Notes under the pieces: model-generated | The model's database searches: none | What the model saw: the letters and a program-made list of their open reading frames with translations, nothing else | Told to the model about the DNA's origin: nothing | NCBI RefSeq assembly: GCF_003426735.1 | Contig: NZ_QVON01000001.1 | Location: forward strand, 1 to 64,000 | Reading direction: 5' to 3' | Origin: Arenibacter sp. P308M17 | GTDB taxonomy: Bacteria > Bacteroidota > Bacteroidia > Flavobacteriales > Flavobacteriaceae | DNA: 64,000 bases | Program-made: the position numbers and the translations under genes | Part shown: positions 1-64,000 of the stretch, piece after piece | Position numbering within the stretch: the first letter of the stretch is position 1 | How the letters are laid out: the number at the start of each line of letters is the position of its first letter

Positions 1-888
1 CTTATTAAAACTCTTAAATTCAGTAATAGGCAAGCCCCAACTCTCCAGTTTTGAGGGAAATACAAGTCCATCCATCTCCTTATAATATTCATAAACTTGG
101 GCTCTAGATAGAAGGCCAATGAATTTTAGACCTTCAAGATATTTATATTTATTAATAATATAGGACGCATATGAGTTCAAATTTTCATCTAATGTGAGAT
201 AAATAATTAATCTATTCTGATATTCTTTTGGCAATATACTATAGGCTTCACATATAACCTCAAAATTTTTAAAAGACCTTGGAAAGCTTGGAAAGAAAAT
301 TTTTTTTATTTCACTTTTTATACTTGTCTGTTTATTGTCACCAAGTGGTACATTGGTGATTTTTGGATATGCGACTATTATTTTATCTAAATTGAATCTA
401 TTTTTAAATTTTTCCCTTAACCATTCTTGTTGGACAATTACGCCTTTATTTTTTCTAATGTTTATTTTATACAGGTAAATATAAAGAAGGCTAAATAGTG
501 ATGCTCGACTACCATAACGCCAATCTTTCCATGTAGGAGTATAATAGGGTGTAGCATTATGGCAATATACGTATTGATTTTCACAAATAATATTAGGAGT
601 GATATCATGCATGGATATCCAATAATCCGGTTTTATTTTTTTAGAAAATTTTTTAAAATAGATGTACTCATAATATATACGATTTAACCAATTCTTTTTT
701 GACTTAGGAAATTCATAATATTCAATATTATCAATATTAAATAATTGACTAGAATTTACAAGTGCTATAATTTTTAAAGAACCATTATTAAACCCAGACA
801 ATTCCTTTAAAAAATCTTTCATTATTGATAGTGGACCAGCATCAATGATATTTATACCAGAAATCACAAATATTTTTTGTTTTTTCAT
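1..888 (-). CDS. Glycosyltransferase, family 4 type, C-terminus beyond window edge
   Basis: The reading frame is open from an ATG at 888 to base 1 (296 codons) and continues outside the window. The C-terminal part visible here contains a GLVFPSKLESWGLPITE-type segment, which matches the donor-nucleotide binding E-x7-E region of GT-B glycosyltransferases (GT4 / Glycos_transf_1). The N-terminus starts directly with the Rossmann-like strand (KKQKIFVISGINIIDAGP). Its ATG overlaps the stop of the upstream polymerase gene as ATGA, so the two are translationally coupled. It probably adds one sugar of the repeat unit at the cytoplasmic face of the membrane. Donor and acceptor cannot be told from sequence. 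The base composition is very AT-rich, as in the rest of the variable part of the cluster. Confidence 0.8.
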   Translation of the reverse strand, partial: MKKQKIFVISGINIIDAGPLSIMKDFLKELSGFNNGSLKIIALVNSSQLFNIDNIEYYEFPKSKKNWLNRIYYEYIYFKKFSKKIKPDYWISMHDITPNIICENQYVYCHNATPYYTPTWKDWRYGSRASLFSLLYIYLYKINIRKNKGVIVQQEWLREKFKNRFNLDKIIVAYPKITNVPLGDNKQTSIKSEIKKIFFPSFPRSFKNFEVICEAYSILPKEYQNRLIIYLTLDENLNSYASYIINKYKYLEGLKFIGLLSRAQVYEYYKEMDGLVFPSKLESWGLPITEFKSFNK

Positions 889-2171
889 ATTCCTAAATTA
901 TCCTTTATTAGAAGGTCTGCTTTCTTTTTAGTTTGATAAAATACCATTAGCATTAAAATGAAACCTAACATTGTATAATGACCTTGCCGTAATAATCGTA
1001 AAATTATCAAAATGAAAATCCCATTGTTTATTATCCATAGATTTTGATATAAATCTTTTGCTTTTGGAATAAATCTCATTTTATTACTATATATAAAATA
1101 AAATACTACCAATAAACCCATTAATCCAATTTCTACACTTAGTCTAAAAAAAAGGCTATTGGCATCTTGCCGATTTATACTAAAATTATCTCTCCAATTA
1201 CTTTTTGGAATGACCTTTTTCAAATAATTGTCATAATTTAATTCATATGTTCCCAATCCAGAACCAAAAAATGGGTTCTTTTTAAAAGATGCTTCGGTTA
1301 TTTTATAATTGCTATAAAGAGCATACGTGCTTAAATTAGTTTTTGAAATTTCTTTGGAGGTAACATTCTCGGAAGAAAAGAGCTTATAAGTTTCGTTTAC
1401 CCTCATATTTACCGCAGGAATATGGTAAATAAATAATCCACTAATTATAAATGCAATAAAAGTAGATGTTAGTAAAACAGGTTTTTTATGAAGGGGATAA
1501 ACAGTTATCCCAATTAATATTAAACTAAGCAGCAATCCAAAAAGACCAATAGAAGATTTAGTCATTATTAAGACAAATATAATAAACACCCCTCTACGAA
1601 ATGATATTAAATTTCCTATTCCAAAAATTTTTGCTACGCTAATAAATACTACAGGGATAAAAGCATATGCCATAAATGAGGGCTCATAAAACCAAGAATG
1701 AAAACGACCCCTGGAAGCATTAAGTAATATGCCTCCGGTATCAAATCCCAAATATGAATAATCAATAAAGGGATTGAAATTAATTTTCATTCCGATATAT
1801 TGAACAATTACCAATACAGCGGCTATGGTGACTATCCATATATAATCCTTAAAAAACTTTATTACATTGAAGCTATAACTTTTAAGAAACAAAAAGCTAA
1901 AAATAAAAGTTATTGTAATAAGTGTTAATTGTTTTAAAACAAGCGAAAAAGATATTGCAGTTAAAATTGTTATAAGTAAAAACAGGAATGATAATATTAA
2001 TAGGATGAATATTTCTTTTATAGGTATTGATATTTTTTTAGTTTTAAATAAATAAAGTATTATAAACAAAAGCATGACCAGATAATTAAGCCTAAATTCA
2101 AATCCTATGTTGAAGGGCAGGAAAATATTATCCCAAAGAATAAAAAGTAAAATTATTCTGTTTAAAGTCAT
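885..2171 (-). CDS. O-antigen polymerase/ligase-like membrane protein (Wzy family)
   Basis: This 428-residue protein is almost entirely hydrophobic, with about ten to twelve predicted membrane spans. It carries a periplasmic-loop signature seen in Wzy/WaaL proteins: SRGRFHSWFYEPSFMAY near residue 155 and NPFFGSGLGTYE near residue 300. Wzy polymerases join lipid-linked repeat units on the periplasmic side. The neighbours (flippase, dTDP-rhamnose genes, glycosyltransferase, Wzz-like protein) favour the polymerase over the ligase reading. Sequence alone does not separate the two. The gene lies 3 bp downstream of the pyruvyl transferase-like gene and overlaps the next glycosyltransferase by 4 bp. 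Confidence 0.75.
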   Translation of the reverse strand: MTLNRIILLFILWDNIFLPFNIGFEFRLNYLVMLLFIILYLFKTKKISIPIKEIFILLILSFLFLLITILTAISFSLVLKQLTLITITFIFSFLFLKSYSFNVIKFFKDYIWIVTIAAVLVIVQYIGMKINFNPFIDYSYLGFDTGGILLNASRGRFHSWFYEPSFMAYAFIPVVFISVAKIFGIGNLISFRRGVFIIFVLIMTKSSIGLFGLLLSLILIGITVYPLHKKPVLLTSTFIAFIISGLFIYHIPAVNMRVNETYKLFSSENVTSKEISKTNLSTYALYSNYKITEASFKKNPFFGSGLGTYELNYDNYLKKVIPKSNWRDNFSINRQDANSLFFRLSVEIGLMGLLVVFYFIYSNKMRFIPKAKDLYQNLWIINNGIFILIILRLLRQGHYTMLGFILMLMVFYQTKKKADLLIKDNLGI

Positions 2172-2174
2172 TGT

Positions 2175-3248
2175 CTATTTTAAAGAATCTAACAGAAATT
2201 TTCGTGAATTCTCCACAAGACTATCTATTTCTGATTGGATTTTTTCATATCCCATCTCCTTTAAATGATTTAAAGGATTAAAATCTTCCAGTTTATTTAT
2301 AAATCTGTCTTCAAGACCAATACTTGAAAGTAATGTTAATTGCCTTCGGTTCAAATCTTTCATTGTTTGTCTGCCAAAAACAGTGAAATTCCTTTTCAAA
2401 ATAATTGAAAAAGCGGTTCCGTGGAAAGAATTGGTACAAACATAAGTCGCTTTAGAAAACAGACCTAACCATTTTGACGGATGAATATTGGTATAACTAA
2501 TAGAATCTATTCCTGTATGATAATGACCTAAATTGATTACACGTATACCCAAATTTTCCTGTACTAATTTCACATACTTTCTAAATATATTACTGTTTTC
2601 TGTAGTATATACGACCATGTAGGGCTCTTTTGGCACTAAAGTTAAATCGAGCACTTCGGAATAATCACTTAAAATTAAGGTTGGGTCAAGAACGACTTCT
2701 GGCTCTAATTTATTCTCGGTTATATCTTCTACTTCATTTTTAGCAAAATCTTCTCTTACCGAAATTTTATGAAACGTAGCAAGTCTACTAGCAATATCTT
2801 CCTTATGGTCTAAATTAAACTTAGTGTGGCCAATACTTGCAGCGTAAGCTATTTTTCTACCACTTAAAGGAACAAAATCTAAGAAATATCCTGGATCAAT
2901 CTTATCATTTGTTAACTTCGCATTCCATACTTGATCACTCCCACACACAAATGCATCTCTCGATATATTGAAATGTTTTTTCAATCCCTTTTCTGAATAG
3001 AAAATCTTATCGGTAAGATTAAAATGTTTTTTTCTGAATTTATAAAAATTAATGTTCATAACTATTTTCCTATAGGTTTTCGTGAAACCTTTTGCGGGCC
3101 TATATGTTTGAAAAACAAAGTAATATGGTCTATAATCAATTATTTTGGCATCAAATCCCTGATTAATCAAATACTTTGATAATGCATAAGCTTGTAAAAC
3201 GGCACCATAATTTAGAACATGATGAAAATTAATTATATATACTTTCAT
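2175..3248 (-). CDS. Polysaccharide pyruvyl transferase family protein
   Basis: The 357-residue protein begins with MKVYIINFHHVLNYGAVLQA, the typical N-terminus of the PF04230 (WcaK/CsaB-like) family. It has FVCGSDQVWN near residue 110 and VCTNSFHGTAFSIIL near residue 270, which are the two conserved blocks of the family. Members transfer pyruvate from phosphoenolpyruvate to a sugar as a ketal, giving an acidic polysaccharide. Some members of this fold have other roles, so the exact modification is inferred. It sits between murB-like and wzy-like genes in the same operon. Confidence 0.8.
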   Translation of the reverse strand: MKVYIINFHHVLNYGAVLQAYALSKYLINQGFDAKIIDYRPYYFVFQTYRPAKGFTKTYRKIVMNINFYKFRKKHFNLTDKIFYSEKGLKKHFNISRDAFVCGSDQVWNAKLTNDKIDPGYFLDFVPLSGRKIAYAASIGHTKFNLDHKEDIASRLATFHKISVREDFAKNEVEDITENKLEPEVVLDPTLILSDYSEVLDLTLVPKEPYMVVYTTENSNIFRKYVKLVQENLGIRVINLGHYHTGIDSISYTNIHPSKWLGLFSKATYVCTNSFHGTAFSIILKRNFTVFGRQTMKDLNRRQLTLLSSIGLEDRFINKLEDFNPLNHLKEMGYEKIQSEIDSLVENSRKFLLDSLK

Positions 3249-3262
3249 AATATCACTTTTGT

Positions 3263-4399
3263 TTATACTATTACAACTTCTTTCTCCAAAATAATATCAA
3301 ATTTAGAAAGAACTCCTTTTTCAACTTTATCTGCCAAATTAAGAATATCATTACTCGTGGCTTTTCCATAGTTGACAATCGTTAACGGTAAGTGTTTCAA
3401 TGTGGCAGCATCCCCAATCCTTTCGCCGCTTAAACCACACTGATCAATAAGCCAGGCGGCCGAAACTTTCATGTAACCCTCAACATAAGGAAACAAAATT
3501 ACATTTGGGTAATCTCGTTTTAATTTTTCAGATTTTTCTATGGTAATAATTGGGTTTTTAAAAAAGCTTCCTACATTTCCAAGTTTTTCAATATCAGGTA
3601 ATTTTGATGTTCTTGTTTTAATAACAATACGTCTTTTCAAATCTAAAGATAATAGTCCTGAATCTTCCAATAAGTTCTTTAAAAACCTATAATCTAAAAT
3701 AGATTTTTTACCAACTGATTTAATATTTACACTTCGGCTTAAATGGTGAATGAATTCCTTCCAAAAAAAGTATTGCTTTTTAAATCCATTGCCTTTATAC
3801 GAATTAATTTTGGCTTGATATTTCGATATTTTGGAAAGTTTGTACACGATAGAAGTAATAAGCACCCTGTTCTTATATGAATCAGTTTTGAATATAGAAT
3901 TTCTATATTCAAATTTACAATCTGAATTATGAAGTATTATTTCTTTATTTTCATATAAATCAAATGCCTTTACGTATATAATCAAATCCTTTGCCTCTGT
4001 TCCATAGGCTCCGGCATTTTGTACTGCGGTCGCACCAACATTCCCAGGGATAAGAGACATGTTTTCGGTACCATAATATCTATTTTTTACACAATATTTG
4101 ACAAATGTATCCCAGTTCACGCCTGATCCAACTTCAATAAATATTTCAATATCATTTTCTTCTATCTTTTTGATAAAGTCAATATTTGGATGAAGCACCA
4201 ATCCAGAATAATTCTTTGAGAAAAGAATATTACTGCCACCTCCTAATATTAGGATTTCATTCAAATCAATTTTGGGATCTTGTATAAAATCTTTAAGTTC
4301 ATCTATATTTGTAAAGGAAAAATATCTATCTGCTTTTACATCAAGTCCAAAGGTATTTAGCGATTTTAAACTAAAATCATGTTTTATCATTTTTATCAT
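3263..4399 (-). CDS. murB: UDP-N-acetylenolpyruvoylglucosamine reductase (MurB-like)
   Basis: The protein has the FAD-binding block GGGSNILFS, the signature SLIPGNVGATAVQNAGAYG, a YRNSIFK block (Arg), the active-site Ser in GSFFKNP, and a C-terminal Glu (EKEVVIV). All catalytic positions of MurB are therefore present. The length of 378 residues exceeds the usual 340 or so because of an extra basic, aromatic segment at about residues 195-240. MurB reduces UDP-GlcNAc-enolpyruvate to UDP-MurNAc with NADPH. Its place inside a polysaccharide operon is unusual, because murB normally sits with housekeeping genes. The start overlaps the flippase gene by 23 bp. A second ATG three codons in (4390) is equally possible. 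Confidence 0.85.
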   Translation of the reverse strand: MIKMIKHDFSLKSLNTFGLDVKADRYFSFTNIDELKDFIQDPKIDLNEILILGGGSNILFSKNYSGLVLHPNIDFIKKIEENDIEIFIEVGSGVNWDTFVKYCVKNRYYGTENMSLIPGNVGATAVQNAGAYGTEAKDLIIYVKAFDLYENKEIILHNSDCKFEYRNSIFKTDSYKNRVLITSIVYKLSKISKYQAKINSYKGNGFKKQYFFWKEFIHHLSRSVNIKSVGKKSILDYRFLKNLLEDSGLLSLDLKRRIVIKTRTSKLPDIEKLGNVGSFFKNPIITIEKSEKLKRDYPNVILFPYVEGYMKVSAAWLIDQCGLSGERIGDAATLKHLPLTIVNYGKATSNDILNLADKVEKGVLSKFDIILEKEVVIV

Positions 4400-5720
4400 T
4401 AATTTTTTTTAAATTATAATAAATATTTAATAGACCATGAGTCAAACTCTTGCTTTGAATAAAAAATATATAGCGATATCTTTTTATAAAATAATGTATT
4501 ATATATGATGAAATGCCATACGCTAAAAGGGATGCAAATACAGCTCCCATAATCCCATATTTTGGAATCCAAAATATATTTAAAACAATATTTAAAATCC
4601 CACCGGAAATACTTTTTAAATATGCAATTTGATGTGTGTTATCTATAATCATTATTTGTGCTGAAACAGCACCCATTGCTATTAAAACTCCCTGCCATGC
4701 AAAAACTTTCATGATAGCTATGGATTCATAATATTTAGGCCCGTAAACTATTTGTATAATTATTGGAGAAAGCAGCATTATTATAAAACTAAGAACAATA
4801 CTTCCCCAAATAATATAATCTGAAAATATCTGTAATCTAATTTTATAATCTTCTGCATTTTTTATAATCTTCATTTGTATTAAATATGGACTAACTGCCT
4901 CTGTAATCACGATAGGGATAAATACAATTAAACTAATTATCGAAACTGAAGCACTATATTGACCTACCGAGTACTCGTCTAAGATTTGTTTAATCATTAT
5001 TTTATCGAACTGTTGAAAAACTACGAGCGCCAAACTAGAGATGACAAGAGGGAAAGAATTTTTGATTAAACCCCAACTAAAATCCCGACTAAATTTCCAT
5101 TCAAATAAATTCTTATAAATCAGTTGGTAAAAAAATAAAAATAAAATAGAAACTAAAAAGACATCAAAGATCCTCAACAAAATGAATAATAAAACTGAGC
5201 CTTTACCAAATCCAAAAAGCAAAGCTAATATAATTACTACAATGCCTACGGTAGTTTCAATCTTAAATATTATATTGTTTTTAAGCTTTGCAATAAATAA
5301 AGCTCTTAAAAATCTTAGAGTTTGAAAAAAATAACTTATCCCGAATAGTAAAATAAACCATTGTAAATTTTTGTCCGATTCGAATACGTAAACTAACATT
5401 GTTAAGGAAATGTAGCCTAATATCGAAAACATAATACAAGATATAAAAGTCGAGCCTAAGATTAATTCTGTTTTAGCATTTTGCTCAGAAATTTCTCTAA
5501 TTAGTATATTGTGAAACCTAAACTCTGCAAGTACGGATAGCAATGTTACAAAACTTATTACATAATTGTAGGATCCGAAATCTTCGGGGCCCAAACTTCT
5601 TGCTACAATTACTCCAATAACTACAAGTTTAACACCTGAGATTAATTTAGACACTACTGCCCAAAATGTATTAGCAAACTTCTTGCTTTTCCAAATATTA
5701 TTAATAAATATACTGTTCAA
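4377..5720 (-). CDS. Wzx-type polysaccharide flippase
   Basis: The 447-residue, highly hydrophobic protein has about twelve to fourteen spans and starts with an amphipathic segment followed by GVKLVVIGVIVARSLGPEDFG, the typical N-terminus of the PST/MOP exporter superfamily (Polysacc_synt). It would move lipid-linked repeat units across the inner membrane for Wzy-dependent assembly. It is encoded with the matching polymerase-like and Wzz-like genes. A second flippase of the same superfamily lies at 39110 but is more distant from this one. The codon use is strongly AT-biased. Confidence 0.85.
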   Translation of the reverse strand: MNSIFINNIWKSKKFANTFWAVVSKLISGVKLVVIGVIVARSLGPEDFGSYNYVISFVTLLSVLAEFRFHNILIREISEQNAKTELILGSTFISCIMFSILGYISLTMLVYVFESDKNLQWFILLFGISYFFQTLRFLRALFIAKLKNNIIFKIETTVGIVVIILALLFGFGKGSVLLFILLRIFDVFLVSILFLFFYQLIYKNLFEWKFSRDFSWGLIKNSFPLVISSLALVVFQQFDKIMIKQILDEYSVGQYSASVSIISLIVFIPIVITEAVSPYLIQMKIIKNAEDYKIRLQIFSDYIIWGSIVLSFIIMLLSPIIIQIVYGPKYYESIAIMKVFAWQGVLIAMGAVSAQIMIIDNTHQIAYLKSISGGILNIVLNIFWIPKYGIMGAVFASLLAYGISSYIIHYFIKRYRYIFFIQSKSLTHGLLNIYYNLKKINDKNDKT

Positions 5721-5773
5721 CTTATTTAATGAAATTAAAATTTATAAAAGAAAATTACTACTTAAAGTAATTA

Positions 5774-6301
5774 TTAACCACTAAATAAGTCAGAAATAAT
5801 TTTCGACAAATCTGTACTTAAAAGATATGGATCATATTTTTCATTTATTTTAATCCTGAAATAAATATTGGAATCTGGTTCATTTATTATATAATTATTG
5901 ATTCTGAAATATTTTTTCAACTCCTTTCCGTGAAATATCTTGAAGTTTTTTCCGGTTGATAATTTTATTTGTTCAATTTCTATTGGCGTTTCATTGTTAT
6001 TAGCTCCAAGGTCAATTCTTAATTTTAAAGGATAAGTTCTATTAGGTAATTTAAAAACAATATGTTGAAAATCTTCATTTCCTGTTATTGTTGATTTTAT
6101 TTTATTTTTTGCGGTATAATTGTCTTTAATGTTTTCGGCAAAAAATATTTCAAATATATCATCCTCAAGAATCTTTATTTTTAATATAACCTCCAAATAA
6201 TTATTAATCATTTCCGTATCATTTTGCATCTTTCTGTTTTTATTTATATTCTTACAGCCAAGAACCAAAATAATTATAGATATAAAAACTATTTTTTTCA
6301 T
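5774..6301 (-). CDS. Small lipoprotein of unknown function
   Basis: The 175-residue protein has a lipoprotein signal peptide (MKKIVFISIIILVLGCK, lipid-modified Cys at residue 16). The rest is a soluble, beta-rich, AT-coded domain with alternating charged and hydrophobic residues. I do not recognise the family. It starts inside the stop of rfbD (ATGA overlap), so it is cotranslated with the rhamnose genes, and it is followed by the flippase after 53 bp. A role in polysaccharide assembly or retention is possible from context only. Confidence 0.6.
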   Translation of the reverse strand: MKKIVFISIIILVLGCKNINKNRKMQNDTEMINNYLEVILKIKILEDDIFEIFFAENIKDNYTAKNKIKSTITGNEDFQHIVFKLPNRTYPLKLRIDLGANNNETPIEIEQIKLSTGKNFKIFHGKELKKYFRINNYIINEPDSNIYFRIKINEKYDPYLLSTDLSKIISDLFSG

Positions 6302-7173
6302 ATTTCTTTAAGTAAGAATTTCTTTAAACTATAATGCCAATTGCGAGTATTTATGTCAATTATTTGTTTTATTTTTATATTGTTCATCACACTAAAAGCG
6401 GGCCTCTTCGCTGGTGTCGGATATGTTTCCGATGGAATCGGATTTACTTTTATGGTCATCCCTTTCATCTCAAATATAGCTTTTGCAAAATCATACCAAC
6501 TTATAGCCCCTTCGTTACTATAATGGTAGATTCCATAAGTGGTTACTTTAGAACGGATAATTTTCATAATCGCTTCGGCTAAATCTCCAGCATAGGTAGG
6601 CGTACCCACTTGATCGTTTACTACGTTAATTTCGTTCCTTTCCGAACCTAGGCGCAACATGGTCTTTATAAAATTATGCCCATATTTAGAATACACCCAA
6701 GAGGTACGTATGATAAAATAATCCTCCAACATTTCTTGAACATACTGCTCTCCTTTTAATTTAGATGCTCCATACACATTTATGGGGTTTGGAATATCTT
6801 CCTCTGTATAAGGTGTTGTTTTGGTGCCATCAAATACAAAATCCGTAGAGATGTGTATCAAGATTGTATTGGTAGTTTTGCAGGCTTCTGCCAAATACCG
6901 CACAGCTTCAGCATTCACTAGAAATGCCTTTTCCTGATCCGTTTCTGCCTTGTCCACTGAAGTATAAGCCGCACAATTAACGCAAAAGTCGAACTTTTCT
7001 TGAGCAAATAGACGTTCAATCTCCTTTTTTTTAGTAACATTTAATTTTATGGAAGTTTTAAAATGGAAATCATATTCTTGGTAGGACTTCGCAACATCCT
7101 GTAGACATCTTCCCAATTGTCCGTTGGCCCCTGTGATTAACAGTTTCAATTTTTTGTTTTTCACTTTCCCCAT
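6298..7173 (-). CDS. rfbD: dTDP-4-dehydrorhamnose reductase
   Basis: This short-chain dehydrogenase reads LLITGANGQLGR at the N-terminus (NAD(P)-binding GxxGxxG), ISTDFVFDG near residue 110 and the catalytic YGASKLKGE (Tyr-x3-Lys) near residue 133. The length of 291 residues is normal. It carries out the last step of dTDP-L-rhamnose synthesis. Its ATG overlaps the rfbC stop as TAATG, and the same arrangement joins rfbC to rfbA, so the three are tightly coupled. Confidence 0.93.
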   Translation of the reverse strand: MGKVKNKKLKLLITGANGQLGRCLQDVAKSYQEYDFHFKTSIKLNVTKKKEIERLFAQEKFDFCVNCAAYTSVDKAETDQEKAFLVNAEAVRYLAEACKTTNTILIHISTDFVFDGTKTTPYTEEDIPNPINVYGASKLKGEQYVQEMLEDYFIIRTSWVYSKYGHNFIKTMLRLGSERNEINVVNDQVGTPTYAGDLAEAIMKIIRSKVTTYGIYHYSNEGAISWYDFAKAIFEMKGMTIKVNPIPSETYPTPAKRPAFSVMNNIKIKQIIDINTRNWHYSLKKFLLKEI

Positions 7174-7718
7174 TAAAAAAGTGCATTTTCTAAAACAGGC
7201 AGCTCCAAATCCTTTTTGGAGACTTTAATTTCATCAACTGCTAATTGCCAATCTATGCTCAAACCTGGATCATTATAGATAATTCCTCCTTCCGAATCTT
7301 TGTTATAAAAATTATCACATTTATAAAAGAATTCAGCTGTATCACTTAGAACCGAAAAACCATGTCCGAAGCCTCTTGGAATAAAAAGTTGAATTTTATT
7401 TTCGGCTGATAATTCTTGGGTCACATACTGTCCGAATGTGGGAGAGTTTTTTCTTAAGTCTACGGCGACATCCAATACCCTTCCACTTAGGACACGCACC
7501 AATTTAGCCTGTGCAAATTCGCCTGTTTGATAATGTATGGCCCGTATCACTCCCCTATATGAATAAGATTGATTGTCTTGTACAAAGTTTATATTTTTTC
7601 CTATGGCTTCGTTCAGTTTTTTGGTATTAAAGCTTTCATAAAAAAAACCTCTATCATCTTCAAATACTGCCGGTTCTATAATAAAACAGCCTTTTAGCTT
7701 CGTCTCTGTAACTTTCAT
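7173..7718 (-). CDS. rfbC: dTDP-4-dehydrorhamnose 3,5-epimerase
   Basis: The 181-residue cupin-fold protein has the family blocks FEDDRGFFYESFN, NQSYSYRGVIRAIHYQ (active-site His) and FIPRGFGHGFSVLSD. It epimerises C3 and C5 of dTDP-4-keto-6-deoxyglucose. It is the third enzyme of the dTDP-L-rhamnose pathway and is coupled by one-base stop/start overlaps to rfbA and rfbD. Confidence 0.94.
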   Translation of the reverse strand: MKVTETKLKGCFIIEPAVFEDDRGFFYESFNTKKLNEAIGKNINFVQDNQSYSYRGVIRAIHYQTGEFAQAKLVRVLSGRVLDVAVDLRKNSPTFGQYVTQELSAENKIQLFIPRGFGHGFSVLSDTAEFFYKCDNFYNKDSEGGIIYNDPGLSIDWQLAVDEIKVSKKDLELPVLENALF

Positions 7719-8584
7719 TAATCCTTATTCAATATTCCCAACAAATTTTTTCCGTAACCACTTTTCATTAGAGGTTCTGCCAAGGTTTTAAACTGATCCT
7801 TGCTAATATAACCCATTTCATACGCAGCTCCTTCTATGGCGCCTATTTTAAGTCCCTGTCGCTCTTCTATGACCTCCACAAACTGACTGGCTTGCATCAA
7901 GGAGGCAAAAGTACCAGTATCTAACCAAGCAGTTCCCCTATCCAAAATACTTACATTTAATTTATTGCGTTTTAGGTATTCTTTATTTACGTCGGTGATT
8001 TCAATTTCTCCTCGGTGACTAGGTGCAATATTTTTAGCTATCTCTACTACATCGTTGTCATAAAAATAAATTCCGGGTACCGCGTAGTTGGATTTAGGGT
8101 CTTCTGGTTTTTCCTCTATACTTATGGCCTTTCCTTCCTTATTGAATTCCACCACTCCATAGCGTTCTGGATCATGAACACGGTAGGCATAGATAATTCC
8201 ACCTTCTGGATCGTTATTGGCCTGTAGTAATTTTGCCAAGCCGGAGCCATAGAAAATATTATCGCCCAATATCAGTGCTACTTTATCTTTTCCAATAAAT
8301 TTTTCTCCGATAATAAATGCTTCTGCAAGCCCATTTGGTTCTGCTTGTACGGCATATTCAAAACTACAGCCATATTTTTTGCCATCCCCTAATAGTTCCT
8401 CAAATAAAGGCAGGTCCTTGGGAGTGGAAATAATCAATATTTCCCTAATACCTGCATACATTAAAGTAGACAGTGGATAATAAATCATAGGCTTGTCATA
8501 GATGGGCATCAGTTGTTTGCTTACCGACAAGGTGAGAGGGTGTAAACGAGTTCCAGAGCCTCCTGCGAGAATTATTCCTTTCAT
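7718..8584 (-). CDS. rfbA: Glucose-1-phosphate thymidylyltransferase
   Basis: The protein begins [18 protein letters not shown], the nucleotide-binding signature of sugar-phosphate nucleotidyltransferases. It also has [18 protein letters not shown] and the magnesium-binding LGDNIFYG. At 288 residues it has the standard length of the RmlA short form. It makes dTDP-glucose from dTTP and glucose-1-phosphate. It is separated from rfbB by a 156-bp gap filled with an octamer tandem array, although the two genes are usually adjacent. Confidence 0.95.
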
Positions 8585-8599
8585 AATTGTAGTTAGGTT

Positions 8600-8709
8600 G
8601 TTATCCAGTTATCTTGTAAACGAGTTTCATTTTGATTTCTTCTTAACTAAGTAACTTCATCACTTCATCACTTCGTAACTGAGTTATGCGGTTATCGAGT
8701 TATCCAGTT
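8600..8709. repeat. Head-to-head octamer tandem array (site A)
   Basis: Between rfbB and rfbA the sequence runs in exact 8-bp register: gtaacttc, atcacttc, atcacttc, gtaactga, gttatgcg, gttatcga, gttatcca from 8651 to 8706. Two more units (gttatcca, gttatctt) lie at 8600-8615. The orientation flips at the perfect dyad TAACTGAGTTA (8676-8686), so left units are near reverse complements of right units. The segment 8616-8709 is homologous to site B at 12708-12800. No gene is present between the arms. Confidence 0.8.
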
Positions 8710-8740
8710 CAATTTTTCTTTACTGTGAAACCCAATCGCA

Positions 8741-9784
8741 TTATTTATACTGCCTCTCATAATACTCCCGATAATCCCCGGAGGTTACATGGGCCAACCA
8801 TTCTTCATTGGCCAAATACCAGTCAATGGTCCTTGCCAAACCTTCTTCAAAGGTAACGGATGGTTCCCAACCCAATTCGGTATTAATTTTAGTGGCATCT
8901 ATGGCATAACGCAGGTCGTGCCCTGGCCTGTCTTTGACGTACGTAATTAGTTTTTCACTTTCGCCCGTGGATCTTCCCAATTTTTCGTCCATTTGTTGGC
9001 AAAGTAATTTTACAAGGTCTATGTTCTTCCATTCATTGAATCCTCCAATATTATAGGTTTCTGCATTTATCCCCTTATGGAATAATAGGTCTATGGCCCT
9101 TGCATGGTCTTCCACATATAACCAATCCCTGGTATAATTTCCATCCCCATATACCGGCAAGGGTTTATTGTGAATAATGTTATTTATGAATAGGGGAATT
9201 AATTTTTCCGGAAAGTGGTTGGGACCGTAATTGTTGGAACAATTACTGATTACATACGGCAAGCCATAGGTTTCGCCATAGGCCCTTACAAAATGGTCGG
9301 AACTGGCTTTGGATGCCGAATAGGGGGAGTTGGGGTCGTAGGCCGTGGTTTCCGTAAACAATCCTGTTTTCCCTAAGGAACCATAGACCTCATCGGTACT
9401 TACATGATAAAACCGTTTGCTATTGTATTTCCCTTTCCATAACTGTTTAAAGGCATTTAACAGGTTTACGGTACCTATTACATTGGTTTTTACAAAAGCC
9501 AATGGATCGGTTATAGATCTGTCTACATGGGATTCCGCGGCCAAATGGATTACACCGTCAAATGTGTACTTTAAGAAAAGGGAATCAATACATTCGGCAT
9601 TCGTAATATCCCCTTTTATAAACGTATAATTTTTAGCATCTTCAATATCCCTAAGATTCTCCAAATTGCCAGCATAGGTCAGGGCATCCAAATTAAAGAT
9701 GTGATAATTGGGATATGCGTTTACTAGTCTTCTGACAACATGGGAACCAATAAACCCGGCCCCACCCGTAATCAATATTTTCAT
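8741..9784 (-). CDS. rfbB: dTDP-glucose 4,6-dehydratase
   Basis: The 347-residue extended short-chain dehydrogenase shows ILITGGAGFIGSHVVRR at the N-terminus, HLAAESHVDRSI, the catalytic STDEVYGSL and YSASKASSDH (Tyr-x3-Lys), and the substrate-binding NCSNNYGPNHFPEKLIPL. It converts dTDP-glucose to dTDP-4-keto-6-deoxyglucose, the second step towards dTDP-L-rhamnose. It lies 3 bp after the Wzz-like gene and forms the start of the rfbBACD set. Confidence 0.95.
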   Translation of the reverse strand: MKILITGGAGFIGSHVVRRLVNAYPNYHIFNLDALTYAGNLENLRDIEDAKNYTFIKGDITNAECIDSLFLKYTFDGVIHLAAESHVDRSITDPLAFVKTNVIGTVNLLNAFKQLWKGKYNSKRFYHVSTDEVYGSLGKTGLFTETTAYDPNSPYSASKASSDHFVRAYGETYGLPYVISNCSNNYGPNHFPEKLIPLFINNIIHNKPLPVYGDGNYTRDWLYVEDHARAIDLLFHKGINAETYNIGGFNEWKNIDLVKLLCQQMDEKLGRSTGESEKLITYVKDRPGHDLRYAIDATKINTELGWEPSVTFEEGLARTIDWYLANEEWLAHVTSGDYREYYERQYK

Positions 9785-9787
9785 GTT

Positions 9788-10846
9788 CTATTCTTTTTTA
9801 TAGTTCTTTAAATACTTATTTAAATCCAACATGCTCAAAACCAACAACGCAATCCCGATAAATCCTAGTGGGATCCAAAATTTATAACTGCTCAATATTC
9901 CTTTTACTTCCACCCCCCTTCTAGGGAAAGCTGAGATGACATTTAATATGCTCGACTTATTGGCACGTTCTTCGTTTAAGAGTACCAAGTTCTCTTTTAG
10001 TCGATCTACTTGGTTGATCAAGGCCAATTCCTTGTTTTCCTGGCCTTCGCCTTCACCTAGGTTGATATTGGTGCCCTGCATGGGTTTTTCGGCCTCCTTT
10101 ACCATGACCCGTTTGTACAACTGTTGCAGGGAGTCCACCTCCATTAACTGCTTTTTGTATAGACTGTCCTGCAAATTTATATTTTGGTCACTGATACTCT
10201 GCTGCAACTGGAAATACTCATTTCGGGAAATCGAAATAATAATGGAGGGCTGAATCTTTTTGGCCACGGTATTATTGGACGCAGTCACCGAAATGGTATG
10301 GAACCTGGCATCCATGGAGTTGAAGTTCTTTAAATAGTTCTCCATGTCGATGGCTTTTTTGGTGGTAGAATCCAGACTGCGCACAAACTTATCGAACAAT
10401 TGTACCTTCTGGTTTTCATCCGAATAGGACTCCACTACAAATTCTTTCAGCTTTGATGCTTCAGAAACGCTTACATCCAAGGCTTCTGCCAAGGCGGTAG
10501 AATCTTCCGCTTCTGCCAACTCATTGTAAAAATTAACGTTGTTGTACAATTGCTGCACACTGTTAAAATTGGGTTCCACTACCATAGTGGAAATATAAAT
10601 TGGCTCTTTTACCATATCCAAGTAAATACCCAAGGCCAAACCTACCACGGCAGCAACCACAAATTTTATAAAATGCTTTTGTATAAAAAGCAGGAACAGG
10701 ATAATGATATGGAAAATACTTTTGAAAATATTCCCTATAAAACGGAAAAATTTCTTGAATCCGTTTCCTATTAATTGAAACAGTTGCCCCAAATCTACTT
10801 CTTCTGAAGAAGATGGACTGCTATTTGTTGGTTGTTGATTAGCCAT
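9788..10846 (-). CDS. Wzz-like chain-length/assembly membrane protein
   Basis: The 352-residue protein has a polar Ser/Pro-rich N-terminus, an amphipathic stretch, a membrane span at about residues 44-80 and a second span near the C-terminus (about residues 322-342) followed by a basic tail. Between the spans lies a periplasmic region with a long coiled coil (about residues 210-300). This is the topology of the polysaccharide co-polymerase (Wzz/chain-length determinant) family. It lacks a C-terminal tyrosine kinase domain. It would set the length of chains made by the Wzy-like protein. It lies 3 bp downstream of the DUF6909-like gene. Confidence 0.65.
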   Translation of the reverse strand: MANQQPTNSSPSSSEEVDLGQLFQLIGNGFKKFFRFIGNIFKSIFHIIILFLLFIQKHFIKFVVAAVVGLALGIYLDMVKEPIYISTMVVEPNFNSVQQLYNNVNFYNELAEAEDSTALAEALDVSVSEASKLKEFVVESYSDENQKVQLFDKFVRSLDSTTKKAIDMENYLKNFNSMDARFHTISVTASNNTVAKKIQPSIIISISRNEYFQLQQSISDQNINLQDSLYKKQLMEVDSLQQLYKRVMVKEAEKPMQGTNINLGEGEGQENKELALINQVDRLKENLVLLNEERANKSSILNVISAFPRRGVEVKGILSSYKFWIPLGFIGIALLVLSMLDLNKYLKNYKKE

Positions 10847-10849
10847 AAA

Positions 10850-12535
10850 CTAGGAATTAAATATTTGTGTTAGTATTTTGTCCGTAATTAAATAAGTGGG
10901 TTTTACCCCTGTGGTGCCCAAACCCCCGGAGGCTAATGTGCTACCGGTCTCCAAAGGATTATCGGAGGCGTAGTAGGCATAGCGCACTTTAACGTCTTCC
11001 CGTATACTTTTTCTTATTTTGGAAGCAGATTGTATGGCCTTCTGATAATGAACCCCCTCCATTTCCAAGCCAATCACATTCCAAGTGGATTCATGGAAGA
11101 ATTTTAAGATGTCCCTATTTTGCAATGAAGTTCCCAATACCGTTACCATAGCTCCTTGCAAAACCTTAAGTCCGTTGCCTTCAAAATCCTCTTTTTTTAA
11201 TTCATTGTTAAAAGGATAATTATCGGCCGTGCCCTCAAAAATATGGGCATCCGGAATCATGATGTCCCCTTTCCCCCCTTCCAGAATACCTGCCTTTCCC
11301 ATGATATTTATCGATGCCACATTCAAAAATACCTCTTGGTTTTTTTTGATTCGATAAGGCTTTAACAATTCATCTATGGTTTCATAGGCCTGCTCCCCAA
11401 AAGCATAATCCATTACAAAGATAACTGGTTTTTCATTTTCCGAAGGGTTTGTTGGCCATTGGTAACAACAGGCGTCTTTCCCCAATTTGGCCATGTCAAA
11501 AATTTGTACATCTATATTGGTGCCGGAAACGTCATCAATGGCGATCATCCCGTTCTTTTTGGCTTGGGCAATTACCTTTTCCCTTAAACTGAAATTTTTG
11601 GGGATGCTCAAAGCTTCGTAAATTTCCAATTTTGTTTTGCCCGCAAAGGTTTTGGACAATGCTTTTTTGGCGAACAATGAATTCATTACACTGTGCATAT
11701 TGGCACTAATAATATGGATGGGACGTTCCAATAGACCATGCTCTTGCATTACTTCCTTAATTTTATTTGCCCAGCGCTCCCCATGAATATGATGCCCCAA
11801 ACGCTCCCGTAACATGGGACTGAAGGTAATGGCCCTTTTGTTCCCTGTGGTTTCTTCTTCAATGGCCAATTTGCCCAACCAAAAGACAATTTTTAAAAAA
11901 CGTTCTGGCTCGGAAGTAGTCGATAATTTATGGTGGACTCCCATGACCTCAATGAACGGCCTTCCCAAAATATTGGCCACATGGATTAGAGCCACTTCCC
12001 TTTCCCTTTGGCCAAGTTCCTCTTTAATGACCGCTTCTTCCAATTTTACCCAATCCCTAATTGTTTTATCCGAATCTTCTAGGAGGACTTTTTTACTAAT
12101 TTTTTCCGATTCAATGAACAAAAAAGTGAGATGGGTTAGAATATCGTATATATCGGATCTGCCACGGGTGATCTCAATGTTCATCTGTTCCTCGTCTATC
12201 CTGTAACAGTTTCTTCTTCTTTTAGGCGGGATTATTGGCTTAAATTGGGACCCGGCATAACCTTCATCGGAAGTGAGGTTAATAAACCTGCACTGTTCTA
12301 TGCCTTCCGGTAATCTTTCCAATACATACATCAGCCCATTAAGCTCTGCTTTTTCCTCGGCAACGGAACCGTATATTTCCGGGCGCAGTTGCAAAAGGGA
12401 TTGTCTTAAGGTGGCTCCGGAAACACCAGACGGCTTGTAAAATCCACGGTTAAAAAGATGTCGCATTGTTATGTACAAGCGTTCAATGGCATTGGTGGAA
12501 TCTTGTGCCCTAGTCGTGTTAACGGATTTGCTCAT
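10850..12535 (-). CDS. DUF6909-like conserved protein, nucleoside phosphorylase-like C-terminus
   Basis: This 561-residue soluble protein belongs to a conserved Bacteroidota family that I associate with DUF6909. Residues 1-260 are helical and contain a YRIDEEQMNIEITRGRSDIYD block. The C-terminal half (about residues 380-560) has GKAGIL...GKGDIMIPD, TVLGTS and VIGLEMEGVHYQKAI, followed by YYASDNPL. This order resembles the purine nucleoside phosphorylase/AMP nucleosidase fold, whose MEG motif binds ribose. That link is my inference, and no catalytic role is assigned. The start is supported by a TAGTTTTG -7 box 15 bases upstream. Wzz-like and rfb genes follow at 3-bp spacing. Confidence 0.6.
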   Translation of the reverse strand: MSKSVNTTRAQDSTNAIERLYITMRHLFNRGFYKPSGVSGATLRQSLLQLRPEIYGSVAEEKAELNGLMYVLERLPEGIEQCRFINLTSDEGYAGSQFKPIIPPKRRRNCYRIDEEQMNIEITRGRSDIYDILTHLTFLFIESEKISKKVLLEDSDKTIRDWVKLEEAVIKEELGQREREVALIHVANILGRPFIEVMGVHHKLSTTSEPERFLKIVFWLGKLAIEEETTGNKRAITFSPMLRERLGHHIHGERWANKIKEVMQEHGLLERPIHIISANMHSVMNSLFAKKALSKTFAGKTKLEIYEALSIPKNFSLREKVIAQAKKNGMIAIDDVSGTNIDVQIFDMAKLGKDACCYQWPTNPSENEKPVIFVMDYAFGEQAYETIDELLKPYRIKKNQEVFLNVASINIMGKAGILEGGKGDIMIPDAHIFEGTADNYPFNNELKKEDFEGNGLKVLQGAMVTVLGTSLQNRDILKFFHESTWNVIGLEMEGVHYQKAIQSASKIRKSIREDVKVRYAYYASDNPLETGSTLASGGLGTTGVKPTYLITDKILTQIFNS

Positions 12536-12549
12536 AAGCAGATTTCGTG

Positions 12550-12557
12550 CAAAACTA
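12550..12557 (-). promoter_or_regulatory. Bacteroidota -7 promoter box
   Basis: On the minus strand the sequence reads TAGTTTTG, matching the TAnnTTTG -7 consensus of the primary sigma factor of Bacteroidota. It ends 14 bases before the ATG of the DUF6909-like gene. No clear -33 TTTG was found at the usual distance. Confidence 0.45.
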
Positions 12558-12659
12558 CAATTTATATTGTTTATTTTAATTTCTAGGATTTTTTTCTACA
12601 ATCCTTCAATTGAAGATACAGAAAAGCTGACCCTTACTTCATTTGCTCCTAAAAAGAAA

Positions 12660-12689
12660 ACAAAATCCACCTTCCCTAGCCAAGGAAGG
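12660..12689 (-). terminator. Possible terminator after the GH3-family gene
   Basis: On the minus strand a CCTTCC/GGAAGG stem (12670-12675 with 12684-12689) is followed by a T-rich run continuing towards 12640. It lies about 200 bases after the GH3 stop codon and before the promoter of the next gene. The stem is short, so the call is tentative. Confidence 0.35.
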
Positions 12690-12707
12690 AGTCCACATGG
12701 CAGTTTT

Positions 12708-12860
12708 TGTTAACGAGTTTCATTTTGTTTTCTTCATAACTAGTAACTCCATCAGTTCGTAACTGAGTTATGTTGTTATCTAGTTATGCTGTTATCGAGT
12801 TTTCTTTTGTTTTCTTCATCAATATGTAACTCCATCACTTCGCTACCAAGTAGCTCACTT
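12708..12860. repeat. Head-to-head octamer tandem array (site B)
   Basis: The gap between the GH3 and DUF6909-like genes contains octamers in exact register from 12743: gtaactcc, atcagttc, gtaactga, gttatgtt, gttatcta, gttatgct, gttatcga. The orientation flips at TAACTGAGTTA (12760-12770). A second partial run (gtaactcc, atcacttc, gctaccaa, gtagctca) follows at 12826-12857. The leader (acgagtttcattttg) and the array are homologous to site A. Apart from the possible terminator, the rest of the 12536-12890 gap shows nothing that I can assign. Confidence 0.8.
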
Positions 12861-12890
12861 GAACCGTATTAAGTTCAAAACAGTAGGAAA

Positions 12891-14387
12891 CTATACCATA
12901 AATTTCCTCAAGGCATCGGCTACTTGCCGGTCATTGGACAAACGCTGCACTTTGTTCTGACCTCCCAGCCTTCCGATAGACTTCATATATTCTTGGAACC
13001 CGTCTTTTTTTATCGGCGTAATTTTTAAAGTTTGAAGAATTTTACCTTCTATTAAATCAAAATAATAGGTATTTTGTTCTTGTAATGTCTTATCCAGAAT
13101 TTTCACGAATTTTATGATGTCAGATGGGGGATGTTCAAATTCGATCAGCCATTCGTGATAGGGAAGTTCCTTTTCTTCCGGATTAATTTGCGGGGCTACC
13201 GTAAATTCGTTTATACGGGCATCGGTACCTTCTATGGCCCGTTTCATGGCTTCTTCTACCTCTTTGCCTATTACATGCTCCCCAAAGGCAGAGATAAAAT
13301 GTTTAATTCTTCCGGAAACAATTATTTTATAAGGCTTCAATGAAATAAACTGAATGGTATCCCCTATATTATATCCCCATAGACCGGCATTGGTAGATAT
13401 GATCATGACGTAATTTACTCCCATCTCTACATCTATAAGGGTAATTCGCTTGGGGCTTTCACTAAAGAACTCATCTGCCCTGACAAATTCATAAAAGATG
13501 CCGGAATTCAATAATAAGAGCATTCCTTTTTCCTTTTGTGAATTTTGATAGGCAAAGAAACCTTCACTGGCCGGGAAGAGTTCTATACTATCTACTCTTC
13601 GCCCTATGAGATTTTCAAATTTGGCCCTATAGGGCTCGTAGTTTACCCCACCATAAATGAAGAGTTGAAGATTTTTGAACAGATCTCCTATTTTTTTGTC
13701 GGTCCTAATGTTCAGCTTTTCAAAATACATTTGAACCCAGGAAGGGATTCCTGCTATGACCGTCATGTTCTCGTTCACCGTTTCCTCCACAATTTTATTT
13801 ACCTTGGTGTCCCAATCCTCCAAACAATTGGTCTCCCAGCTTGGCAATCGGTTTTTTTGGAGGTAATTGGGAACATAGTGGGCGGAGATCCCGGATAATC
13901 TTCCAATTTTAATCCCATTTTTTTCTTTCATTTCGGGACTTCCCTGAAGAAAAATCATTTTTCCGTTCACAAAATCTGCATTTCCGGTTTCATGAATATA
14001 ATTCAAAATGGCGTTTCGGGAGGCCTCCACCTGGTATTTAATGGATTCGTGGGTAATGGGAATGTATTTAACACCAGAGGTGGTCCCGGAAGTTTTGGCA
14101 AAATAGGCAGGTTTGCCCGGCCACAATACATCTCTCTGGCCGGCTACCACCTTCTCCACATATCCCTTTAATTCTTCATAGTCCCTTATAGGCACGTTTT
14201 CAACAAATTGGGAATGGGTTTTTATCTGCGAAAAATTATGGTCCTTGCCAAAGTCGGTGTATTGGGCAATGGATATCAAGGATTGGAATACCTCTTCCTG
14301 GGTTTGATGGGGATTATTTACCCATTTGGCAGTTTTCTTCGCGATTTTCTTGGCAAATATTTTTGCTGCAAATGATTTTAAACTCAT
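12891..14387 (-). CDS. GH3 auxin-responsive promoter family protein (acyl-adenylate enzyme fold)
   Basis: The 498-residue protein contains the ATP-binding motif FAKTSGTTSGVKYIPIT near residue 97. It also contains LFPASEGFFAYQ and GLWGYNIGDTIQF further on, which is the pattern of the GH3 family (PF03321) within the ANL adenylating superfamily. Plant members conjugate amino acids to acyl hormones. Bacterial substrates are unknown. A C-terminal domain of about 120 residues (SGRIKHFISAFGEHV onward) matches the mobile domain of these enzymes. The gene follows the M23 peptidase gene by 6 bp and is probably cotranscribed with it. Confidence 0.85.
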   Translation of the reverse strand: MSLKSFAAKIFAKKIAKKTAKWVNNPHQTQEEVFQSLISIAQYTDFGKDHNFSQIKTHSQFVENVPIRDYEELKGYVEKVVAGQRDVLWPGKPAYFAKTSGTTSGVKYIPITHESIKYQVEASRNAILNYIHETGNADFVNGKMIFLQGSPEMKEKNGIKIGRLSGISAHYVPNYLQKNRLPSWETNCLEDWDTKVNKIVEETVNENMTVIAGIPSWVQMYFEKLNIRTDKKIGDLFKNLQLFIYGGVNYEPYRAKFENLIGRRVDSIELFPASEGFFAYQNSQKEKGMLLLLNSGIFYEFVRADEFFSESPKRITLIDVEMGVNYVMIISTNAGLWGYNIGDTIQFISLKPYKIIVSGRIKHFISAFGEHVIGKEVEEAMKRAIEGTDARINEFTVAPQINPEEKELPYHEWLIEFEHPPSDIIKFVKILDKTLQEQNTYYFDLIEGKILQTLKITPIKKDGFQEYMKSIGRLGGQNKVQRLSNDRQVADALRKFMV

Positions 14388-14393
14388 TGGTAA

Positions 14394-15263
14394 TTATTTA
14401 AAATCTATAAAATTTAGCGGATCTATCGGGCTACCATTGCTCCATAGCTCAAAGTGAAGGTGCGGTCCTGTGGTCAATTCCCCAGTATTCCCTACAGAAG
14501 CAATTACCTCTCCGGATCGTACCACATCGCCCTGTCCTTTGTTTAAGGACCCATTGTGCTTGTAAACGCTTATTAGGCCGTCCATATGCTCTAAGATGAT
14601 TACATATCCTGTTTCTGCCGTCCATTCGGCAAAGATTACGGTGCCGTTGGCTACTGCTTTAATGGGACTGTCCGTGGGAGCAACAATATCTACGGCAAAG
14701 TGCTCGTTTTCGGCATCAAATTCCTGTGATATAGTGCCGGATAAGGGAGAAAAAAGGACCTGTCCTGTACTATTGATATTTCTTTCGAACAAGTTGTATT
14801 TATCCTCCAACGCTACCTGGGCCCTCAGTAAGGAATCCTCCTTGGTGGGGGTTAGATCTATGGTGGAAGGGTCCAATGTGTATTGGTCGAACAGGGAATC
14901 CCTATTAATTTCATTATTTTCTATATCGCCCCGAAGTACTTTTCGTATATTATCTAAATACCTATTGGTATAATTTAATGTTGCTACCAATGAATCCGTT
15001 CTATAGGTAAGTTCGGTGGCCTGTCGCTTCAGTTTAGTGGAAGAATAGCCTGGAATATATTCCCGCAAGGGGGTAAACGCTATTAATAATATGGTGAACC
15101 CGATCAATCCAATAATGAAAAGGGAACCCGTTACAAAAACATTCATTCTGCTAAGTTTAAATGAAATTTTTTCTTCAAAGGTACTTTCATTTAAAATTAC
15201 CAGACGATATTTATGTAGCAGTTTCTGCTTAATTTCCTTTCTTTTCTTTACCTTTTTAGCCAT
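14394..15263 (-). CDS. M23 family peptidase, membrane-anchored
   Basis: From the ATG at 15263 the protein has 289 residues: a basic cytoplasmic N-terminus, one membrane span (about residues 40-62), a linker of about 90 residues and a LytM/M23 domain. The zinc ligands are intact: HFAVDIVAP (His-x3-Asp) and GPHLHFELW (HxH). It is therefore predicted to be an active endopeptidase that cuts peptidoglycan cross-links in the periplasm. An in-frame TTG at 15272 is rejected as the start because it lies inside a promoter-like TATCTTTG box. The GH3 gene follows 6 bp downstream. Confidence 0.87.
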   Translation of the reverse strand: MAKKVKKRKEIKQKLLHKYRLVILNESTFEEKISFKLSRMNVFVTGSLFIIGLIGFTILLIAFTPLREYIPGYSSTKLKRQATELTYRTDSLVATLNYTNRYLDNIRKVLRGDIENNEINRDSLFDQYTLDPSTIDLTPTKEDSLLRAQVALEDKYNLFERNINSTGQVLFSPLSGTISQEFDAENEHFAVDIVAPTDSPIKAVANGTVIFAEWTAETGYVIILEHMDGLISVYKHNGSLNKGQGDVVRSGEVIASVGNTGELTTGPHLHFELWSNGSPIDPLNFIDFK

Positions 15264-15269
15264 ATTGAA

Positions 15270-15277
15270 CAAAGATA
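15270..15277 (-). promoter_or_regulatory. -7 promoter box six bases from the M23 peptidase ATG
   Basis: The minus strand reads TATCTTTG, a perfect TAnnTTTG match, ending six bases before the ATG at 15263. If it is used, transcription would begin at or very near the start codon. No good -33 element was seen. Confidence 0.4.
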
Positions 15278-15433
15278 AGCTTAGTATTTCACTTTAATTC
15301 CTTTCTTGCAGAATTTGATTTTCCATAATAGTTTCATTGCAAAAATGCCTAAAAGAAAAATAAATTCTAATATTAGAATAATTAAAATATATTATAGCCG
15401 TTAAAATTAACAGCAATCTAACATCTTTTTTAG

Positions 15434-15441
15434 TACATTTG
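15434..15441 (+). promoter_or_regulatory. -7 promoter box of tatA
   Basis: TACATTTG matches the Bacteroidota -7 consensus. It lies 21 bases before the tatA ATG at 15463 and overlaps an in-frame TTG (15439), which shows that the TTG is not the start codon. Confidence 0.6.
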
Positions 15442-15462
15442 TTGTTCTTAAATTATTATATC

Positions 15463-15648
15463 ATGATAACTTTAAATACATTCTTAGCCATTGGACCAAT
15501 GCAAATCGCCTTGGTTGTTGCCATTGTCCTACTATTATTTGGAGGAAAAAAAATTCCGGAATTGATGCGTGGACTGGGAAGCGGCATTAAAGAATTTAAA
15601 GATGCTTCCAAGGATGAGGATAAATTGGAAGAAAAAAAGGAAAAATAG
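15463..15648 (+). CDS. tatA: Sec-independent protein translocase subunit TatA
   Basis: The 61-residue protein has a short periplasmic N-terminus, one membrane span (IALVVAIVLLLFGG), the conserved FGGKKIPELMRGLGSGIKEF amphipathic helix and a charged Asp/Glu/Lys tail. This is the standard TatA/E architecture. With TatC it forms the pore that exports folded proteins. It stands alone here with its own promoter, and no tatC is nearby. The ATG at 15463 is chosen over an upstream TTG that overlaps the promoter. Confidence 0.93.
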   Translation: MITLNTFLAIGPMQIALVVAIVLLLFGGKKIPELMRGLGSGIKEFKDASKDEDKLEEKKEK

Positions 15649-16225
15649 GTCATTATTTAAATATTTATAAAGAACATCTGCCATTGCGTGGGTGTTTTTT
15701 TGTTTAAACAGGGCCACCATTCCCTATAAAAGAAGGTATTGAAGAACCTAATAAGTGCTTGATGTGAGGACCGATATTTCTGCCAAGATGGATAGCTGAT
15801 CTATGTTGAAAGGAATATTTCTTTTTATAACCACAAAGCACCAATCGAAATATTAATTTTGTTTCCAAGCTATATTTGTAGAAATTGATGGTCATCTATT
15901 GTATTTAATATTGCGCCGACAATTGATGAAAATGGAATTGATACAGCACTTACGGCATTATACTCCTATCTGCATTACGGTAATCCTTTCTCCTTTATTG
16001 CTGAATAAATTTCTTTAAATGGCCATTACACCAATGAAAAGAAAGTATTCACAACAAATAATTTTTTTGAGGCACTATCCACTTTAGTTTTAGCGTTGAA
16101 AATTAAATATATAAGTTATCGGTAATTTCCAAGTAAATAATGAATTTTACCTATGCCATTATATTTTATAAATATTGGACCCTCAAGGTATTGAAGTTTA
16201 AATCACTTCATTTAATAAAATAAAC
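15649..16225. other. Intergenic region without an assignable gene
   Basis: This 577-base stretch is AT-rich and has stops in all frames. A short open segment at about 15905-16010 (reading NIAPTIDENGIDTALTALYS and ending in a stop) reads like coding sequence but lacks a start and extends only about 35 codons. It may be a decayed gene end. I see no RNA gene and no repeat here. Confidence 0.4.
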
Positions 16226-18874
16226 ATGAAACAACTTCTTACAGCCTGCTTGCTATTCTTTACTTTTATTGGCAGTGCCCAAGGAATTAGTAATAAAGTT
16301 GCTTCCAGCATTGACAAGCAGTTTGCGTATGTAGATATAAACACCAATAGGGCATCCAATGTATCTGTTGGTAGGGTTACCCCTGAAATGTTTGGAAAGA
16401 GGGCTACGGCAAACCACATTAAAAGCAGAACGTTTAAAAATATTAAAGGGGCCGATGAAGGCTTTTATATCATTGCTGGCGTATTTGCCAATTTGGACAA
16501 TGCCCAAGATCTGGTACATAAATTAAAGGGAAAGGGTTTTGCTGCGGGAAATATTAGTTATTCAGGGAATGGGCTCAATTATGTTTATTTGAGCAGGTTT
16601 GATACATTGGATAACGCTATTGTAGCTTGTAACTCCAAATTGGATGGCAGCTATACCAATCCATTTTGGTTAATGAACATAGATAATGGCGGTAAATCGA
16701 AGAAATTGGAAATAAACGGGAACGGCACGGTTTCAAATTTGCCTTTACCCAAAAGCGTATTGGACAGTACTTTGGATCAAGAGGTACGGGATTATCCAAA
16801 AACATTTAAAGCTCCTGATCAAGAAGAAAAACCTGGGACGAAGACAAAGAATGCCCCGCCCAAGGTGGGATTATCCGTGGAAGAGGTTACTTATGATATG
16901 CTGAGTCCCGTTGGGAAAAATGATCTACCTAAGACAGGGGAAAAGGCAAGTAATACCAATAATAACATCAACGCCAATGCTGCTAGACTTATTAAGAAAG
17001 CAGATGAATATTTTAATAAAATGTGGTACGCTGAGGCTGCAGAGCTGTATGAAGAAGCCTTAAAAAAGGATGTCAACAATTATTCCTTAGAAATTCTTCA
17101 AAAGGCTGGAGATGCCCACTATTATAATACGAATATGGCGAAAGCCTATTATTATTACAATATCATATTTGAAAGATATGAAGAGGAAGTGTCGGCAGAT
17201 CAAATTTTTAAATATGCCCATACTTTGAAGGGCAACGGCAAGTATGCCAAGTCCAAGAGAATGATGCGCCTATACGACAAAGAGGTTCAAAAAGGTAATG
17301 TAGGCTTTACATCGGATATTAATGCCACCCAAAAAGAAGCCGTCCTGGACAATATTATAAATACGGAACTCAAATACGGCCTTAAAAACCTGGCCATAAA
17401 CACCAAGTATTCCGAGTTTTCACCCATGTTCTACAACGAGGACGAGATTGTATTTGCATCGGCCAAAGATTCTTCCATTTTTAATACCAGAAGGTATAAA
17501 TGGAACAATCAACCTTATTTGGACCTATATGTGTCTAAAATAAATAAGGAATCCCAAGACCTTAAGGAGGCAATTAAGTTTTCAAAAAAGATAAATTCCA
17601 AGTACCATGAAGCATCGGTAAGCTTTACGCCCGATAATACTACCATGTATTTCACCAGAAATAATTTTGGTAAAAAACTGAGAAGGGACAAGAATGGGAT
17701 TAACCATTTAAAAATATACACATCCAAAAAAATTGATGGGGAATGGACGGAGGCCGAAGAGGTTCCCTTCAACAGTGATGACTATTCTACGGGACATCCT
17801 GCTTTGAGTCCGGATGGGAAAAAACTTTATTTTGTTTCGGATATGCCGGGGACCATAGGGGACACCGATATTTTTGTGGTAGATGTATTGGACAATGGAA
17901 GATATTCAGAGCCCAAAAATTTGGGCCCTGGAATAAATACCAAACAGAAGGAAATGTTTCCCTTTATCAATGATGAGAAGTTATATTTCGCTTCCAATGG
18001 CCACGTTGGACTTGGGGGACTGGATGTTTACGAAGTTGCTTATGATGGGGAGGGTTTTAAAGAGGTAATCAATATGGGGCAGCCCATAAACAGTAATAAG
18101 GACGATTTTTCCTATATCGTTGAAGAAGGGAGCCAAAAAGGATATTTTGCATCCAACAGACGTGGCGGTAAGGGGGATGACGATATTTATTCCTTTGAAA
18201 AACTCCAGCTAGAAGAAGTGGTGAAGAATGCCATTTCCGGGGTGGTTACCGAGTTGATTACCGGCGATGTAATGCCCAAGGCCCTGGTTGCCCTCTTGGA
18301 TGGGAATAATATTAAATTAAAGGAAATGGTTACGGAAGATGACGGTTCCTTTGTCTTTGAAGATTTGGATTCCAATACCAAATACACGATTAAAACAACT
18401 AGGAGCGAATTCTTTGAAAATGTGGTTACAGCGGAAACCAAGAAAAATGAGGTGGTAAATGTGGATATTTCCATGAAAAGGCTAAAGGAGCTCATAGTCA
18501 TAGAAGACGGGATAAAAAAGCTAAAGACCGATATGATTTTCTTCGATTTTGATGCATCCTACATTAGAAAGGATGCATCGCTGGAACTTGATAAATTGGT
18601 GGAGGTGATGACCGAGTATAAGGATATGGTGATTAAGATTGAATCCCATACCGATTCCCGGGGGCCGGATGCCTATAATAAATACCTATCGGACAAAAGA
18701 GCCAAGTCCACAAGGGCCTATCTTATTTCCAAAGGTATTTCGGCAGACCGTATTGAAAGTGCCATTGGCTACGGGGAGGAACGTTTGATCAATGAATGTG
18801 GAAATGGGGTTCGCTGTAGCAGGGAGAAACACGAGCTTAATAGGCGTTCGGAATTTATCATAGTAAAGATGTAA
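16226..18874 (+). CDS. PorE-like envelope protein: SPOR, TPR, PD40, CarboxypepD_reg and OmpA domains
   Basis: The 882-residue exported protein starts with a signal peptide (MKQLLTACLLFFTFIGSAQG). In order it has: a SPOR-like domain (about 77-155, GFYIIAGVFANLDNAQDLV...); TPR repeats (about 250-350); a WD40-like PD40 beta-propeller (about 390-650, with ALSPDGKKLYFVSD); a carboxypeptidase-regulatory-like beta domain (about 665-745); and a C-terminal OmpA domain with KIESHTDSRG and NRRSEF that binds peptidoglycan. The TPR-PD40-CRD-OmpA order is that of PorE of the type IX secretion system. Many flavobacterial paralogues pair with a PorP/SprF barrel gene, and no such partner is adjacent here. Whether this is PorE itself or a paralogue is not settled. 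Confidence 0.8.
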   Translation: MKQLLTACLLFFTFIGSAQGISNKVASSIDKQFAYVDINTNRASNVSVGRVTPEMFGKRATANHIKSRTFKNIKGADEGFYIIAGVFANLDNAQDLVHKLKGKGFAAGNISYSGNGLNYVYLSRFDTLDNAIVACNSKLDGSYTNPFWLMNIDNGGKSKKLEINGNGTVSNLPLPKSVLDSTLDQEVRDYPKTFKAPDQEEKPGTKTKNAPPKVGLSVEEVTYDMLSPVGKNDLPKTGEKASNTNNNINANAARLIKKADEYFNKMWYAEAAELYEEALKKDVNNYSLEILQKAGDAHYYNTNMAKAYYYYNIIFERYEEEVSADQIFKYAHTLKGNGKYAKSKRMMRLYDKEVQKGNVGFTSDINATQKEAVLDNIINTELKYGLKNLAINTKYSEFSPMFYNEDEIVFASAKDSSIFNTRRYKWNNQPYLDLYVSKINKESQDLKEAIKFSKKINSKYHEASVSFTPDNTTMYFTRNNFGKKLRRDKNGINHLKIYTSKKIDGEWTEAEEVPFNSDDYSTGHPALSPDGKKLYFVSDMPGTIGDTDIFVVDVLDNGRYSEPKNLGPGINTKQKEMFPFINDEKLYFASNGHVGLGGLDVYEVAYDGEGFKEVINMGQPINSNKDDFSYIVEEGSQKGYFASNRRGGKGDDDIYSFEKLQLEEVVKNAISGVVTELITGDVMPKALVALLDGNNIKLKEMVTEDDGSFVFEDLDSNTKYTIKTTRSEFFENVVTAETKKNEVVNVDISMKRLKELIVIEDGIKKLKTDMIFFDFDASYIRKDASLELDKLVEVMTEYKDMVIKIESHTDSRGPDAYNKYLSDKRAKSTRAYLISKGISADRIESAIGYGEERLINECGNGVRCSREKHELNRRSEFIIVKM

Positions 18875-19004
18875 TATTTGGACATACACCTTGTCAATAG
18901 GGTTATAGGCCGTCTTTCTTTTATGGAATAGGCGATTTATTATGCTTCCAATCCAATAAATATACTGTTTAGTATTGTTATTGATCTACCCAAGTTCCTA
19001 TCCT

Positions 19005-19192
19005 GGTGCGAGCGTCATGCTCGTGCCTTTAAATTACGCATCAAAACTTTACTTATTCAGCCCAACAGAAAAAAAGCAGCTTAACATTCGTTGGGAAATC
19101 GAAGTATTTTTTGTTCACAGTAGGAGCCTAGCTATCGGCTCACAGACTTATTGCTGAGAATTGTATTAGGGCACGAGCATGACGCTCGCGCC
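19005..19192. repeat. Inverted-repeat element with 23-bp ends
   Basis: The sequence at 19005-19027 (ggtgcgagcgtcatgctcgt plus gcc) is repeated in inverted orientation at 19170-19192 with one mismatch. Each end is itself a small hairpin (gagc/gctc stem). The 142-bp interior has no open frame and contains a GAGCC/GGCTC hairpin near 19127. The pattern fits a REP/MITE-like non-autonomous element. No transposase of the matching type is in the window. The remaining parts of the 18875-19312 gap hold nothing else that I can name except the terminator at 19251. Confidence 0.65.
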
Positions 19193-19250
19193 AGCGATTA
19201 TATTGATGCGTTTTAAGGACATTTGTATTAATTTTCAAGCCGGAATGGGC

Positions 19251-19284
19251 AAAAAAAAAATAGGGCCTATAAAAGGGCCCCTTT
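19251..19284 (-). terminator. Intrinsic terminator after the DUF4837 gene
   Basis: On the minus strand GGGGCCC TTTTATA GGCCC forms a GC-rich hairpin followed directly by a run of about ten T residues. It lies 30-60 bases past the stop of the DUF4837 lipoprotein gene and would end the MltD-DUF4837 transcript. Confidence 0.8.
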
Positions 19285-19312
19285 GCAGTTATCTTAATTC
19301 ATGTCCAAGTAA

Positions 19313-20305
19313 TTATTTTTGGTCCGAGAATTTTACCGTTTTTAAAATGGCTTCCAGTTGGAACATATCGTCCCTTTTTTCTGTAGCCGGAGCAAAAACA
19401 AGACCTTCAATGACCACTTTCCTGTTATTTTTGTCATCGTTGATGATATAGGTCAGAAAGGGTCCGGCCATAGGATATCCGCTTATCTCCCATATTCCCC
19501 TAACTTCGGCAGCTTTTCTACCAGCAACTTCCACAGGGAAAACATAGGGGGCAAAGGCTTTTTCGGTAATCATATAGGTTATTTTTCCTGGTACATCGGG
19601 TCCTGGAATATATCTCTTGCCTATAGAATCCCGCATGGCCACAATATCCTTGACAAAGGTGGAATCGTTTTTAAAATAATCATTGGGAATATCATATGCG
19701 ATAATATTCATACTCCCTTTTTGAATCTGCCTATCGATCCATATAAAGTTGTTTTCCTGTTTGCCCACCTTATAAATCGAGGGTAGGGACAGGGTAATTC
19801 CCAATTTGTCGTTCAAAACCGTTTCCTTGCTAAGTGATTTTAAGAAACGTTTTTGCGATTCTTGTATTTCAACCTCCTTGAATGCCTTGATAATCCCATC
19901 GGCTTTGGCATCCAAATTTGAAATAATTTCCTCATCCGTTCTTCCTTTGATGACACCAACTTTTTGGGGAGTGGCATAAACATTTGTTTTAATATGGGCA
20001 AGGCTCAACGTATCCTTGGCCACAAAAAGCACCGAACGGGTTTGAATAATGGTACCAGAGAACACTTTTGGGGGCATTTGGTTGATGGTGAATAGGGGTT
20101 CTTCCCAAGGAAGGCCCAGAACGGGTGCCGCAAAATGCTGTCTTACATGGTCCCCAACCTGTCCTTGCCATAGTTCGTTCTCTATTACAACGGCCAAAGA
20201 ATTTATGGCACCCACGGATTCCGGCAGATATTTCTTTTTTTCTTTTTCCCCACAAGAGATAATGATCAAAGAAAGTAATACTACTACTGCACCAATTTTT
20301 TTCAT
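19313..20305 (-). CDS. DUF4837 family lipoprotein
   Basis: The 330-residue protein has a lipoprotein signal (lipid Cys at residue 18, IIISCGEK). The body matches the DUF4837 family found across Flavobacteriia, with a GAINSLAVVIENELWQG opening and a VRGIWEISGYPMAGPF block. The function of the family is not known. It lies 12 bp after an MltD-like lytic transglycosylase gene, so the two probably act together in the envelope. An intrinsic terminator follows. Confidence 0.8.
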   Translation of the reverse strand: MKKIGAVVVLLSLIIISCGEKEKKKYLPESVGAINSLAVVIENELWQGQVGDHVRQHFAAPVLGLPWEEPLFTINQMPPKVFSGTIIQTRSVLFVAKDTLSLAHIKTNVYATPQKVGVIKGRTDEEIISNLDAKADGIIKAFKEVEIQESQKRFLKSLSKETVLNDKLGITLSLPSIYKVGKQENNFIWIDRQIQKGSMNIIAYDIPNDYFKNDSTFVKDIVAMRDSIGKRYIPGPDVPGKITYMITEKAFAPYVFPVEVAGRKAAEVRGIWEISGYPMAGPFLTYIINDDKNNRKVVIEGLVFAPATEKRDDMFQLEAILKTVKFSDQK

Positions 20306-20317
20306 ATTGTTATTTAT

Positions 20318-21955
20318 TTACGAAGAACAATCGCACAATTTTAACTTTGTGCCCGGTTTTATGTCATTACCACTAATACCGTTCCATTTTCGTAAATTAT
20401 CTATACTAATTCCAGGATATTTTTTGGAAATAGTCCAGAGGGAGTCCCCACTTTTAACCGTATGTACCTTGACACCCGCCGTCGCCACTGTATTTTCTGA
20501 ACTTTTAGCTGTGTTTGATGAGCTTATTGATGAAGGAATTTTTCTTGGGTAAATAGTCAATCTTTGCCCTATTCTAAGGTTATTGCTTCGCAGACCGTTC
20601 CAATTTTTAATTTGGCTAACACCCACCCCGTATCTTTCTGCAATTTTTCCCAAGAAATCGCCACTACGTACCTTATAGGTTATTTGATCTTGCGATTGTA
20701 TTATTTGTGGCAAGGGCTCTTCTTTGGATTTCAGTTGATTCTGTACATGGGCATAGATGGCCTCCTCGTTGGCTACAAATTTCCCCAACGCATCCACTGG
20801 GAGCCTTAGGGCATAATTTTTGTCCTTGACATAGGGGATTACCTTTAATTTGTATGAAGGATTTAAAAATACCAATTCCTCTTCACTAACGTCTACCAAT
20901 TCCGAGATTTGATTAAAGGTAATAGTGCTCTTTACATGAACGGTGTCGGTCTCAAAATAGGGACGATCCGTGACCTGCCTTGTAAAACCATGTTCTTCCG
21001 CATATTCAAAAATATACATGGTAGCCAAAAATGCAGGTACGTAGCCCGCAGTTTCCCGGGGCAGGTTTCTTCTTATGTTCCAGTAATTTTTATAACCCCC
21101 AGATCTTCTTATCGCCTTGTTTACGTTTCCGGGCCCTGAATTATATGCCGCCAGGGCCAAATCCCAATCATTAAAGATATCGTGAAGCTTTTTAAGGTAC
21201 AAACTTGCCGCTTTGGTTGAATTAATGGGATCGCTTCGCTCATCTACATAACTGCTTACGTCCAAATCGTACATTTTTCCGGTCCCATACATAAATTGCC
21301 ACAATCCAGTAGCACCTACTCTAGAACGTGCCCTCGGATTAAGTGCAGATTCCACAATGGCCAAATATTTAAGTTCCAAGGGTACATCTTGATTGTCCAA
21401 TTCCTGTTCGAACAAGGGGAAATAAAACTGGCTAATGGTCAACATTCTGCTCATCATATCCCGTTTACGGGTAAGAAAGTAGCGTATTACATTTTCCAGA
21501 GAGGGGTTGTAGACAATATTAAAGGGCGTTTTTTGATTTAGGAGCTTCAATCTGGCCTTTAAGGTGTCCGTGTCTACATTGAAGTGATATACAGAATCTA
21601 TTTCCAGGGTAGTAATGTCCTGATAAATGGAATCGAATAAGGAGGAGCTGTCGTATAGTTCCTTCATCCAGAGGCTATCGAATTTTGCAGTTTCCGGACG
21701 ATCCTTTAAATTGTACTTTTTTTGACCTTTCACCAAAAGCAATGGATTGTCCTGAATCCCATCCTTGGCCTCCATTGTTTCCATCTGCTCGACACCTTCC
21801 ATATCCATGGCGGCAGTATCCACTACAATTTCTTTTGATTTTAAGATTTTATGATCCTGCTTTGCAGTGGGTATGGAATCAAATTCCTGTGCTACGCCTG
21901 TAACCCAGAAACCCATAGACAAGACGCCCAATAAGATATATTTGGAAGTATTCAT
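20318..21955 (-). CDS. MltD-like lytic transglycosylase with two LysM domains
   Basis: The 545-residue exported protein has a signal peptide (about residues 1-22). It has a lytic transglycosylase SLT domain at about 180-320, with the catalytic Glu in IVESALNP and the motifs GLWQFM and AYNSGPGNV. Two LysM domains at about 403-447 and 495-540 (YKVRSGDFLGKIAERYG and HTVKSGDSLWTISKKYP) bind glycan. It cleaves peptidoglycan strands to 1,6-anhydromuramyl products. The C-terminus ends in CDCSS. It is the first gene of a two-gene unit with the DUF4837 lipoprotein. Confidence 0.9.
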   Translation of the reverse strand: MNTSKYILLGVLSMGFWVTGVAQEFDSIPTAKQDHKILKSKEIVVDTAAMDMEGVEQMETMEAKDGIQDNPLLLVKGQKKYNLKDRPETAKFDSLWMKELYDSSSLFDSIYQDITTLEIDSVYHFNVDTDTLKARLKLLNQKTPFNIVYNPSLENVIRYFLTRKRDMMSRMLTISQFYFPLFEQELDNQDVPLELKYLAIVESALNPRARSRVGATGLWQFMYGTGKMYDLDVSSYVDERSDPINSTKAASLYLKKLHDIFNDWDLALAAYNSGPGNVNKAIRRSGGYKNYWNIRRNLPRETAGYVPAFLATMYIFEYAEEHGFTRQVTDRPYFETDTVHVKSTITFNQISELVDVSEEELVFLNPSYKLKVIPYVKDKNYALRLPVDALGKFVANEEAIYAHVQNQLKSKEEPLPQIIQSQDQITYKVRSGDFLGKIAERYGVGVSQIKNWNGLRSNNLRIGQRLTIYPRKIPSSISSSNTAKSSENTVATAGVKVHTVKSGDSLWTISKKYPGISIDNLRKWNGISGNDIKPGTKLKLCDCSS

Positions 21956-22070
21956 AAGGTTTGTTTTTTTAAGCGGGGCAGACTAAAATCGTGATTTTTT
22001 TCTGAACTTTAAAATTTAATTTTTAAAAGTAGATCAAAAACCGTAAGACCCTTTTTAAATAACGGTGTAT

Positions 22071-23261
22071 TTAAGCCAATATTGCTGCTATACCAGGAAG
22101 GGTTTTACCTTCTAGGCTTTCCAACATGGCCCCTCCCCCTGTAGACACATAACTTACCTTGTCCTCAAAACCAAACTGCTTTACCGCGGCCACAGAATCT
22201 CCGCCACCCACCAATGAAAACGCACCTTTTTTGGTTGCTTCATCAATGAAATTACCAATGGCAATGGTGCCCTTGGCAAAGCTTTCCATTTCAAAAACCC
22301 CTATTGGACCATTCCATAGAATGGTTTTCGATTTCAAGATTACTTCCTTGAATATTTCCAAGGTTTTTGGGCCTGCGTCCAAACCTTGCCAGCCATCAGG
22401 GATCTCGTTGGAGTTGACCACCTTGGTTTTGGCACTGTTGTTAAAGTCGTCCGCAGCCAAAACGTCTAAAGGAATATGGACTTCTACTCCTTTTTGCTTG
22501 GCCTTTTCAAGGATTTCCAAGGCCAATTCCATTTTATCGTCCTCACAGATAGAATCTCCTACCTTTCCTCCTTTGGCCTTAACAAAGGTGTAGGTCATTC
22601 CACCACCAATAATCAGATGATCTACTTTATCAAGTATGTTTTCGATGATCGTAATTTTGGAAGATACCTTTGCCCCTCCCAAAATAGCGGTCACTGGCTT
22701 TTCCCCAGTTCTCATTACTTTTTCTATGGCTTCAATTTCTTTGGACAACAAAAATCCAAAACATTTTTTGTCAGGAAAAAATTGCGCCACTATCGTGGTC
22801 GAGGCATGGGCCCTATGGGCAGTTCCAAAGGCATCATTTACATAAATATCCCCTAATTCGGATAATTTTTCCGCGAAGTTTTTATCCCCTTTTTCCTCTT
22901 CAGCATGAAATCGAAGGTTTTCCAATAAAAGAACTTCCCCACTTTTTAATTCGGCAACCGCTTTTTCAGCTATGGGACCAATGCTTTCAGTAGAGAATTT
23001 TACCGTTACACCAAGTACTTCGGATACCTTGTTGCAGATGTGTTTTAGGGATAGATCTGGATTTGCTTTTCCATCCGGCCTTCCCAAATGGCTCATTAGT
23101 ACGGCACTTCCGCCATCTTCCAATATTTTTATTATAGTGGGTTTTGCCGCTTCGATCCTATTGGCGTCGGTTACCTTAAAGTCCGCGTCCAATGGAACAT
23201 TAAAATCTACCCTTATTAATGCTTTTTTACCTTTAAAATTATAATCGTTGATGGTTTTCAT
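22071..23261 (-). CDS. pgk: Phosphoglycerate kinase
   Basis: From the ATG at 23261 the protein has 396 residues, the normal length. It shows [35 protein letters not shown] and the nucleotide-binding [13 protein letters not shown]. It catalyses ATP formation from 1,3-bisphosphoglycerate in glycolysis. A longer in-frame start at 23288 lies within the -7 promoter box (23286-23293) and is rejected. The gene stands alone and is divergent from holB. Confidence 0.96.
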
Positions 23262-23285
23262 TTGCCATTTATTTTTAGAGAGTGA

Positions 23286-23293
23286 CAAATGTA
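23286..23293 (-). promoter_or_regulatory. -7 promoter box of pgk
   Basis: The minus strand reads TACATTTG, a perfect -7 consensus, 24 bases before the pgk ATG. It decides the start codon of pgk. Confidence 0.6.
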
Positions 23294-23480
23294 AAGATTT
23301 ATGGGTAGTGTATAAAGAGACTATTCCATTTATTTGCGTGGCTTATTGTTCAATGTTGATTATAAAATTGCAATTGGTTGCAAGTCAGACAGCATGTGGA
23401 CTTGTGTTTTGAAAAGAATAGATGGTTGTCCTTAAAATTTCCAGACATCCGGAAGCAAGTAATTTTAGGATAAAAACTGC

Positions 23481-23488
23481 TATATTTG
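23481..23488 (+). promoter_or_regulatory. -7 promoter box four bases from the holB ATG
   Basis: TATATTTG matches the -7 consensus and is followed by only four bases before the ATG of holB. Transcription would start at about the ATG, giving a leaderless or nearly leaderless message. Confidence 0.5.
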
Positions 23489-23492
23489 AACC

Positions 23493-24644
23493 ATGTTATT
23501 CAAGGATATTTTAGGACTTTCCCATATAAAAAAGCATCTGGTATCCAGTGCCGATGCAGGCCGTATACCGCATGCCCAATTATTTGTTGGGCCGGAGGGC
23601 TGTGGCACCTTGCCAATAGCGTTGTGTTATGTGCAGTACCTGATCTGTGGCAATAGTGAGGGGGAAAATAACAACGGCAATAATGCCTGCAACACTAAAT
23701 TTAATGCCTTGGCACATCCGGACGTGCATTTTGCCTTTCCGGTATCCAATTCGGAAAAAGTAAAAAGTCATGCCGTTAGTGACCATTATTTGGAGGAATG
23801 GCGCCAGTTTATAAAGGAGCAGCCCTATGGAAATTTATTTGATTGGTATAAATTAATCGGGATAGAAAATAAACAGGGACAGATCGGTGTGGACGAGGCC
23901 CAGGATGTGGTAAAGAAACTTTCCCTGAAATCCTACGAAGGGGGATATAAGGCCCTGATTATTTGGATGGCCGACAAAATGAATACCGCTACCGCCAACA
24001 AATTGCTGAAATTGATTGAGGAACCGCCGGACAAAACGGTATTGATTTTGATCGCAGAAGATGAAGAACAAATAATTCAGACGATCCGATCTAGGTGCCA
24101 AATATTGCATTTTCCTCGGCTGGCTGAAGAAGCTATTTCCCAAGCCCTCATTGAAAGGGGAGTTTCCGAGGAGGACGCCCATAGAATATCGCATGAAGCC
24201 AATGGTAATTTTAATAAGGCGCTCGATTTCATGAACAACGATTCCGAGGATTTGGTTTTCGAGAAGTGGTTTGTGCAATGGGTTAGAAGCGCCTTTAAGG
24301 CCAAGGGCAACAAAGCGGCGATCCACGATCTTATCTCTTGGAGCGAGGTGGTGGCAAAGACCGGTAGGGAGACCCAGAAAAAGTTCTTGAATTATTGTAT
24401 GTCCGTAATGAGGCAGGCCCTTATGATCAATTACAACACCCGTGAATTAGCTTTTATGCGGATTCATGTAGAGGGGTTTCAATTGGAAAAGTTTGCCCCA
24501 TTTGTTCATGAAAACAATATTGTTCACATAGTACAGGAATTGGAGGATGCCATTTATCACATTGAAAGAAATGGGAATTCCAAACTGATCCTCATGGATC
24601 TATCCATAAAATTAACCCGATTGCTGCACAAAAAAGCCGCGTAA
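23493..24644 (+). CDS. holB: DNA polymerase III subunit delta'
   Basis: The 383-residue AAA+ protein begins with a clamp-loader N-terminus (HIKKHLVSSADAGRIPHAQLF). The P-loop GPEGCGTLP lacks the usual GK(S/T), as in delta' subunits that do not hydrolyse ATP. It also has NKLLKLIEEPP and IRSRCQILHFPRL (the SRC motif). A Cys-bearing insertion (about residues 52-72) replaces the classical four-Cys zinc module. It helps load the sliding clamp during replication. DoxX follows after 23 bases. Confidence 0.9.
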   Translation: MLFKDILGLSHIKKHLVSSADAGRIPHAQLFVGPEGCGTLPIALCYVQYLICGNSEGENNNGNNACNTKFNALAHPDVHFAFPVSNSEKVKSHAVSDHYLEEWRQFIKEQPYGNLFDWYKLIGIENKQGQIGVDEAQDVVKKLSLKSYEGGYKALIIWMADKMNTATANKLLKLIEEPPDKTVLILIAEDEEQIIQTIRSRCQILHFPRLAEEAISQALIERGVSEEDAHRISHEANGNFNKALDFMNNDSEDLVFEKWFVQWVRSAFKAKGNKAAIHDLISWSEVVAKTGRETQKKFLNYCMSVMRQALMINYNTRELAFMRIHVEGFQLEKFAPFVHENNIVHIVQELEDAIYHIERNGNSKLILMDLSIKLTRLLHKKAA

Positions 24645-24667
24645 AGGAATTGTAAAATCTTAAAGTC

Positions 24668-25069
24668 ATGACCATGGACAACCTATTGACCTATCCTACA
24701 GAATTACTTCTTCTTCTATTTATGACCATTACCTTTCTTCAAAGTGCAATGGATAAGATCTTGGATTGGAAGGGCAATTTGTCTTGGTTAAAAAGCCATT
24801 TTTCCCAAACACCATTTAAAAATATGGTTCCCTTGTTGTTGGGGACGGTTATGGTAACCGAAATTGTGACAGGAGTGTTCTGTACCATAGGATTTTATAT
24901 GCTCATCGTTCAAGCAGATGGTTCAATGGCCTTTGCCGGTGCTATTCTTGCCTGTCTGGCCTTGTTGATGTTACTACTTGGCCAGCGGGTGGCGAAGGAT
25001 TACGATGGGGCAAGGACCATAGCCATTTATTTTATACCGGCTATTTTCTTGGTGTATTTATTGCACTAG
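24668..25069 (+). CDS. DoxX-family membrane protein
   Basis: The 133-residue protein has four membrane spans, and the LLLFMTITFLQSAMDKILDWKG segment at the N-terminus is typical of DoxX-like proteins. These are small inner-membrane proteins with roles proposed in redox or thiol metabolism. The substrate is unknown here. It follows holB on the same strand. An alternative ATG lies two codons downstream (24674). Confidence 0.7.
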   Translation: MTMDNLLTYPTELLLLLFMTITFLQSAMDKILDWKGNLSWLKSHFSQTPFKNMVPLLLGTVMVTEIVTGVFCTIGFYMLIVQADGSMAFAGAILACLALLMLLLGQRVAKDYDGARTIAIYFIPAIFLVYLLH

Positions 25070-25447
25070 AATTATTGGCCATTGCGATTTCTTTTTGGCC
25101 CAGATCAACAAAAGCATATCAATTGAGAGGGAGCTGTATTCCCTTTCGCTTACGTAAAAGTAAGCAATGGTAACTTTTTAGCCGAACATACTGTACGGTC
25201 GGTTTTTTACACACAAACCCGGAAGGGATCAAATTAAAAATCCGATTTATGGAACTAATGGGCCGATTATCGGTTAAAATCTGTCAAAAGTGGCTTGGCC
25301 GGAGTCGGCCTACCAACCATGTAGTTTGTAGCTGCCTGTTTATTTCTAATCGGATATTTTAAAGTTAAAGGGGATATTGGTAATTTAGGGCTAGTGTTTG
25401 GCGGTTATTTTCTTGCTGTAAGGCAGCTATAATATACTAGGGCTGAA
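25070..25447. other. Intergenic region with small hairpins
   Basis: The 378 bases between doxX and the patatin gene contain a perfect GCTTAC/GTAAGC stem (25148-25165). A weaker CCGA/TCGG hairpin follows at about 25182-25202 with a run of T residues to 25208, which could end the holB-doxX transcript. There is no open frame with coding character. Confidence 0.4.
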
Positions 25448-26233
25448 ATGGATTTATCGGAAATAAAATCAAAATCGGTTGGATTGGTGTTGTCCGGTGG
25501 GGGTGTTAAAGGTATGGCGCATATAGGAATGATCCAGGCCCTTAACGAATTTGGAATTAATACTAGGACCGTTTCTGGTACCAGTGTAGGGGCTTTGATA
25601 GGAGCATTATATGCCAACGGCAATCCTGTTTCGGAAATGCTTCAATTCTTTAAGGAAACGCCACTTTTCCGCTATCATTTTATGACGATATTAAAACCAG
25701 GCCTTTTGGATACGGACCGGTATTTTGATCTTTTGGCGAGATATTTTCCGGAAAATTCCTTTGAATCCTTGCAGCGCAAGCTTTATGTAGTAGCTACCGA
25801 CTTGCAGAAAGGGGATGAAAAAGTATTTTCCAAGGGGGAATTGATTAAGCCCTTGTTGGCTTCTGCGGCATTGCCGCCAGTCTTTAGTCCGGTGGCTATC
25901 AATGGACGCCTATATGCAGATGGGGGTATTATGAACAATTTTCCCTATGATGAGGTTGCCGTTTCATCAGATTTTGTCATTGGGAGCAATGTCTCCGGAA
26001 TCAAGGAAATTCCCAAAGAAAAAATAAGATCGTCCTTGCAGTTGGCGAATAGGACTACCTCTTTAATGGTTTATGCCATTAACAGAAACAAAGTCAATAA
26101 ATGTGACCTATTATTTGAGCCCAAGGCTTTGGAACTTATCGGGATACTGGACAAAAAAGGAATTGAAAAAGCCTATGCCATTGGTTACGAACATGCTGTA
26201 AGGCTAATGCAACAAACTTTTAGCACCTCTTAA
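25448..26233 (+). CDS. Patatin-like phospholipase
   Basis: The 261-residue protein has the oxyanion-hole block LVLSGGGVKGMAHIG, the nucleophile elbow GTSVG (Ser near residue 45) and the catalytic Asp in YADGGIMNNFP near residue 157. These are the Ser-Asp dyad features of bacterial patatins (RssA-like). It is predicted to hydrolyse acyl ester bonds in lipids. No signal peptide is seen, so it is cytoplasmic or membrane-associated. It appears to be a single-gene unit. Confidence 0.88.
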   Translation: MDLSEIKSKSVGLVLSGGGVKGMAHIGMIQALNEFGINTRTVSGTSVGALIGALYANGNPVSEMLQFFKETPLFRYHFMTILKPGLLDTDRYFDLLARYFPENSFESLQRKLYVVATDLQKGDEKVFSKGELIKPLLASAALPPVFSPVAINGRLYADGGIMNNFPYDEVAVSSDFVIGSNVSGIKEIPKEKIRSSLQLANRTTSLMVYAINRNKVNKCDLLFEPKALELIGILDKKGIEKAYAIGYEHAVRLMQQTFSTS

Positions 26234-26372
26234 ATTTAAAGGTACTTCTCTATTTTAGGAAAAATAAGTTTATGGGGAGATAAAAAGAAGGGGTTTTAAA
26301 CCTGATTTACCAATATAAAACCTTACTTATTTTTTTGTTTAGGTTTTATTTTCATTTTTTGTCTACTGCCAT

Positions 26373-27422
26373 TTACACATCATCATAATCCACCGTAAGC
26401 GTTGGGGTTGTGGGATGTGCCTGGCAGGTAAGGATCAATCCTTCCGCTATTTCGCTATCCGTTAAAATTTGGTTTTTTACCATGTTGGCCTTTCCTTCCT
26501 TGATTCGGGCAATGCAACTGCTGCATACGCCACCTTGACAGGAATAGGGGGCATCTATATTCTCTTTTAGAACGGCATCCAATACCAAGCCACCCTTGTC
26601 CATGGATAGGGAAAACTCCTCATCGTCCAAAATAACCGTAAGTTGGGTCTTGCCTTCCAATCTTTCAGGAAGCTCATCCTTTATCTCCGTAGCGGTAAAC
26701 AATTCAAAATGGATCTTATCTTCGGAAATGCCCTTGTCCTTAAGGTTTTCGGTCACCAACTGTATCATTGCCTCGGGGCCACATAGATAGTAATCGTTAA
26801 ATTCTAGATTTTTATGTTTGTTTTTAAGTATATAGTTCACCGTTGAGGTCTCTATACGGCCAAAAATGGATTCGTCCTCTTGGGTCTGACTCAATATAAA
26901 ATAGATATGAAACCTATTGGTATATTCTAGCTGGAGCTTTACCAAATCGGTATAGAACATGGTTTCCTTATATGATTTATTCCCATAAACCAGCACAAAA
27001 TTGTTTTTGGCATTGGATTCCAATACGGTTTTGGCGATACTCATAATTGGGGTAATACCGCTGCCTGCCGCAAAGGCAGCTATGTTTTTTGGGCTTGGGG
27101 AAGGTTTAAAAATAAACCGGCCCTCCGGGGGCATTACTTCCAATACATCACCTTCCTTAAGTTTGTTATGTGCAAAATCCGAGAATCCACCCTTGTCCAC
27201 TTTCTTGACGCCAATGGTAATGCCCGCACATTTAGGGGAGGAACTAATAGAATAGGCCCTGCGCAATTCCTTGCCCTTTATTTCCTTTTTAATGGTGATG
27301 TACTGACCTGCCGTAAAGGAAAATGTCTGGATCAGTTCTTTGGGAATGGCAAAGGTTATCGCCACTGAGTTTGGGGTAAGTGGTTTAATTTTTTGAACGG
27401 TAAGCGAATGAAAGTGGGCCAT
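26373..27422 (-). CDS. PaaE-like ferredoxin/flavin reductase
   Basis: From the ATG at 27422 the protein has 349 residues. It has an FAD-binding domain (RAYSISSSP near residue 55), an NAD(P)-binding domain (AAGSGITPIMS near residue 118 and YLCGPEAMI near residue 217) and a C-terminal plant-type 2Fe-2S domain with CQGGVCSSCIAR and a fourth Cys in LTCQAHP. This is the PaaE/phenol hydroxylase reductase layout. It would pass electrons from NAD(P)H to a partner oxygenase that is not encoded here. The 43-residue upstream extension of the open frame is rejected because a -7 box lies at 27438. Confidence 0.88.
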   Translation of the reverse strand: MAHFHSLTVQKIKPLTPNSVAITFAIPKELIQTFSFTAGQYITIKKEIKGKELRRAYSISSSPKCAGITIGVKKVDKGGFSDFAHNKLKEGDVLEVMPPEGRFIFKPSPSPKNIAAFAAGSGITPIMSIAKTVLESNAKNNFVLVYGNKSYKETMFYTDLVKLQLEYTNRFHIYFILSQTQEDESIFGRIETSTVNYILKNKHKNLEFNDYYLCGPEAMIQLVTENLKDKGISEDKIHFELFTATEIKDELPERLEGKTQLTVILDDEEFSLSMDKGGLVLDAVLKENIDAPYSCQGGVCSSCIARIKEGKANMVKNQILTDSEIAEGLILTCQAHPTTPTLTVDYDDV

Positions 27423-27437
27423 ATTAAATCTTTGGTG

Positions 27438-27445
27438 CAAAATTA
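27438..27445 (-). promoter_or_regulatory. -7 promoter box of the PaaE-like gene
   Basis: The minus strand reads TAATTTTG, a TAnnTTTG match 15 bases from the ATG at 27422. It supports the shorter start. Confidence 0.5.
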
Positions 27446-27549
27446 AGCAAAGCAGGGAGGATTTAAAACGGGAAATTAAAAAAATACCGGCAGTTTGTAA
27501 CAAATACCCTAAATTGGGCACTAATCTATCAGGTTTAACTCTCCAATGC

Positions 27550-27634
27550 ATGTTAAAGCAATTTCTTACACTAGAATGGAAATCCTTTTATAGATCTGCC
27601 TCGTTTAAAGCCAATCTCGCCATTAAAGATTTTT
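27550..27634 (+). pseudogene. Frame-shifted N-terminus of the DUF5687 gene
   Basis: An ATG at 27550 opens a frame that reads MLKQFLTLEWKSFYRSASFK and continues to about 27627, a typical start for DUF5687 permease-like proteins. The main DUF5687 frame begins only at 27635 in another phase. Removing one base (for example G27628 in aaagattttt) would join the two as AIK-IFMVLGVFYF. The gene therefore carries a one-base shift, either a real mutation or a sequencing error. Confidence 0.7.
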
Positions 27635-29023
27635 ATGGTCTTGGGAGTATTCTATTTTATGGCCGTATTTCTGGGCCTTGGAATAGGGGCTTTTTATATC
27701 ATTGAAAAGCAAGGTTGGGGAGATCCGCTCTTGGTAGTGAATCGGTTCATAGTCTATTATTTGGTGGGTGACCTTTATGTGAGGTATATGCTTCAGAAAA
27801 TGCCCATTACCAATATAAAGCCTTTGCTCTACATTCCTATTGACAAAAGTAGGATAGTGTGGTATTCCTTGGGGAAAACGGTAGTCTCATTTTTTAATTG
27901 GTCACATGCCTTTTTCTTTATACCCTTTTCCATAGTACTATTGATGGAGGGCTACCCACCTTTGGGGGTCATTGGTTGGCATTTGGGAATCATGGCACTG
28001 TTTTTCTGCAATAATTTTATAAACGTACTGGTAAATAATAAGGACAATGTTTTTTACGTATTGCTAGGCCTATTTACGGTTCTGGGTATTTGTCAGTATT
28101 CTGAACTATTTAATATAACGGTCTATAGCGCACCATTTTTTAATGCACTTTACGAGTTACCCTGGATGGCTCTTTTAATATGTGGATTGCTAATAGCATT
28201 GGTATTTTCCGCTTTTTCCTATTTTAAAAGGCATATGTATCTGGATGCGGGGTTAATAGGAAAGAAATCGATGGCAAAAACGGAGGACTATGCCTGGTTG
28301 AACCGTTTTGGGAATTTGGGTACTTTTTTAAAGAACGATATAAAATTGATAAGGAGGAACAAGAGATCAAAAACCGCCGTAATAATGAGTTTTTTCTTTA
28401 TTTTTTATGGACTGTTCTTCTTTACCGGTGCCGTAGAGGCATATGACGGTCCTGTTTGGAAAATATTTGCCGGGATTTTTATTTCCGGAGGCTTCTTGTT
28501 CAGTTTTGGTCAGTTCGTGCCCAGTTGGGACAGTTCGTACTATCCCTTAATGATGAGTCAGAATATTAGGTATAGGGAATATTTAACTTCCAAATGGTAT
28601 TTGATAATTATAGCTACGGTAGTAAGTACCATTCTTGCCTCCTTCTATATATACTTTGGCTGGGATACCTATTTGGCGGTTATAGTAGGGGCCATTTATA
28701 ATATTGGTATCAATTCCTATATGGTACTATGGGCCGGTGCCTATATTAAGACACCCATTGAACTAACATCCAATAAAAAGGCATTTGGGGATAAGCAGGC
28801 CTTTAATGCAAAAACCCTGTTATTGACGTTGCCCAAACTAATTTTACCCTTGGGAGTCTATGCCCTGGGACATTATTCTATTGGCCCGACCGCGGGCTAT
28901 ATTTTTGTAGGTATGGCCGGGGTTATCGGATTCGGCTTTAGAAATAAGGCATTTGCCATGATTGAGTCCATCTACAAAAAGGAAAAGTATAAGACGCTTG
29001 CGGCCTACAAACAAAAAGCATAA
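27635..29023 (+). CDS. DUF5687 family membrane protein (ABC transporter permease-like)
   Basis: The 462-residue frame encodes about twelve hydrophobic segments and matches the DUF5687 family of Bacteroidota, which is found next to ABC ATPase genes. The true gene probably starts at 27550 and is interrupted by a one-base shift near 27628. As it stands, translation could begin at the internal ATG (27635) and lose about 28 residues, which form the cytoplasmic lead and part of the first span. The ATPase gene follows 11 bp downstream, so the pair probably forms an exporter of unknown substrate. Confidence 0.75.
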   Translation: MVLGVFYFMAVFLGLGIGAFYIIEKQGWGDPLLVVNRFIVYYLVGDLYVRYMLQKMPITNIKPLLYIPIDKSRIVWYSLGKTVVSFFNWSHAFFFIPFSIVLLMEGYPPLGVIGWHLGIMALFFCNNFINVLVNNKDNVFYVLLGLFTVLGICQYSELFNITVYSAPFFNALYELPWMALLICGLLIALVFSAFSYFKRHMYLDAGLIGKKSMAKTEDYAWLNRFGNLGTFLKNDIKLIRRNKRSKTAVIMSFFFIFYGLFFFTGAVEAYDGPVWKIFAGIFISGGFLFSFGQFVPSWDSSYYPLMMSQNIRYREYLTSKWYLIIIATVVSTILASFYIYFGWDTYLAVIVGAIYNIGINSYMVLWAGAYIKTPIELTSNKKAFGDKQAFNAKTLLLTLPKLILPLGVYALGHYSIGPTAGYIFVGMAGVIGFGFRNKAFAMIESIYKKEKYKTLAAYKQKA

Positions 29024-29034
29024 AAGGAATATAT

Positions 29035-29730
29035 ATGATTTCAGTCCAAAATTTAACAAAAAAGTATGGGGAATCCATTGTTTTGAATATTGAAAATTTG
29101 GAAATCCCGAAAGGACAGAGTTTTGGTCTGGTGGGCAATAATGGAGCAGGAAAGACTACCTTTTTTAGTTTGATGCTGGATTTAATCCAGCCCACTACCG
29201 GACATATCGCAAATAATGGTGTTCAAGTAGATTCCAGTGAGGCATGGAAACCATTTACTTCGGCATTTATTGATGAAACTTTTTTAATAGGATACTTAAC
29301 TCCGGAGGAATACTTCTATTTTATCGGGGAACTGAGGGGCCGTAACAAGGCCGATATAGATAACCTCTTGGACGGGTTCGAAGATTTTTTTCACGATGAA
29401 ATTTTGGGCCAGAAAAAATACTTGAGGGATTTGTCCAAAGGAAATCAGAAGAAGGCAGGTATTGTTGCTTCCTTCATTGGGGATCCCGAAGTAATTATTT
29501 TGGACGAACCATTTGCCAACTTGGACCCAACTACACAAATAAAACTTAAAGGGATTATCAAGGATTTGGCGGCCAATAAGGGAGTTACCGTTTTGGTTTC
29601 CAGTCATGATCTTATTCATGTTACCGAGGTTTGTGAGCGGATCGTTGTACTCAATAAGGGCGAGTTGGTAAAGGATATCAGTACCTCTACGGAGACGCTT
29701 AAGGAATTGGAAGTTTTTTTCGGAGGATAA
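29035..29730 (+). CDS. ABC transporter ATP-binding protein
   Basis: The 231-residue ATPase has a Walker A (GNNGAGKTT near residue 35), the signature LSKGNQKK near residue 137, Walker B VIILDEPFANLD near residue 160 and a switch His in SSHDL. It is the energy-coupling subunit of the neighbouring DUF5687 membrane protein and is cotranscribed with it. Confidence 0.92.
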   Translation: MISVQNLTKKYGESIVLNIENLEIPKGQSFGLVGNNGAGKTTFFSLMLDLIQPTTGHIANNGVQVDSSEAWKPFTSAFIDETFLIGYLTPEEYFYFIGELRGRNKADIDNLLDGFEDFFHDEILGQKKYLRDLSKGNQKKAGIVASFIGDPEVIILDEPFANLDPTTQIKLKGIIKDLAANKGVTVLVSSHDLIHVTEVCERIVVLNKGELVKDISTSTETLKELEVFFGG

Positions 29731-29963
29731 ATTGTCCTGTAGCCAATAATGGCATTGTCATCCAAGGATATTTTCGCCCGCTCCCTTCAATGTGGTTTTG
29801 TATCCTTTAAAGGATAGGTAATGGTAAGTTTCATTTTTTGCTGCGGATATGGTCCCTTATCATTTTCTTTGTCCAATCACTAAAAATAATGCTGTTTTTG
29901 TCGACCAACTACATAATAATCCGGCCGTTTTTAAGTTAAGGTTAGGTACGAATACATAGAATT

Positions 29964-32507
29964 TTGAAGCTTCGCAATACACTTATACTTTCAATTGTTT
30001 TTGGAGGATTGGCCTTTAATGCCTGTTCTACCAAGAAAGACGCCCTTTTAAACCGTAATTGGCATGCATTAAATACCAAGTACAATACCTTGTACAATGG
30101 TAATATTGCCTTCGAGGCAGGGCGTGAAGGTCTCAATGCCGTATATCAGGACAACTATTGGGAAGTATTGCCAGTGGAAAGACTGGAGGTCACCGAAGAC
30201 ATAAAATTGGATTCCGAAGACAACAACCCCAGTTTCCTTCTTGCCGAGGAAAAGGCTACCAAGGCCATACAAAAGCACAGTATGGACATACAGGACGAGG
30301 AGCGAAACCCCCAGACCGATGAGGCCTTTTTACTTTTGGGCAAGGCCCGGTATTTTGATCAGCGGTATATGCCCGCTTTGGAATCTTTCAACTATATCCT
30401 AAATAAATATACCCAGAGCGATAAACTTAATGAAGCAACCATTTGGAGGGAAAAGGTGAATATTCGTTTAGAAAATGAAGAGCTTGCCCTGAAGAATTTA
30501 AAGCGTTTAATAAAACAGGAATATTTAAGTGATCAGGAATATGCCGATGCCCGTTCCATGATGGGTCAGGCCTACATCAATCTAAAAATTCCGGATACGG
30601 CCATCCAGCAATTAAAGATTGCCTCGGTCTATACCAAAAAGAATCCTGAAAAAGGGCGCTACTTATACATTATTGGCCAATTGTACAATCAATTGGGTTA
30701 TAGGGACAGCGCCAATTATGCCTTTGATAAGGTGATCGATCTCAACAGGAAATCGCCCAGGGTATATATGATCAATGCGCATTTGCAAAAAATTCAGAAT
30801 ACCGAACTTACGGATGACAACAGGGAGGAATTGTACGGGTATCTTACGGAATTGGAGGAAGACCGGGAAAATAGGCCCTTCCTGAACAAGATATACCGTC
30901 AGATAGCGGAATTCCATTTAGCAAATAAATCCGATAGTTTGGCGCTGTTATATTATAACAAATCCTTAAGGGCCACCCAAAATATGCCCCAATTGAACGC
31001 CCTCAACTATGAAAATTTGGCGATCTATAATTTTGACCGGAATGAATACAAACCTTCCGGGGCCTATTATGACAGTGTATTGCAGAACCTCAATGAAAAC
31101 ACCAAGAAATACAGGGAGGTTAAAAAGAAACTGGACAATTTGGAGGATGTTATTAAGTATGAGGAGGTGGTACAGTATACGGATAGTGTAATTACCTTAT
31201 ACGAGCTTCCAATTAAAGATAGGATAAGCTATTTCGAGGGCCATATTGCCCAATTAAAGGAGGTGGCCGAAAAGGACAGAAAGAAAGAGGAAAGTATGGC
31301 CAATGCCGGTTTTGCCGCCTTTGGTAAAACCAAGGGGGGAAAGGAGAACAAGGGCAAGTTTTATTTTTATAACATTACTACCTTGGGTTATGGCAAGAAC
31401 GATTTTAAGACCAGATGGGGGAAGAGGAGCCTAGAGGACGATTGGCGTTGGTCCAATAAATCAAAAGGGCAAAATCAGGAGGTTAATGGAGAAAACCCGT
31501 CCAATACGTCATCGAATTATGTTGCAGCAATAGGGGAAGAGGAAAAATACAATGTTGACTTCTACTTGGGTAAAATACCTACGGACCCAAAGCTGGTAGA
31601 TAGCTTAAGGACCGAGCGCAATTTTGCCAATTATCAATTAGGGTTGATCTATAAGGAAAAATTTAAGGAAAACCTTTTGGCCGCGGGCAAATTGGAGAGC
31701 GTTCTAAAATCCAATCCGGAGGAAAGGTTGATAATCCCATCCAAATACAACCTATACAAGATATACGAAGAGTCCGGAAGTGCGTTGGCAACGGATATGA
31801 AATATGATATCATTAAAAACCATCCCGAATCCAGATATGCGGAAATTCTTTTAAATCCACAGGCCATTTTAACGGGAAGTGCAGATAGTCCGGATGCCAA
31901 ATATCAACGCCTGTACAAGCTGTTCCAAAATCAGGGGTTTTTACAAGTAATTACAGGGGCCGAAGAAAATATAAGTAAATATACCGGGGACCCTATTGTT
32001 CCAAAATTTGAAATGTTAAAGGCCAACGCCATTGGTAGGTTACAAGGGTTTGAAGAGTACAGGGAGGCATTGAATTATGTGGCCCTAAATTATCCCAATA
32101 GTCCGGAAGGGAAAAAAGCACAGAGCATGGTGGCGGAACAATTACCAAAGTTGGAACCTAAAGATTTTTCCAACGAAACAGAATCTACAGGTTCCGGTAA
32201 TTGGAAGTTGGTATTTCCGCTTAAAATTAAGGATGATAAAAAGGCCCTAAGGCTCAAGGAACTTTTGGAAAAATCCATTAAGGAACTGAACTATAAGAAT
32301 ATGGTCTCAAAGGATATCTATAATCTTGAGGATCAATTTGTAGTGGTTCACGGTTTTAAATCCAAGGACTTTGCCCTTGGCTACGCAGAATTGATAAAAA
32401 ACAATAAGGATTACCGGATCGATGATGAGAATTTCGTAATTTTATCCAACAACTATAAAATAATTCAAGTACATAAGAACATAGCAGATTATAGAGCCCA
32501 GCAATAA
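29964..32507 (+). CDS. sprE: Gliding motility / type IX secretion lipoprotein SprE (PorW)
   Basis: The 847-residue lipoprotein (lipid Cys at residue 21, FNACSTKK) continues with NRNWHALNTKYNTLYNGNIAFE, the hallmark start of SprE/PorW. Tandem TPR repeats fill about residues 100-420, and more TPR-like helices with a small alpha/beta end (VVHGFKSKDFALGYAEL) lie near the C-terminus. In Flavobacterium johnsoniae SprE is needed for gliding and T9SS secretion, and PorW links the PorLM motor to the outer membrane translocon. The start codon is TTG, and no in-frame ATG is near. A bactofilin gene follows by 19 bp. Confidence 0.9.
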   Translation: MKLRNTLILSIVFGGLAFNACSTKKDALLNRNWHALNTKYNTLYNGNIAFEAGREGLNAVYQDNYWEVLPVERLEVTEDIKLDSEDNNPSFLLAEEKATKAIQKHSMDIQDEERNPQTDEAFLLLGKARYFDQRYMPALESFNYILNKYTQSDKLNEATIWREKVNIRLENEELALKNLKRLIKQEYLSDQEYADARSMMGQAYINLKIPDTAIQQLKIASVYTKKNPEKGRYLYIIGQLYNQLGYRDSANYAFDKVIDLNRKSPRVYMINAHLQKIQNTELTDDNREELYGYLTELEEDRENRPFLNKIYRQIAEFHLANKSDSLALLYYNKSLRATQNMPQLNALNYENLAIYNFDRNEYKPSGAYYDSVLQNLNENTKKYREVKKKLDNLEDVIKYEEVVQYTDSVITLYELPIKDRISYFEGHIAQLKEVAEKDRKKEESMANAGFAAFGKTKGGKENKGKFYFYNITTLGYGKNDFKTRWGKRSLEDDWRWSNKSKGQNQEVNGENPSNTSSNYVAAIGEEEKYNVDFYLGKIPTDPKLVDSLRTERNFANYQLGLIYKEKFKENLLAAGKLESVLKSNPEERLIIPSKYNLYKIYEESGSALATDMKYDIIKNHPESRYAEILLNPQAILTGSADSPDAKYQRLYKLFQNQGFLQVITGAEENISKYTGDPIVPKFEMLKANAIGRLQGFEEYREALNYVALNYPNSPEGKKAQSMVAEQLPKLEPKDFSNETESTGSGNWKLVFPLKIKDDKKALRLKELLEKSIKELNYKNMVSKDIYNLEDQFVVVHGFKSKDFALGYAELIKNNKDYRIDDENFVILSNNYKIIQVHKNIADYRAQQ

Positions 32508-32526
32508 ACCCCAAAACCTTAGCAAA

Positions 32527-32958
32527 ATGTTTTCAGATAACAAAAAACCCCGTGTTATGACAGAATTAGGCGGACAACCAAATAGAATTGAGAAAAACAC
32601 CAAAATCAAAGGGGATATTGTCTCCGAGGCCGATTTTAGGATCGATGGAAAATTGGATGGCAATGTAAAGACCTCAGGAAAAGTGGTCATAGGAATAGAT
32701 GGTTATATCCATGGTAAAGTGGAGTGTGTCAATGCCGATATTGAAGGTAATTTTAACGGAGAGCTAATTGTGTCCGATCTCTTGACCTTAAAGTCTTCCG
32801 CTGTAATTGAGGGTACCGTTATAGTGTCCAAATTGGCGGTCGATCCAGGTGCTACCTTCAATGCGTCCTGTACCATGAAGGGCAGGGAGGGGAAAGGTGC
32901 AGTAAATAGCCCAATGAAACAGTCAGCAACCACCAATGAGCCAGCCAAAGCGTCCTAA
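32527..32958 (+). CDS. Bactofilin (polymer-forming cytoskeletal protein)
   Basis: The 143-residue protein has a short polar N-terminus, then a right-handed beta-helix domain (about residues 18-110) with short repeats such as GDIVSEADFRIDGKLDGNVK and VIGIDGYIHGKVECVNADIE, and a flexible tail. Bactofilins self-assemble without nucleotides and scaffold cell-wall or envelope factors. The gene lies between sprE and the ATP synthase genes, an order I know from other flavobacteria. Its 3' end overlaps atpZ by 23 bp. Confidence 0.9.
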   Translation: MFSDNKKPRVMTELGGQPNRIEKNTKIKGDIVSEADFRIDGKLDGNVKTSGKVVIGIDGYIHGKVECVNADIEGNFNGELIVSDLLTLKSSAVIEGTVIVSKLAVDPGATFNASCTMKGREGKGAVNSPMKQSATTNEPAKAS

Positions 32959-33166
32959 AGATAACAATGGTTTAAAAAATGCGGCAATCCTTACAGGGAT
33001 TGCCATAGAAATGGGAGGCATCATTTTTTTGGCCGCCCAGGGAGGAAAGTGGTTGGATGGATATTTTGAAATGGAATCCAAAACCTTTGTTATTATACTT
33101 ACCCTACTGGGAGTGGCTGTTGCCATTTATTTGGTTTTGCAGCAATTGAAACGCATAAAGTATTAA
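32936..33166 (+). CDS. atpZ: AtpZ/AtpI-like ATP synthase assembly protein
   Basis: The 76-residue protein has a polar N-terminus and two membrane spans (about residues 15-35 and 47-67) separated by QGGKWLDGYFEMESK. The GGKWLD turn is typical of AtpZ/AtpI proteins that assist c-ring assembly and possibly Mg2+ supply. It overlaps the bactofilin gene and ends in a one-base overlap with the next gene. Confidence 0.8.
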   Translation: MSQPKRPKDNNGLKNAAILTGIAIEMGGIIFLAAQGGKWLDGYFEMESKTFVIILTLLGVAVAIYLVLQQLKRIKY

Positions 33167-33561
33167 TGTCCAATAATAACCGGAATCCACTTTTATTTAC
33201 TTTTTACCTTTGCTTGGTATTGTTGAGCCTTTTGGTTTTTTGCCTGCATCTTCTCATACTTTATTTATTCGGATTTCCTTTGTTGGACCATATGATCGTT
33301 TTGGCGTATCTGCTCAATGTGGTGTTGGCCCTGATCATATTTTCGGTGCTTTACTTGTTTCGGGAGAAATGGAGGGATCAGATCGGATTTCTTTTTTTAG
33401 GGGGCAGTATGCTCAAGTTTTTATTTTTCTTTCTCGTTTTTTATCCTTTCTACAACACAGATGGGAATATGGAATCTTTGGAGTTTACTACTTTTTTTAT
33501 TCCCTATTTGCTGTGCCTACTTTTGGAGACGTTCTTTACTGCCAGAATGCTAAATAGTTAG
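33166..33561 (+). CDS. DUF6168-like four-span membrane protein
   Basis: The 131-residue protein has four hydrophobic segments with short polar loops (FREKWRDQIG between spans two and three). It sits where flavobacterial genomes carry a DUF6168 protein, between atpZ and atpB, and may replace AtpI. The family name is from memory and is not verified. Start and previous stop overlap by one base (TAATG). Confidence 0.6.
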   Translation: MSNNNRNPLLFTFYLCLVLLSLLVFCLHLLILYLFGFPLLDHMIVLAYLLNVVLALIIFSVLYLFREKWRDQIGFLFLGGSMLKFLFFFLVFYPFYNTDGNMESLEFTTFFIPYLLCLLLETFFTARMLNS

Positions 33562-33643
33562 CTTCAATTTTGTTTTCCAAATTACTTTTAAGTAAGGTCC
33601 AAAATAAACCGATTAATGCTTTTTTCTTTTTGAGATAAAAGCG

Positions 33644-33651
33644 TACATTTG
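33644..33651 (+). promoter_or_regulatory. -7 promoter box of the atp operon
   Basis: TACATTTG matches the consensus and lies 33 bases before the atpB ATG (33685). An apparent TTG start at 33649 is inside this box, which supports the later ATG. The -33 region is not clear at the usual distance. Confidence 0.55.
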
Positions 33652-33684
33652 CACGGATTTTTTGAGACCGATATTTTAAGCGAT

Positions 33685-34761
33685 ATGCAAAAACCATTTT
33701 ACGTCAAATTTCTTTTTGTTGCTACACTTCTTCTGGGTATCAATGCTTTCGCACAAGAAAAGGGCCACTCGTCCAGTGGGGAAAAAGGAAGCCTAAAAAC
33801 CGAAATCAAGGAATTTATTGGACATCACTTGTTGGATTCCCATGATTTTACCCTTTTTACCATAGATGAGGAAAAAAATGAACATGTGGGTTTTCCACTG
33901 CCCGTAATTTTGTGGGATAACGGTCTAAAGGTGTTCTCATCGTCCAAATTTCACCATGGGGAATCTGTGGCGGAAGTGGATGGGAATTATTACGCCCTTT
34001 ACCATGGAAAAATAGTGAAGACCGATGCCGAGGGGACCATCAACTACGATGAGGACCATCATGCGACCAATGTAAAACCGTTGGATTTTTCCATTACCAA
34101 AAATGTTGTTTTTATATTTTTGGTATCGGCCTTGATGCTGTTTATGTTTGGCAGAATGGCCAAATCCTACAAAACCAGTGCCATGCCAAAAGGCATAGGT
34201 CGCTTATTGGAGCCAATTATTCTTTATATAAGGGACGACATTGCTATTCCCAATATTGGAAAGAAGCATTACAAGAAATATATGGGTTATTTGTTAACGG
34301 TATTTTTCTTTATATGGATTATAAACCTTTTGGGACTTACGCCATTGGGGGTAAATGTTACCAATAATATTGCGGTAACTTTTGCTTTGGCCATCCTGAC
34401 CTATTTGATCACTACGTTTACCGCCAATAAGAATTACTGGAAGCATATTTTTTGGATGCCGGATGTACCCGTCTTTATGAAAGTTGTTTTGGCCCCGATC
34501 GAGCTTTTGGGAACCATTATCAAGCCTTTCTCCTTAATGATTCGTTTGTATGCGAACATTACCGCGGGCCACGTGGTCTTAATGAGTATATTGGGAATGA
34601 TGTTTATTTTCAAAAACTGGATAGGGAGTCCATTGTCCTTTGGTTTGGCCTTTGCACTTTCTTTACTGGAGTTGTTGGTAGCGGCCTTGCAGGCCTACAT
34701 ATTTACGATGTTGTCCGCCCTGTATTTCGGTTCGGCCGTTGAGGAGCATCACGATCACTAA
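33685..34761 (+). CDS. atpB: ATP synthase F0 subunit a
   Basis: From the ATG at 33685 the protein has 358 residues. It begins with a signal-like segment (MQKPFYVKFLFVATLLLGINAFAQ), then an extra periplasmic domain of about 90 residues that is common in Bacteroidota. Five to six membrane spans follow. The essential Arg lies in SLMIRLYANITAGH near residue 290. Subunit a forms the proton half-channels against the c-ring. The protein ends in a His-rich tail (EEHHDH). Confidence 0.93.
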   Translation: MQKPFYVKFLFVATLLLGINAFAQEKGHSSSGEKGSLKTEIKEFIGHHLLDSHDFTLFTIDEEKNEHVGFPLPVILWDNGLKVFSSSKFHHGESVAEVDGNYYALYHGKIVKTDAEGTINYDEDHHATNVKPLDFSITKNVVFIFLVSALMLFMFGRMAKSYKTSAMPKGIGRLLEPIILYIRDDIAIPNIGKKHYKKYMGYLLTVFFFIWIINLLGLTPLGVNVTNNIAVTFALAILTYLITTFTANKNYWKHIFWMPDVPVFMKVVLAPIELLGTIIKPFSLMIRLYANITAGHVVLMSILGMMFIFKNWIGSPLSFGLAFALSLLELLVAALQAYIFTMLSALYFGSAVEEHHDH

Positions 34762-34794
34762 AAGTAGAATGTTTAATAATTAATTTTATATATT

Positions 34795-34986
34795 ATGGAA
34801 ATCCCAACTATTGTAGGAGCTGGATTGATCGTTATCGGTGCTGGTTTAGGTATTGGTAAAATTGGTGGTTCCGCTATGGATGCCATCGCTCGTCAGCCAG
34901 AGGCTTCAGGTAAGATTCAAACAGCAATGTTGATTGCTGCTGCACTTATCGAAGGTATTGGTTTTGCTGCGCTTTTCGCATCTTAG
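34795..34986 (+). CDS. atpE: ATP synthase F0 subunit c
   Basis: The 63-residue proteolipid has two membrane helices joined by the conserved loop ARQPEA. The ion-binding Glu is in AALIEGIGFAAL near residue 53. The residue after this Glu is Gly rather than Ser/Thr, and the Na+-type Gln is not evident, so proton coupling is more likely. It is shorter than the usual 75-85 residues. A strong hairpin lies directly downstream. Confidence 0.95.
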   Translation: MEIPTIVGAGLIVIGAGLGIGKIGGSAMDAIARQPEASGKIQTAMLIAAALIEGIGFAALFAS

Positions 34987-34997
34987 TCAAACAAATT

Positions 34998-35034
34998 AAA
35001 GAACAGTTATAACGGTTGGTTATAGCTGTTCTTT
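34998..35034 (+). promoter_or_regulatory. 16-bp hairpin between atpE and atpF
   Basis: The arms 34998-35013 and 35019-35034 pair over 16 bp with a single G-U wobble and a 5-base loop (GGTTG). T residues continue after the stem. The structure is terminator-like but lies inside the operon. It may stabilise the atpE end of the message or stop part of transcription, which would give more subunit c than downstream subunits. Confidence 0.75.
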
Positions 35035-35075
35035 TACAATTAAAAATTAAACGTTTACATTTCATAAATTAGGAC

Positions 35076-35576
35076 ATGGAAAAATTAATAGAGCAGTTTT
35101 CATTTGGATTGTTTTTTTGGCAATTGTTATTGTTTATAGCAGTGCTTATCTTGTTGCGTAAATTTGCGTGGAAACCCATACTGGATGCCGTTGAGGATCG
35201 TGAATCCGGTATTAAGGACGCATTGGCCGCAGCAGAAAACGCCAAAAAGGAAATGCAAAATGTTACTGCCGATAGCGAACGTCTTTTACAGGAAGCGAGG
35301 GTAGAACGTGAGGCTATGATAAAAGAGGCGCGTGAAATGAAGGAGAAAATCGTTGCCGATGCCAAGGAATTGGCACAGGCGGAGGCCGATAAAATGATCA
35401 AGCAGGCGCAACTTGCTATTGAAAGTGAAAAGAAAGCGGCCGTTGCCGATATAAAGAACGAAGTGGCCACCCTATCCTTGGAGATTGCCGAAAAGGTCAT
35501 AAGGGAACAGTTTTCCGATAAGGCCAAGCAAATGAAGTTGGTAGAGGAAATGATTGGGGATATCAAGCTAAATTAG
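35076..35576 (+). CDS. atpF: ATP synthase F0 subunit b
   Basis: The 166-residue protein has one N-terminal membrane span (about residues 8-26), the conserved KFAWKPILDAVEDRE segment, and then a long charged coiled coil. This is the peripheral stalk subunit. It is followed by atpH after 10 bases, in the usual order. Confidence 0.93.
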   Translation: MEKLIEQFSFGLFFWQLLLFIAVLILLRKFAWKPILDAVEDRESGIKDALAAAENAKKEMQNVTADSERLLQEARVEREAMIKEAREMKEKIVADAKELAQAEADKMIKQAQLAIESEKKAAVADIKNEVATLSLEIAEKVIREQFSDKAKQMKLVEEMIGDIKLN

Positions 35577-35586
35577 GAACAGGGAT

Positions 35587-36126
35587 ATGAACGAAGCTAG
35601 AGCAGCCGTACGTTACGCAAAAGCAATATTGGATCTGGCGGTAGAGAACAAGGCTACCGAACAGGTGGAGAAGGATTTTCGTAAGATATTATCCACTATA
35701 GTTGATAGTACCGAACTTCAGGAGATGTTGGGAAGTCCCGTATTAAAGAGTGAGCTTAAGAAGAACGCATTATTGGAAATCTTCAAGGGTTGCGACGCTG
35801 TTACGAATGGACTAATTTCCACTTTGGTGGACAATAAACGTATTTCAATTTTGGGCGATGTTGCCGAGAAGTTCATTATTTTAAATGAAGCCCGTAAAGG
35901 TCAGGGTGTAGCATATGTAACCACTGCGGTTCCTTTAAGCACCGATTTGGAGAAACAGATATTGAGCAAAGTAGTCGAGCTTACAGGTAATGAAACCACT
36001 ATAGAGAACAAAGTGGACGAGCGTATTATAGGAGGTTTTATTCTGCGCGTTGGAGATTTGCAATATGACGCAAGTATTGCCAATAAATTAAGTAATTTGA
36101 AAAGAGAGTTTACAAATAGTCTATAA
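35587..36126 (+). CDS. atpH: ATP synthase F1 subunit delta
   Basis: The 179-residue protein has the OSCP/delta features: an N-terminal six-helix domain starting EARAAVRYAKAILDLAVE and a C-terminal block DERIIGGFILRVGDLQYDAS. It joins the top of the alpha3beta3 head to subunit b. It lies between atpF and atpA. Confidence 0.93.
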   Translation: MNEARAAVRYAKAILDLAVENKATEQVEKDFRKILSTIVDSTELQEMLGSPVLKSELKKNALLEIFKGCDAVTNGLISTLVDNKRISILGDVAEKFIILNEARKGQGVAYVTTAVPLSTDLEKQILSKVVELTGNETTIENKVDERIIGGFILRVGDLQYDASIANKLSNLKREFTNSL

Positions 36127-36184
36127 ATAATTTTTTTGGACGGACTTGGGTTTCAAGGGTGTCCTAATCTTATATCTATAACAA

Positions 36185-37759
36185 ATGGCAGGAGTAAAAG
36201 CCGCTGAAGTATCAGCAATATTAAAGAAGCAGTTGTCGGGATTTGAAGCATCAGCTTCATTAAACGAGGTAGGTACCGTTCTACAAGTTGGTGATGGTAT
36301 CGCTAGGGTTTATGGATTATCTAATGTCCAATATGGGGAATTGGTTGAATTTGAAGGGGGACTTCAGGGGATCGTTCTTAACTTGGAAGAAGATAACGTT
36401 GGTGTTGTATTGTTGAGCCCCTCAAGAAATGTAAAGGAAGGTTCTGTTGTAAAACGCACCCAGACCATTGCCTCCATTAAAGTAGGTGAAGGCATTGTGG
36501 GCCGTGTTGTAGATACACTGGGATCTCCCATTGATGGCAAGGGACCGATAACCGGGGATTTATATGAGCTGCCATTGGAGCGTAAGGCACCAGGGGTTAT
36601 TTTCCGTCAGCCGGTGAATGAGCCATTGCAGACCGGGATTAAGGCCATAGATGCCATGATTCCTGTGGGCAGGGGCCAACGTGAGTTGGTTATCGGCGAC
36701 CGTCAGACCGGTAAGACAACCGTTTGTGTGGATACCATCTTAAATCAGAAAGAGTTTTACGAAGCAGGTAAACCTGTATATTGTATCTATGTTGCCATAG
36801 GGCAAAAAGCCTCTACGGTGGCAAATATTGCCAAAACATTGGAAGACGCCGGGGCTTTGGCCTATACCACAATTGTGGCGGCAAATGCTTCCGATCCTGC
36901 TTCCATGCAGGTGTATGCACCATTTGCCGGCGCGGCAATTGGAGAATATTTCAGGGACACCGGCAGACCCGCTTTGATTATATACGATGATTTGTCAAAA
37001 CAGGCAGTTGCCTACCGTGAGATATCGTTATTGTTAAGACGCCCACCAGGACGTGAGGCCTATCCCGGGGATGTATTTTACCTTCACTCCAGATTATTGG
37101 AGCGTGCCGCAAAGGTTATCGCGGACGATAAGATTGCCGCAAACATGAACGATTTACCGGACGTACTTAAACCAATGGTAAAAGGTGGGGGATCATTAAC
37201 GGCTTTGCCCATTATTGAAACCCAGGCAGGGGATGTTTCGGCCTATATTCCTACCAACGTAATCTCTATTACGGACGGACAGATTTTCTTGACCCAGGAT
37301 CTTTTCAACCAAGGGGTACGTCCGGCGATCAACGTAGGAATTTCAGTATCACGTGTTGGAGGTAACGCCCAAATAAAATCAATGAAAAAGGTGGCCGGTA
37401 CCTTAAAATTGGATCAGGCACAGTTCCGTGAGTTGGAAGCTTTCGCCAAATTTGGTTCGGATCTGGATGGCGCTACCTTGAATGTTATTGAAAAAGGACG
37501 TAGAAATGTTGAGATTCTTAAACAAGCACAGAACGATCCCTTTACAGTAGAAGATCAGGTAGCTATAATTTATGCCGGTTCCAAGAACTTGTTGAGCAAA
37601 GTTCCTGTGGAGAAGGTAAAGGAGTTTGAGAGGGACTATCTGGAGTTTTTGAATGCTAAGCACAGGGATGTTCTGGATCAGCTTAAGGCAGGAAAGTTGA
37701 CAGATGAGGTGATAGATGTTTTAACTTCTGTGGCCAAAGATCTATCCGCTAAATATTAA
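36185..37759 (+). CDS. atpA: ATP synthase F1 subunit alpha
   Basis: The 524-residue protein has a Walker A motif GDRQTGKTT near residue 173, the alpha signature [20 protein letters not shown] and the arginine finger in [14 protein letters not shown]. Length and order are normal. It forms the non-catalytic part of the F1 head. The catalytic beta subunit gene (atpD) is not in this window. Confidence 0.97.
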
Positions 37760-37864
37760 GAGAGTATTTCTTTCCGTCTTCTTGGACAAAGTAAGATAGG
37801 AAAAAGTGAATAAATGAATGTCTAACACAGTATTCCTCTCCTTGGGAGAGCTTAAGTGGAGCCT

Positions 37865-38725
37865 ATGGCCAATTTAAAAGAAATACGTAATAGGATTGCT
37901 TCGGTATCTTCAACGATGCAGATTACCAGTGCCATGAAAATGGTATCTGCTGCCAAGTTGAAGAAGGCCCAGGATGCCATTACCGCAATGCGCCCATATT
38001 CCGATAAATTATCGGAACTTTTGCAAAACCTTAGTGCTAGTTTGGATGCGGATTCCGGGAGCAAGTTTGCCGATAATCGTCCAGTGAAAAAGGTTTTGAT
38101 CGTGGCCATAACCTCTAACCGGGGTTTATGCGGTGCATTTAACACGAATATCCTAAAGCAAAGTGCGCTGCTGGCAAGGGAGACCTATGCGGACAAACAG
38201 GTAGATTTTGTTGCCATTGGAAAGAAGGCCAACGATATTTTAAAGAAAAAGAACAAGGTTATCGCCAACCACAGTTCAGTTTATGACGACCTAACGTTCG
38301 ATAATGTGGCGGTCATTGCCGAGGAGTTGATGGATCTGTTTACCACAGGGGCATATGACAAGATCGAAATTGTTTATAACAAATTCAAGAATGCGGCCAC
38401 ACAAATCGTTATGACAGAGCAATTCTTGCCCATAGTTCCTGTAGAGGGGGAGGCCAATTTGGCAGCTGATTATATTTTTGAGCCCTCTAAGGCGGGGATT
38501 GTAGAACAATTGATTCCAAAATCATTAAAGACCCAGTTGTATAAAGGAGTGCGCGATTCGTTTGCCAGTGAACATGGGGCACGTATGACCGCTATGCACA
38601 AGGCAACGGACAATGCGACCGATTTAAGAAATCAGTTGAAACTTACCTATAACAAAGCAAGACAAGCTGCCATCACCGGCGAGATTTTAGAAATTGTTGG
38701 TGGTGCCGAAGCACTGAACAATTAG
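37865..38725 (+). CDS. atpG: ATP synthase F1 subunit gamma
   Basis: From the ATG at 37865 the protein has 286 residues. It starts MANLKEIRNRIASVSSTMQI and ends with the conserved NKARQAAITGEILEIVGGAEA. Gamma is the rotating central stalk. An upstream in-frame GTG (37856) is less likely because the family begins with MANLK. The last codons and the stop lie in the first copy of a 54-bp tandem repeat. The atp operon ends here without atpD or atpC. Confidence 0.95.
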   Translation: MANLKEIRNRIASVSSTMQITSAMKMVSAAKLKKAQDAITAMRPYSDKLSELLQNLSASLDADSGSKFADNRPVKKVLIVAITSNRGLCGAFNTNILKQSALLARETYADKQVDFVAIGKKANDILKKKNKVIANHSSVYDDLTFDNVAVIAEELMDLFTTGAYDKIEIVYNKFKNAATQIVMTEQFLPIVPVEGEANLAADYIFEPSKAGIVEQLIPKSLKTQLYKGVRDSFASEHGARMTAMHKATDNATDLRNQLKLTYNKARQAAITGEILEIVGGAEALNN

Positions 38726-38863
38726 GCGGAGCGGTAGCGGAGCCAAATTTTCCCAGCAACTGAAGCACTGAACAATTAGGCGGAGCGGTAGCGGAGCCAA
38801 ATTTTCCCAGCAACTGAAGCACTGAACAATTAGGCGGAGCGGTAGCGGAGCCAAATTTTCCTG
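38708..38863. repeat. 54-bp tandem repeat starting in the atpG 3' end
   Basis: Three copies begin at 38708, 38762 and 38816 with a period of exactly 54 bp. The first begins in the atpG codons EALNN-stop, so each later copy contains a duplicate of the atpG end with its stop codon. Copies one and two are identical apart from the start. The third diverges after about 46 bases. A further fragment (agcactgaacaatt) lies at 38921-38934. The core ggcggagcggtagcggagcc is much richer in GC than its surroundings. Confidence 0.85.
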
Positions 38864-38981
38864 GGAGCGGAGGCTTTGAACAATTAAAAAGCCGCCAGGG
38901 TTTCAAATTGTTAATTGCTAAGCACTGAACAATTGGGTACATTTTAATTTAGCTGACCCTATTGTAGAATTATAATAATAA

Positions 38982-39013
38982 GCCTCACAGGAATGTGGGG
39001 CTTTTATATTTTT
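38982..39013 (+). terminator. Intrinsic terminator of the atp operon
   Basis: GCCTCAC and GTGGGGC form a 7-bp stem with one wobble pair and a 6-base loop, followed by CTTTTATATTTTT. It lies past the atpG tandem repeat and ends the plus-strand operon. Confidence 0.7.
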
Positions 39014-39054
39014 AAAGATATTGGGATGGTTAATTACCGAACAAGCTAATTTAC

Positions 39055-39062
39055 TAACTTTG
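39055..39062 (+). promoter_or_regulatory. -7 promoter box of the flippase-dut operon
   Basis: TAACTTTG matches the consensus exactly and lies 47 bases before the TTG start of the flippase gene. Confidence 0.5.
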
Positions 39063-39109
39063 CGGGCATCGATTAAATGCCTAATTTTAGAGCTAATTCA
39101 TAGATTTCT

Positions 39110-40573
39110 TTGAATCCACTTAAAAAACTATTTAAACAGACGTTTATCTATGGTTTGGCTACGGTCTTGCCCCGGATGTTATCGTTTCTTTTAACCCCCT
39201 TATATGTCACTGTGCTACCCACGGATGGATACGGGGAAGTTTCCATTATTTTTGCGTGGTTTGCTATTTTTAATGTGTTATTGGCCTATGGTATGGAAAC
39301 GGCCTTTTTCCGTTTTTACAACGATACATCCCTAAATAAGAAAACGGTTGTTACCACTTCATTGATTTCCATTGGGGCCTCTTCCTTTATTTTCCTGCTC
39401 CTGGCTTTTATGTTTAAAGAGGCTATATCATCAATAAGTGATATAGATCCACAATTTATTTCTTATGCGATATTGATTCTTGTTTTGGATGCTTTGGTGA
39501 TCATTCCGTTTTCCTGGTTAAGAGCCAATGAAAAACCAATGAGATATGCCTTGGTCAAGATTGCCAATGTAATAATCAACCTAGGACTCAATTGTTTTTT
39601 CTTATTAATTCTTCCAATATTGGTGAAAAGCAATCCAGATGCGTTATTAAGCAGTCTTTACAAGCCTAACTTTGAAATCTCCTATATATTCATCTCTATG
39701 TTGATTGCCAGTGGCACCACTCTCCTTTTGATGTTGCGCCTATATTTAAGAAGGCCCTACGTCTTCGACAGGTTTATATGGAGCAGCATGATGAAATATG
39801 CTGCCCCTGTTTTAGTGGCTGGTATTGCCTTTACCGTCAATGAGGTGTTTGATCGAATTATGTTGGATTGGCTATTGCCAAACGATATTGCCGAGAGTGA
39901 GATTGGGAAATATTCTGCCTGCTACAAGCTTACCTTATTCATGACGTTATTTGCAACGGCCTTTAGGATGGGAATAGAACCCTTTTTCTTTAGTCACTCC
40001 AAAAGTGATAATCCGCAAAGGGCCTATGCACAGATTACCAATTATTTTGTAATCTTGGGAAGTGTTATTTTACTTTCCGTTGTGGTCTATGCCGATGTCC
40101 TTAAACTATTCATTGTTCCCAATTCGGATTATTGGGAGGCCATGTCTGTAGTGCCCATAATTATTTTGGCCAGTTTTTGCCTGGGAATTTACCACAACCT
40201 ATCGGTGTGGTACAAAGTAACGGACCGTACAAAATTTGGGGCTTATATTTCCCTCATAGGGGCAGTCCTAACAATAATTATCAATTTTGCCTTTATTCCC
40301 TATTTTGGATATGTGGCCTCTGCCGTGGCAACTTTGGTAGCCTATGCCTCTATGGTAATATTGTCCTTCTTTTTTGGCAGAATGTATTACCCGATTCCTT
40401 ATAACCATAGAAAAATTGTTTTTTACCTAGTGGTTTCAATCTTATTTTCCATGCTATCTTTTTACGTTTTCAATCGTAATTTGATTATTGGGAGTATATT
40501 TTTCATTATATTCTTGGGGATGGTATACAGGCTTGAAAGCGATAAATTAAAACAAATATTTCTTAGAAAATGA
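39110..40573 (+). CDS. Polysaccharide biosynthesis flippase (MOP superfamily)
   Basis: The 487-residue membrane protein has about fourteen spans and begins [21 protein letters not shown], followed by FLLTPLYV, typical of Wzx/MurJ-like exporters in Bacteroidota. The TTG at 39110 is the most upstream plausible start, as no ATG precedes the conserved N-terminus. It overlaps dut by 4 bp (ATGA). This flippase-dut pairing is conserved in flavobacteria as far as I recall. The substrate is not known from sequence. Confidence 0.85.
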
Positions 40574-41004
40574 CCATAAAAATTATCAATAAATCCGTTC
40601 ATCCCTTACCCGATTATGAAACATTGGCTTCCGCCGGGATGGATTTAAGGGCCAATCTCACAGCATCCGTTTTGTTGCAACCTATGGAAAGAACTATAAT
40701 AAAGACGGGTCTTTTCCTGGAGCTTCCAATTGGTTATGAGGCACAGGTTAGACCGCGAAGCGGGTTGGCGGCGAAAAAAGGGATCACCGTTCTAAATGCT
40801 CCTGGCACGGTCGATGCCGATTATAGGGGGGAAGTAGGGGTAATACTGATTAATCTGTCGACCGAGGCCTTTACCATAGAGAATGGGGAGCGTATCGCCC
40901 AATTGGTCATTGCCAAGCATGAAAGGGCAGAGTGGCACTCGGTGGAGGAGCTTTCGGAAACTTCGAGGGGAGCAGGAGGATTTGGCAGTACCGGGGTGAA
41001 ATAA
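40570..41004 (+). CDS. dut: dUTP diphosphatase
   Basis: The 144-residue trimeric dUTPase shows all five motifs: [45 protein letters not shown] and the C-terminal [10 protein letters not shown]. It hydrolyses dUTP to dUMP, keeping uracil out of DNA and feeding dTMP synthesis. It is translationally coupled to the upstream flippase gene. Confidence 0.96.
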
Positions 41005-41176
41005 AACCCTGGGAGAACAGGGTGGGTTCTGGCATTATCACTAATTTTATGGAGGCGTAGGATTGTCTGCTTATTAACTTGCGGGAAACTGTCCAAATAA
41101 AAGTAATTAAGGGCCGTCCAATCCTGGGTTTAAGTGGATCATGGCTTTAGGGATGTTTGTTTAGAAGAGCTTGCAA

Positions 41177-42100
41177 ATGGGAAGGAGGATACACATATTT
41201 ATTTTTGCCTTGGGGTTGGTGTTAATTCCAAGGACTGGTTGTGCCCAAGACAATGAAATTAAGGAAGAAGGGAGTGCCGATATGTTTTTGGAAGAGTATA
41301 CCGATGAGTTTCAGGAAAAATTCTTTGAGGCATTAAAGCAAAAAGGCATTGAAAACTACGATAGGGCAATACATCTCTTCTTGGAATGTAAACGCCTGGA
41401 TCCGGACAATTCCGTTTTGGACTATGAACTGGCCAAGGCCTACTTGGCATCCAAACAGTTTGATTTGGCCAAGCAATACGGTATTGCTGCCTTGAATGCA
41501 AGGCCTGATAATTTTTGGGTGTTGAATAGCCTGGTAGATATTGCGCAGCGACAGGGGTTGGACTTGGACGCGGCAAAAGATAGGATTCCTTATAATAATA
41601 CCAAACTCCAGGAAAATCTCGCTACCATCTATTTTAAGCGGGAAAACTATGAAAGTGCCTTAAAGATTCTTAATGGCATGCAGGTTTCTGCATTTTCCAA
41701 GGATCTAACCTCAAGAATAAACAGTTCTATTGAGAGCAAGGAAAATACTAAGGATACAATTGTGGTAGCGGTTGAAAAGGAAAGCCCTATGGATGTTTAT
41801 GTATCCAATATTTCTGGTTATTTGACAAAAGGCGATTTTAATAATGCAGTATCCGCTAGTGGGGAGGCCTTAGAGAATTTTCCGGCGCAACCCTATTTTT
41901 ATTACACTTACGGACTTAGTTTAAATAAGGTAAAGAAGTACAAGGAGGCCATTGACATATTGGAGTCGGGGTTGGATTATTTATTGGACGATGTTGATCT
42001 TGCCAATAAAATGTACAAAGAATTAGTGGATGCTAACAATGCTTTGGGAAATTCTTCCAAAGCAAATATGTATCTTAGTAAATTAAAATCCGGGTCGTAA
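41177..42100 (+). CDS. Exported TPR-repeat protein
   Basis: From the ATG at 41177 the protein has 307 residues: a signal peptide ending near GCAQ, then TPR-like helices across about residues 45-140 (YDRAIHLFLECKRLDPDN, VLDYELAKAYLASKQFDLA) and again near 210-300. No enzyme motif is seen. It is followed by the DUF4292 lipoprotein (4-bp gap) and the EnvC-like gene (1-bp gap), so the three form an operon for envelope work. An in-frame TTG six bases upstream is less likely. Confidence 0.75.
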   Translation: MGRRIHIFIFALGLVLIPRTGCAQDNEIKEEGSADMFLEEYTDEFQEKFFEALKQKGIENYDRAIHLFLECKRLDPDNSVLDYELAKAYLASKQFDLAKQYGIAALNARPDNFWVLNSLVDIAQRQGLDLDAAKDRIPYNNTKLQENLATIYFKRENYESALKILNGMQVSAFSKDLTSRINSSIESKENTKDTIVVAVEKESPMDVYVSNISGYLTKGDFNNAVSASGEALENFPAQPYFYYTYGLSLNKVKKYKEAIDILESGLDYLLDDVDLANKMYKELVDANNALGNSSKANMYLSKLKSGS

Positions 42101-42104
42101 ATCT

Positions 42105-42890
42105 ATGATATACTTTATTAAGAGACTTCAAAAATGGGCCATACTTTGCATTTTTGTGGTATTGGTGTTTTCTTGCAAGTCTACAAGCCTAATTAAAAGC
42201 GGTTCGGTAGATGGGAATTTGACCGCCAAGGCGGTCATTAGAAACCACTATTATTCCCATTTTAATTTTAAAACCCTAAGTGGAAAAATGAAGATAGATT
42301 ATTCTGATGGGGAAAGCAGTCAAAGCGTAAGTGTTAGTTTTAGGATGGAAAAGGATAAGGCCATTTGGTTAAGTGCCCCCTTAGGAATCGTAAAAGCATA
42401 CATTACACCGGAAAGGGTATCGTTTTATAACAAGTTGGACAATGAATATTTTGACGGGAATTTTTCCTATTTGAGTCAATTATTGGGAACCGACCTTAAC
42501 TTTCAAAAGGTACAAAATCTTCTTTTGGGAGAACCTCTTTTCGATTTAAGGGATGAAAAGTATATGGTGGAAATCGCCAACGAAAATTATCAGTTGAAAC
42601 CAAAAAAAGCTGGAGAGCTATTTAAAACACTGTTTCAAATTGAACCCTTGAATTATAAAATGGCTGTGCAGCAGTTGTCGCAACCATGGGAGAAACGACT
42701 ACTGGAAATCAATTATAAGGATTATCAAAAGGTTAATAAATGGACTTTGCCCGGGGAGATAGCTATTTTGGCAGTTGATGGGGATAATACCAATAATATT
42801 ACCTTGGAGTTTCGGAACATGGAATTTAATAAGACGTTGAATTTTCCTTACAATATACCAAATGGTTTTAAGGAAATTGTATTAAATTAA
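42105..42890 (+). CDS. DUF4292 family lipoprotein
   Basis: The 261-residue protein has a lipoprotein signal (lipid Cys at residue 24, VLVFSCKST) and the DUF4292 pattern, including FKTLSGKMKIDYSDG, WLSAPLGIVKAYITPERV and LLLGEPLFDLRDEKY. The pattern of long beta strands suggests a LolA/LolB-like curved sheet that could bind lipid. That is inference. It lies between a TPR protein and an EnvC-like factor. Confidence 0.8.
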   Translation: MIYFIKRLQKWAILCIFVVLVFSCKSTSLIKSGSVDGNLTAKAVIRNHYYSHFNFKTLSGKMKIDYSDGESSQSVSVSFRMEKDKAIWLSAPLGIVKAYITPERVSFYNKLDNEYFDGNFSYLSQLLGTDLNFQKVQNLLLGEPLFDLRDEKYMVEIANENYQLKPKKAGELFKTLFQIEPLNYKMAVQQLSQPWEKRLLEINYKDYQKVNKWTLPGEIAILAVDGDNTNNITLEFRNMEFNKTLNFPYNIPNGFKEIVLN

Positions 42891-42891
42891 T

Positions 42892-44136
42892 ATGAGAAGT
42901 AATCCCTCTTATATAGTTTATTTTCTTTTAGTTGTGTTTTTTCTTTTTAGTCATATAACAATGGCTCAGACGAATGAACAGAAGGCCTTGGAATCCAAAC
43001 GGGAGCAACTCCAAAAGGAAATATCCGAAATTAACCGATTGTTGTTCGCAGAAAAAAAGGAAAAGGGAAATGTCCTGGAACAGATGGAGGCCATGGACCA
43101 AAAGATTAATGTGCGCCAACAGTTGATCCGGGTCACCAATCAGCAGTCCAATTTACTTAATAGACAGATAAACACCAATGTGCGGAACATTGGAAAACTG
43201 CGCAATGATTTGGCTTTTCTAAAGGAAGAATACGGGAATATGATTCAAAAGTCCTATCAGAATAAATCCGGACAGAGTAGGTTGATGTTTCTTTTGTCCT
43301 CCGAGAATTTTTTACAAGCTTTTAAGCGCTTCCAGTATATGAAGCAATATACCCAATACAGAAAAGAGCAGGGAGAGCAAATTGTGGGCAAGACAAATGA
43401 GCTTACCCAATTGAATAGGGACCTTTCGGAACAACGTAAGGAAAAAGACAGACTGGTAGCTGAAAATACCCAGATCAAAGATCAGCTGTTCAAGGAAATC
43501 CAGTCCCAAAAGGAATTGCTTAAGAGTATAAGGAAGAACGAAAGCAAATATGCTGTGGCCATTGAAAATAAAAAGAAGGAGGCCAAGAGGATCGATGAAC
43601 AAATTGAAAGATTAATACGCAGTGCTATTGCAGCCTCCAATAGAGAGGCGAGTAAGTCCAGCAGTACAACCGCTACAAGTAGTAGTAAGTTTGTATTGAC
43701 TCCAGAGGCCACCATTGTGGCCAATAATTTCTCGGCCAACAAGGGAAAATTGATCTGGCCTGTAGAAAAAGGGATCAAAAGGCAGGGGTTCGGGGTTTAT
43801 AGTGACGCCGTGTATCCCGGAATTAAGCACGAAAGTAATGGGGTGATCATTGCCACTGATGAGGGATCCAAAGCCAGGGCCATCTTTGAAGGGGAGGTTA
43901 TAGCCATCCTGTCCGTTCCAGGAGGAAACAAGGGGGTACAGATTAAACATGGTAACTATATAAGTACCTATTACAACCTTTCCCGGGTTTATGTAAAGAA
44001 GGGAGATAAGGTAAACACCAAGTCGGATTTGGGGGATATTTACACCAGCAAATCCAGCGGCACTACCCAGTTGAAATTTTATCTTTACAAGGATACTACC
44101 CGTCTTAATCCTGAGGAATGGATATATCAACTATAA
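42892..44136 (+). CDS. EnvC-like murein hydrolase activator (inactive M23 domain)
   Basis: The 414-residue exported protein has a signal segment (to about residue 25), a long coiled coil (about 28-250, two heptad-rich stretches) and a C-terminal LytM/M23 fold. The zinc ligands are missing: the HxxxD site reads HESNG and the HLHFE site reads TQLKFYL. As in E. coli EnvC, the domain is therefore expected to bind and switch on an amidase rather than to cut peptidoglycan itself. It is the last gene of the TPR-DUF4292 operon. Confidence 0.88.
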   Translation: MRSNPSYIVYFLLVVFFLFSHITMAQTNEQKALESKREQLQKEISEINRLLFAEKKEKGNVLEQMEAMDQKINVRQQLIRVTNQQSNLLNRQINTNVRNIGKLRNDLAFLKEEYGNMIQKSYQNKSGQSRLMFLLSSENFLQAFKRFQYMKQYTQYRKEQGEQIVGKTNELTQLNRDLSEQRKEKDRLVAENTQIKDQLFKEIQSQKELLKSIRKNESKYAVAIENKKKEAKRIDEQIERLIRSAIAASNREASKSSSTTATSSSKFVLTPEATIVANNFSANKGKLIWPVEKGIKRQGFGVYSDAVYPGIKHESNGVIIATDEGSKARAIFEGEVIAILSVPGGNKGVQIKHGNYISTYYNLSRVYVKKGDKVNTKSDLGDIYTSKSSGTTQLKFYLYKDTTRLNPEEWIYQL

Positions 44137-44142
44137 AATAAT

Positions 44143-44985
44143 TTGAAATTGAAGAATTTAACGGATTTGAAGGGAACCTTTACGCTGCACAATGGCGTGG
44201 AGATGCCCTATTTTGGTTTAGGGGTGTATTTGTCCAAAGATGGAAAGGAGGTTGTCAATGTCGTAAAATGGGCGTTGCAGGATGGTTACCGCCATATAGA
44301 CACTGCTTCTGTATATATGAATGAAGAGGGGGTGGGACAAGGGATCAAGGAAAGTGCCGTAGATCGTAAAGATATATTTGTAGTGAGCAAGGTTTGGAAT
44401 AGCGATCAAGGCTATGAAAGTACTATTAAGTCATACGAGGCCAGTTTAAAGCGATTGAATCTGGACTATTTGGACCTTTACTTGGTACATTGGCCGGTAA
44501 AGGGGAAATATAGGGAGACTTGGCGTGCAATGGAATATTTGTACAAGCATAAAGGGGTAAGGGCCATTGGAGTAAGTAATTTTATGCAGCACCACTTAGA
44601 AGATCTTATTTCTTCCTCGGAAATTGTCCCCATGGTAAACCAAATGGAATTTCACCCTTATTTGGTGCAACAGGATTTGATCGATTTTTGCAACAAAAAT
44701 ACCATTCAGTATGAAGCATGGTCCCCATTGATGCAAGGGCATATCTTTGAATTGGATATGATGAAGGAAATGGCTGCAAAATACAATAAGACCATTGCCC
44801 AAATTGTATTGCGCTGGGATTTACAAAAGGGGGTTGTCACCATTCCAAAATCTGCAAAAAAGGAACGGATTAGGGCCAATGCCAATATTTTTGATTTTGA
44901 ACTTGCTGCCGGGGATGTTAAAAAATTAGAGCAATTGGACTGTGGAAAAAGATTTGGTCCCGATCCCAATAATTTCGATTTTTAA
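44143..44985 (+). CDS. Aldo/keto reductase
   Basis: The 280-residue protein has GYRHIDTASVYMNEEGVG (Asp and Tyr of the tetrad), VVSKVWN (Lys), YLVHWPV (His) and a C-terminal VTIPKSAKKERIRANANIFDF, which binds NADP(H). It reduces carbonyl compounds. The substrate is not evident. The start is a TTG 6 bp after the EnvC-like stop, and no ATG precedes the conserved region. It overlaps the convergent thioesterase gene by 4 bp. Confidence 0.88.
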   Translation: MKLKNLTDLKGTFTLHNGVEMPYFGLGVYLSKDGKEVVNVVKWALQDGYRHIDTASVYMNEEGVGQGIKESAVDRKDIFVVSKVWNSDQGYESTIKSYEASLKRLNLDYLDLYLVHWPVKGKYRETWRAMEYLYKHKGVRAIGVSNFMQHHLEDLISSSEIVPMVNQMEFHPYLVQQDLIDFCNKNTIQYEAWSPLMQGHIFELDMMKEMAAKYNKTIAQIVLRWDLQKGVVTIPKSAKKERIRANANIFDFELAAGDVKKLEQLDCGKRFGPDPNNFDF

Positions 44986-45494
44986 TCCATAAACAAGGCC
45001 TTCAGTTCGGTGGCATCCTTGGGCCTCATCTTGCCTGCAAGCACCAAACTGAGTTGTTTTCTGCGCAGGGCGGCCTCAAACCGTTCTATCTCCAGATCTG
45101 TTTCTGGCCTTAATTCGGGTACGGTAGTGGGTTTTCCACTATCGTCTACGGCTACAAAAGTGTAAATGGCCTCGTTAACCTTGGATCTCTCGCCATTAAA
45201 ACGGTCTTCCATCCAAACATCTATAAATACTTCCATGGAGGTCCTGAAGGCCCTGGAAACGGCTGCCTCTACCGAAACAACGCTTCCTACCGGAACCGCT
45301 TGGTTAAAGGCTACATGGTTTACGGAAGCGGTAACGGTTATACGTCTGCTGTGGCGTCTGGCGGCTATACTTGCAGCACGGTCCATTCTAGCCAATAATT
45401 CACCTCCGAACAAGTTGTTCAAAGGATTGGTTTCACTTGGAAGGACCATATCGGTCATCAAGGTACGCGATTCACTGGGCGTCTTTGGCTCCAT
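44982..45494 (-). CDS. Acyl-CoA thioesterase, hotdog fold
   Basis: The 170-residue protein shows the hotdog core with PLNNLFGGELLARMDRAASIAA, where NxxGG-type and Asp residues are as in YciA/BFIT-type thioesterases, followed by ASVNHVAFNQAVPVGSVV. It hydrolyses acyl-CoA. The acyl preference is unknown. It is transcribed against the aldo/keto reductase. Confidence 0.85.
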   Translation of the reverse strand: MEPKTPSESRTLMTDMVLPSETNPLNNLFGGELLARMDRAASIAARRHSRRITVTASVNHVAFNQAVPVGSVVSVEAAVSRAFRTSMEVFIDVWMEDRFNGERSKVNEAIYTFVAVDDSGKPTTVPELRPETDLEIERFEAALRRKQLSLVLAGKMRPKDATELKALFMD

Positions 45495-45610
45495 ATTTAT
45501 TATCCAGTTATAAGTTAAAACCCCGCCTGAAAGTAGTGGGGCTGGCCTGCTTTTTCCGGCCTGTTCCCAATAGTTACTGGGATTAATTTTTATACATTTC
45601 GGGCGTCCAT

Positions 45611-45680
45611 AGTTGACAGTGGCGGTGGACAGTGAAATTTTTTTTTGCCAACTGGAAACTGCACACTTAGCTTACAGTCC
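45611..45680. repeat. Head-to-head heptamer array (site D)
   Basis: In the gap between the thioesterase and HU/SPOR genes the left arm reads agttgac, agtggcg, gtggaca (45611-45631) and the right arm gccaact, ggaaact, gcacact (45647-45667). The arms are related as reverse complements around an A/T core. A tail near 45678-45693 (ccttgtcaaggaaatt) resembles one after site E. No gene lies between the arms. Confidence 0.55.
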
Positions 45681-45789
45681 TTGTCAAGGAAATTTATCCC
45701 GTTCCAAAACTTATGTAATACCATTGCATAGTTTCGTCCGGGCAAAGATATATACATTGGTAATATTACGCTAAAAAGGGGAATGGGGA

Positions 45790-46737
45790 TTATTTTACGG
45801 ATCGCAACCAGGCTTCGGGAGATTCGGACTGCTTTATTTTCCTCAAATAATGTAAGGCTTCCTTGGCATCGTCAAAACTGCCATAGGCAACCATATGCAA
45901 TCCATATTGGTTAATACCAAGATAAGAGGCATCGTATCCTTTTTCTTTAAGTTGAAGGACTTTCTTTTCGGCATTTTCCTGAATTCTAAAAGCACCTGCA
46001 ATAACTTGGTGAACACCACTTTTTTTGTTGGTGATGACATTTAAGGATACCGCAGGCAATTCCAGGGGAGCGGTATTGAAAAAGGTGGCTTCCTGTATAT
46101 TTTTGGAAACTTGTTGCTGCGCTTCCTGTCTCACCAGTTCTTGGTCATAGACCCTCTCATTATAAAGGCGATAACCGGTAAAACCAGTGGCAACGGCCAA
46201 TAGTATTACGGCTGCATATTTTAAATAAGGCCTAAGGGTGGCTTCCTTCCTGGCCTCAGGAGTAATCATAAACGGAATTTTTTCTTCCAACTCAACCACT
46301 TCCTCTTTTAGAACTTCCCTAGAGACCGGAGTAGCCACAAATGTGGATAACCCAAAGGAGGAAGTTAGATAATTGGTCTGGTACGATGGTTGAAACTGGG
46401 TTTTTCCTTCCTTGTTCAACCACAACTCGCCTATATTGGGAAGATGCAATCTATTTCCTTCTTTTAAAAGATTCTTCCACTTAAGGGAAACGGCGGCTAT
46501 TTGCTTTTGCATGTCCTCGTAGGACATTTTTTCGGCATCGGCCATATAGGACACCAACAGTCCGTCATTGGAAGTCAGTTGTTCGTTAAAGGAAATTACT
46601 TTTGAAGGTGGGTAGAACGAATTCGTTGCATTATTGATAACGGCCGATTTAAGCTGTGTCAAAAAAGCACCAAATTCGGGCACCATTACACAATTGTATC
46701 TATAAAGTAGCTCCGCTATGTAATGTTCGGTTCCCAT
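45790..46737 (-). CDS. HU-CCDC81/SPOR domain protein
   Basis: The 315-residue protein starts with two HU-like (CCDC81-bacterial) domains: residues 1-60 with CVMVPEFGAFLTQ, and about 60-130 with LHLPNIGELWLN. One membrane span follows (about 168-188) and then a C-terminal SPOR domain (about 235-310, HQVIAGAFRIQENAEKKVLQ). This layout is common in Bacteroidota. SPOR binds denuded glycan at the division site, and the cytoplasmic HU-like part may contact DNA or other proteins. It stands next to dprA, divergently transcribed. Confidence 0.88.
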   Translation of the reverse strand: MGTEHYIAELLYRYNCVMVPEFGAFLTQLKSAVINNATNSFYPPSKVISFNEQLTSNDGLLVSYMADAEKMSYEDMQKQIAAVSLKWKNLLKEGNRLHLPNIGELWLNKEGKTQFQPSYQTNYLTSSFGLSTFVATPVSREVLKEEVVELEEKIPFMITPEARKEATLRPYLKYAAVILLAVATGFTGYRLYNERVYDQELVRQEAQQQVSKNIQEATFFNTAPLELPAVSLNVITNKKSGVHQVIAGAFRIQENAEKKVLQLKEKGYDASYLGINQYGLHMVAYGSFDDAKEALHYLRKIKQSESPEAWLRSVK

Positions 46738-46841
46738 AGGGACAAAGATTGGAAAAAATTAACAAGTTCAAAACTCTGCACATAACTTTTTATTAACATT
46801 ATATTTTGTGTATTTTGTGAACAACTAAGCTGGTTCCATAA

Positions 46842-47945
46842 ATGTCTAGAGATGAAATAATTGCTATTCTTAGGTTGCAGAACGTACCTAATATTGGTGA
46901 CATAACGGCCAAAAAATTAATAAGCGGTTGCGGGAGTCCTTTGGCCATCTTTGAAGAAAAAATGTCTCGGTTGTTAAAGTTGGACGGCATTGGTTCCGCT
47001 ACCCTGAAGGGACTTATGGACAGGGAACATTTGGAGGCCGCCCGGATGGAGTATGAATTTATTATAAGTCAGGAAATAAACCTTCATTATTTTATGGAGG
47101 ACAACTATCCGGCCTATTTAAAACACTGTATAGATAGCCCTATTTTACTTTTTAGTGAGGGGAATATAGATTTGAACCGTCAAAAGATCATAAGTATTGT
47201 AGGTACCAGAAATATTACCGGTTATGGCACTGCATTCTGTGAACAGTTCATTGAGGAATTGGCTCCCCTGAACCCGGTTATTGTGAGTGGGTTTGCCTAT
47301 GGCGTGGATATTTGTGTACAAAGGGCAGCGGTAAAACATGGTTTGCAGACTATAGGATGTTTGGCCCATGGCTTAAATCAGATTTACCCAAAATTACATG
47401 AAAAGTATGTGCCCGAGGTTAATAAAAATGGGGGATTCTTCACGGAATTTTGGAGTACGAGTCAACCTGATAGGGAAAATTTCTTAAAGAGAAATCGGGT
47501 TATAGCAGGTATGGGCGAGGCCACCATTGTAGTGGAATCCGCGGAAAAAGGGGGTAGTCTGGTTACTGCGGATATCGCCAACAGTTATAATCGCGATGTT
47601 TTTGCCGTACCTGGAAGAACCCAGGATAAATACAGCAGTGGGTGCAATAATCTCATTAAACAGCAGAAGGCGCAAATGCTTACGTCGGCCGCCGATCTCA
47701 TCTATATGTTGGGCTGGGAGCTGGAGGAAAAGGAACCCGCCACCATTCAAAAGCAACTATTTGTAGCGCTGGACGATACCGAGCAGGAAATCTATGCTTA
47801 TTTGCAACAGGGAGGCAAAAAAATGTTGGACCACATTGCCCTGGATTGTAAATTGCCCATATTTAAGGTCTCCTCTACCTTATTGAATATGGAAATGAAG
47901 GGTGTAGTGAGGCCGCTTCCGGGGAAATTGTTCGAAGCCATTTGA
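46842..47945 (+). CDS. dprA: DNA-processing protein DprA
   Basis: The 367-residue protein has an N-terminal helix-hairpin-helix-like segment (LQNVPNIGDITAKKLI), the Rossmann-like core with SIVGTRNITGYG, VSGFAYGVDICVQRAA, FLKRNRVIAG and AEKGGSLVTA, and a C-terminal winged-helix domain. DprA loads RecA on incoming single-stranded DNA during natural transformation. It is a single gene here. Confidence 0.95.
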   Translation: MSRDEIIAILRLQNVPNIGDITAKKLISGCGSPLAIFEEKMSRLLKLDGIGSATLKGLMDREHLEAARMEYEFIISQEINLHYFMEDNYPAYLKHCIDSPILLFSEGNIDLNRQKIISIVGTRNITGYGTAFCEQFIEELAPLNPVIVSGFAYGVDICVQRAAVKHGLQTIGCLAHGLNQIYPKLHEKYVPEVNKNGGFFTEFWSTSQPDRENFLKRNRVIAGMGEATIVVESAEKGGSLVTADIANSYNRDVFAVPGRTQDKYSSGCNNLIKQQKAQMLTSAADLIYMLGWELEEKEPATIQKQLFVALDDTEQEIYAYLQQGGKKMLDHIALDCKLPIFKVSSTLLNMEMKGVVRPLPGKLFEAI

Positions 47946-48104
47946 AATTAACGGACCAATTGGTTTGGGAAAGTGCGTTTTTAAATGAAGAATGGGGCTA
48001 TTTGGTATTACACGGAACATAAACTACCGTTCAACCCAATTATTTTTTTGGGAAGATATCATAGAACAGTGTAAACCGACCAATAGGTATATTTTTTAAA
48101 AAAA

Positions 48105-49073
48105 TCAATAACCTACCTTGATCCTAACCCTTTCCAAAACCTCATCGGCCACCTTCTTGGCTTTTTCGGCACCAAAGGCCAAGGCTTCATCCAGTTCATT
48201 TAAGTTGCTCATATAATAATCGAACTTTTCCCTGGCTTCGCCAAATTGCTCCAGGACCACTTCATACAACGCTTGTTTGGCATGGCCGTAGCCGTAGTTG
48301 CCGTTTATATAATTGGACCGCATTTCGGCAACTTGATTTTCTGTAGCCAATATTTTATATAGGGCAAATACATTATCCGTATCAGGATCTTTAGGGGCCT
48401 CCATAGGGGTACTGTCCGTTTGAATGCCCATAATCTGTTTGCGTAATTGTTTATCGGTCTGAAAAAGGCTTATTAAATTTCCTTTGCTCTTGCTCATTTT
48501 GGAGCCATCCGTGCCTGGAATATACATGGTCTCCTCCTGTACCTTTCCTTCTGGCATTACAAAGGTTTCCCCCAATTGGGCATGGAACCTTGAGGCTACG
48601 TCCCGGGTCATTTCCAAATGCTGCATTTGGTCCTTGCCAACAGGGACTATCTCGGCATCGTATAAAAGTATATCCGCAGCCATTAGCATGGGATAGAAGA
48701 ACAAACCTGCATTTACATCGTCCAGTCTGTCCGCCTTATCCTTAAAAGAGTGTGCAAGCGTTAGTCTTTGGTAGGGAAAAAAACAGCTGAGGTACCAGGC
48801 CAGTTCCGCGGTCTGGGGGATATCGCTCTGCCTATAAAAGGCGGTTTTGTTAATGTCCAGCCCAAAGGCCAACCAAGTAGCGGCCACCGCATAAGTATTG
48901 TTCCGCAGGACTTCCCCATTTTTTATTTGGGTAAGTGAGTGCATATCCGCAATAAATAGGAAGGAGTCGTTTGCTGGATCGTTTGCCATTGCTATCGCTG
49001 GGATGATCGCTCCCAAAATATTCCCTAAATGTGGGGTTCCCGTACTTTGTATACCGGTTAAGATTCTTGCCAT
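48105..49073 (-). CDS. trpS: Tryptophan-tRNA ligase
   Basis: The 322-residue class I synthetase has TGTPHLGNILGA (HIGH equivalent), the GTDGSKMSKSKGN block (KMSKS) and the dimer core seen in bacterial TrpRS. It charges tRNA-Trp. Length is normal. A -7 box lies 21 bases upstream of the ATG. Confidence 0.96.
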   Translation of the reverse strand: MARILTGIQSTGTPHLGNILGAIIPAIAMANDPANDSFLFIADMHSLTQIKNGEVLRNNTYAVAATWLAFGLDINKTAFYRQSDIPQTAELAWYLSCFFPYQRLTLAHSFKDKADRLDDVNAGLFFYPMLMAADILLYDAEIVPVGKDQMQHLEMTRDVASRFHAQLGETFVMPEGKVQEETMYIPGTDGSKMSKSKGNLISLFQTDKQLRKQIMGIQTDSTPMEAPKDPDTDNVFALYKILATENQVAEMRSNYINGNYGYGHAKQALYEVVLEQFGEAREKFDYYMSNLNELDEALAFGAEKAKKVADEVLERVRIKVGY

Positions 49074-49094
49074 TATTTAATTTTCAAAGAAGGA

Positions 49095-49102
49095 CAAAGG
49101 TA
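49095..49102 (-). promoter_or_regulatory. -7 promoter box of trpS
   Basis: The minus strand reads TACCTTTG, a match to TAnnTTTG, 21 bases before the trpS ATG. Confidence 0.5.
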
Positions 49103-49242
49103 AAAGAAATTCTAAAGAAGGACTAAGAGACTGCCCAAGTTTATCCTTTGGTTCTTTTATGCCTCTTTTTCCGCCATAAATCAGCTATTTTTCGGTCCGT
49201 AGCTATGGCTATGAACCTCAAAATACCTTCGTCTGGCAAAAA

Positions 49243-49262
49243 CCTGCCTGCCGGAAGGCAGG
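49243..49262. repeat. Palindromic CCTGCCT repeat
   Basis: CCTGCCT GCCGGA AGGCAGG forms a 7-bp stem upstream of plsC. A relative (cctgtctgccgacaggcagg) lies at 54581-54600, so this is a dispersed genomic palindrome. Confidence 0.6.
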
Positions 49263-49327
49263 AATACACTATAAAATATTCCAAAAACAAAATTCGGACA
49301 GTCTCTAAAATTATTACTTTTGAAGAC

Positions 49328-50065
49328 ATGCTATCATACCTAAAAAAAATAGGCCATACGCTTTACCGGATCTGGTTCTATATTTTAGTGGTTTTGCCCA
49401 TTTTGATAATGTTTCCTTTCTTGGTTCTTTTTACCATTTCCGAGAGGACCTATCCACAATTCTTTTGGATGGCCCGTAATATTTGGGCCAACGTTATTCT
49501 TTATGGAATGGGGTGTTTTCCCATAATTAAATGGGAACAAAGGCTTAAAAAGGGAGAAAGTTATATGTTGGTGTCCAATCATACCAGTATGTTGGATATT
49601 ATGTTGATGCTCAAAGTCAGTAAAAATCCTTTTGTTTTTATCGGGAAGAAGGAATTGGAGACCATACCCTTGTTTGGGTTCTTCTATAGAAGGGTATGTA
49701 TCTTGGTAGATAGGGATAGTGCCAAAAGTAGGACTTCGGTTTATAGAAGAGCGCAAAAAAGATTACAACAGGGCTTGAGTATTTGTATTTTTCCGGAGGG
49801 CGGGGTGCCCGAGGAACACATTATTTTGGACGATTTTAAGGACGGGGCTTTTAAAATGGCTATTGCGCATAAAATTCCAGTGGTACCCATGACATTTTAT
49901 GACAATAAAAGGCGGTTTTCCTTTACTTTTTATAGTGGAGGTCCGGGAAGGCTGCGTGTTAAGGTGCATCCATTTTTTGCCACCCATGATCTTAGAGAGG
50001 CAGACAAGACAATGCTGCGGGAATCCGTCAGGGAGATCATATTGAAGGAGCTTGAACCATCCTGA
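49328..50065 (+). CDS. plsC: 1-acyl-sn-glycerol-3-phosphate acyltransferase
   Basis: From the ATG at 49328 the protein has 245 residues: a membrane-associated N-terminus, the catalytic VSNHTSMLDIML (HxxxxD), a KKELETIPLFGFF block and FPEGGVPEE. These are the PlsC motifs I to III. It converts lysophosphatidic acid to phosphatidic acid at the membrane. The open frame extends 60 codons upstream, but that part covers a genomic palindrome and has no coding character. Confidence 0.9.
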   Translation: MLSYLKKIGHTLYRIWFYILVVLPILIMFPFLVLFTISERTYPQFFWMARNIWANVILYGMGCFPIIKWEQRLKKGESYMLVSNHTSMLDIMLMLKVSKNPFVFIGKKELETIPLFGFFYRRVCILVDRDSAKSRTSVYRRAQKRLQQGLSICIFPEGGVPEEHIILDDFKDGAFKMAIAHKIPVVPMTFYDNKRRFSFTFYSGGPGRLRVKVHPFFATHDLREADKTMLRESVREIILKELEPS

Positions 50066-50118
50066 TAGACCTACAATTTTCCTTGGCACTATTTCGGTTA
50101 CAGCAACTTGCTTTAGGG

Positions 50119-51618
50119 TTAAAATTTTAAAGTAAATCCACTGTAAACACCTAAGGAATATGGGTTAAAATTACCAGAGGTATTTGAAAAGGTATTCAGT
50201 TGATATTTAAAAACCGGCTCTACATTAAATTTGAGCTTAGGGGTAAACTTATAATCCAGCCCAAGCCCAAGATTAGTACTAAAATTAACGGAATTCACAT
50301 TGTTCGCCTCCCCAAATTCTGTTGTCTGTCCACTGGATTCCAGGACTACCGAATTATCGGTTAGAAAAAGGGAACTTACCCCTCCTATTATGTTGACGCC
50401 AAATTTACGGTCCAATAAGGCATAATTCAGTTCCAGGGGTACTTCCAGATATGCCATTTGTTGCCCCATTGTTCCTAAGCGGGTAGGGTTTTTGCCGGTA
50501 ACGTCCATAGCAAATACGGATCCGGGTTTGGGAATTACATTTTCACTTTTCGGGTTGTTCAAAATTATGGATTGGGAGTCGTTGGAATAATTAATATTAC
50601 GTATCTGATTGCCCGTTGAAGCGTTAAAAGAGGATGTAAAGGAGACGTCGTTGGTATCATAACCATAATCTACTTTGTGGATACCGGAACGCACACTTAA
50701 TTTCTTGGAAATTTCATAGGCTACGGTAATACCGTAACTTAGGGTTACCCCTCCCGTTTTGCTATTGGAGGCAAGAATGGAGTTGATCGGGGACCCCTCA
50801 CCCATACCGTTAAAGTAAACCGGGGCAATACTGGGACCTGCAGACCACTTTCCATTAGTTGTTTTTTCAACTTCGACCACTTCATTTTCTTCGATGGCCT
50901 CTAAAATTGATTTTTTGTTTGATGGAAGGTCCTCAGGGGCCACCTCCGAATTATTCCCAACGGGTTTGTTTCTCGTATTGTTTTCCTCATGTGCAATGGC
51001 TTCCTCAACGGGAATAGACTGTTCCTTGGAGGGGAATGTGTAGTCTATTTGCCCTGGATGTACAGAATGGGCCGGGTCTTGTTCTGCTTTATTATCAATG
51101 CTCTTCGTACCGGAAACATTTTCGGCCAGTTCTTTGGAGACCGTGTGGGCAGTAATGGCAATCTTCGGACCATTTGTGGCGTCATTGTTTTTTCCGTTGC
51201 CTTCGGCAACAGTACTTTCATTGTTTGGCGGGGGATCAATAATTTTGTCCCCACTGGTTTGCCGGGTAGTTTCTGTTCCAATTTCCTCGGTATTCTTCCC
51301 TTCGATACCGGTGATGCCTGTGGCTTTGGAGGGCGATTCCTCAAAGATGTCGGAATCCTTGCCATCCTTAGTCTTATGTTCCACATCCGTTATGATGGGT
51401 GCTACAGGGTCGGATGTGGAAAAAGGATCGATCGCGAAGAATAGGACGGCAAGTATTGCTGCCGCTCCACCAACTTTCCACCAAAGGGGAACGAGCATAC
51501 GGGATCGTTTCTTGTTATCCAAGGAAGCGGCTATGGAATTCCAAACTTTTTCGTCGGGAATTTCTTGGAAGTCGGCCAACTTCTCTTGAAATAATTTGTC
51601 TAAATTATTTTCACTCAT
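50119..51618 (-). CDS. Putative anti-sigma partner with inner-membrane span and C-terminal beta-barrel-like domain
   Basis: The 499-residue protein begins with a cytoplasmic segment of about 45 residues (LDKLFQEKLADFQEIPDEKV) like those of flavobacterial anti-sigma proteins. One membrane span (about 46-64) follows, then a linker of about 200 residues rich in Glu, Lys, Asn and Ser. The C-terminal region of about 230 residues has the alternating pattern of an outer membrane beta-barrel and ends in YSGFTLKF. It follows the ECF sigma gene by 38 bp. The sigma link is from context, and the barrel from residue pattern. Confidence 0.65.
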   Translation of the reverse strand: MSENNLDKLFQEKLADFQEIPDEKVWNSIAASLDNKKRSRMLVPLWWKVGGAAAILAVLFFAIDPFSTSDPVAPIITDVEHKTKDGKDSDIFEESPSKATGITGIEGKNTEEIGTETTRQTSGDKIIDPPPNNESTVAEGNGKNNDATNGPKIAITAHTVSKELAENVSGTKSIDNKAEQDPAHSVHPGQIDYTFPSKEQSIPVEEAIAHEENNTRNKPVGNNSEVAPEDLPSNKKSILEAIEENEVVEVEKTTNGKWSAGPSIAPVYFNGMGEGSPINSILASNSKTGGVTLSYGITVAYEISKKLSVRSGIHKVDYGYDTNDVSFTSSFNASTGNQIRNINYSNDSQSIILNNPKSENVIPKPGSVFAMDVTGKNPTRLGTMGQQMAYLEVPLELNYALLDRKFGVNIIGGVSSLFLTDNSVVLESSGQTTEFGEANNVNSVNFSTNLGLGLDYKFTPKLKFNVEPVFKYQLNTFSNTSGNFNPYSLGVYSGFTLKF

Positions 51619-51656
51619 GTCTTAAATTGTTCAGCAGGAATTATAATCAGGAAGGT

Positions 51657-52199
51657 TTAACCTTCCATTATTATTCCGGCGTTATTTGCCTCAATTTTTT
51701 CTTTTAATATCATTCTTGCCCTGGCAAGATTGGATTTGGAAGTCCCTAGGGACGTCCCCAGCATTTCACTGATCTCTTTGTGGCTATAGCCATCCAGTAC
51801 ATAAAGGTTAAAGGTTAAGCGGTATTTATTGGGAAGCTCTTGCACATAGTTTAGCAAGGTGGCCAAATCCAGGTTTAAATAGCCAGAATCTTCTGGCATT
51901 TCATCCTCAATATTATCGGTAACCAGCGTTAAGGTTTCTTCCTTTCTATATTTTTGAAGTACTGTGTTTACGGTAATACGTTTGATCCAGCCTTCAAAAG
52001 AACCTTGGTGCTTAAATTGTTCAATTTTGCTATAGATAGTCATAAAACTATCATGTAGATTGTCTTCCGCCTCCGTTTTGTTGCGCGAATATTTGAGACA
52101 GATACCGAACAGTATTCGGGAATACTCCCTGTATAGCTGTTCTTGCGCCTGTCTGTTCCCTTTTTTGCAATTATTTATGAGCTCTACCGGATTACTCAA
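51657..52199 (-). CDS. ECF-type RNA polymerase sigma factor
   Basis: The 180-residue protein shows sigma-70 region 2 (YSRILFGICLKYSRNKTEAEDNLHDSF, with the -10 recognition helix following) and region 4 (LNYVQELPNKYRLTFNLYVLDG then YSHKEISEMLGTSLGTSKSN). It lacks regions 1 and 3. It would direct transcription of a stress or envelope regulon, probably held in check by the membrane protein encoded directly downstream. Confidence 0.9.
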   Translation of the reverse strand: MSNPVELINNCKKGNRQAQEQLYREYSRILFGICLKYSRNKTEAEDNLHDSFMTIYSKIEQFKHQGSFEGWIKRITVNTVLQKYRKEETLTLVTDNIEDEMPEDSGYLNLDLATLLNYVQELPNKYRLTFNLYVLDGYSHKEISEMLGTSLGTSKSNLARARMILKEKIEANNAGIIMEG

Positions 52200-52239
52200 A
52201 ATATGGATTGGGTTATTTACTCACCAAGTGAGATTTAAT

Positions 52240-52387
52240 CCCGACAACTATCGGGAGCCCGATACTTGTCCGTTCGTTCGTTCAGGAGGGCCTGACGGTC
52301 CGATAAAGACAGGTACCGAAATGTTTTTCAATTTTTCCATTAATGCCTCGGGGCCTATCCGACTTTGTTGCCGGACAGGCCCCGAGG
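52240..52387 (-). other. Two inverted repeats between lipoprotein and sigma genes
   Basis: A 16-bp stem joins 52346-52361 and 52372-52387 (cctcggggcct...) with a 10-base loop. The single mismatch is a G-U wobble only on the minus strand, the strand of the neighbouring genes. A small CCCGA/TCGGG hairpin lies at 52240-52255. The larger hairpin starts 8 bases after the lipoprotein stop and could protect or end its transcript, although no T run follows. Confidence 0.6.
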
Positions 52388-52394
52388 TAATTTA

Positions 52395-52868
52395 CTAATT
52401 TTTTAAATGGGTTGTACCCAATTTACTTTCCGATGCCATTATGGCCGAAGTATCTTCGTTGACTGGCACGGTAATTTCCAAATATGTTGGCTCCCCATTG
52501 GCGTCCTCACCTGTCCAATACCTAAATATATACGGCTCATCATACAATACCTCAAAGTTAAAGGTTGCCACTAGGTCCTCCCCAGTGCCGGAACAATCGT
52601 CTTCATCATCAATAACGGTACCAATGGTAACCACCTTTCTAGTTGTTAAATCTTCCTTTACTACATCAAATCCTTCGAAAAAGGTACAATTATTCGGTCT
52701 AAAGTAAGTAACTTTTATATTATAGATTTCACCATAATCAAATGCCTCCGGCATTTCTACAGATTTCACCTGTAAAGCTTCAAAATGATAGTTTACATCA
52801 TCATCTATATCACAAGATGTGAATAGTGTAAAAGAGGCAACAAGCAGCAAAAAGAATACTCGTTTCAT
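52395..52868 (-). CDS. Lipoprotein of unknown function
   Basis: The 157-residue protein has a lipoprotein signal (lipid Cys at residue 19, LFTSCDIDDD) followed by a beta-rich domain with two pairs of Cys-containing acidic loops (FRPNNCTFFEGFD and DDEDDCSGTGED). I do not recognise the family. The acidic loop suggests a metal-binding option, which is speculation. It sits upstream of the ECF sigma factor gene on the same strand, with a strong hairpin in between. Confidence 0.65.
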   Translation of the reverse strand: MKRVFFLLLVASFTLFTSCDIDDDVNYHFEALQVKSVEMPEAFDYGEIYNIKVTYFRPNNCTFFEGFDVVKEDLTTRKVVTIGTVIDDEDDCSGTGEDLVATFNFEVLYDEPYIFRYWTGEDANGEPTYLEITVPVNEDTSAIMASESKLGTTHLKN

Positions 52869-53027
52869 GTTCTTAATTTTTAATTTGTTTTATAATGGTT
52901 TTGGAAACCTTTTCCTTTTTATGACTTAAAATATGAACAGGCATATTTTAAATATGGGGGCAAGCCGGTTTCATAACAATTGCTTTTGTTATATAGATGT
53001 AAAGTGGAAACAAAGGTTGCGTGTAGA

Positions 53028-53055
53028 AATAAAAAATCCCGATCTAACGGGATTT
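53028..53055 (-). terminator. Intrinsic terminator of recA
   Basis: On the minus strand AAATCCCG/CGGGATTT forms a stem with a 6-base loop and is followed by TTTTTATTT. It starts 7 bases past the recA stop codon. Confidence 0.8.
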
Positions 53056-53061
53056 TCGAGT

Positions 53062-54069
53062 TTATGATTTTACTGTTTTGATGGCTTCCTTAATTTTGGC
53101 TTCCAGTTCTTCAAGTAGTTCCGGATTATCCAGCAGCAGACTTTTAACGGCATCCCTGCCTTGGCCCAGCTTGGTGTCGCCATAACTAAACCATGATCCA
53201 CTTTTCTTTATAATTTCAAATTCAACCCCTAAGTCTATTATTTCCCCTACCTTGGAAATACCTTCCCCGTACATAATGTCGAATTCGGCGGTCCTGAATG
53301 GAGGGGCAACCTTGTTCTTTACCACTTTCACCCGGGTCTTGTTTCCTTGTACATCCCCATCGGTATCCTTGATCTGGGTAGATCTTCTAATATCCAAACG
53401 TACTGAAGCGTAGAATTTAAGGGCATTACCACCGGTAGTAGTTTCCGGATTACCGAACATCACCCCAATTTTATCACGTAATTGGTTTATGAAGATTACG
53501 GTACAATTTGTTTTGCTGATAGAACCTGTAAGTTTTCGTAATGCCTGCGACATTAATCGGGCATGAAGTCCCATCTTTGAGTCGCCCATTTCTCCTTCAA
53601 TTTCACTTTTAGGGGTCAATGCGGCAACGGAGTCGATCACTACAATGTCGATGGCACCGGAGCGAATTAGATTATCGGCAATCTCTAAAGCCTGTTCCCC
53701 ATGATCGGGCTGGGAAATGATAAGGTTATCAATATCCACCCCAAGTTTTTGGGCATAAAAACGGTCGAATGCATGTTCCGCATCTATAAAAGCGGCAATG
53801 CCTCCATTTTTTTGGGCCTCTGCCATGGCGTGGAGGGTAAGGGTGGTCTTACCGGAAGATTCGGGTCCGTAGATTTCAATTACCCTCCCTCGCGGATATC
53901 CTCCAACACCCAGGGCCACGTCCAATCCCAAAGAACCCGAAGATATCACTTCTACGTCCTGTACTATACTATCGCCCATCTTCATTACGGCACCCTTGCC
54001 GTAAGTTTTATCCAGTTTATCCAGGGTTAGTTTAAGTGCTTTTAATTTTGCGTCTTTTTCGGAACTCAT
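53062..54069 (-). CDS. recA: Recombinase RecA
   Basis: The protein (335 residues from ATG 54069) has Walker [10 protein letters not shown] near residue 68, the MAW motif [15 protein letters not shown], loop L2 [20 protein letters not shown] and the C-terminal acidic end. RecA drives homologous recombination and the SOS response. An ATG two codons earlier (54075) is also possible. MSSEK is the usual start in flavobacteria. An intrinsic terminator follows. Confidence 0.97.
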
Positions 54070-54293
54070 TTTCATATCATATTAGGGATGCTAAAATACC
54101 AATTCTTTTTGCATAATACCACCTATGGCAAGGATTTTATATGAAGAAATTGGAGTATTATTTTATTTTAATCGATATTATTTATAGGCTTTATTTCTTG
54201 GGAAACTGCTGAATTTACGGTCCGTAACGGATTATGCCCTGCCAATTTACACAGTGTGCACGTAATTATTTTCAATTTTGTGCCACCTTGGAC

Positions 54294-54465
54294 GCAACCT
54301 TTTTGTAACTGCATCATCTGAAAAAGAACTAACTCAAATTAGGTTGCTTATTGTTCTGGTAAAACAATAAGGGTTGTGGGTCAATATTTTATTGTAATTC
54401 TATGAAAAAGAAAAAACAATATTGACCTTAAAAAGGGTCTTGATATTTTCAGGACCCTTTTTTAT
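54294..54465 (+). ncRNA. Structured small RNA candidate with terminator
   Basis: Three perfect stems occur in series: GCAACCT (54294-54300) with AGGTTGC (54341-54347); CTTATTGTT (54347-54355) with AACAATAAG (54363-54371); and GGTCAATATT (54379-54388) with AATATTGACC (54418-54427). The third is extended by a G-U pair that exists only on the plus strand. A GGGTC/GACCC hairpin with a T run (54433-54465) ends the unit. The trhO promoter lies after this terminator, so the region is not simply its leader. A 7-codon frame (ATG at 54402) lies in the last loop. No known RNA family is recognised. Confidence 0.5.
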
Positions 54466-54552
54466 TTGGGGGCTAAACATTAAATCCCCCAAGCACAATG
54501 CCCCCTTCCTTAAAAAACAAGCATTTATCCTTTAGATGCTGCGGATAAATCT

Positions 54553-54560
54553 TAATTTTG
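54553..54560 (+). promoter_or_regulatory. -7 promoter box of trhO
   Basis: TAATTTTG matches the -7 consensus and lies 63 bases before the trhO ATG. It is downstream of the terminator at 54433-54465, which separates trhO from the RNA candidate. A dispersed CCTGTC palindrome (54581-54600) falls in the leader. Confidence 0.45.
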
Positions 54561-54580
54561 CATTCGTAAATTATCTTTAA

Positions 54581-54600
54581 CCTGTCTGCCGACAGGCAGG
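54581..54600. repeat. Palindromic CCTGTCTGCC repeat in the trhO leader
   Basis: CCTGTC TGCC(...)GACAGG forms a short hairpin and belongs with the repeat at 49243. It lies 23 bases before the trhO start. Confidence 0.5.
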
Positions 54601-54623
54601 CTTAAAATTAATATTGGTATAGC

Positions 54624-55655
54624 ATGCAACTGTACAATACCTTAAGTGCAAAGGAGAGGGAAGCCCTTATAGAGGAGGCGGGATTGGAACGTCTTACCAT
54701 TTCTTTCTATCAATATGCACGTATTGGCAATCCGTCAATTTTTCGAAACCATTTATTTATCCATTGGAACGAATTGGATGTTTTGGGCCGTATTTATGTA
54801 GCCCGTGAAGGCATTAACGCCCAATTATCGGTGCCTGCCGAAAATTTCAGCAGCCTTAAGGCCCATTTGGACAGCATCACCTTTTTGGAAAATGTGAGGT
54901 TGAATATCGCCATAGAGCAGGATAACAAATCATTTTTAAAATTAAAGGTCAAGGTCCGGGATAAGATTGTAGCCGACGGATTAAATGATGACTCCTTTGA
55001 TGTTACCAATAAGGGAATTCATGTGGATGCCGTAAAGTTTAACGAACTTATCGAGGATTCGGATACCATTTTGGTAGATATGCGCAATCACTATGAAAGT
55101 GAAATAGGACATTTTGAAAATGCAATTACCCCGGATGTGGATACGTTTAGGGATTCGTTGGATATCATTGAAAAGGATTTGGCGGACCATAAGGAGGATA
55201 AAAAGTTGGTGATGTACTGTACCGGTGGCATTAGATGCGAAAAGGCCAGCGCCTATTACAAACACAAGGGATTTAAAAATGTATATCAGCTGGAAGGCGG
55301 TATTATTGAATATACGCGTCAGGTTAAAAACCTGAATTTGGAAAACAAATTTTTGGGCAAGAATTTTGTTTTTGATCACCGTAGGGGGGAGCGGATTACA
55401 GATGACGTCATCGCCAATTGCCATCAATGTGGCAGCCCATGTGATAATCATGTGAATTGTGCCAATGAAGCATGCCATCTCTTATTTATTCAGTGCGATG
55501 CCTGTGCAGCGGCCATGAACAGCTGTTGTTCGGTAGATTGCAAGGAAGTTCATGAACTGCCCTATGAGGAGCAGAAAAAGTTGAGAAAAGGAAAAGTGGT
55601 AAGCAATAAGATTTTTAAGAAGGGACGTTCCGAGGTATTAAAGTACAAGAAGTAA
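54624..55655 (+). CDS. trhO: tRNA uridine 5-hydroxylase, rhodanese type (TrhO/YceA)
   Basis: The 343-residue protein has the N-terminal acylphosphatase-like domain with GRIYVAREGINAQLSVP, a rhodanese domain whose active loop reads MYCTGGIRCEKAS (Cys near 199 and 205), and a C-terminal Cys-rich zinc-like segment (about 270-315, NCHQCGSPC and CDACAAAMNSCCS). This is the complete TrhO layout. TrhO makes 5-hydroxyuridine at tRNA position 34 using oxygen. Length is normal. Confidence 0.93.
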   Translation: MQLYNTLSAKEREALIEEAGLERLTISFYQYARIGNPSIFRNHLFIHWNELDVLGRIYVAREGINAQLSVPAENFSSLKAHLDSITFLENVRLNIAIEQDNKSFLKLKVKVRDKIVADGLNDDSFDVTNKGIHVDAVKFNELIEDSDTILVDMRNHYESEIGHFENAITPDVDTFRDSLDIIEKDLADHKEDKKLVMYCTGGIRCEKASAYYKHKGFKNVYQLEGGIIEYTRQVKNLNLENKFLGKNFVFDHRRGERITDDVIANCHQCGSPCDNHVNCANEACHLLFIQCDACAAAMNSCCSVDCKEVHELPYEEQKKLRKGKVVSNKIFKKGRSEVLKYKK

Positions 55656-55986
55656 ATCCCTAATTCTCCGTTTCCTGGATCGTTCCTTTATAGCCCTTGT
55701 TTCCAAAATGTCGATATTGGTTTATTTGGGTAACGAAATGGGCTTTGGAAAGTAGTTCCCAACACCAAACTCCTTATTACTGGTTAGGATAGTTTGTGTT
55801 TTTAAGGCAAAGAGGATGTTAAAATCCCTTGCTTGGGACAATTTTACCCAACTTTAATGGTGCATTGGACCTACAACGAAACTCTTTCTTTTTATCACAT
55901 TAAAAAAACACTATCTTTACGTTTAATAATTTTATGAACCTTTTTTAGTAAAAGTGTTACATTTTTACTAAACCAAGATACGAAAT
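55656..55986. other. Intergenic region ahead of ricT with a 10-bp hairpin
   Basis: A perfect TTTAGTAAAA/TTTTACTAAA stem (55944-55953 with 55963-55972, 9-base loop) lies 14 bases before the ricT-like ATG. A near-consensus -7 box TATCTTTA is at 55912-55919, so the stem would be in the 5' leader. The rest of the gap has no assignable content. Confidence 0.55.
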
Positions 55987-57156
55987 ATGGGTTGTAGCAG
56001 TTGTTCAACCGGTAAGGACGGACAGCCTAAGGGATGCAAGAACAATGGTACTTGTGGCACCGATGGCTGTAATAAATTGACGGTATTTGATTGGCTTTCC
56101 AATATGTCACTTCCAAATGGGGAAAAACCATTTGATTGTGTGGAAGTCCGTTTTAAAAATAGTAGAAAGGAATTTTTTAGAAATTCCGAAAATCTTTCAC
56201 TTTCCATTGGTGATATTGTGGCTACACAGTCCACCTCTGGCCATGACGTGGGCATGGTTACCCTTACGGGAGAATTGGTAAGGGTGCAAATGAAAAAGAA
56301 GAAGGAAGATTATAAAAGTCCGGAACTACCCAAAATTTACCGGAAGGCATCCCAAAAGGATATTGACATTTGGCAAAAATGTAGGGATAGGGAAGAGGAA
56401 ATTAAGAAGAGGGCCAGGGAAATCGCCATTGTATTAAAATTGCAGATGAAGATCTCCGATGTGGAGTTTCAGGGAGATGGTTCCAAGGCTACCTTCTATT
56501 ACACCGCGGAAGAACGGATAGATTTCCGCCAGCTGATCAAGGACATGGCCAAGGCTTTTGGTATCCGAATAGAAATGAGGCAAATTGGCTATCGCCAGGA
56601 AGCCCAGCGTTTGGGAGGAATAGGTTCTTGCGGAAGGGAATTGTGCTGCTCTACTTGGCTAACGGATTTCAGGTCCGTAAGCACTTCGGCGGCCCGGTAT
56701 CAGCAGCTTTCGCTCAATCCACAAAAATTGGCGGGACAATGTGGGAAACTTAAATGTTGTCTTAATTACGAGCTGGACGTTTATTTGGATGCCCTAAAGG
56801 ATTTTCCGGGGCAGGACACCAAGCTGTTTACGGAAAAAGGGATGGCTTTTTGCCAGAAGGTAGATATTTTTAAAGCCTCACTCTGGTTTTCCTATAAGGA
56901 TGAACCTGCCAATTGGCACGTCCTGTCCAAAGAGCAGGTTTTGGAAGTGATGGAAAAAAATAAAAAGAGGGAAAAGGTAGCCAGTTTGGAGGAATATGCG
57001 GTGGACAATGTCCAGGAAGTTGAAAAGGTATTTGAGAATGTGGTAGGGCAGGATAGCCTAACACGATTCGATACCCCCAAGAAAAGAAGGTCCAACAGGA
57101 ATAACAAGAAAAAGAAACGGAGCAATCATAAAAAGAGGCCTACCAACAATGCATAG
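55987..57156 (+). CDS. ricT: PSP1 domain protein, RicT/YaaT-like
   Basis: The 389-residue protein begins with a Cys-rich segment (MGCSSCSTGKDGQPKGCKNN), then carries the PSP1 domain with RIEMRQIGYRQEAQRLGGIG, CGRELCCSTWL and QCGKLKCCLNYE, and a long Lys/Arg/Asn-rich tail. RicT in Bacillus forms an iron-sulfur Ric complex that affects RNA decay. In flavobacteria the gene regularly precedes gldH. The tail of about 60 residues is basic and could bind RNA. It overlaps gldH by 8 bp. Confidence 0.85.
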   Translation: MGCSSCSTGKDGQPKGCKNNGTCGTDGCNKLTVFDWLSNMSLPNGEKPFDCVEVRFKNSRKEFFRNSENLSLSIGDIVATQSTSGHDVGMVTLTGELVRVQMKKKKEDYKSPELPKIYRKASQKDIDIWQKCRDREEEIKKRAREIAIVLKLQMKISDVEFQGDGSKATFYYTAEERIDFRQLIKDMAKAFGIRIEMRQIGYRQEAQRLGGIGSCGRELCCSTWLTDFRSVSTSAARYQQLSLNPQKLAGQCGKLKCCLNYELDVYLDALKDFPGQDTKLFTEKGMAFCQKVDIFKASLWFSYKDEPANWHVLSKEQVLEVMEKNKKREKVASLEEYAVDNVQEVEKVFENVVGQDSLTRFDTPKKRRSNRNNKKKKRSNHKKRPTNNA

Positions 57157-57634
57157 GGGTTTAGGGATATTTTTATTGGTAATTTTTATGGTTTCCTGTG
57201 ATGGGAAAACCGTAAAGTCCGATTATAGTCCAACACATAACGGACGATGGAACAAGGATAGTGTAGCAAAATTCTCCTTTAAGGAACTGGATACCCTTCA
57301 AAAATATAATATGTTCATCAATCTAAGAAATGATGGAACATACCCCTATAGCAACCTTTTTTTAATAGCGGAGCTAAAGTTTCCCAATGGCGATGTAGTG
57401 CGGGATACCTTGGAATATGAGATGGCAAAACCGGATGGACAGTGGTTGGGTGCCGGTCATGGTAGCTTAAAGGAAAACAAATTATGGTATAAAGAAAACG
57501 TCGTTTTCCCGTCTTCGGGCGTATATACCTTGGAAATTTCCCATGCCATGCGCAAGAATGGCCAAGTAGATGGAATTGTCGAATTGGAAGGTATCACCGA
57601 TGTGGGTTACCTAATCGAAAAAAGTAATCATTAG
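57149..57634 (+). CDS. gldH: Gliding motility lipoprotein GldH
   Basis: The 161-residue lipoprotein (lipid Cys at residue 17, VIFMVSCDGK) has the GldH pattern, including RWNKDSVAKFSF, YNMFINLRNDGTYPYSNLFL and LGAGHGSLKENKLWYKE. GldH is required for gliding in F. johnsoniae and supports the SprB adhesin system. Its exact role is unknown. It is placed between ricT and PBP1A, as in other flavobacteria. Confidence 0.92.
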   Translation: MHRGLGIFLLVIFMVSCDGKTVKSDYSPTHNGRWNKDSVAKFSFKELDTLQKYNMFINLRNDGTYPYSNLFLIAELKFPNGDVVRDTLEYEMAKPDGQWLGAGHGSLKENKLWYKENVVFPSSGVYTLEISHAMRKNGQVDGIVELEGITDVGYLIEKSNH

Positions 57635-57638
57635 GCTT

Positions 57639-59975
57639 ATGGCAACAGCTACCAAAAAGAAAAAAAGCAACAACAATTTTTTTAAGTTCATTAAATGGTT
57701 TTGGATACTGTTTTTTATAGGTTTTTTTTCCGGGGTTATGATTTTCCTTTTAGCTTCCTGGGGTGCCTTTGGAGCCATGCCGGAATATGAGCGTTTGGAG
57801 AATCCGCAGACCAATTTGGCCAGTGAAATTATTTCTTCGGATGGGGAGACTTTGGGCAAATTCTATTTGGACGATAATAGGACCGATGTAGCCTATGAAG
57901 AGTTGCCCAAAACCTTGGTACAGGCCTTAATAGCTACGGAAGACGCCCGGTACTATGAACATTCTGGAATTGATGCCAGGGGAACGCTTAGGGCTTTTGT
58001 TTATCTGGGTAAAAAGGGAGGGGCAAGTACCATATCCCAACAATTGGCAAGACAATTGTTTGTAGGGGTACGCTCCAAGAATATTTTCGAGACCATTACC
58101 CAAAAAATAAAGGAATGGGTGCTGGCCATCAGGTTGGAGCGCAGCTATACCAAGGAAGAAATCATTAAGATGTATCTTAACATTTACGATTTTAATTATA
58201 ATGCCGATGGGATTAGATCCGCTTCGCGTATTTATTTCGGAAAAGAGCCCAAAAATCTGAAAATTGAAGAATCCGCAGTTTTGGTGGGGATGCTTAAAAA
58301 TTCTTCATATTACAACCCCATCCGGCGGGAAGAATTGGTCCTTAACAGGAGAAATACCGTCTTGTCCCAAATGGCAAAATATGATTTTATAACCGAAAAA
58401 CAAAAAGATTCCTTACAGGCCTTAAAGATGGATATTAATTTTAGTCCTGAATCACATAGAGAGGGATTGGCCACCTATTTTAGGATGTATCTACAGGGCT
58501 TTATGCGCAAATGGATAGAAAAAAATCCCAAACCGGCCTTAAAGGGGGAGAGCGATAAGTACAATCTCTTTTTGGATGGACTTAGAATATACACTACTAT
58601 AGATTCCCGAATGCAAAAAAATGCGGAGGATGCCGTTGCAGAGCACATGAAAAGATTGCAGGCCGAATTTTTTCATCAGAACACCCCTGACCGTAATAAA
58701 ACGGCTCCTTTTATAGAAGAAGTTCCGGGGGAAATAGCAGGAATTATGGAGAGGGCCATAAAATCCTCGCACAGGTGGCACAACCTTAAGGATCTGGGAA
58801 AGAGTGAAAAGGAAATAAGGGCTTCCTTTAACGAGCCGGTAGAGATGACGGTTTTTGATTGGAACAGCGATACCAAGGAAAAGGATACGGTAATGACCCC
58901 TATGGATTCCATCAGGTATTATAAATCCTTCCTCAAGACCGCTATGATGTCCATGGAACCAGAAACAGGCCATGTAAAGGCCTGGGTAGGGGGCATAGAT
59001 TATAAGCATTTTCAATATGACAACGTTATCCAAGGGGCCAGGCAGGTAGGATCTACTTTTAAGCCCTTTGTATATGCGGCCGCCATAGATCAATTGCGAC
59101 TCTCGCCCTGCGATATGCTTCCTGATAATCTATATTGTATAGAGGCCAATAAACACGGGAACCCGGAACATTGGTGCCCAAAGAATTCCGATGGCAAGTA
59201 TTCCGGGGAAATGCTTACCCTTAAGAACGCTTTGGCCAATTCGGTAAATTCCATTACTGCACAGTTGATAGATAGGGTGGGTCCCAAGGCGGTGGTATCC
59301 ATAGCCAAAAATCTGGGAATAACCGGGAATATACCAGAGGTACCTTCCATTGCCCTGGGTACCGCAGACCTCAATGTGTATGAAATGGTGGGGGCCTATG
59401 GTACCTTTGCCAATCAAGGGGTTTATGTGAAACCGGTCATGGTAACCAGGATCGAGGACAAGAATGGTACCGTATTGTACGAGTATGTGCCCGAAACTCG
59501 GGATGTGCTGAGCAAGGATGTTGCATATGCCATGTTGGACCTTATGTCCGGGGTAACCCAAGGAGGTTCCGGTACACGGTTAAGGGGCAATTACGCTAAA
59601 GATCAAACCGTATATAAAGAAATTATAACCGGTTATCCGTATGAATTTAAAAACCCTATTGCCGGTAAAACAGGTACTACCCAGAACCAAAGTGATGGTT
59701 GGTTTATGGGGATGGTTCCCAACCTCGTAACCGGAGTATGGGTAGGAGGAGATGACAAAGCGGTGCATTTTAAAACTATTACTTACGGACAGGGAGCTTC
59801 CATGGCTTTGCCTATTTGGGGCTTGTATATGAAAAAGAACTATGCCAACAAGGAATTGGGTATTTCCGATGGAGAATTTGAAAAACCGGAGGAACTCTCC
59901 ATTAATGTGGATTGCTCCAAGGCATCTATGGAAGAGGATAACAAAATAGATGTAGAAGACGATTTGGATTTTTAA
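57639..59975 (+). CDS. mrcA: Class A penicillin-binding protein 1A
   Basis: The 778-residue protein has a Lys-rich cytoplasmic start, one membrane span (about 17-41), a glycosyltransferase family 51 domain (catalytic Glu near residue 101 in ATEDARYYEH; GGASTISQQLARQLF) and a transpeptidase domain (SxxK in GSTFKPF near 470, SVNS near 534, KTGTT near 675). It polymerises and cross-links peptidoglycan. It begins 4 bp after gldH and ends with an acidic tail. A terminator follows. Confidence 0.95.
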   Translation: MATATKKKKSNNNFFKFIKWFWILFFIGFFSGVMIFLLASWGAFGAMPEYERLENPQTNLASEIISSDGETLGKFYLDDNRTDVAYEELPKTLVQALIATEDARYYEHSGIDARGTLRAFVYLGKKGGASTISQQLARQLFVGVRSKNIFETITQKIKEWVLAIRLERSYTKEEIIKMYLNIYDFNYNADGIRSASRIYFGKEPKNLKIEESAVLVGMLKNSSYYNPIRREELVLNRRNTVLSQMAKYDFITEKQKDSLQALKMDINFSPESHREGLATYFRMYLQGFMRKWIEKNPKPALKGESDKYNLFLDGLRIYTTIDSRMQKNAEDAVAEHMKRLQAEFFHQNTPDRNKTAPFIEEVPGEIAGIMERAIKSSHRWHNLKDLGKSEKEIRASFNEPVEMTVFDWNSDTKEKDTVMTPMDSIRYYKSFLKTAMMSMEPETGHVKAWVGGIDYKHFQYDNVIQGARQVGSTFKPFVYAAAIDQLRLSPCDMLPDNLYCIEANKHGNPEHWCPKNSDGKYSGEMLTLKNALANSVNSITAQLIDRVGPKAVVSIAKNLGITGNIPEVPSIALGTADLNVYEMVGAYGTFANQGVYVKPVMVTRIEDKNGTVLYEYVPETRDVLSKDVAYAMLDLMSGVTQGGSGTRLRGNYAKDQTVYKEIITGYPYEFKNPIAGKTGTTQNQSDGWFMGMVPNLVTGVWVGGDDKAVHFKTITYGQGASMALPIWGLYMKKNYANKELGISDGEFEKPEELSINVDCSKASMEEDNKIDVEDDLDF

Positions 59976-60000
59976 CGCCATATAAAATAACAGTCCTAAG

Positions 60001-60038
60001 TGCCCTTGCTTTTATTCAAAAGTTAAGGGCATTTTTCG
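60001..60038 (+). terminator. Intrinsic terminator of the ricT-gldH-PBP1A operon
   Basis: TGCCCTT (60001-60007) pairs with AAGGGCA (60025-60031), followed by TTTTTCGTTT. It lies 26 bases past the PBP1A stop. Confidence 0.8.
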
Positions 60039-60098
60039 TTTAAAACGTGTATTTTAGAGAGAACTAGGAAATAAAAGGTCTAATTAAACAGGTTTTAT

Positions 60099-60800
60099 AT
60101 GATACGAAAAACAGTGGCCAACGTGGAGGAGGCATTAGAGGGGGTAAAGGATGGTATGACACTAATGCTTGGAGGATTTGGATTATGCGGTATTCCTGAA
60201 AATGCGATTGCGGCATTGGTGAAGAAAGGGGTCAAGGATTTGACCTGTATTTCCAATAATGCCGGAGTGGACAATTTTGGTCTTGGCCTATTGTTGCACA
60301 AAAGACAGATAAAGAAAATGATCTCTTCCTATGTGGGGGAAAATGATGAATTTGAACGGCAAATGTTGAGCGGCGAATTGGAGGTGGAGTTAACCCCACA
60401 AGGAACTTTGGCCGAGAAATGTAGGGCCGCACAGGCCGGTTTCCCCGCCTTTTATACTCCAGCCGGATATGGTACCGAAGTGGCCGAAGGCAAAGAGACA
60501 AGGGAGTTCAATGGTAAGATGTATGTGCTGGAAGAGGCTTATAAGGCCGATTATTCCTTTGTAAAGGCCTGGAAAGGCGATGAGGCCGGGAATTTAATAT
60601 TCAAGGGCACCGCCCGTAATTTTAATCCGGCCATGTGCGGCGCTGCCAGGATAACCGTGGCAGAAGTAGAGGAACTGGTGCCTGCGGGTACCTTGGATCC
60701 CAATCAGATCCATGTTCCTGGTATTTTTGTACAACGCATCTTTCAAGGTAAAAACTATGAGAAAAGAATTGAGCAGTTAACGGTACAGAAGGTCAATTGA
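60099..60800 (+). CDS. scoA: 3-oxoacid CoA-transferase subunit A
   Basis: The 233-residue protein begins [21 protein letters not shown] and has [16 protein letters not shown] and [14 protein letters not shown], the family I CoA-transferase alpha signature. With subunit B it moves CoA from succinyl-CoA to acetoacetate or a related oxoacid. The partner gene scoB is normally adjacent, but here it is 617 bases away behind an array-flanked gene. Confidence 0.94.
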
Positions 60801-60810
60801 TTAATTGTTT

Positions 60811-60882
60811 AATGTAACAATGTATCAATGTATCAATGTAACAATGTAACAATGTAACAATGTAACAATGTAACAATGTAAC
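60811..60882. repeat. Left octamer array (site C), nine units
   Basis: Nine consecutive 8-bp units run from 60811: aatgtaac, aatgtatc, aatgtatc and then six aatgtaac. The stretch 60818-60840 (23 bases) is perfectly complementary to the right array at 61347-61402. The other units differ from full complementarity at one position each. The array starts 10 bases after the scoA stop. Confidence 0.95.
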
Positions 60883-60962
60883 AATTTCTTGTTTTAATAC
60901 TTTGATATTGATTGGAATCAGGATAAATAAAGGGTAGACAAATTTAGTACAAACAAAACACG

Positions 60963-61313
60963 ATGATAAAGAAAAATGCTGTCGTTGAAAAATCCATCGA
61001 ATTTGCCATTAGGATTGTTGAATTTTGTGAAGTATTGGAGGAGCGAAGAAAATATGTTGTTGCAACACAGTTGTTAAAGGCAGGTACAAGTATTGGGGCA
61101 AATATTCATGAAGCTCAAAACGCTGAAAGTAAGGCCGACTTCATCCATAAAATGAAAATTGCGGTTAAGGAGCTTGAGGAAGCCAAATATTGGCTGGTGA
61201 TCTGCGAACGGTCAAAATCGTATCCTTATGAAATTCATTTAAAGGAAAGCATTGATGAATTAGGGTTAATTTTATATAAAATTATTAGTACCGCTAAGAG
61301 GCATTCAAGATAG
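60963..61313 (+). CDS. Four-helix-bundle protein (23S rRNA intervening-sequence type)
   Basis: The 116-residue protein contains VATQLLKAGTSIGANIHEAQ, KADFIHKMKIAVKELEEAKYW and a C-terminal ILYKIISTAKRH. These are the conserved blocks of the S23/IVP four-helix-bundle family (TIGR02436-like). Relatives are encoded inside intervening sequences of 23S rRNA genes, and a related fold (Avd) serves in diversity-generating retroelements. Nothing of that second kind is nearby: there is no reverse transcriptase and no template repeat. The gene sits between scoA and scoB, flanked by inverted octamer arrays, and the AAA-rich start has no clear ribosome binding site. Function unknown. Confidence 0.88.
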   Translation: MIKKNAVVEKSIEFAIRIVEFCEVLEERRKYVVATQLLKAGTSIGANIHEAQNAESKADFIHKMKIAVKELEEAKYWLVICERSKSYPYEIHLKESIDELGLILYKIISTAKRHSR

Positions 61314-61346
61314 AAATCTCGGAACAATGAATTAATAAATTATTTA

Positions 61347-61410
61347 ATTGATACATTGATACATTGATACATTGATACATTGATACATTGATACATTGAT
61401 ACATTATAAC
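61347..61410. repeat. Right octamer array (site C), seven units plus one variant
   Basis: Seven perfect attgatac units (61347-61402) are followed by a variant attataac (61403-61410). The unit is the reverse complement of the aatgtatc units of the left array. The array ends 7 bases before the scoB ATG at 61418. Confidence 0.95.
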
Positions 61411-61417
61411 ATTAATT

Positions 61418-62071
61418 ATGTTGGATAAAAACGGAATAGCAAAGCGTATTGCAAAGGAAGTCAAGGACGGATATTATGTGAACCTGGGAATAGGGATACC
61501 AACTTTGGTGGCCAATTTTGTACGGGACGATATCAGTGTGGAATTTCAAAGTGAAAACGGGGTATTGGGAATGGGCCCCTTCCCTTTTGAAGGGGAAGAG
61601 GATGCCGATATCATCAATGCAGGCAAACAGACTATAACCACACTCCCGGGAGCCTCGTTTTTCGACTCTGTAACCAGCTTTGGGATGATTCGGGGGCAAC
61701 ATGTAGACCTGACCATTTTGGGTGCCATGGAGGTGGCTGAAAACGGGGATATTGCCAATTGGAAAATTCCGGGCAAAATGGTAAAGGGAATGGGCGGGGC
61801 CATGGACCTGGTGGCTTCTGCCGAGAACATCATTGTGGCCATGATGCATACCAATAGGGCCGGCGAATCCAAATTGTTGAAACAGTGCACATTGCCATTG
61901 ACGGGAGTGGGCTGTGTAAAAAAGATTGTGACCAATTTGGCGGTACTTGATGTAACTCCAGAAGGGTTTAAATTGCTGGAAAGGGCTCCTGGTGTCAGCG
62001 TTGATGATATAGTGATTGCTACGGAGGGTAATTTAATCGTTGAGGGCGACATCCCTGAGATGGATATTTAG
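61418..62071 (+). CDS. scoB: 3-oxoacid CoA-transferase subunit B
   Basis: The 217-residue protein has IAKEVKDGYYVNLGIGIPTLV and the catalytic Glu in FQSENGVLGMGP near residue 50, typical of the beta subunit. It pairs with scoA. The start lies directly behind the right octamer array, so its translation signal includes array sequence. That could affect the balance between the two subunits. Confidence 0.94.
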   Translation: MLDKNGIAKRIAKEVKDGYYVNLGIGIPTLVANFVRDDISVEFQSENGVLGMGPFPFEGEEDADIINAGKQTITTLPGASFFDSVTSFGMIRGQHVDLTILGAMEVAENGDIANWKIPGKMVKGMGGAMDLVASAENIIVAMMHTNRAGESKLLKQCTLPLTGVGCVKKIVTNLAVLDVTPEGFKLLERAPGVSVDDIVIATEGNLIVEGDIPEMDI

Positions 62072-62153
62072 TCGGGATGTTCAATCAGGAGTGGTATAGA
62101 TTTTTGATTTCCAATTAATAATTAAAACCCTATAAGTTTCGGGGATACACCGT

Positions 62154-62229
62154 GGGCAGTGGCAGTTTACAGTTGGCAAAAAAATGGATTTGAAAACTGC
62201 TTATTGCCAACATCTTATAGCTTACTGCC
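62154..62229. repeat. Head-to-head heptamer array (site E)
   Basis: The left arm reads gggcagt, ggcagtt, tacagtt, ggcaaaa in 7-bp register (62154-62181). The right arm reads aactgct, tattgcc, aacatct, tatagct, tactgcc (62195-62229). Arms are reverse-complement related, as at site D, and both sites share a downstream ccttg-caag-aaatt tail (here near 62247). Only 13 bases separate the arms. Confidence 0.6.
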
Positions 62230-62528
62230 CATTTATCATCCAATCCTTGACAAGAAATTCTAGTCAATTCCAAACCCCTGCACGCCTTTGCTGGCAGTCA
62301 GGGGTGTAATTCCGCTGTATATGGCTTAGTCCAATGCACTTCAATAAACAGCCTCTATTTAACATTTTGAAGCGGTAAAATATTGATCAATTTAATTATT
62401 TTTATTCCCATACAACAATTAATGAATGTTTCACAACAATTTTTTAAATATTGCGTTAATCTGAATTATATTGCAATCAACAACAGAAGTTAAACCCCAA
62501 ATTTAACAACTACTAAACCTTAATCACT

Positions 62529-62636
62529 ATGGAAGCCCAAATTAACCAGACACGTGCACAAAAAGAGATTCAAGTGTATCGAAACGACTTTTTTACAGGC
62601 ATTGTAAGATTGACGAAAAAATTATTTATGCTGTAA
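62529..62636 (+). CDS. Small ORF (35 residues) with own terminator
   Basis: The frame from ATG 62529 encodes a 35-residue basic peptide (MEAQINQTRAQKEIQVYRND then FFTGIVRLTKKLFML). It is preceded by an A/C-rich leader of the type seen before flavobacterial genes (caactactaaaccttaatc) and followed 30 bases later by a strong terminator. It could be a real small protein, the stub of a truncated gene, or part of a small RNA. Confidence 0.35.
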   Translation: MEAQINQTRAQKEIQVYRNDFFTGIVRLTKKLFML

Positions 62637-62664
62637 CAGATAGCATAGAATCAATTATTTTAAA

Positions 62665-62701
62665 AGGGAGCGGTATTTTGGAATACGGCTCCCTTTTTTT
62701 A
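62665..62701 (+). terminator. Intrinsic terminator after the small ORF
   Basis: GGGAGC and GCTCCC flank a 16-base AT-rich loop with further pairing, followed by seven T residues. It marks the end of a transcript in a region otherwise lacking genes. Confidence 0.75.
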
Positions 62702-63329
62702 GGCACTTTCGGGAGTAAGTCCATTTGGGATCATGACTAATAGTTGTGTTTATGCAAAAATTGGGATAATTTGAACAGACGTTCTCTTTGATTGTTCGTT
62801 TAAATTATTGGAAATTATACAATAAAAATAATGATGATATTATTCTTTCATTTTACTCAATTGGTTTCTATTGTTTTTTAACGGTTTTCGTGAATCTTCG
62901 ATTTCTTTGCTTGTCCAAAGAAACCGGCGCAGGAGGTTCATGAGTACCTTATTATAAAATAGACAGGCAATGAATAAAACGAAACAAAAGAAGACCCTTC
63001 TTCGCTAGGGGGTCCCTAAAATCTCCGGATTTTAAGGACCGATGCCATGGCCTAAATTATTTCCAAGGCTTCAATAATTTTTTACGGCCATACCATCTCC
63101 ACTACGGAAGAAGATGAACACAACATCGGGCCTTGCAGACAATTTTCAAAAGGAATATCATAACGGCCAAAGGTTGACGGAATCAAGGAACAGAACACGA
63201 ATTTGGGATATAATATTCTATCTTTTATCTATTCACACATAACTTTTGATACGGATCCAATACCTTGCGTATATTGAGATTTTATACTAAAATATCTTGA
63301 CTATTTTTAAATTCTATTTTACGAAATAA
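62702..63329. other. Gene-free region with a strong hairpin
   Basis: No supported gene is seen. A 12-bp stem with one mismatch (GGTCC-TAAAATC / GATTTTA-GGACC) lies at 63011-63040. A short frame at 63082-63165 reads FYGHTISTTEEDEHNIG before a stop and may be a fragment of a histidine-phosphatase-like gene, but it is too short to call. The whole 62072-63387 interval looks like decayed intergenic DNA with repeats. Confidence 0.4.
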
Positions 63330-63362
63330 TATTTTGTATTTCAAAATACGGTATTATCTTTG
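63330..63362 (+). promoter_or_regulatory. higBA promoter with overlapping palindromic operator
   Basis: A -33 box TTTTG (63332-63336) and a -7 box TATCTTTG (63355-63362) are separated by 18 bases, close to the Bacteroidota optimum. Two nested palindromes cover the -33 box and spacer: TATTTTG-tattt-CAAAATA (63330-63348) and GTATTT-CA-AAATAC (63336-63349). This is the expected place for autorepression by the HigA antitoxin. Confidence 0.7.
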
Positions 63363-63387
63363 TTTGATAATAATTGAAGTTTGACCG

Positions 63388-63684
63388 ATGCGAATAGTTA
63401 CCTATAAAAGAATAATGGAGTTTTCAAAAAAGTATGCAGATGCCGAAAACCCTTTAAACTTTTGGTATTATACCGTAACATCTAAAGAATGGAAAGACCT
63501 GAACGAAATAAAACAAACCTTTAATTCTGTGGATTACGTTGGTAATAACCGCTATGTATTCAACATTAAAGGGAACGATTACAGACTGGTAGCTATTATT
63601 TCATTCAATGCCAAAAAAGTTTACATTCGATTTATAGGAACACATTCGGAATATGACAAGATTAAGGACATTAAAAACATTTAG
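63388..63684 (+). CDS. higB: HigB-type toxin (mRNA interferase)
   Basis: The 98-residue protein has NPLNFWYYTVTSKEWKDLNE, DYVGNNRYVFNIKGNDYRL and KKVYIRFIGTHSEYDKI, the pattern of the HigB_toxin family (PF09907, RelE fold). It is predicted to cut mRNA at the ribosome. The toxin gene precedes the antitoxin gene by 2 bp, the order typical for higBA. Confidence 0.9.
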   Translation: MRIVTYKRIMEFSKKYADAENPLNFWYYTVTSKEWKDLNEIKQTFNSVDYVGNNRYVFNIKGNDYRLVAIISFNAKKVYIRFIGTHSEYDKIKDIKNI

Positions 63685-63686
63685 TT

Positions 63687-64000
63687 ATGATACAAACGGA
63701 AAAGGAATATAATGCCATTGTAGCGCGTATTGAAGTGCTTTTATATGATACTAACAATATCGAGAATACCGAAGCAAAAGGTTATATTGAGTTAAACCTT
63801 TTATCCGATCTTGTAGCAGATTATGAGGAGCGCACCTATCCAGTTACAAAACCCTCATTGGTTGAGGTTATAAAAATGCGAATGGCTGAAATGGGATTGA
63901 ATCAAAAACGTTTATCCGAACTTTTGGGAGTAAGTACATCAAGAGTAAGTGAGTACCTCAACGGTAAAAGTGAACCCACTTTAAAAGTGGCAAGGGATAT
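63687..64000 (+). CDS. higA: HigA-type antitoxin, XRE-family HTH, cut by the window edge
   Basis: The frame from ATG 63687 is open to the window end (104 codons). After an N-terminal helical part (EYNAIVARIEVLLYDTNN) it has a Cro/C1-type HTH (MAEMGLNQKRLSELLGVSTS then RVSEYLNGKSEPTLK). It should bind the palindrome upstream of higB and neutralise the toxin. Only a few C-terminal residues are likely to be missing. Confidence 0.88.
   Translation, partial: MIQTEKEYNAIVARIEVLLYDTNNIENTEAKGYIELNLLSDLVADYEERTYPVTKPSLVEVIKMRMAEMGLNQKRLSELLGVSTSRVSEYLNGKSEPTLKVARD

Follow-up and report, generated by a model that had tools for sequence, protein, structure and literature searches.

An S23-family gene framed by inverted octamer arrays between scoA and scoB, and the recurrence of its architecture across phyla

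The described systems closest to the element reported here are the intervening sequences (IVS) of 23S rRNA genes. In Coxiella burnetii, tandem heptamers of GACAGAT lie beside the ORF of the IVS, and a Xanthomonas protein of the same family is described as a toroidal homopentamer (PMC4990558). PMC11270868 describes the same protein domain in candidate-phyla bacteria, within insertions that interrupt their 16S and 23S rRNA genes. A second point of comparison is RAYT, a single-copy gene with long vertical inheritance, for which dispersed gene-less repeats are commoner in genomes where the gene is present (PMC8049555). Heptamer arrays are a third. TAACTGA arrays are known from Beggiatoaceae, Cyanobacteria and Bacteroidetes (PMC4679880), and seven-base tandem arrays, mostly intergenic, include GGGAATC of Xanthomonas and GGGGA(C/T)T of Nostoc (PMC4692102, PMC4679880); X. 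campestris holds 70 inverted convergent heptamer pairs (PMC4692102). The passages on TAACTGA in PMC4679880 report no evident transfer mechanism and propose other binding proteins, and those on Xanthomonas in PMC4692102 describe its repeats as generally not associated with mobile elements. The terms 'S23' and 'helix bundle' are absent from the main text of both papers.

The element studied here lies in the window, by which we mean the whole 64-kb stretch of Arenibacter DNA that was analyzed. It separates two genes for 3-oxoacid CoA-transferase subunits, with the following features.

60099..60800, plus strand: scoA-type gene, 3-oxoacid CoA-transferase subunit A, the upstream host gene (TIGR02429, 270.1 bits; PF01144)
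60809..60890, plus strand: left arm, about nine octamers AATGTAAC/AATGTATC (TRF, arm alignment)
60963..61313, plus strand: four-helix-bundle gene of the 23S_rRNA_IVP / S23 family, 116 aa (PF05635, TIGR02436, predicted structure)
61334..61415, minus strand: right arm, about seven octamers ATTGATAC (the inverse of AATGTATC) plus degenerate edges (TRF, arm alignment)
61418..62071, plus strand: scoB-type gene, 3-oxoacid CoA-transferase subunit B, the downstream host gene (TIGR02428, 318.2 bits)

The insert measures 617 bp and consists of the left array, the 116-aa ORF and the inverted right array. Its left arm starts 8 nt from the scoA stop codon, and its right arm ends 2 nt from the scoB start codon. 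TRF resolved 9.4 copies of AATGTAAC with 97% matches in the left array (60811-60885) and perfect ATTGATAC repeats, 7.4 units by length, in the right array (61347-61405). NCBIfam assigned the flanking genes to ScoA- and ScoB-type subunits. Together with the arm alignment, these results confirm the claim of an earlier note, made from the sequence, that octamer arrays surround a gene splitting scoA from scoB. The note had also described the right units as reverse complements of the left ones, which is correct in part. The best alignment of the arms (60809-60890 against 61334-61415) has 71 of 82 positions identical and scores 109, whereas 100 pairs of dinucleotide-shuffled window flanks average 18.9 and reach at most 29. 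The longest stretch of exact inverted identity spans 23 nt (left 60818-60840, right 61376-61398). However, seven of nine left units terminate in AAC, while right units read inverted terminate in ATC. An A/A mismatch therefore recurs every 8 bp outside the 23-nt stretch, and the arms are incompletely complementary. The window unit is 8 bp, compared to 7 bp as the rule across the wider family (TRF; lag analysis). The window arrays are near-perfect and exceed those of relatives in length, and arrays in this lineage look recently lengthened.

The product of the internal gene matches PF05635 with 79.6 bits (cut-off 33.8) and TIGR02436 with 90.9 bits (cut-off 24), and its model shows four helices with a mean pLDDT of 92.1. 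Scores and model bear out the four-helix-bundle gene of the earlier note, and membership in the two families supports the kinship it proposed with proteins of 23S rRNA intervening sequences. The nearest solved structure is 2rld (E 1.9e-7), with 2gsc, through which a PF05635 structure has been available since 2006, also close; five chains are deposited in each. The fold search also returned Avd (4dwl_D, TM 0.74, rank 20, E 0.32) and matched DGR ribonucleoprotein entries. The protein matched no nuclease or transposase family, nor any tyrosine (Y1) transposase domain at E <= 0.001, so any mobility requires a further enzyme. The family protein is under purifying selection in the genus: across 97 non-independent genus pairs (intact, same-site, at least 70% identity), the median dN/dS is 0.084 and none is 1 or above.

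The same architecture recurs in the window's own genome, which holds six PF05635 genes, each between two co-directional genes. Five of these elements have inverted flanks scoring at least 24, the sixth (L001) scores 18, and the flank sequences of all six are different. The other five gaps, identified by reading translations without profiles, separate fadJ-like and thiolase genes, ffh and folD, kdpD- and kdpE-like genes, ruvC-like and hemW genes, and a mevalonate-pathway pair. Family matches number 2-8 per genome in 18 of 18 genus genomes, fragments counted separately, and the family is present in 90 of 118 genomes sampled across the phylum, Bacteroidota.

Inverted arms were scored in three sets of loci, with flanks of 1.5-2 kb at most loci and a threshold score of at least 24. 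The genus set held 84 of 85 fetched loci (L080, with no profile match, was left out). The phylum set of 110 loci combined the 30 best, one per genome, with 80 picked among the matches listed, and the named set took the top 80 among 570 confirmed relatives; neither set was drawn at random. Arms reached the threshold at 83 of 110 phylum, 67 of 80 named and 59 of 84 genus loci. When flanks were shifted 500 bp outwards, a control that omits loci too short to shift, 2/109, 2/63 and 0/83 did so. The prediction that family members elsewhere would carry inverted short arrays of other unit sequence was thus upheld, and the arrangement is far more general than the first reading held. The loci below the threshold numbered 25 in the genus set, 27 in the phylum set and 13 in the named set. 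Mispaired arms reached it in 86 of 1500 comparisons and arms in direct orientation at 21 of 110 phylum loci; in 57 of the 110, the locus's own right arm outscored all 40 sampled foreign arms.

Record titles place the named loci in Bacillota, Proteobacteria, Planctomycetota, Acidobacteria, Cyanobacteria, Chloroflexota, Bacteroidota, candidate-phyla groups and, for a single locus (L315), an archaeon; L315 has no inverted arms of this kind. A further set of 53 of 55 loci, weak family matches included (L349 and L365 had no profile match; ten loci overlap the named set), gave 41 above the arm threshold, with 18 of 27 for cyanobacterial genomes. Eight stretches of viral contigs fitted a pattern, and none of the eight was confirmed. 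The window element does not fit a classical insertion sequence or MITE, as its ORF holds only PF05635 and the arm sequence varies between elements. Recurrence across phyla hints at an overlooked class of genetic element. Arm size can be extreme: one Planctomycetota element (L264) has very long arms of some 35 heptads, far above most, and at L004 the right side is amplified (1855-2132), with about 6.5 copies of a 44-bp repeat containing array units.

Most elements run in the direction of both neighbors (83/110 phylum, 46/80 named and 81/84 genus loci), and 8/110 phylum and 7/80 named elements are antisense to both. A strict sense-orientation rule was rejected because of the eight antisense phylum loci, most of which have real neighbors by eye, including an ABC-exporter pair at three related loci and a potassium-ATPase pair at two; some minus-strand neighbors, such as those at L177 and L182, look spurious. 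At phylum and named loci with co-directional neighbors, the median distance from the upstream stop codon to the start of the left arm is 1 nt (n=105). From the end of the right arm to the nearest in-frame ATG it is 11.5 nt (n=102), a value biased downward by the choice of the nearest ATG.

The arrays share a common anatomy. Identity within phylum arms was 0.546 at lag 7 and about 0.24-0.31 at other lags except 14. The best lag was 7 or 14 in 62 and 8 in 13 of 80 non-redundant phylum arms, and 7 or 14 in 23 and 8 in 13 of 42 genus arms. Among arms above threshold, 125 of 163 left and 122 of 163 right arms had 4-6 units, with a peak at 4-5. Units vary between elements, yet both arms within one element match. 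Compared to mononucleotide shuffles, CAG (2.76x) and AGT (2.48x), as well as GAC, TCA and TAG, are enriched in the left-arm direction, and CTG and TGC are depleted. Unit-period conservation of AG was found in 95 of 165 left arms, compared to 9 of 165 for CT, and the units share a polar AG-centered core across elements. Regularity is equal in both arms (0.700 compared to 0.701, n=162). In a leave-one-out comparison, mismatches between arms fell at 94 of 973 invariant core positions and 206 of 712 variable ones, a difference that could partly reflect the shared history of the arms. A permutation test of positional conservation between aligned arms was dropped because of that shared history. Three-frame stop codons were rejected as the cause of the 7-/8-bp unit: their excess (78 of 165 left arms against 37.6 shuffled; right arms 41 against 17.5) is produced unaided by the period and a TAG-containing core.

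Likeness of arrays was then set against protein identity in 142 arms of 194 loci, with pairs that are non-independent. For pairs at different sites, similar arrays were found in about 1% below 45% identity, 3% at 45-55%, 10% at 55-65% (n=198) and 27% at 65-80% (n=22). Same-site pairs gave 2% at 25-35%, 3% at 35-45%, 16% at 45-55%, 19% at 55-65% and 73% at 65-80%; their 0-25% bin (26/102) holds pairs lacking a long enough alignment, including broken copies. The rise at unrelated sites indicates that arrays go with protein kinship, to which same-site descent adds.

Within the genus, family genes are mostly inherited vertically, at the same site. On a tree of 76 of the 84 rows, built from few columns and leaving 32 of its 71 inner forks open, 14 changes are required to account for 13 sites, two above the minimum of 12. 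The scoA-scoB elements group in a single supported clade, which splits deeply into two branches with differing arrays. These results indicate that site changes are few and that both arms change during descent. The hemW, ffh/folD and sufC/sufD gaps, read by eye, require two changes each, forced by well-supported branches, as by two arrivals or by an arrival and a departure. Broken family copies are also present in genus genomes.

The scoA-scoB gap was read in 30 loci, from 36 genomes with a scoB match. It is filled by a family gene in 18 of 18 genus genomes and in one other (L106), and L102 has an apparent decayed copy by eye. The remaining ten gaps, seven of 4-27 bp and three of 72-179 bp, are gene-less, so the check for empty gaps in relatives that the earlier note had suggested found them in other genera. 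As the gap is filled in all 18 genus genomes, the insertion is probably as old as the genus. By eye, no target-site duplication was recognized against the short scoA-scoB gaps of other genera. The earlier note's second proposal, a mobile cassette with the arrays as its ends, comes closer to these data than an RNA stem, but most genus copies are inherited at the same site.

Arrays also occur without the gene. When the 64-kb window was scanned for 7-8 bp periodicity above a threshold, the two scoA-scoB arrays and one more, at 8644-8680, were found, and two gene-less stretches were delimited.

8585..8710, no strand assigned: gene-less arrays of the GTTATCNN octamer and its inverse, in the gap between two genes (periodicity scan, gap comparison)
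12730..12806, no strand assigned: second gene-less stretch, of the GTTATCNN octamer type (TRF, pattern search)

Two other features of the window are a perfect 54-bp tandem repeat of 2.9 copies at 38708-38861 (TRF) and, at 63388-63998, a HigB-type toxin gene with an HTH-protein gene behind it that runs off the end of the window (profile search).

We read the 8585-8710 gap by eye in 14 of the 18 genus genomes. A short gap was seen in six, gene-less arrays in four (the window, L227, L231 and L234), and a full element with a family gene in the related genome G002 (L008/L228). In L230, L235 and L239 the gap is occupied by a different insert, with C-rich and G-rich repeats, that may represent a second class of gap-filling element. 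Further afield, the pattern AATGTAWC, with up to two mismatches, occurs in 8 of 18 genus genomes, the window's own included; its backwards control matched G000 and G014 only, six times each. At ten AATGTAWC-like places in five genus genomes, no family gene was found at E up to 1, and most are single arrays by eye. The GTTATCNN type occurs in 7 of 18 genus genomes, most often in G011, G014 and G002, with no match in the control, and the window's own genome holds additional arrays of both types. The two family genes of G011 carry arrays other than GTTATCNN. In that genome, where the GTTATCNN type is at its most abundant, 27 pattern matches were found, and contigs C27, C36, C50 and C83 carry clusters of GTTATCNN arrays.

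AATGTAWC arrays are present in 6 of 8 genomes with the window-type scoA-scoB occupant and in 2 of 10 others (p 0.03 one-sided, 0.05 two-sided), a comparison that ignores descent and in which the occupant type of two genomes was set by eye. Unit arrays of the second scoA-scoB occupant were found in 18 of 18 genus genomes (three mismatches; control, two matches). The reciprocal test is therefore uninformative or contrary, and the tie between dispersed arrays and the gene is weak.

Our favored explanation, held tentatively and at a little short of even confidence, is an arrangement like that of RAYT and REPIN, in which a four-helix ring protein would recognize heptad or octad arrays in DNA. We place it there because binding and movement are read from comparison and because dispersed arrays track the gene uncleanly; the 18 of 18 result for the second occupant's unit and the likeness of arrays in same-site pairs also weigh against it. 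The element consists of one gene for a small four-helix-bundle protein of the ring family and two inverted 7-/8-bp arrays, which would serve as its ends. The protein may bind array units as a ring on DNA at both ends, perhaps with one unit per subunit. Such binding would account for the equal conservation of the core in both arms and for the agreement of array type with protein relatedness. It may also be what allows an element to insert, on rare occasions, where the genome tolerates it and gene-less arrays to spread, in a relation like that of RAYT proteins to REP and REPIN sequences. A wider form of this proposal is possible but doubtful. It holds that these are cross-phylum minimal elements in which a pentameric ring reads co-evolving heptad DNA arrays. 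The elements would settle between the stop codon of one gene and the start codon of the next, or in frame within genes, and would seed gene-less arrays; the unexplained heptamer repeats seen in Cyanobacteria, Xanthomonas, Beggiatoaceae and Bacteroidota would derive from them, with the 23S rRNA IVS as a special niche.

The main alternative is that the arms pair in the operon transcript and RNase III cuts the stem, freeing or isolating the internal gene, as the earlier note had proposed. Predicted pairing is indeed strong, with a median arm duplex of -35 kcal/mol in the phylum set and the window arms likewise predicted to pair in a fold of the scoA-scoB gap. Co-direction with both neighbors at most loci also fits, and cleavage by RNase III keeps some credit because a family relative, the Coxiella IVS, has a terminal stem that is so cut in vitro (PMC4990558). 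RNA pairing, however, would tolerate G-U above A-C mismatches. We counted 76 G-U-type against 65 A-C-type mismatches in the phylum (80 arms; one-sided p 0.20), 33 against 41 in the genus (43 arms) and 90 against 117 in named and further loci (98 arms; two-sided p 0.07, opposite to the expectation), a total of 199 against 223. Sense and antisense duplex energies are equal on average (mean difference at most 0.01 kcal/mol; Wilcoxon p 0.64 and 0.54). The sense duplex is more stable in 45 compared to 35 and 27 compared to 16 loci, a slight lean that leaves room for a weak RNA role. The polar core, kept with equal regularity in both arms, and the antisense elements also argue against a stem. Mismatch type and duplex energies led us to reject RNA pairing as the conserved main property, and the view that an RNA stem maintains the likeness of the arms is not supported. 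The cleavage reading as a whole is rather unlikely.

Elements within genes bear on the same question. Ten rows (5/110 phylum, 5/80 named) lie within one long same-strand ORF, gene within gene, and represent nine loci (L119, L134, L142, L159, L194, L240, L252, L259 and L313), as L244 repeats L134; five more rows, two being repeats, were found among the 53 further loci. In all ten rows, the host frame stands in the same phase relative to the family gene. Other elements have this host-type frame open in 6 of 179 cases (6 of the 37 with G+C of at least 0.42), and none of them has the remaining frame open. The in-ORF frames are open by way of their finding, so the shared phase is partly expected. 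Six host ORFs were scanned: five have DNA-methylase domains above cut-off, and L259 has a weak match. The methylase ORF at L142, which also holds a family element, contains an in-frame DUF559 domain at residues 984-1088. At the five loci without neighboring ORFs (L119, L134, L142, L159 and L194), a search for rRNA gave no Rfam match, and all five lie within long ORFs. These elements look translated through rather than excised; host frames that stay open through them, in ORFs that were found because they are open, sit poorly with excision of their RNA.

Arrays could also be a by-product, growing by slippage and acquiring inverted copies by template switching or arm conversion, with the gene as passenger and the arrays unread. 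Near-perfect window arrays longer than those of relatives are what slippage predicts, units that are free to differ between lineages while the arms of one element stay alike are what conversion predicts, and similar gene-less arrays are common in the genus. This account is nevertheless improbable. It gives no reason why a single polar AG core should recur in many phyla, why arms vary so little in their number of units, why arrays at unrelated sites grow more alike as protein identity rises, or why such arms are lacking 500 bp outwards. Distinctly improbable is a TRAP-like regulator, whose ring would bind spaced AGU-type triplets of the left-arm transcript while the right arm competes by pairing, tuning expression of the gene itself or of the operon: it resembles TRAP in period, AG core and ring symmetry, its structural relative Avd (4dwl, DGR ribonucleoprotein entries) works with RNA and the arms hug the neighboring codons, but a reader of sense RNA should leave the right arm less regular, pairing would favor G-U, and antisense copies occur.

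We return to the proposal of a ring protein that reads arrays in DNA, which would give PF05635, common but without an assigned function, a testable substrate in the inverted heptad arrays, and would give bacterial heptamer repeats, whose spread is left unexplained in PMC4692102 and PMC4679880, a candidate partner protein. Under it, the ring protein of a lineage is expected to determine the short repeats found there, which would offer a clean system for the study of protein-repeat co-evolution. The likeness to RAYT and REPIN lies in a gene framed by inverted repeats, with related gene-less repeats elsewhere in the genome. REP sequences are palindromes. The repeats here differ from those of RAYT/REPIN in being short tandem arrays with a weak tie to the gene, and RAYTs are tyrosine transposases (PMC8049555), whereas PF05635 proteins match no such domain. 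With the 23S rRNA IVS of Coxiella burnetii and its S23p ORF, the elements share the protein family and complementary ends (PMC4990558). Unlike it, they sit in gaps between protein genes or in ORFs, the window one between scoA and scoB, and their arms are heptad or octad arrays whose mismatches do not look RNA-selected. Avd of diversity-generating retroelements has a similar fold (4dwl_D), and its kinship with the family is noted in PMC10053308. The published heptamer arrays (PMC4679880, PMC4692102) look like those of the family and may be linked to it, gene carriers having been examined in Cyanobacteria. TAACTGA (PMC4679880) reads TCAGTTA on the other strand and so contains the CAGT core of the family arrays.
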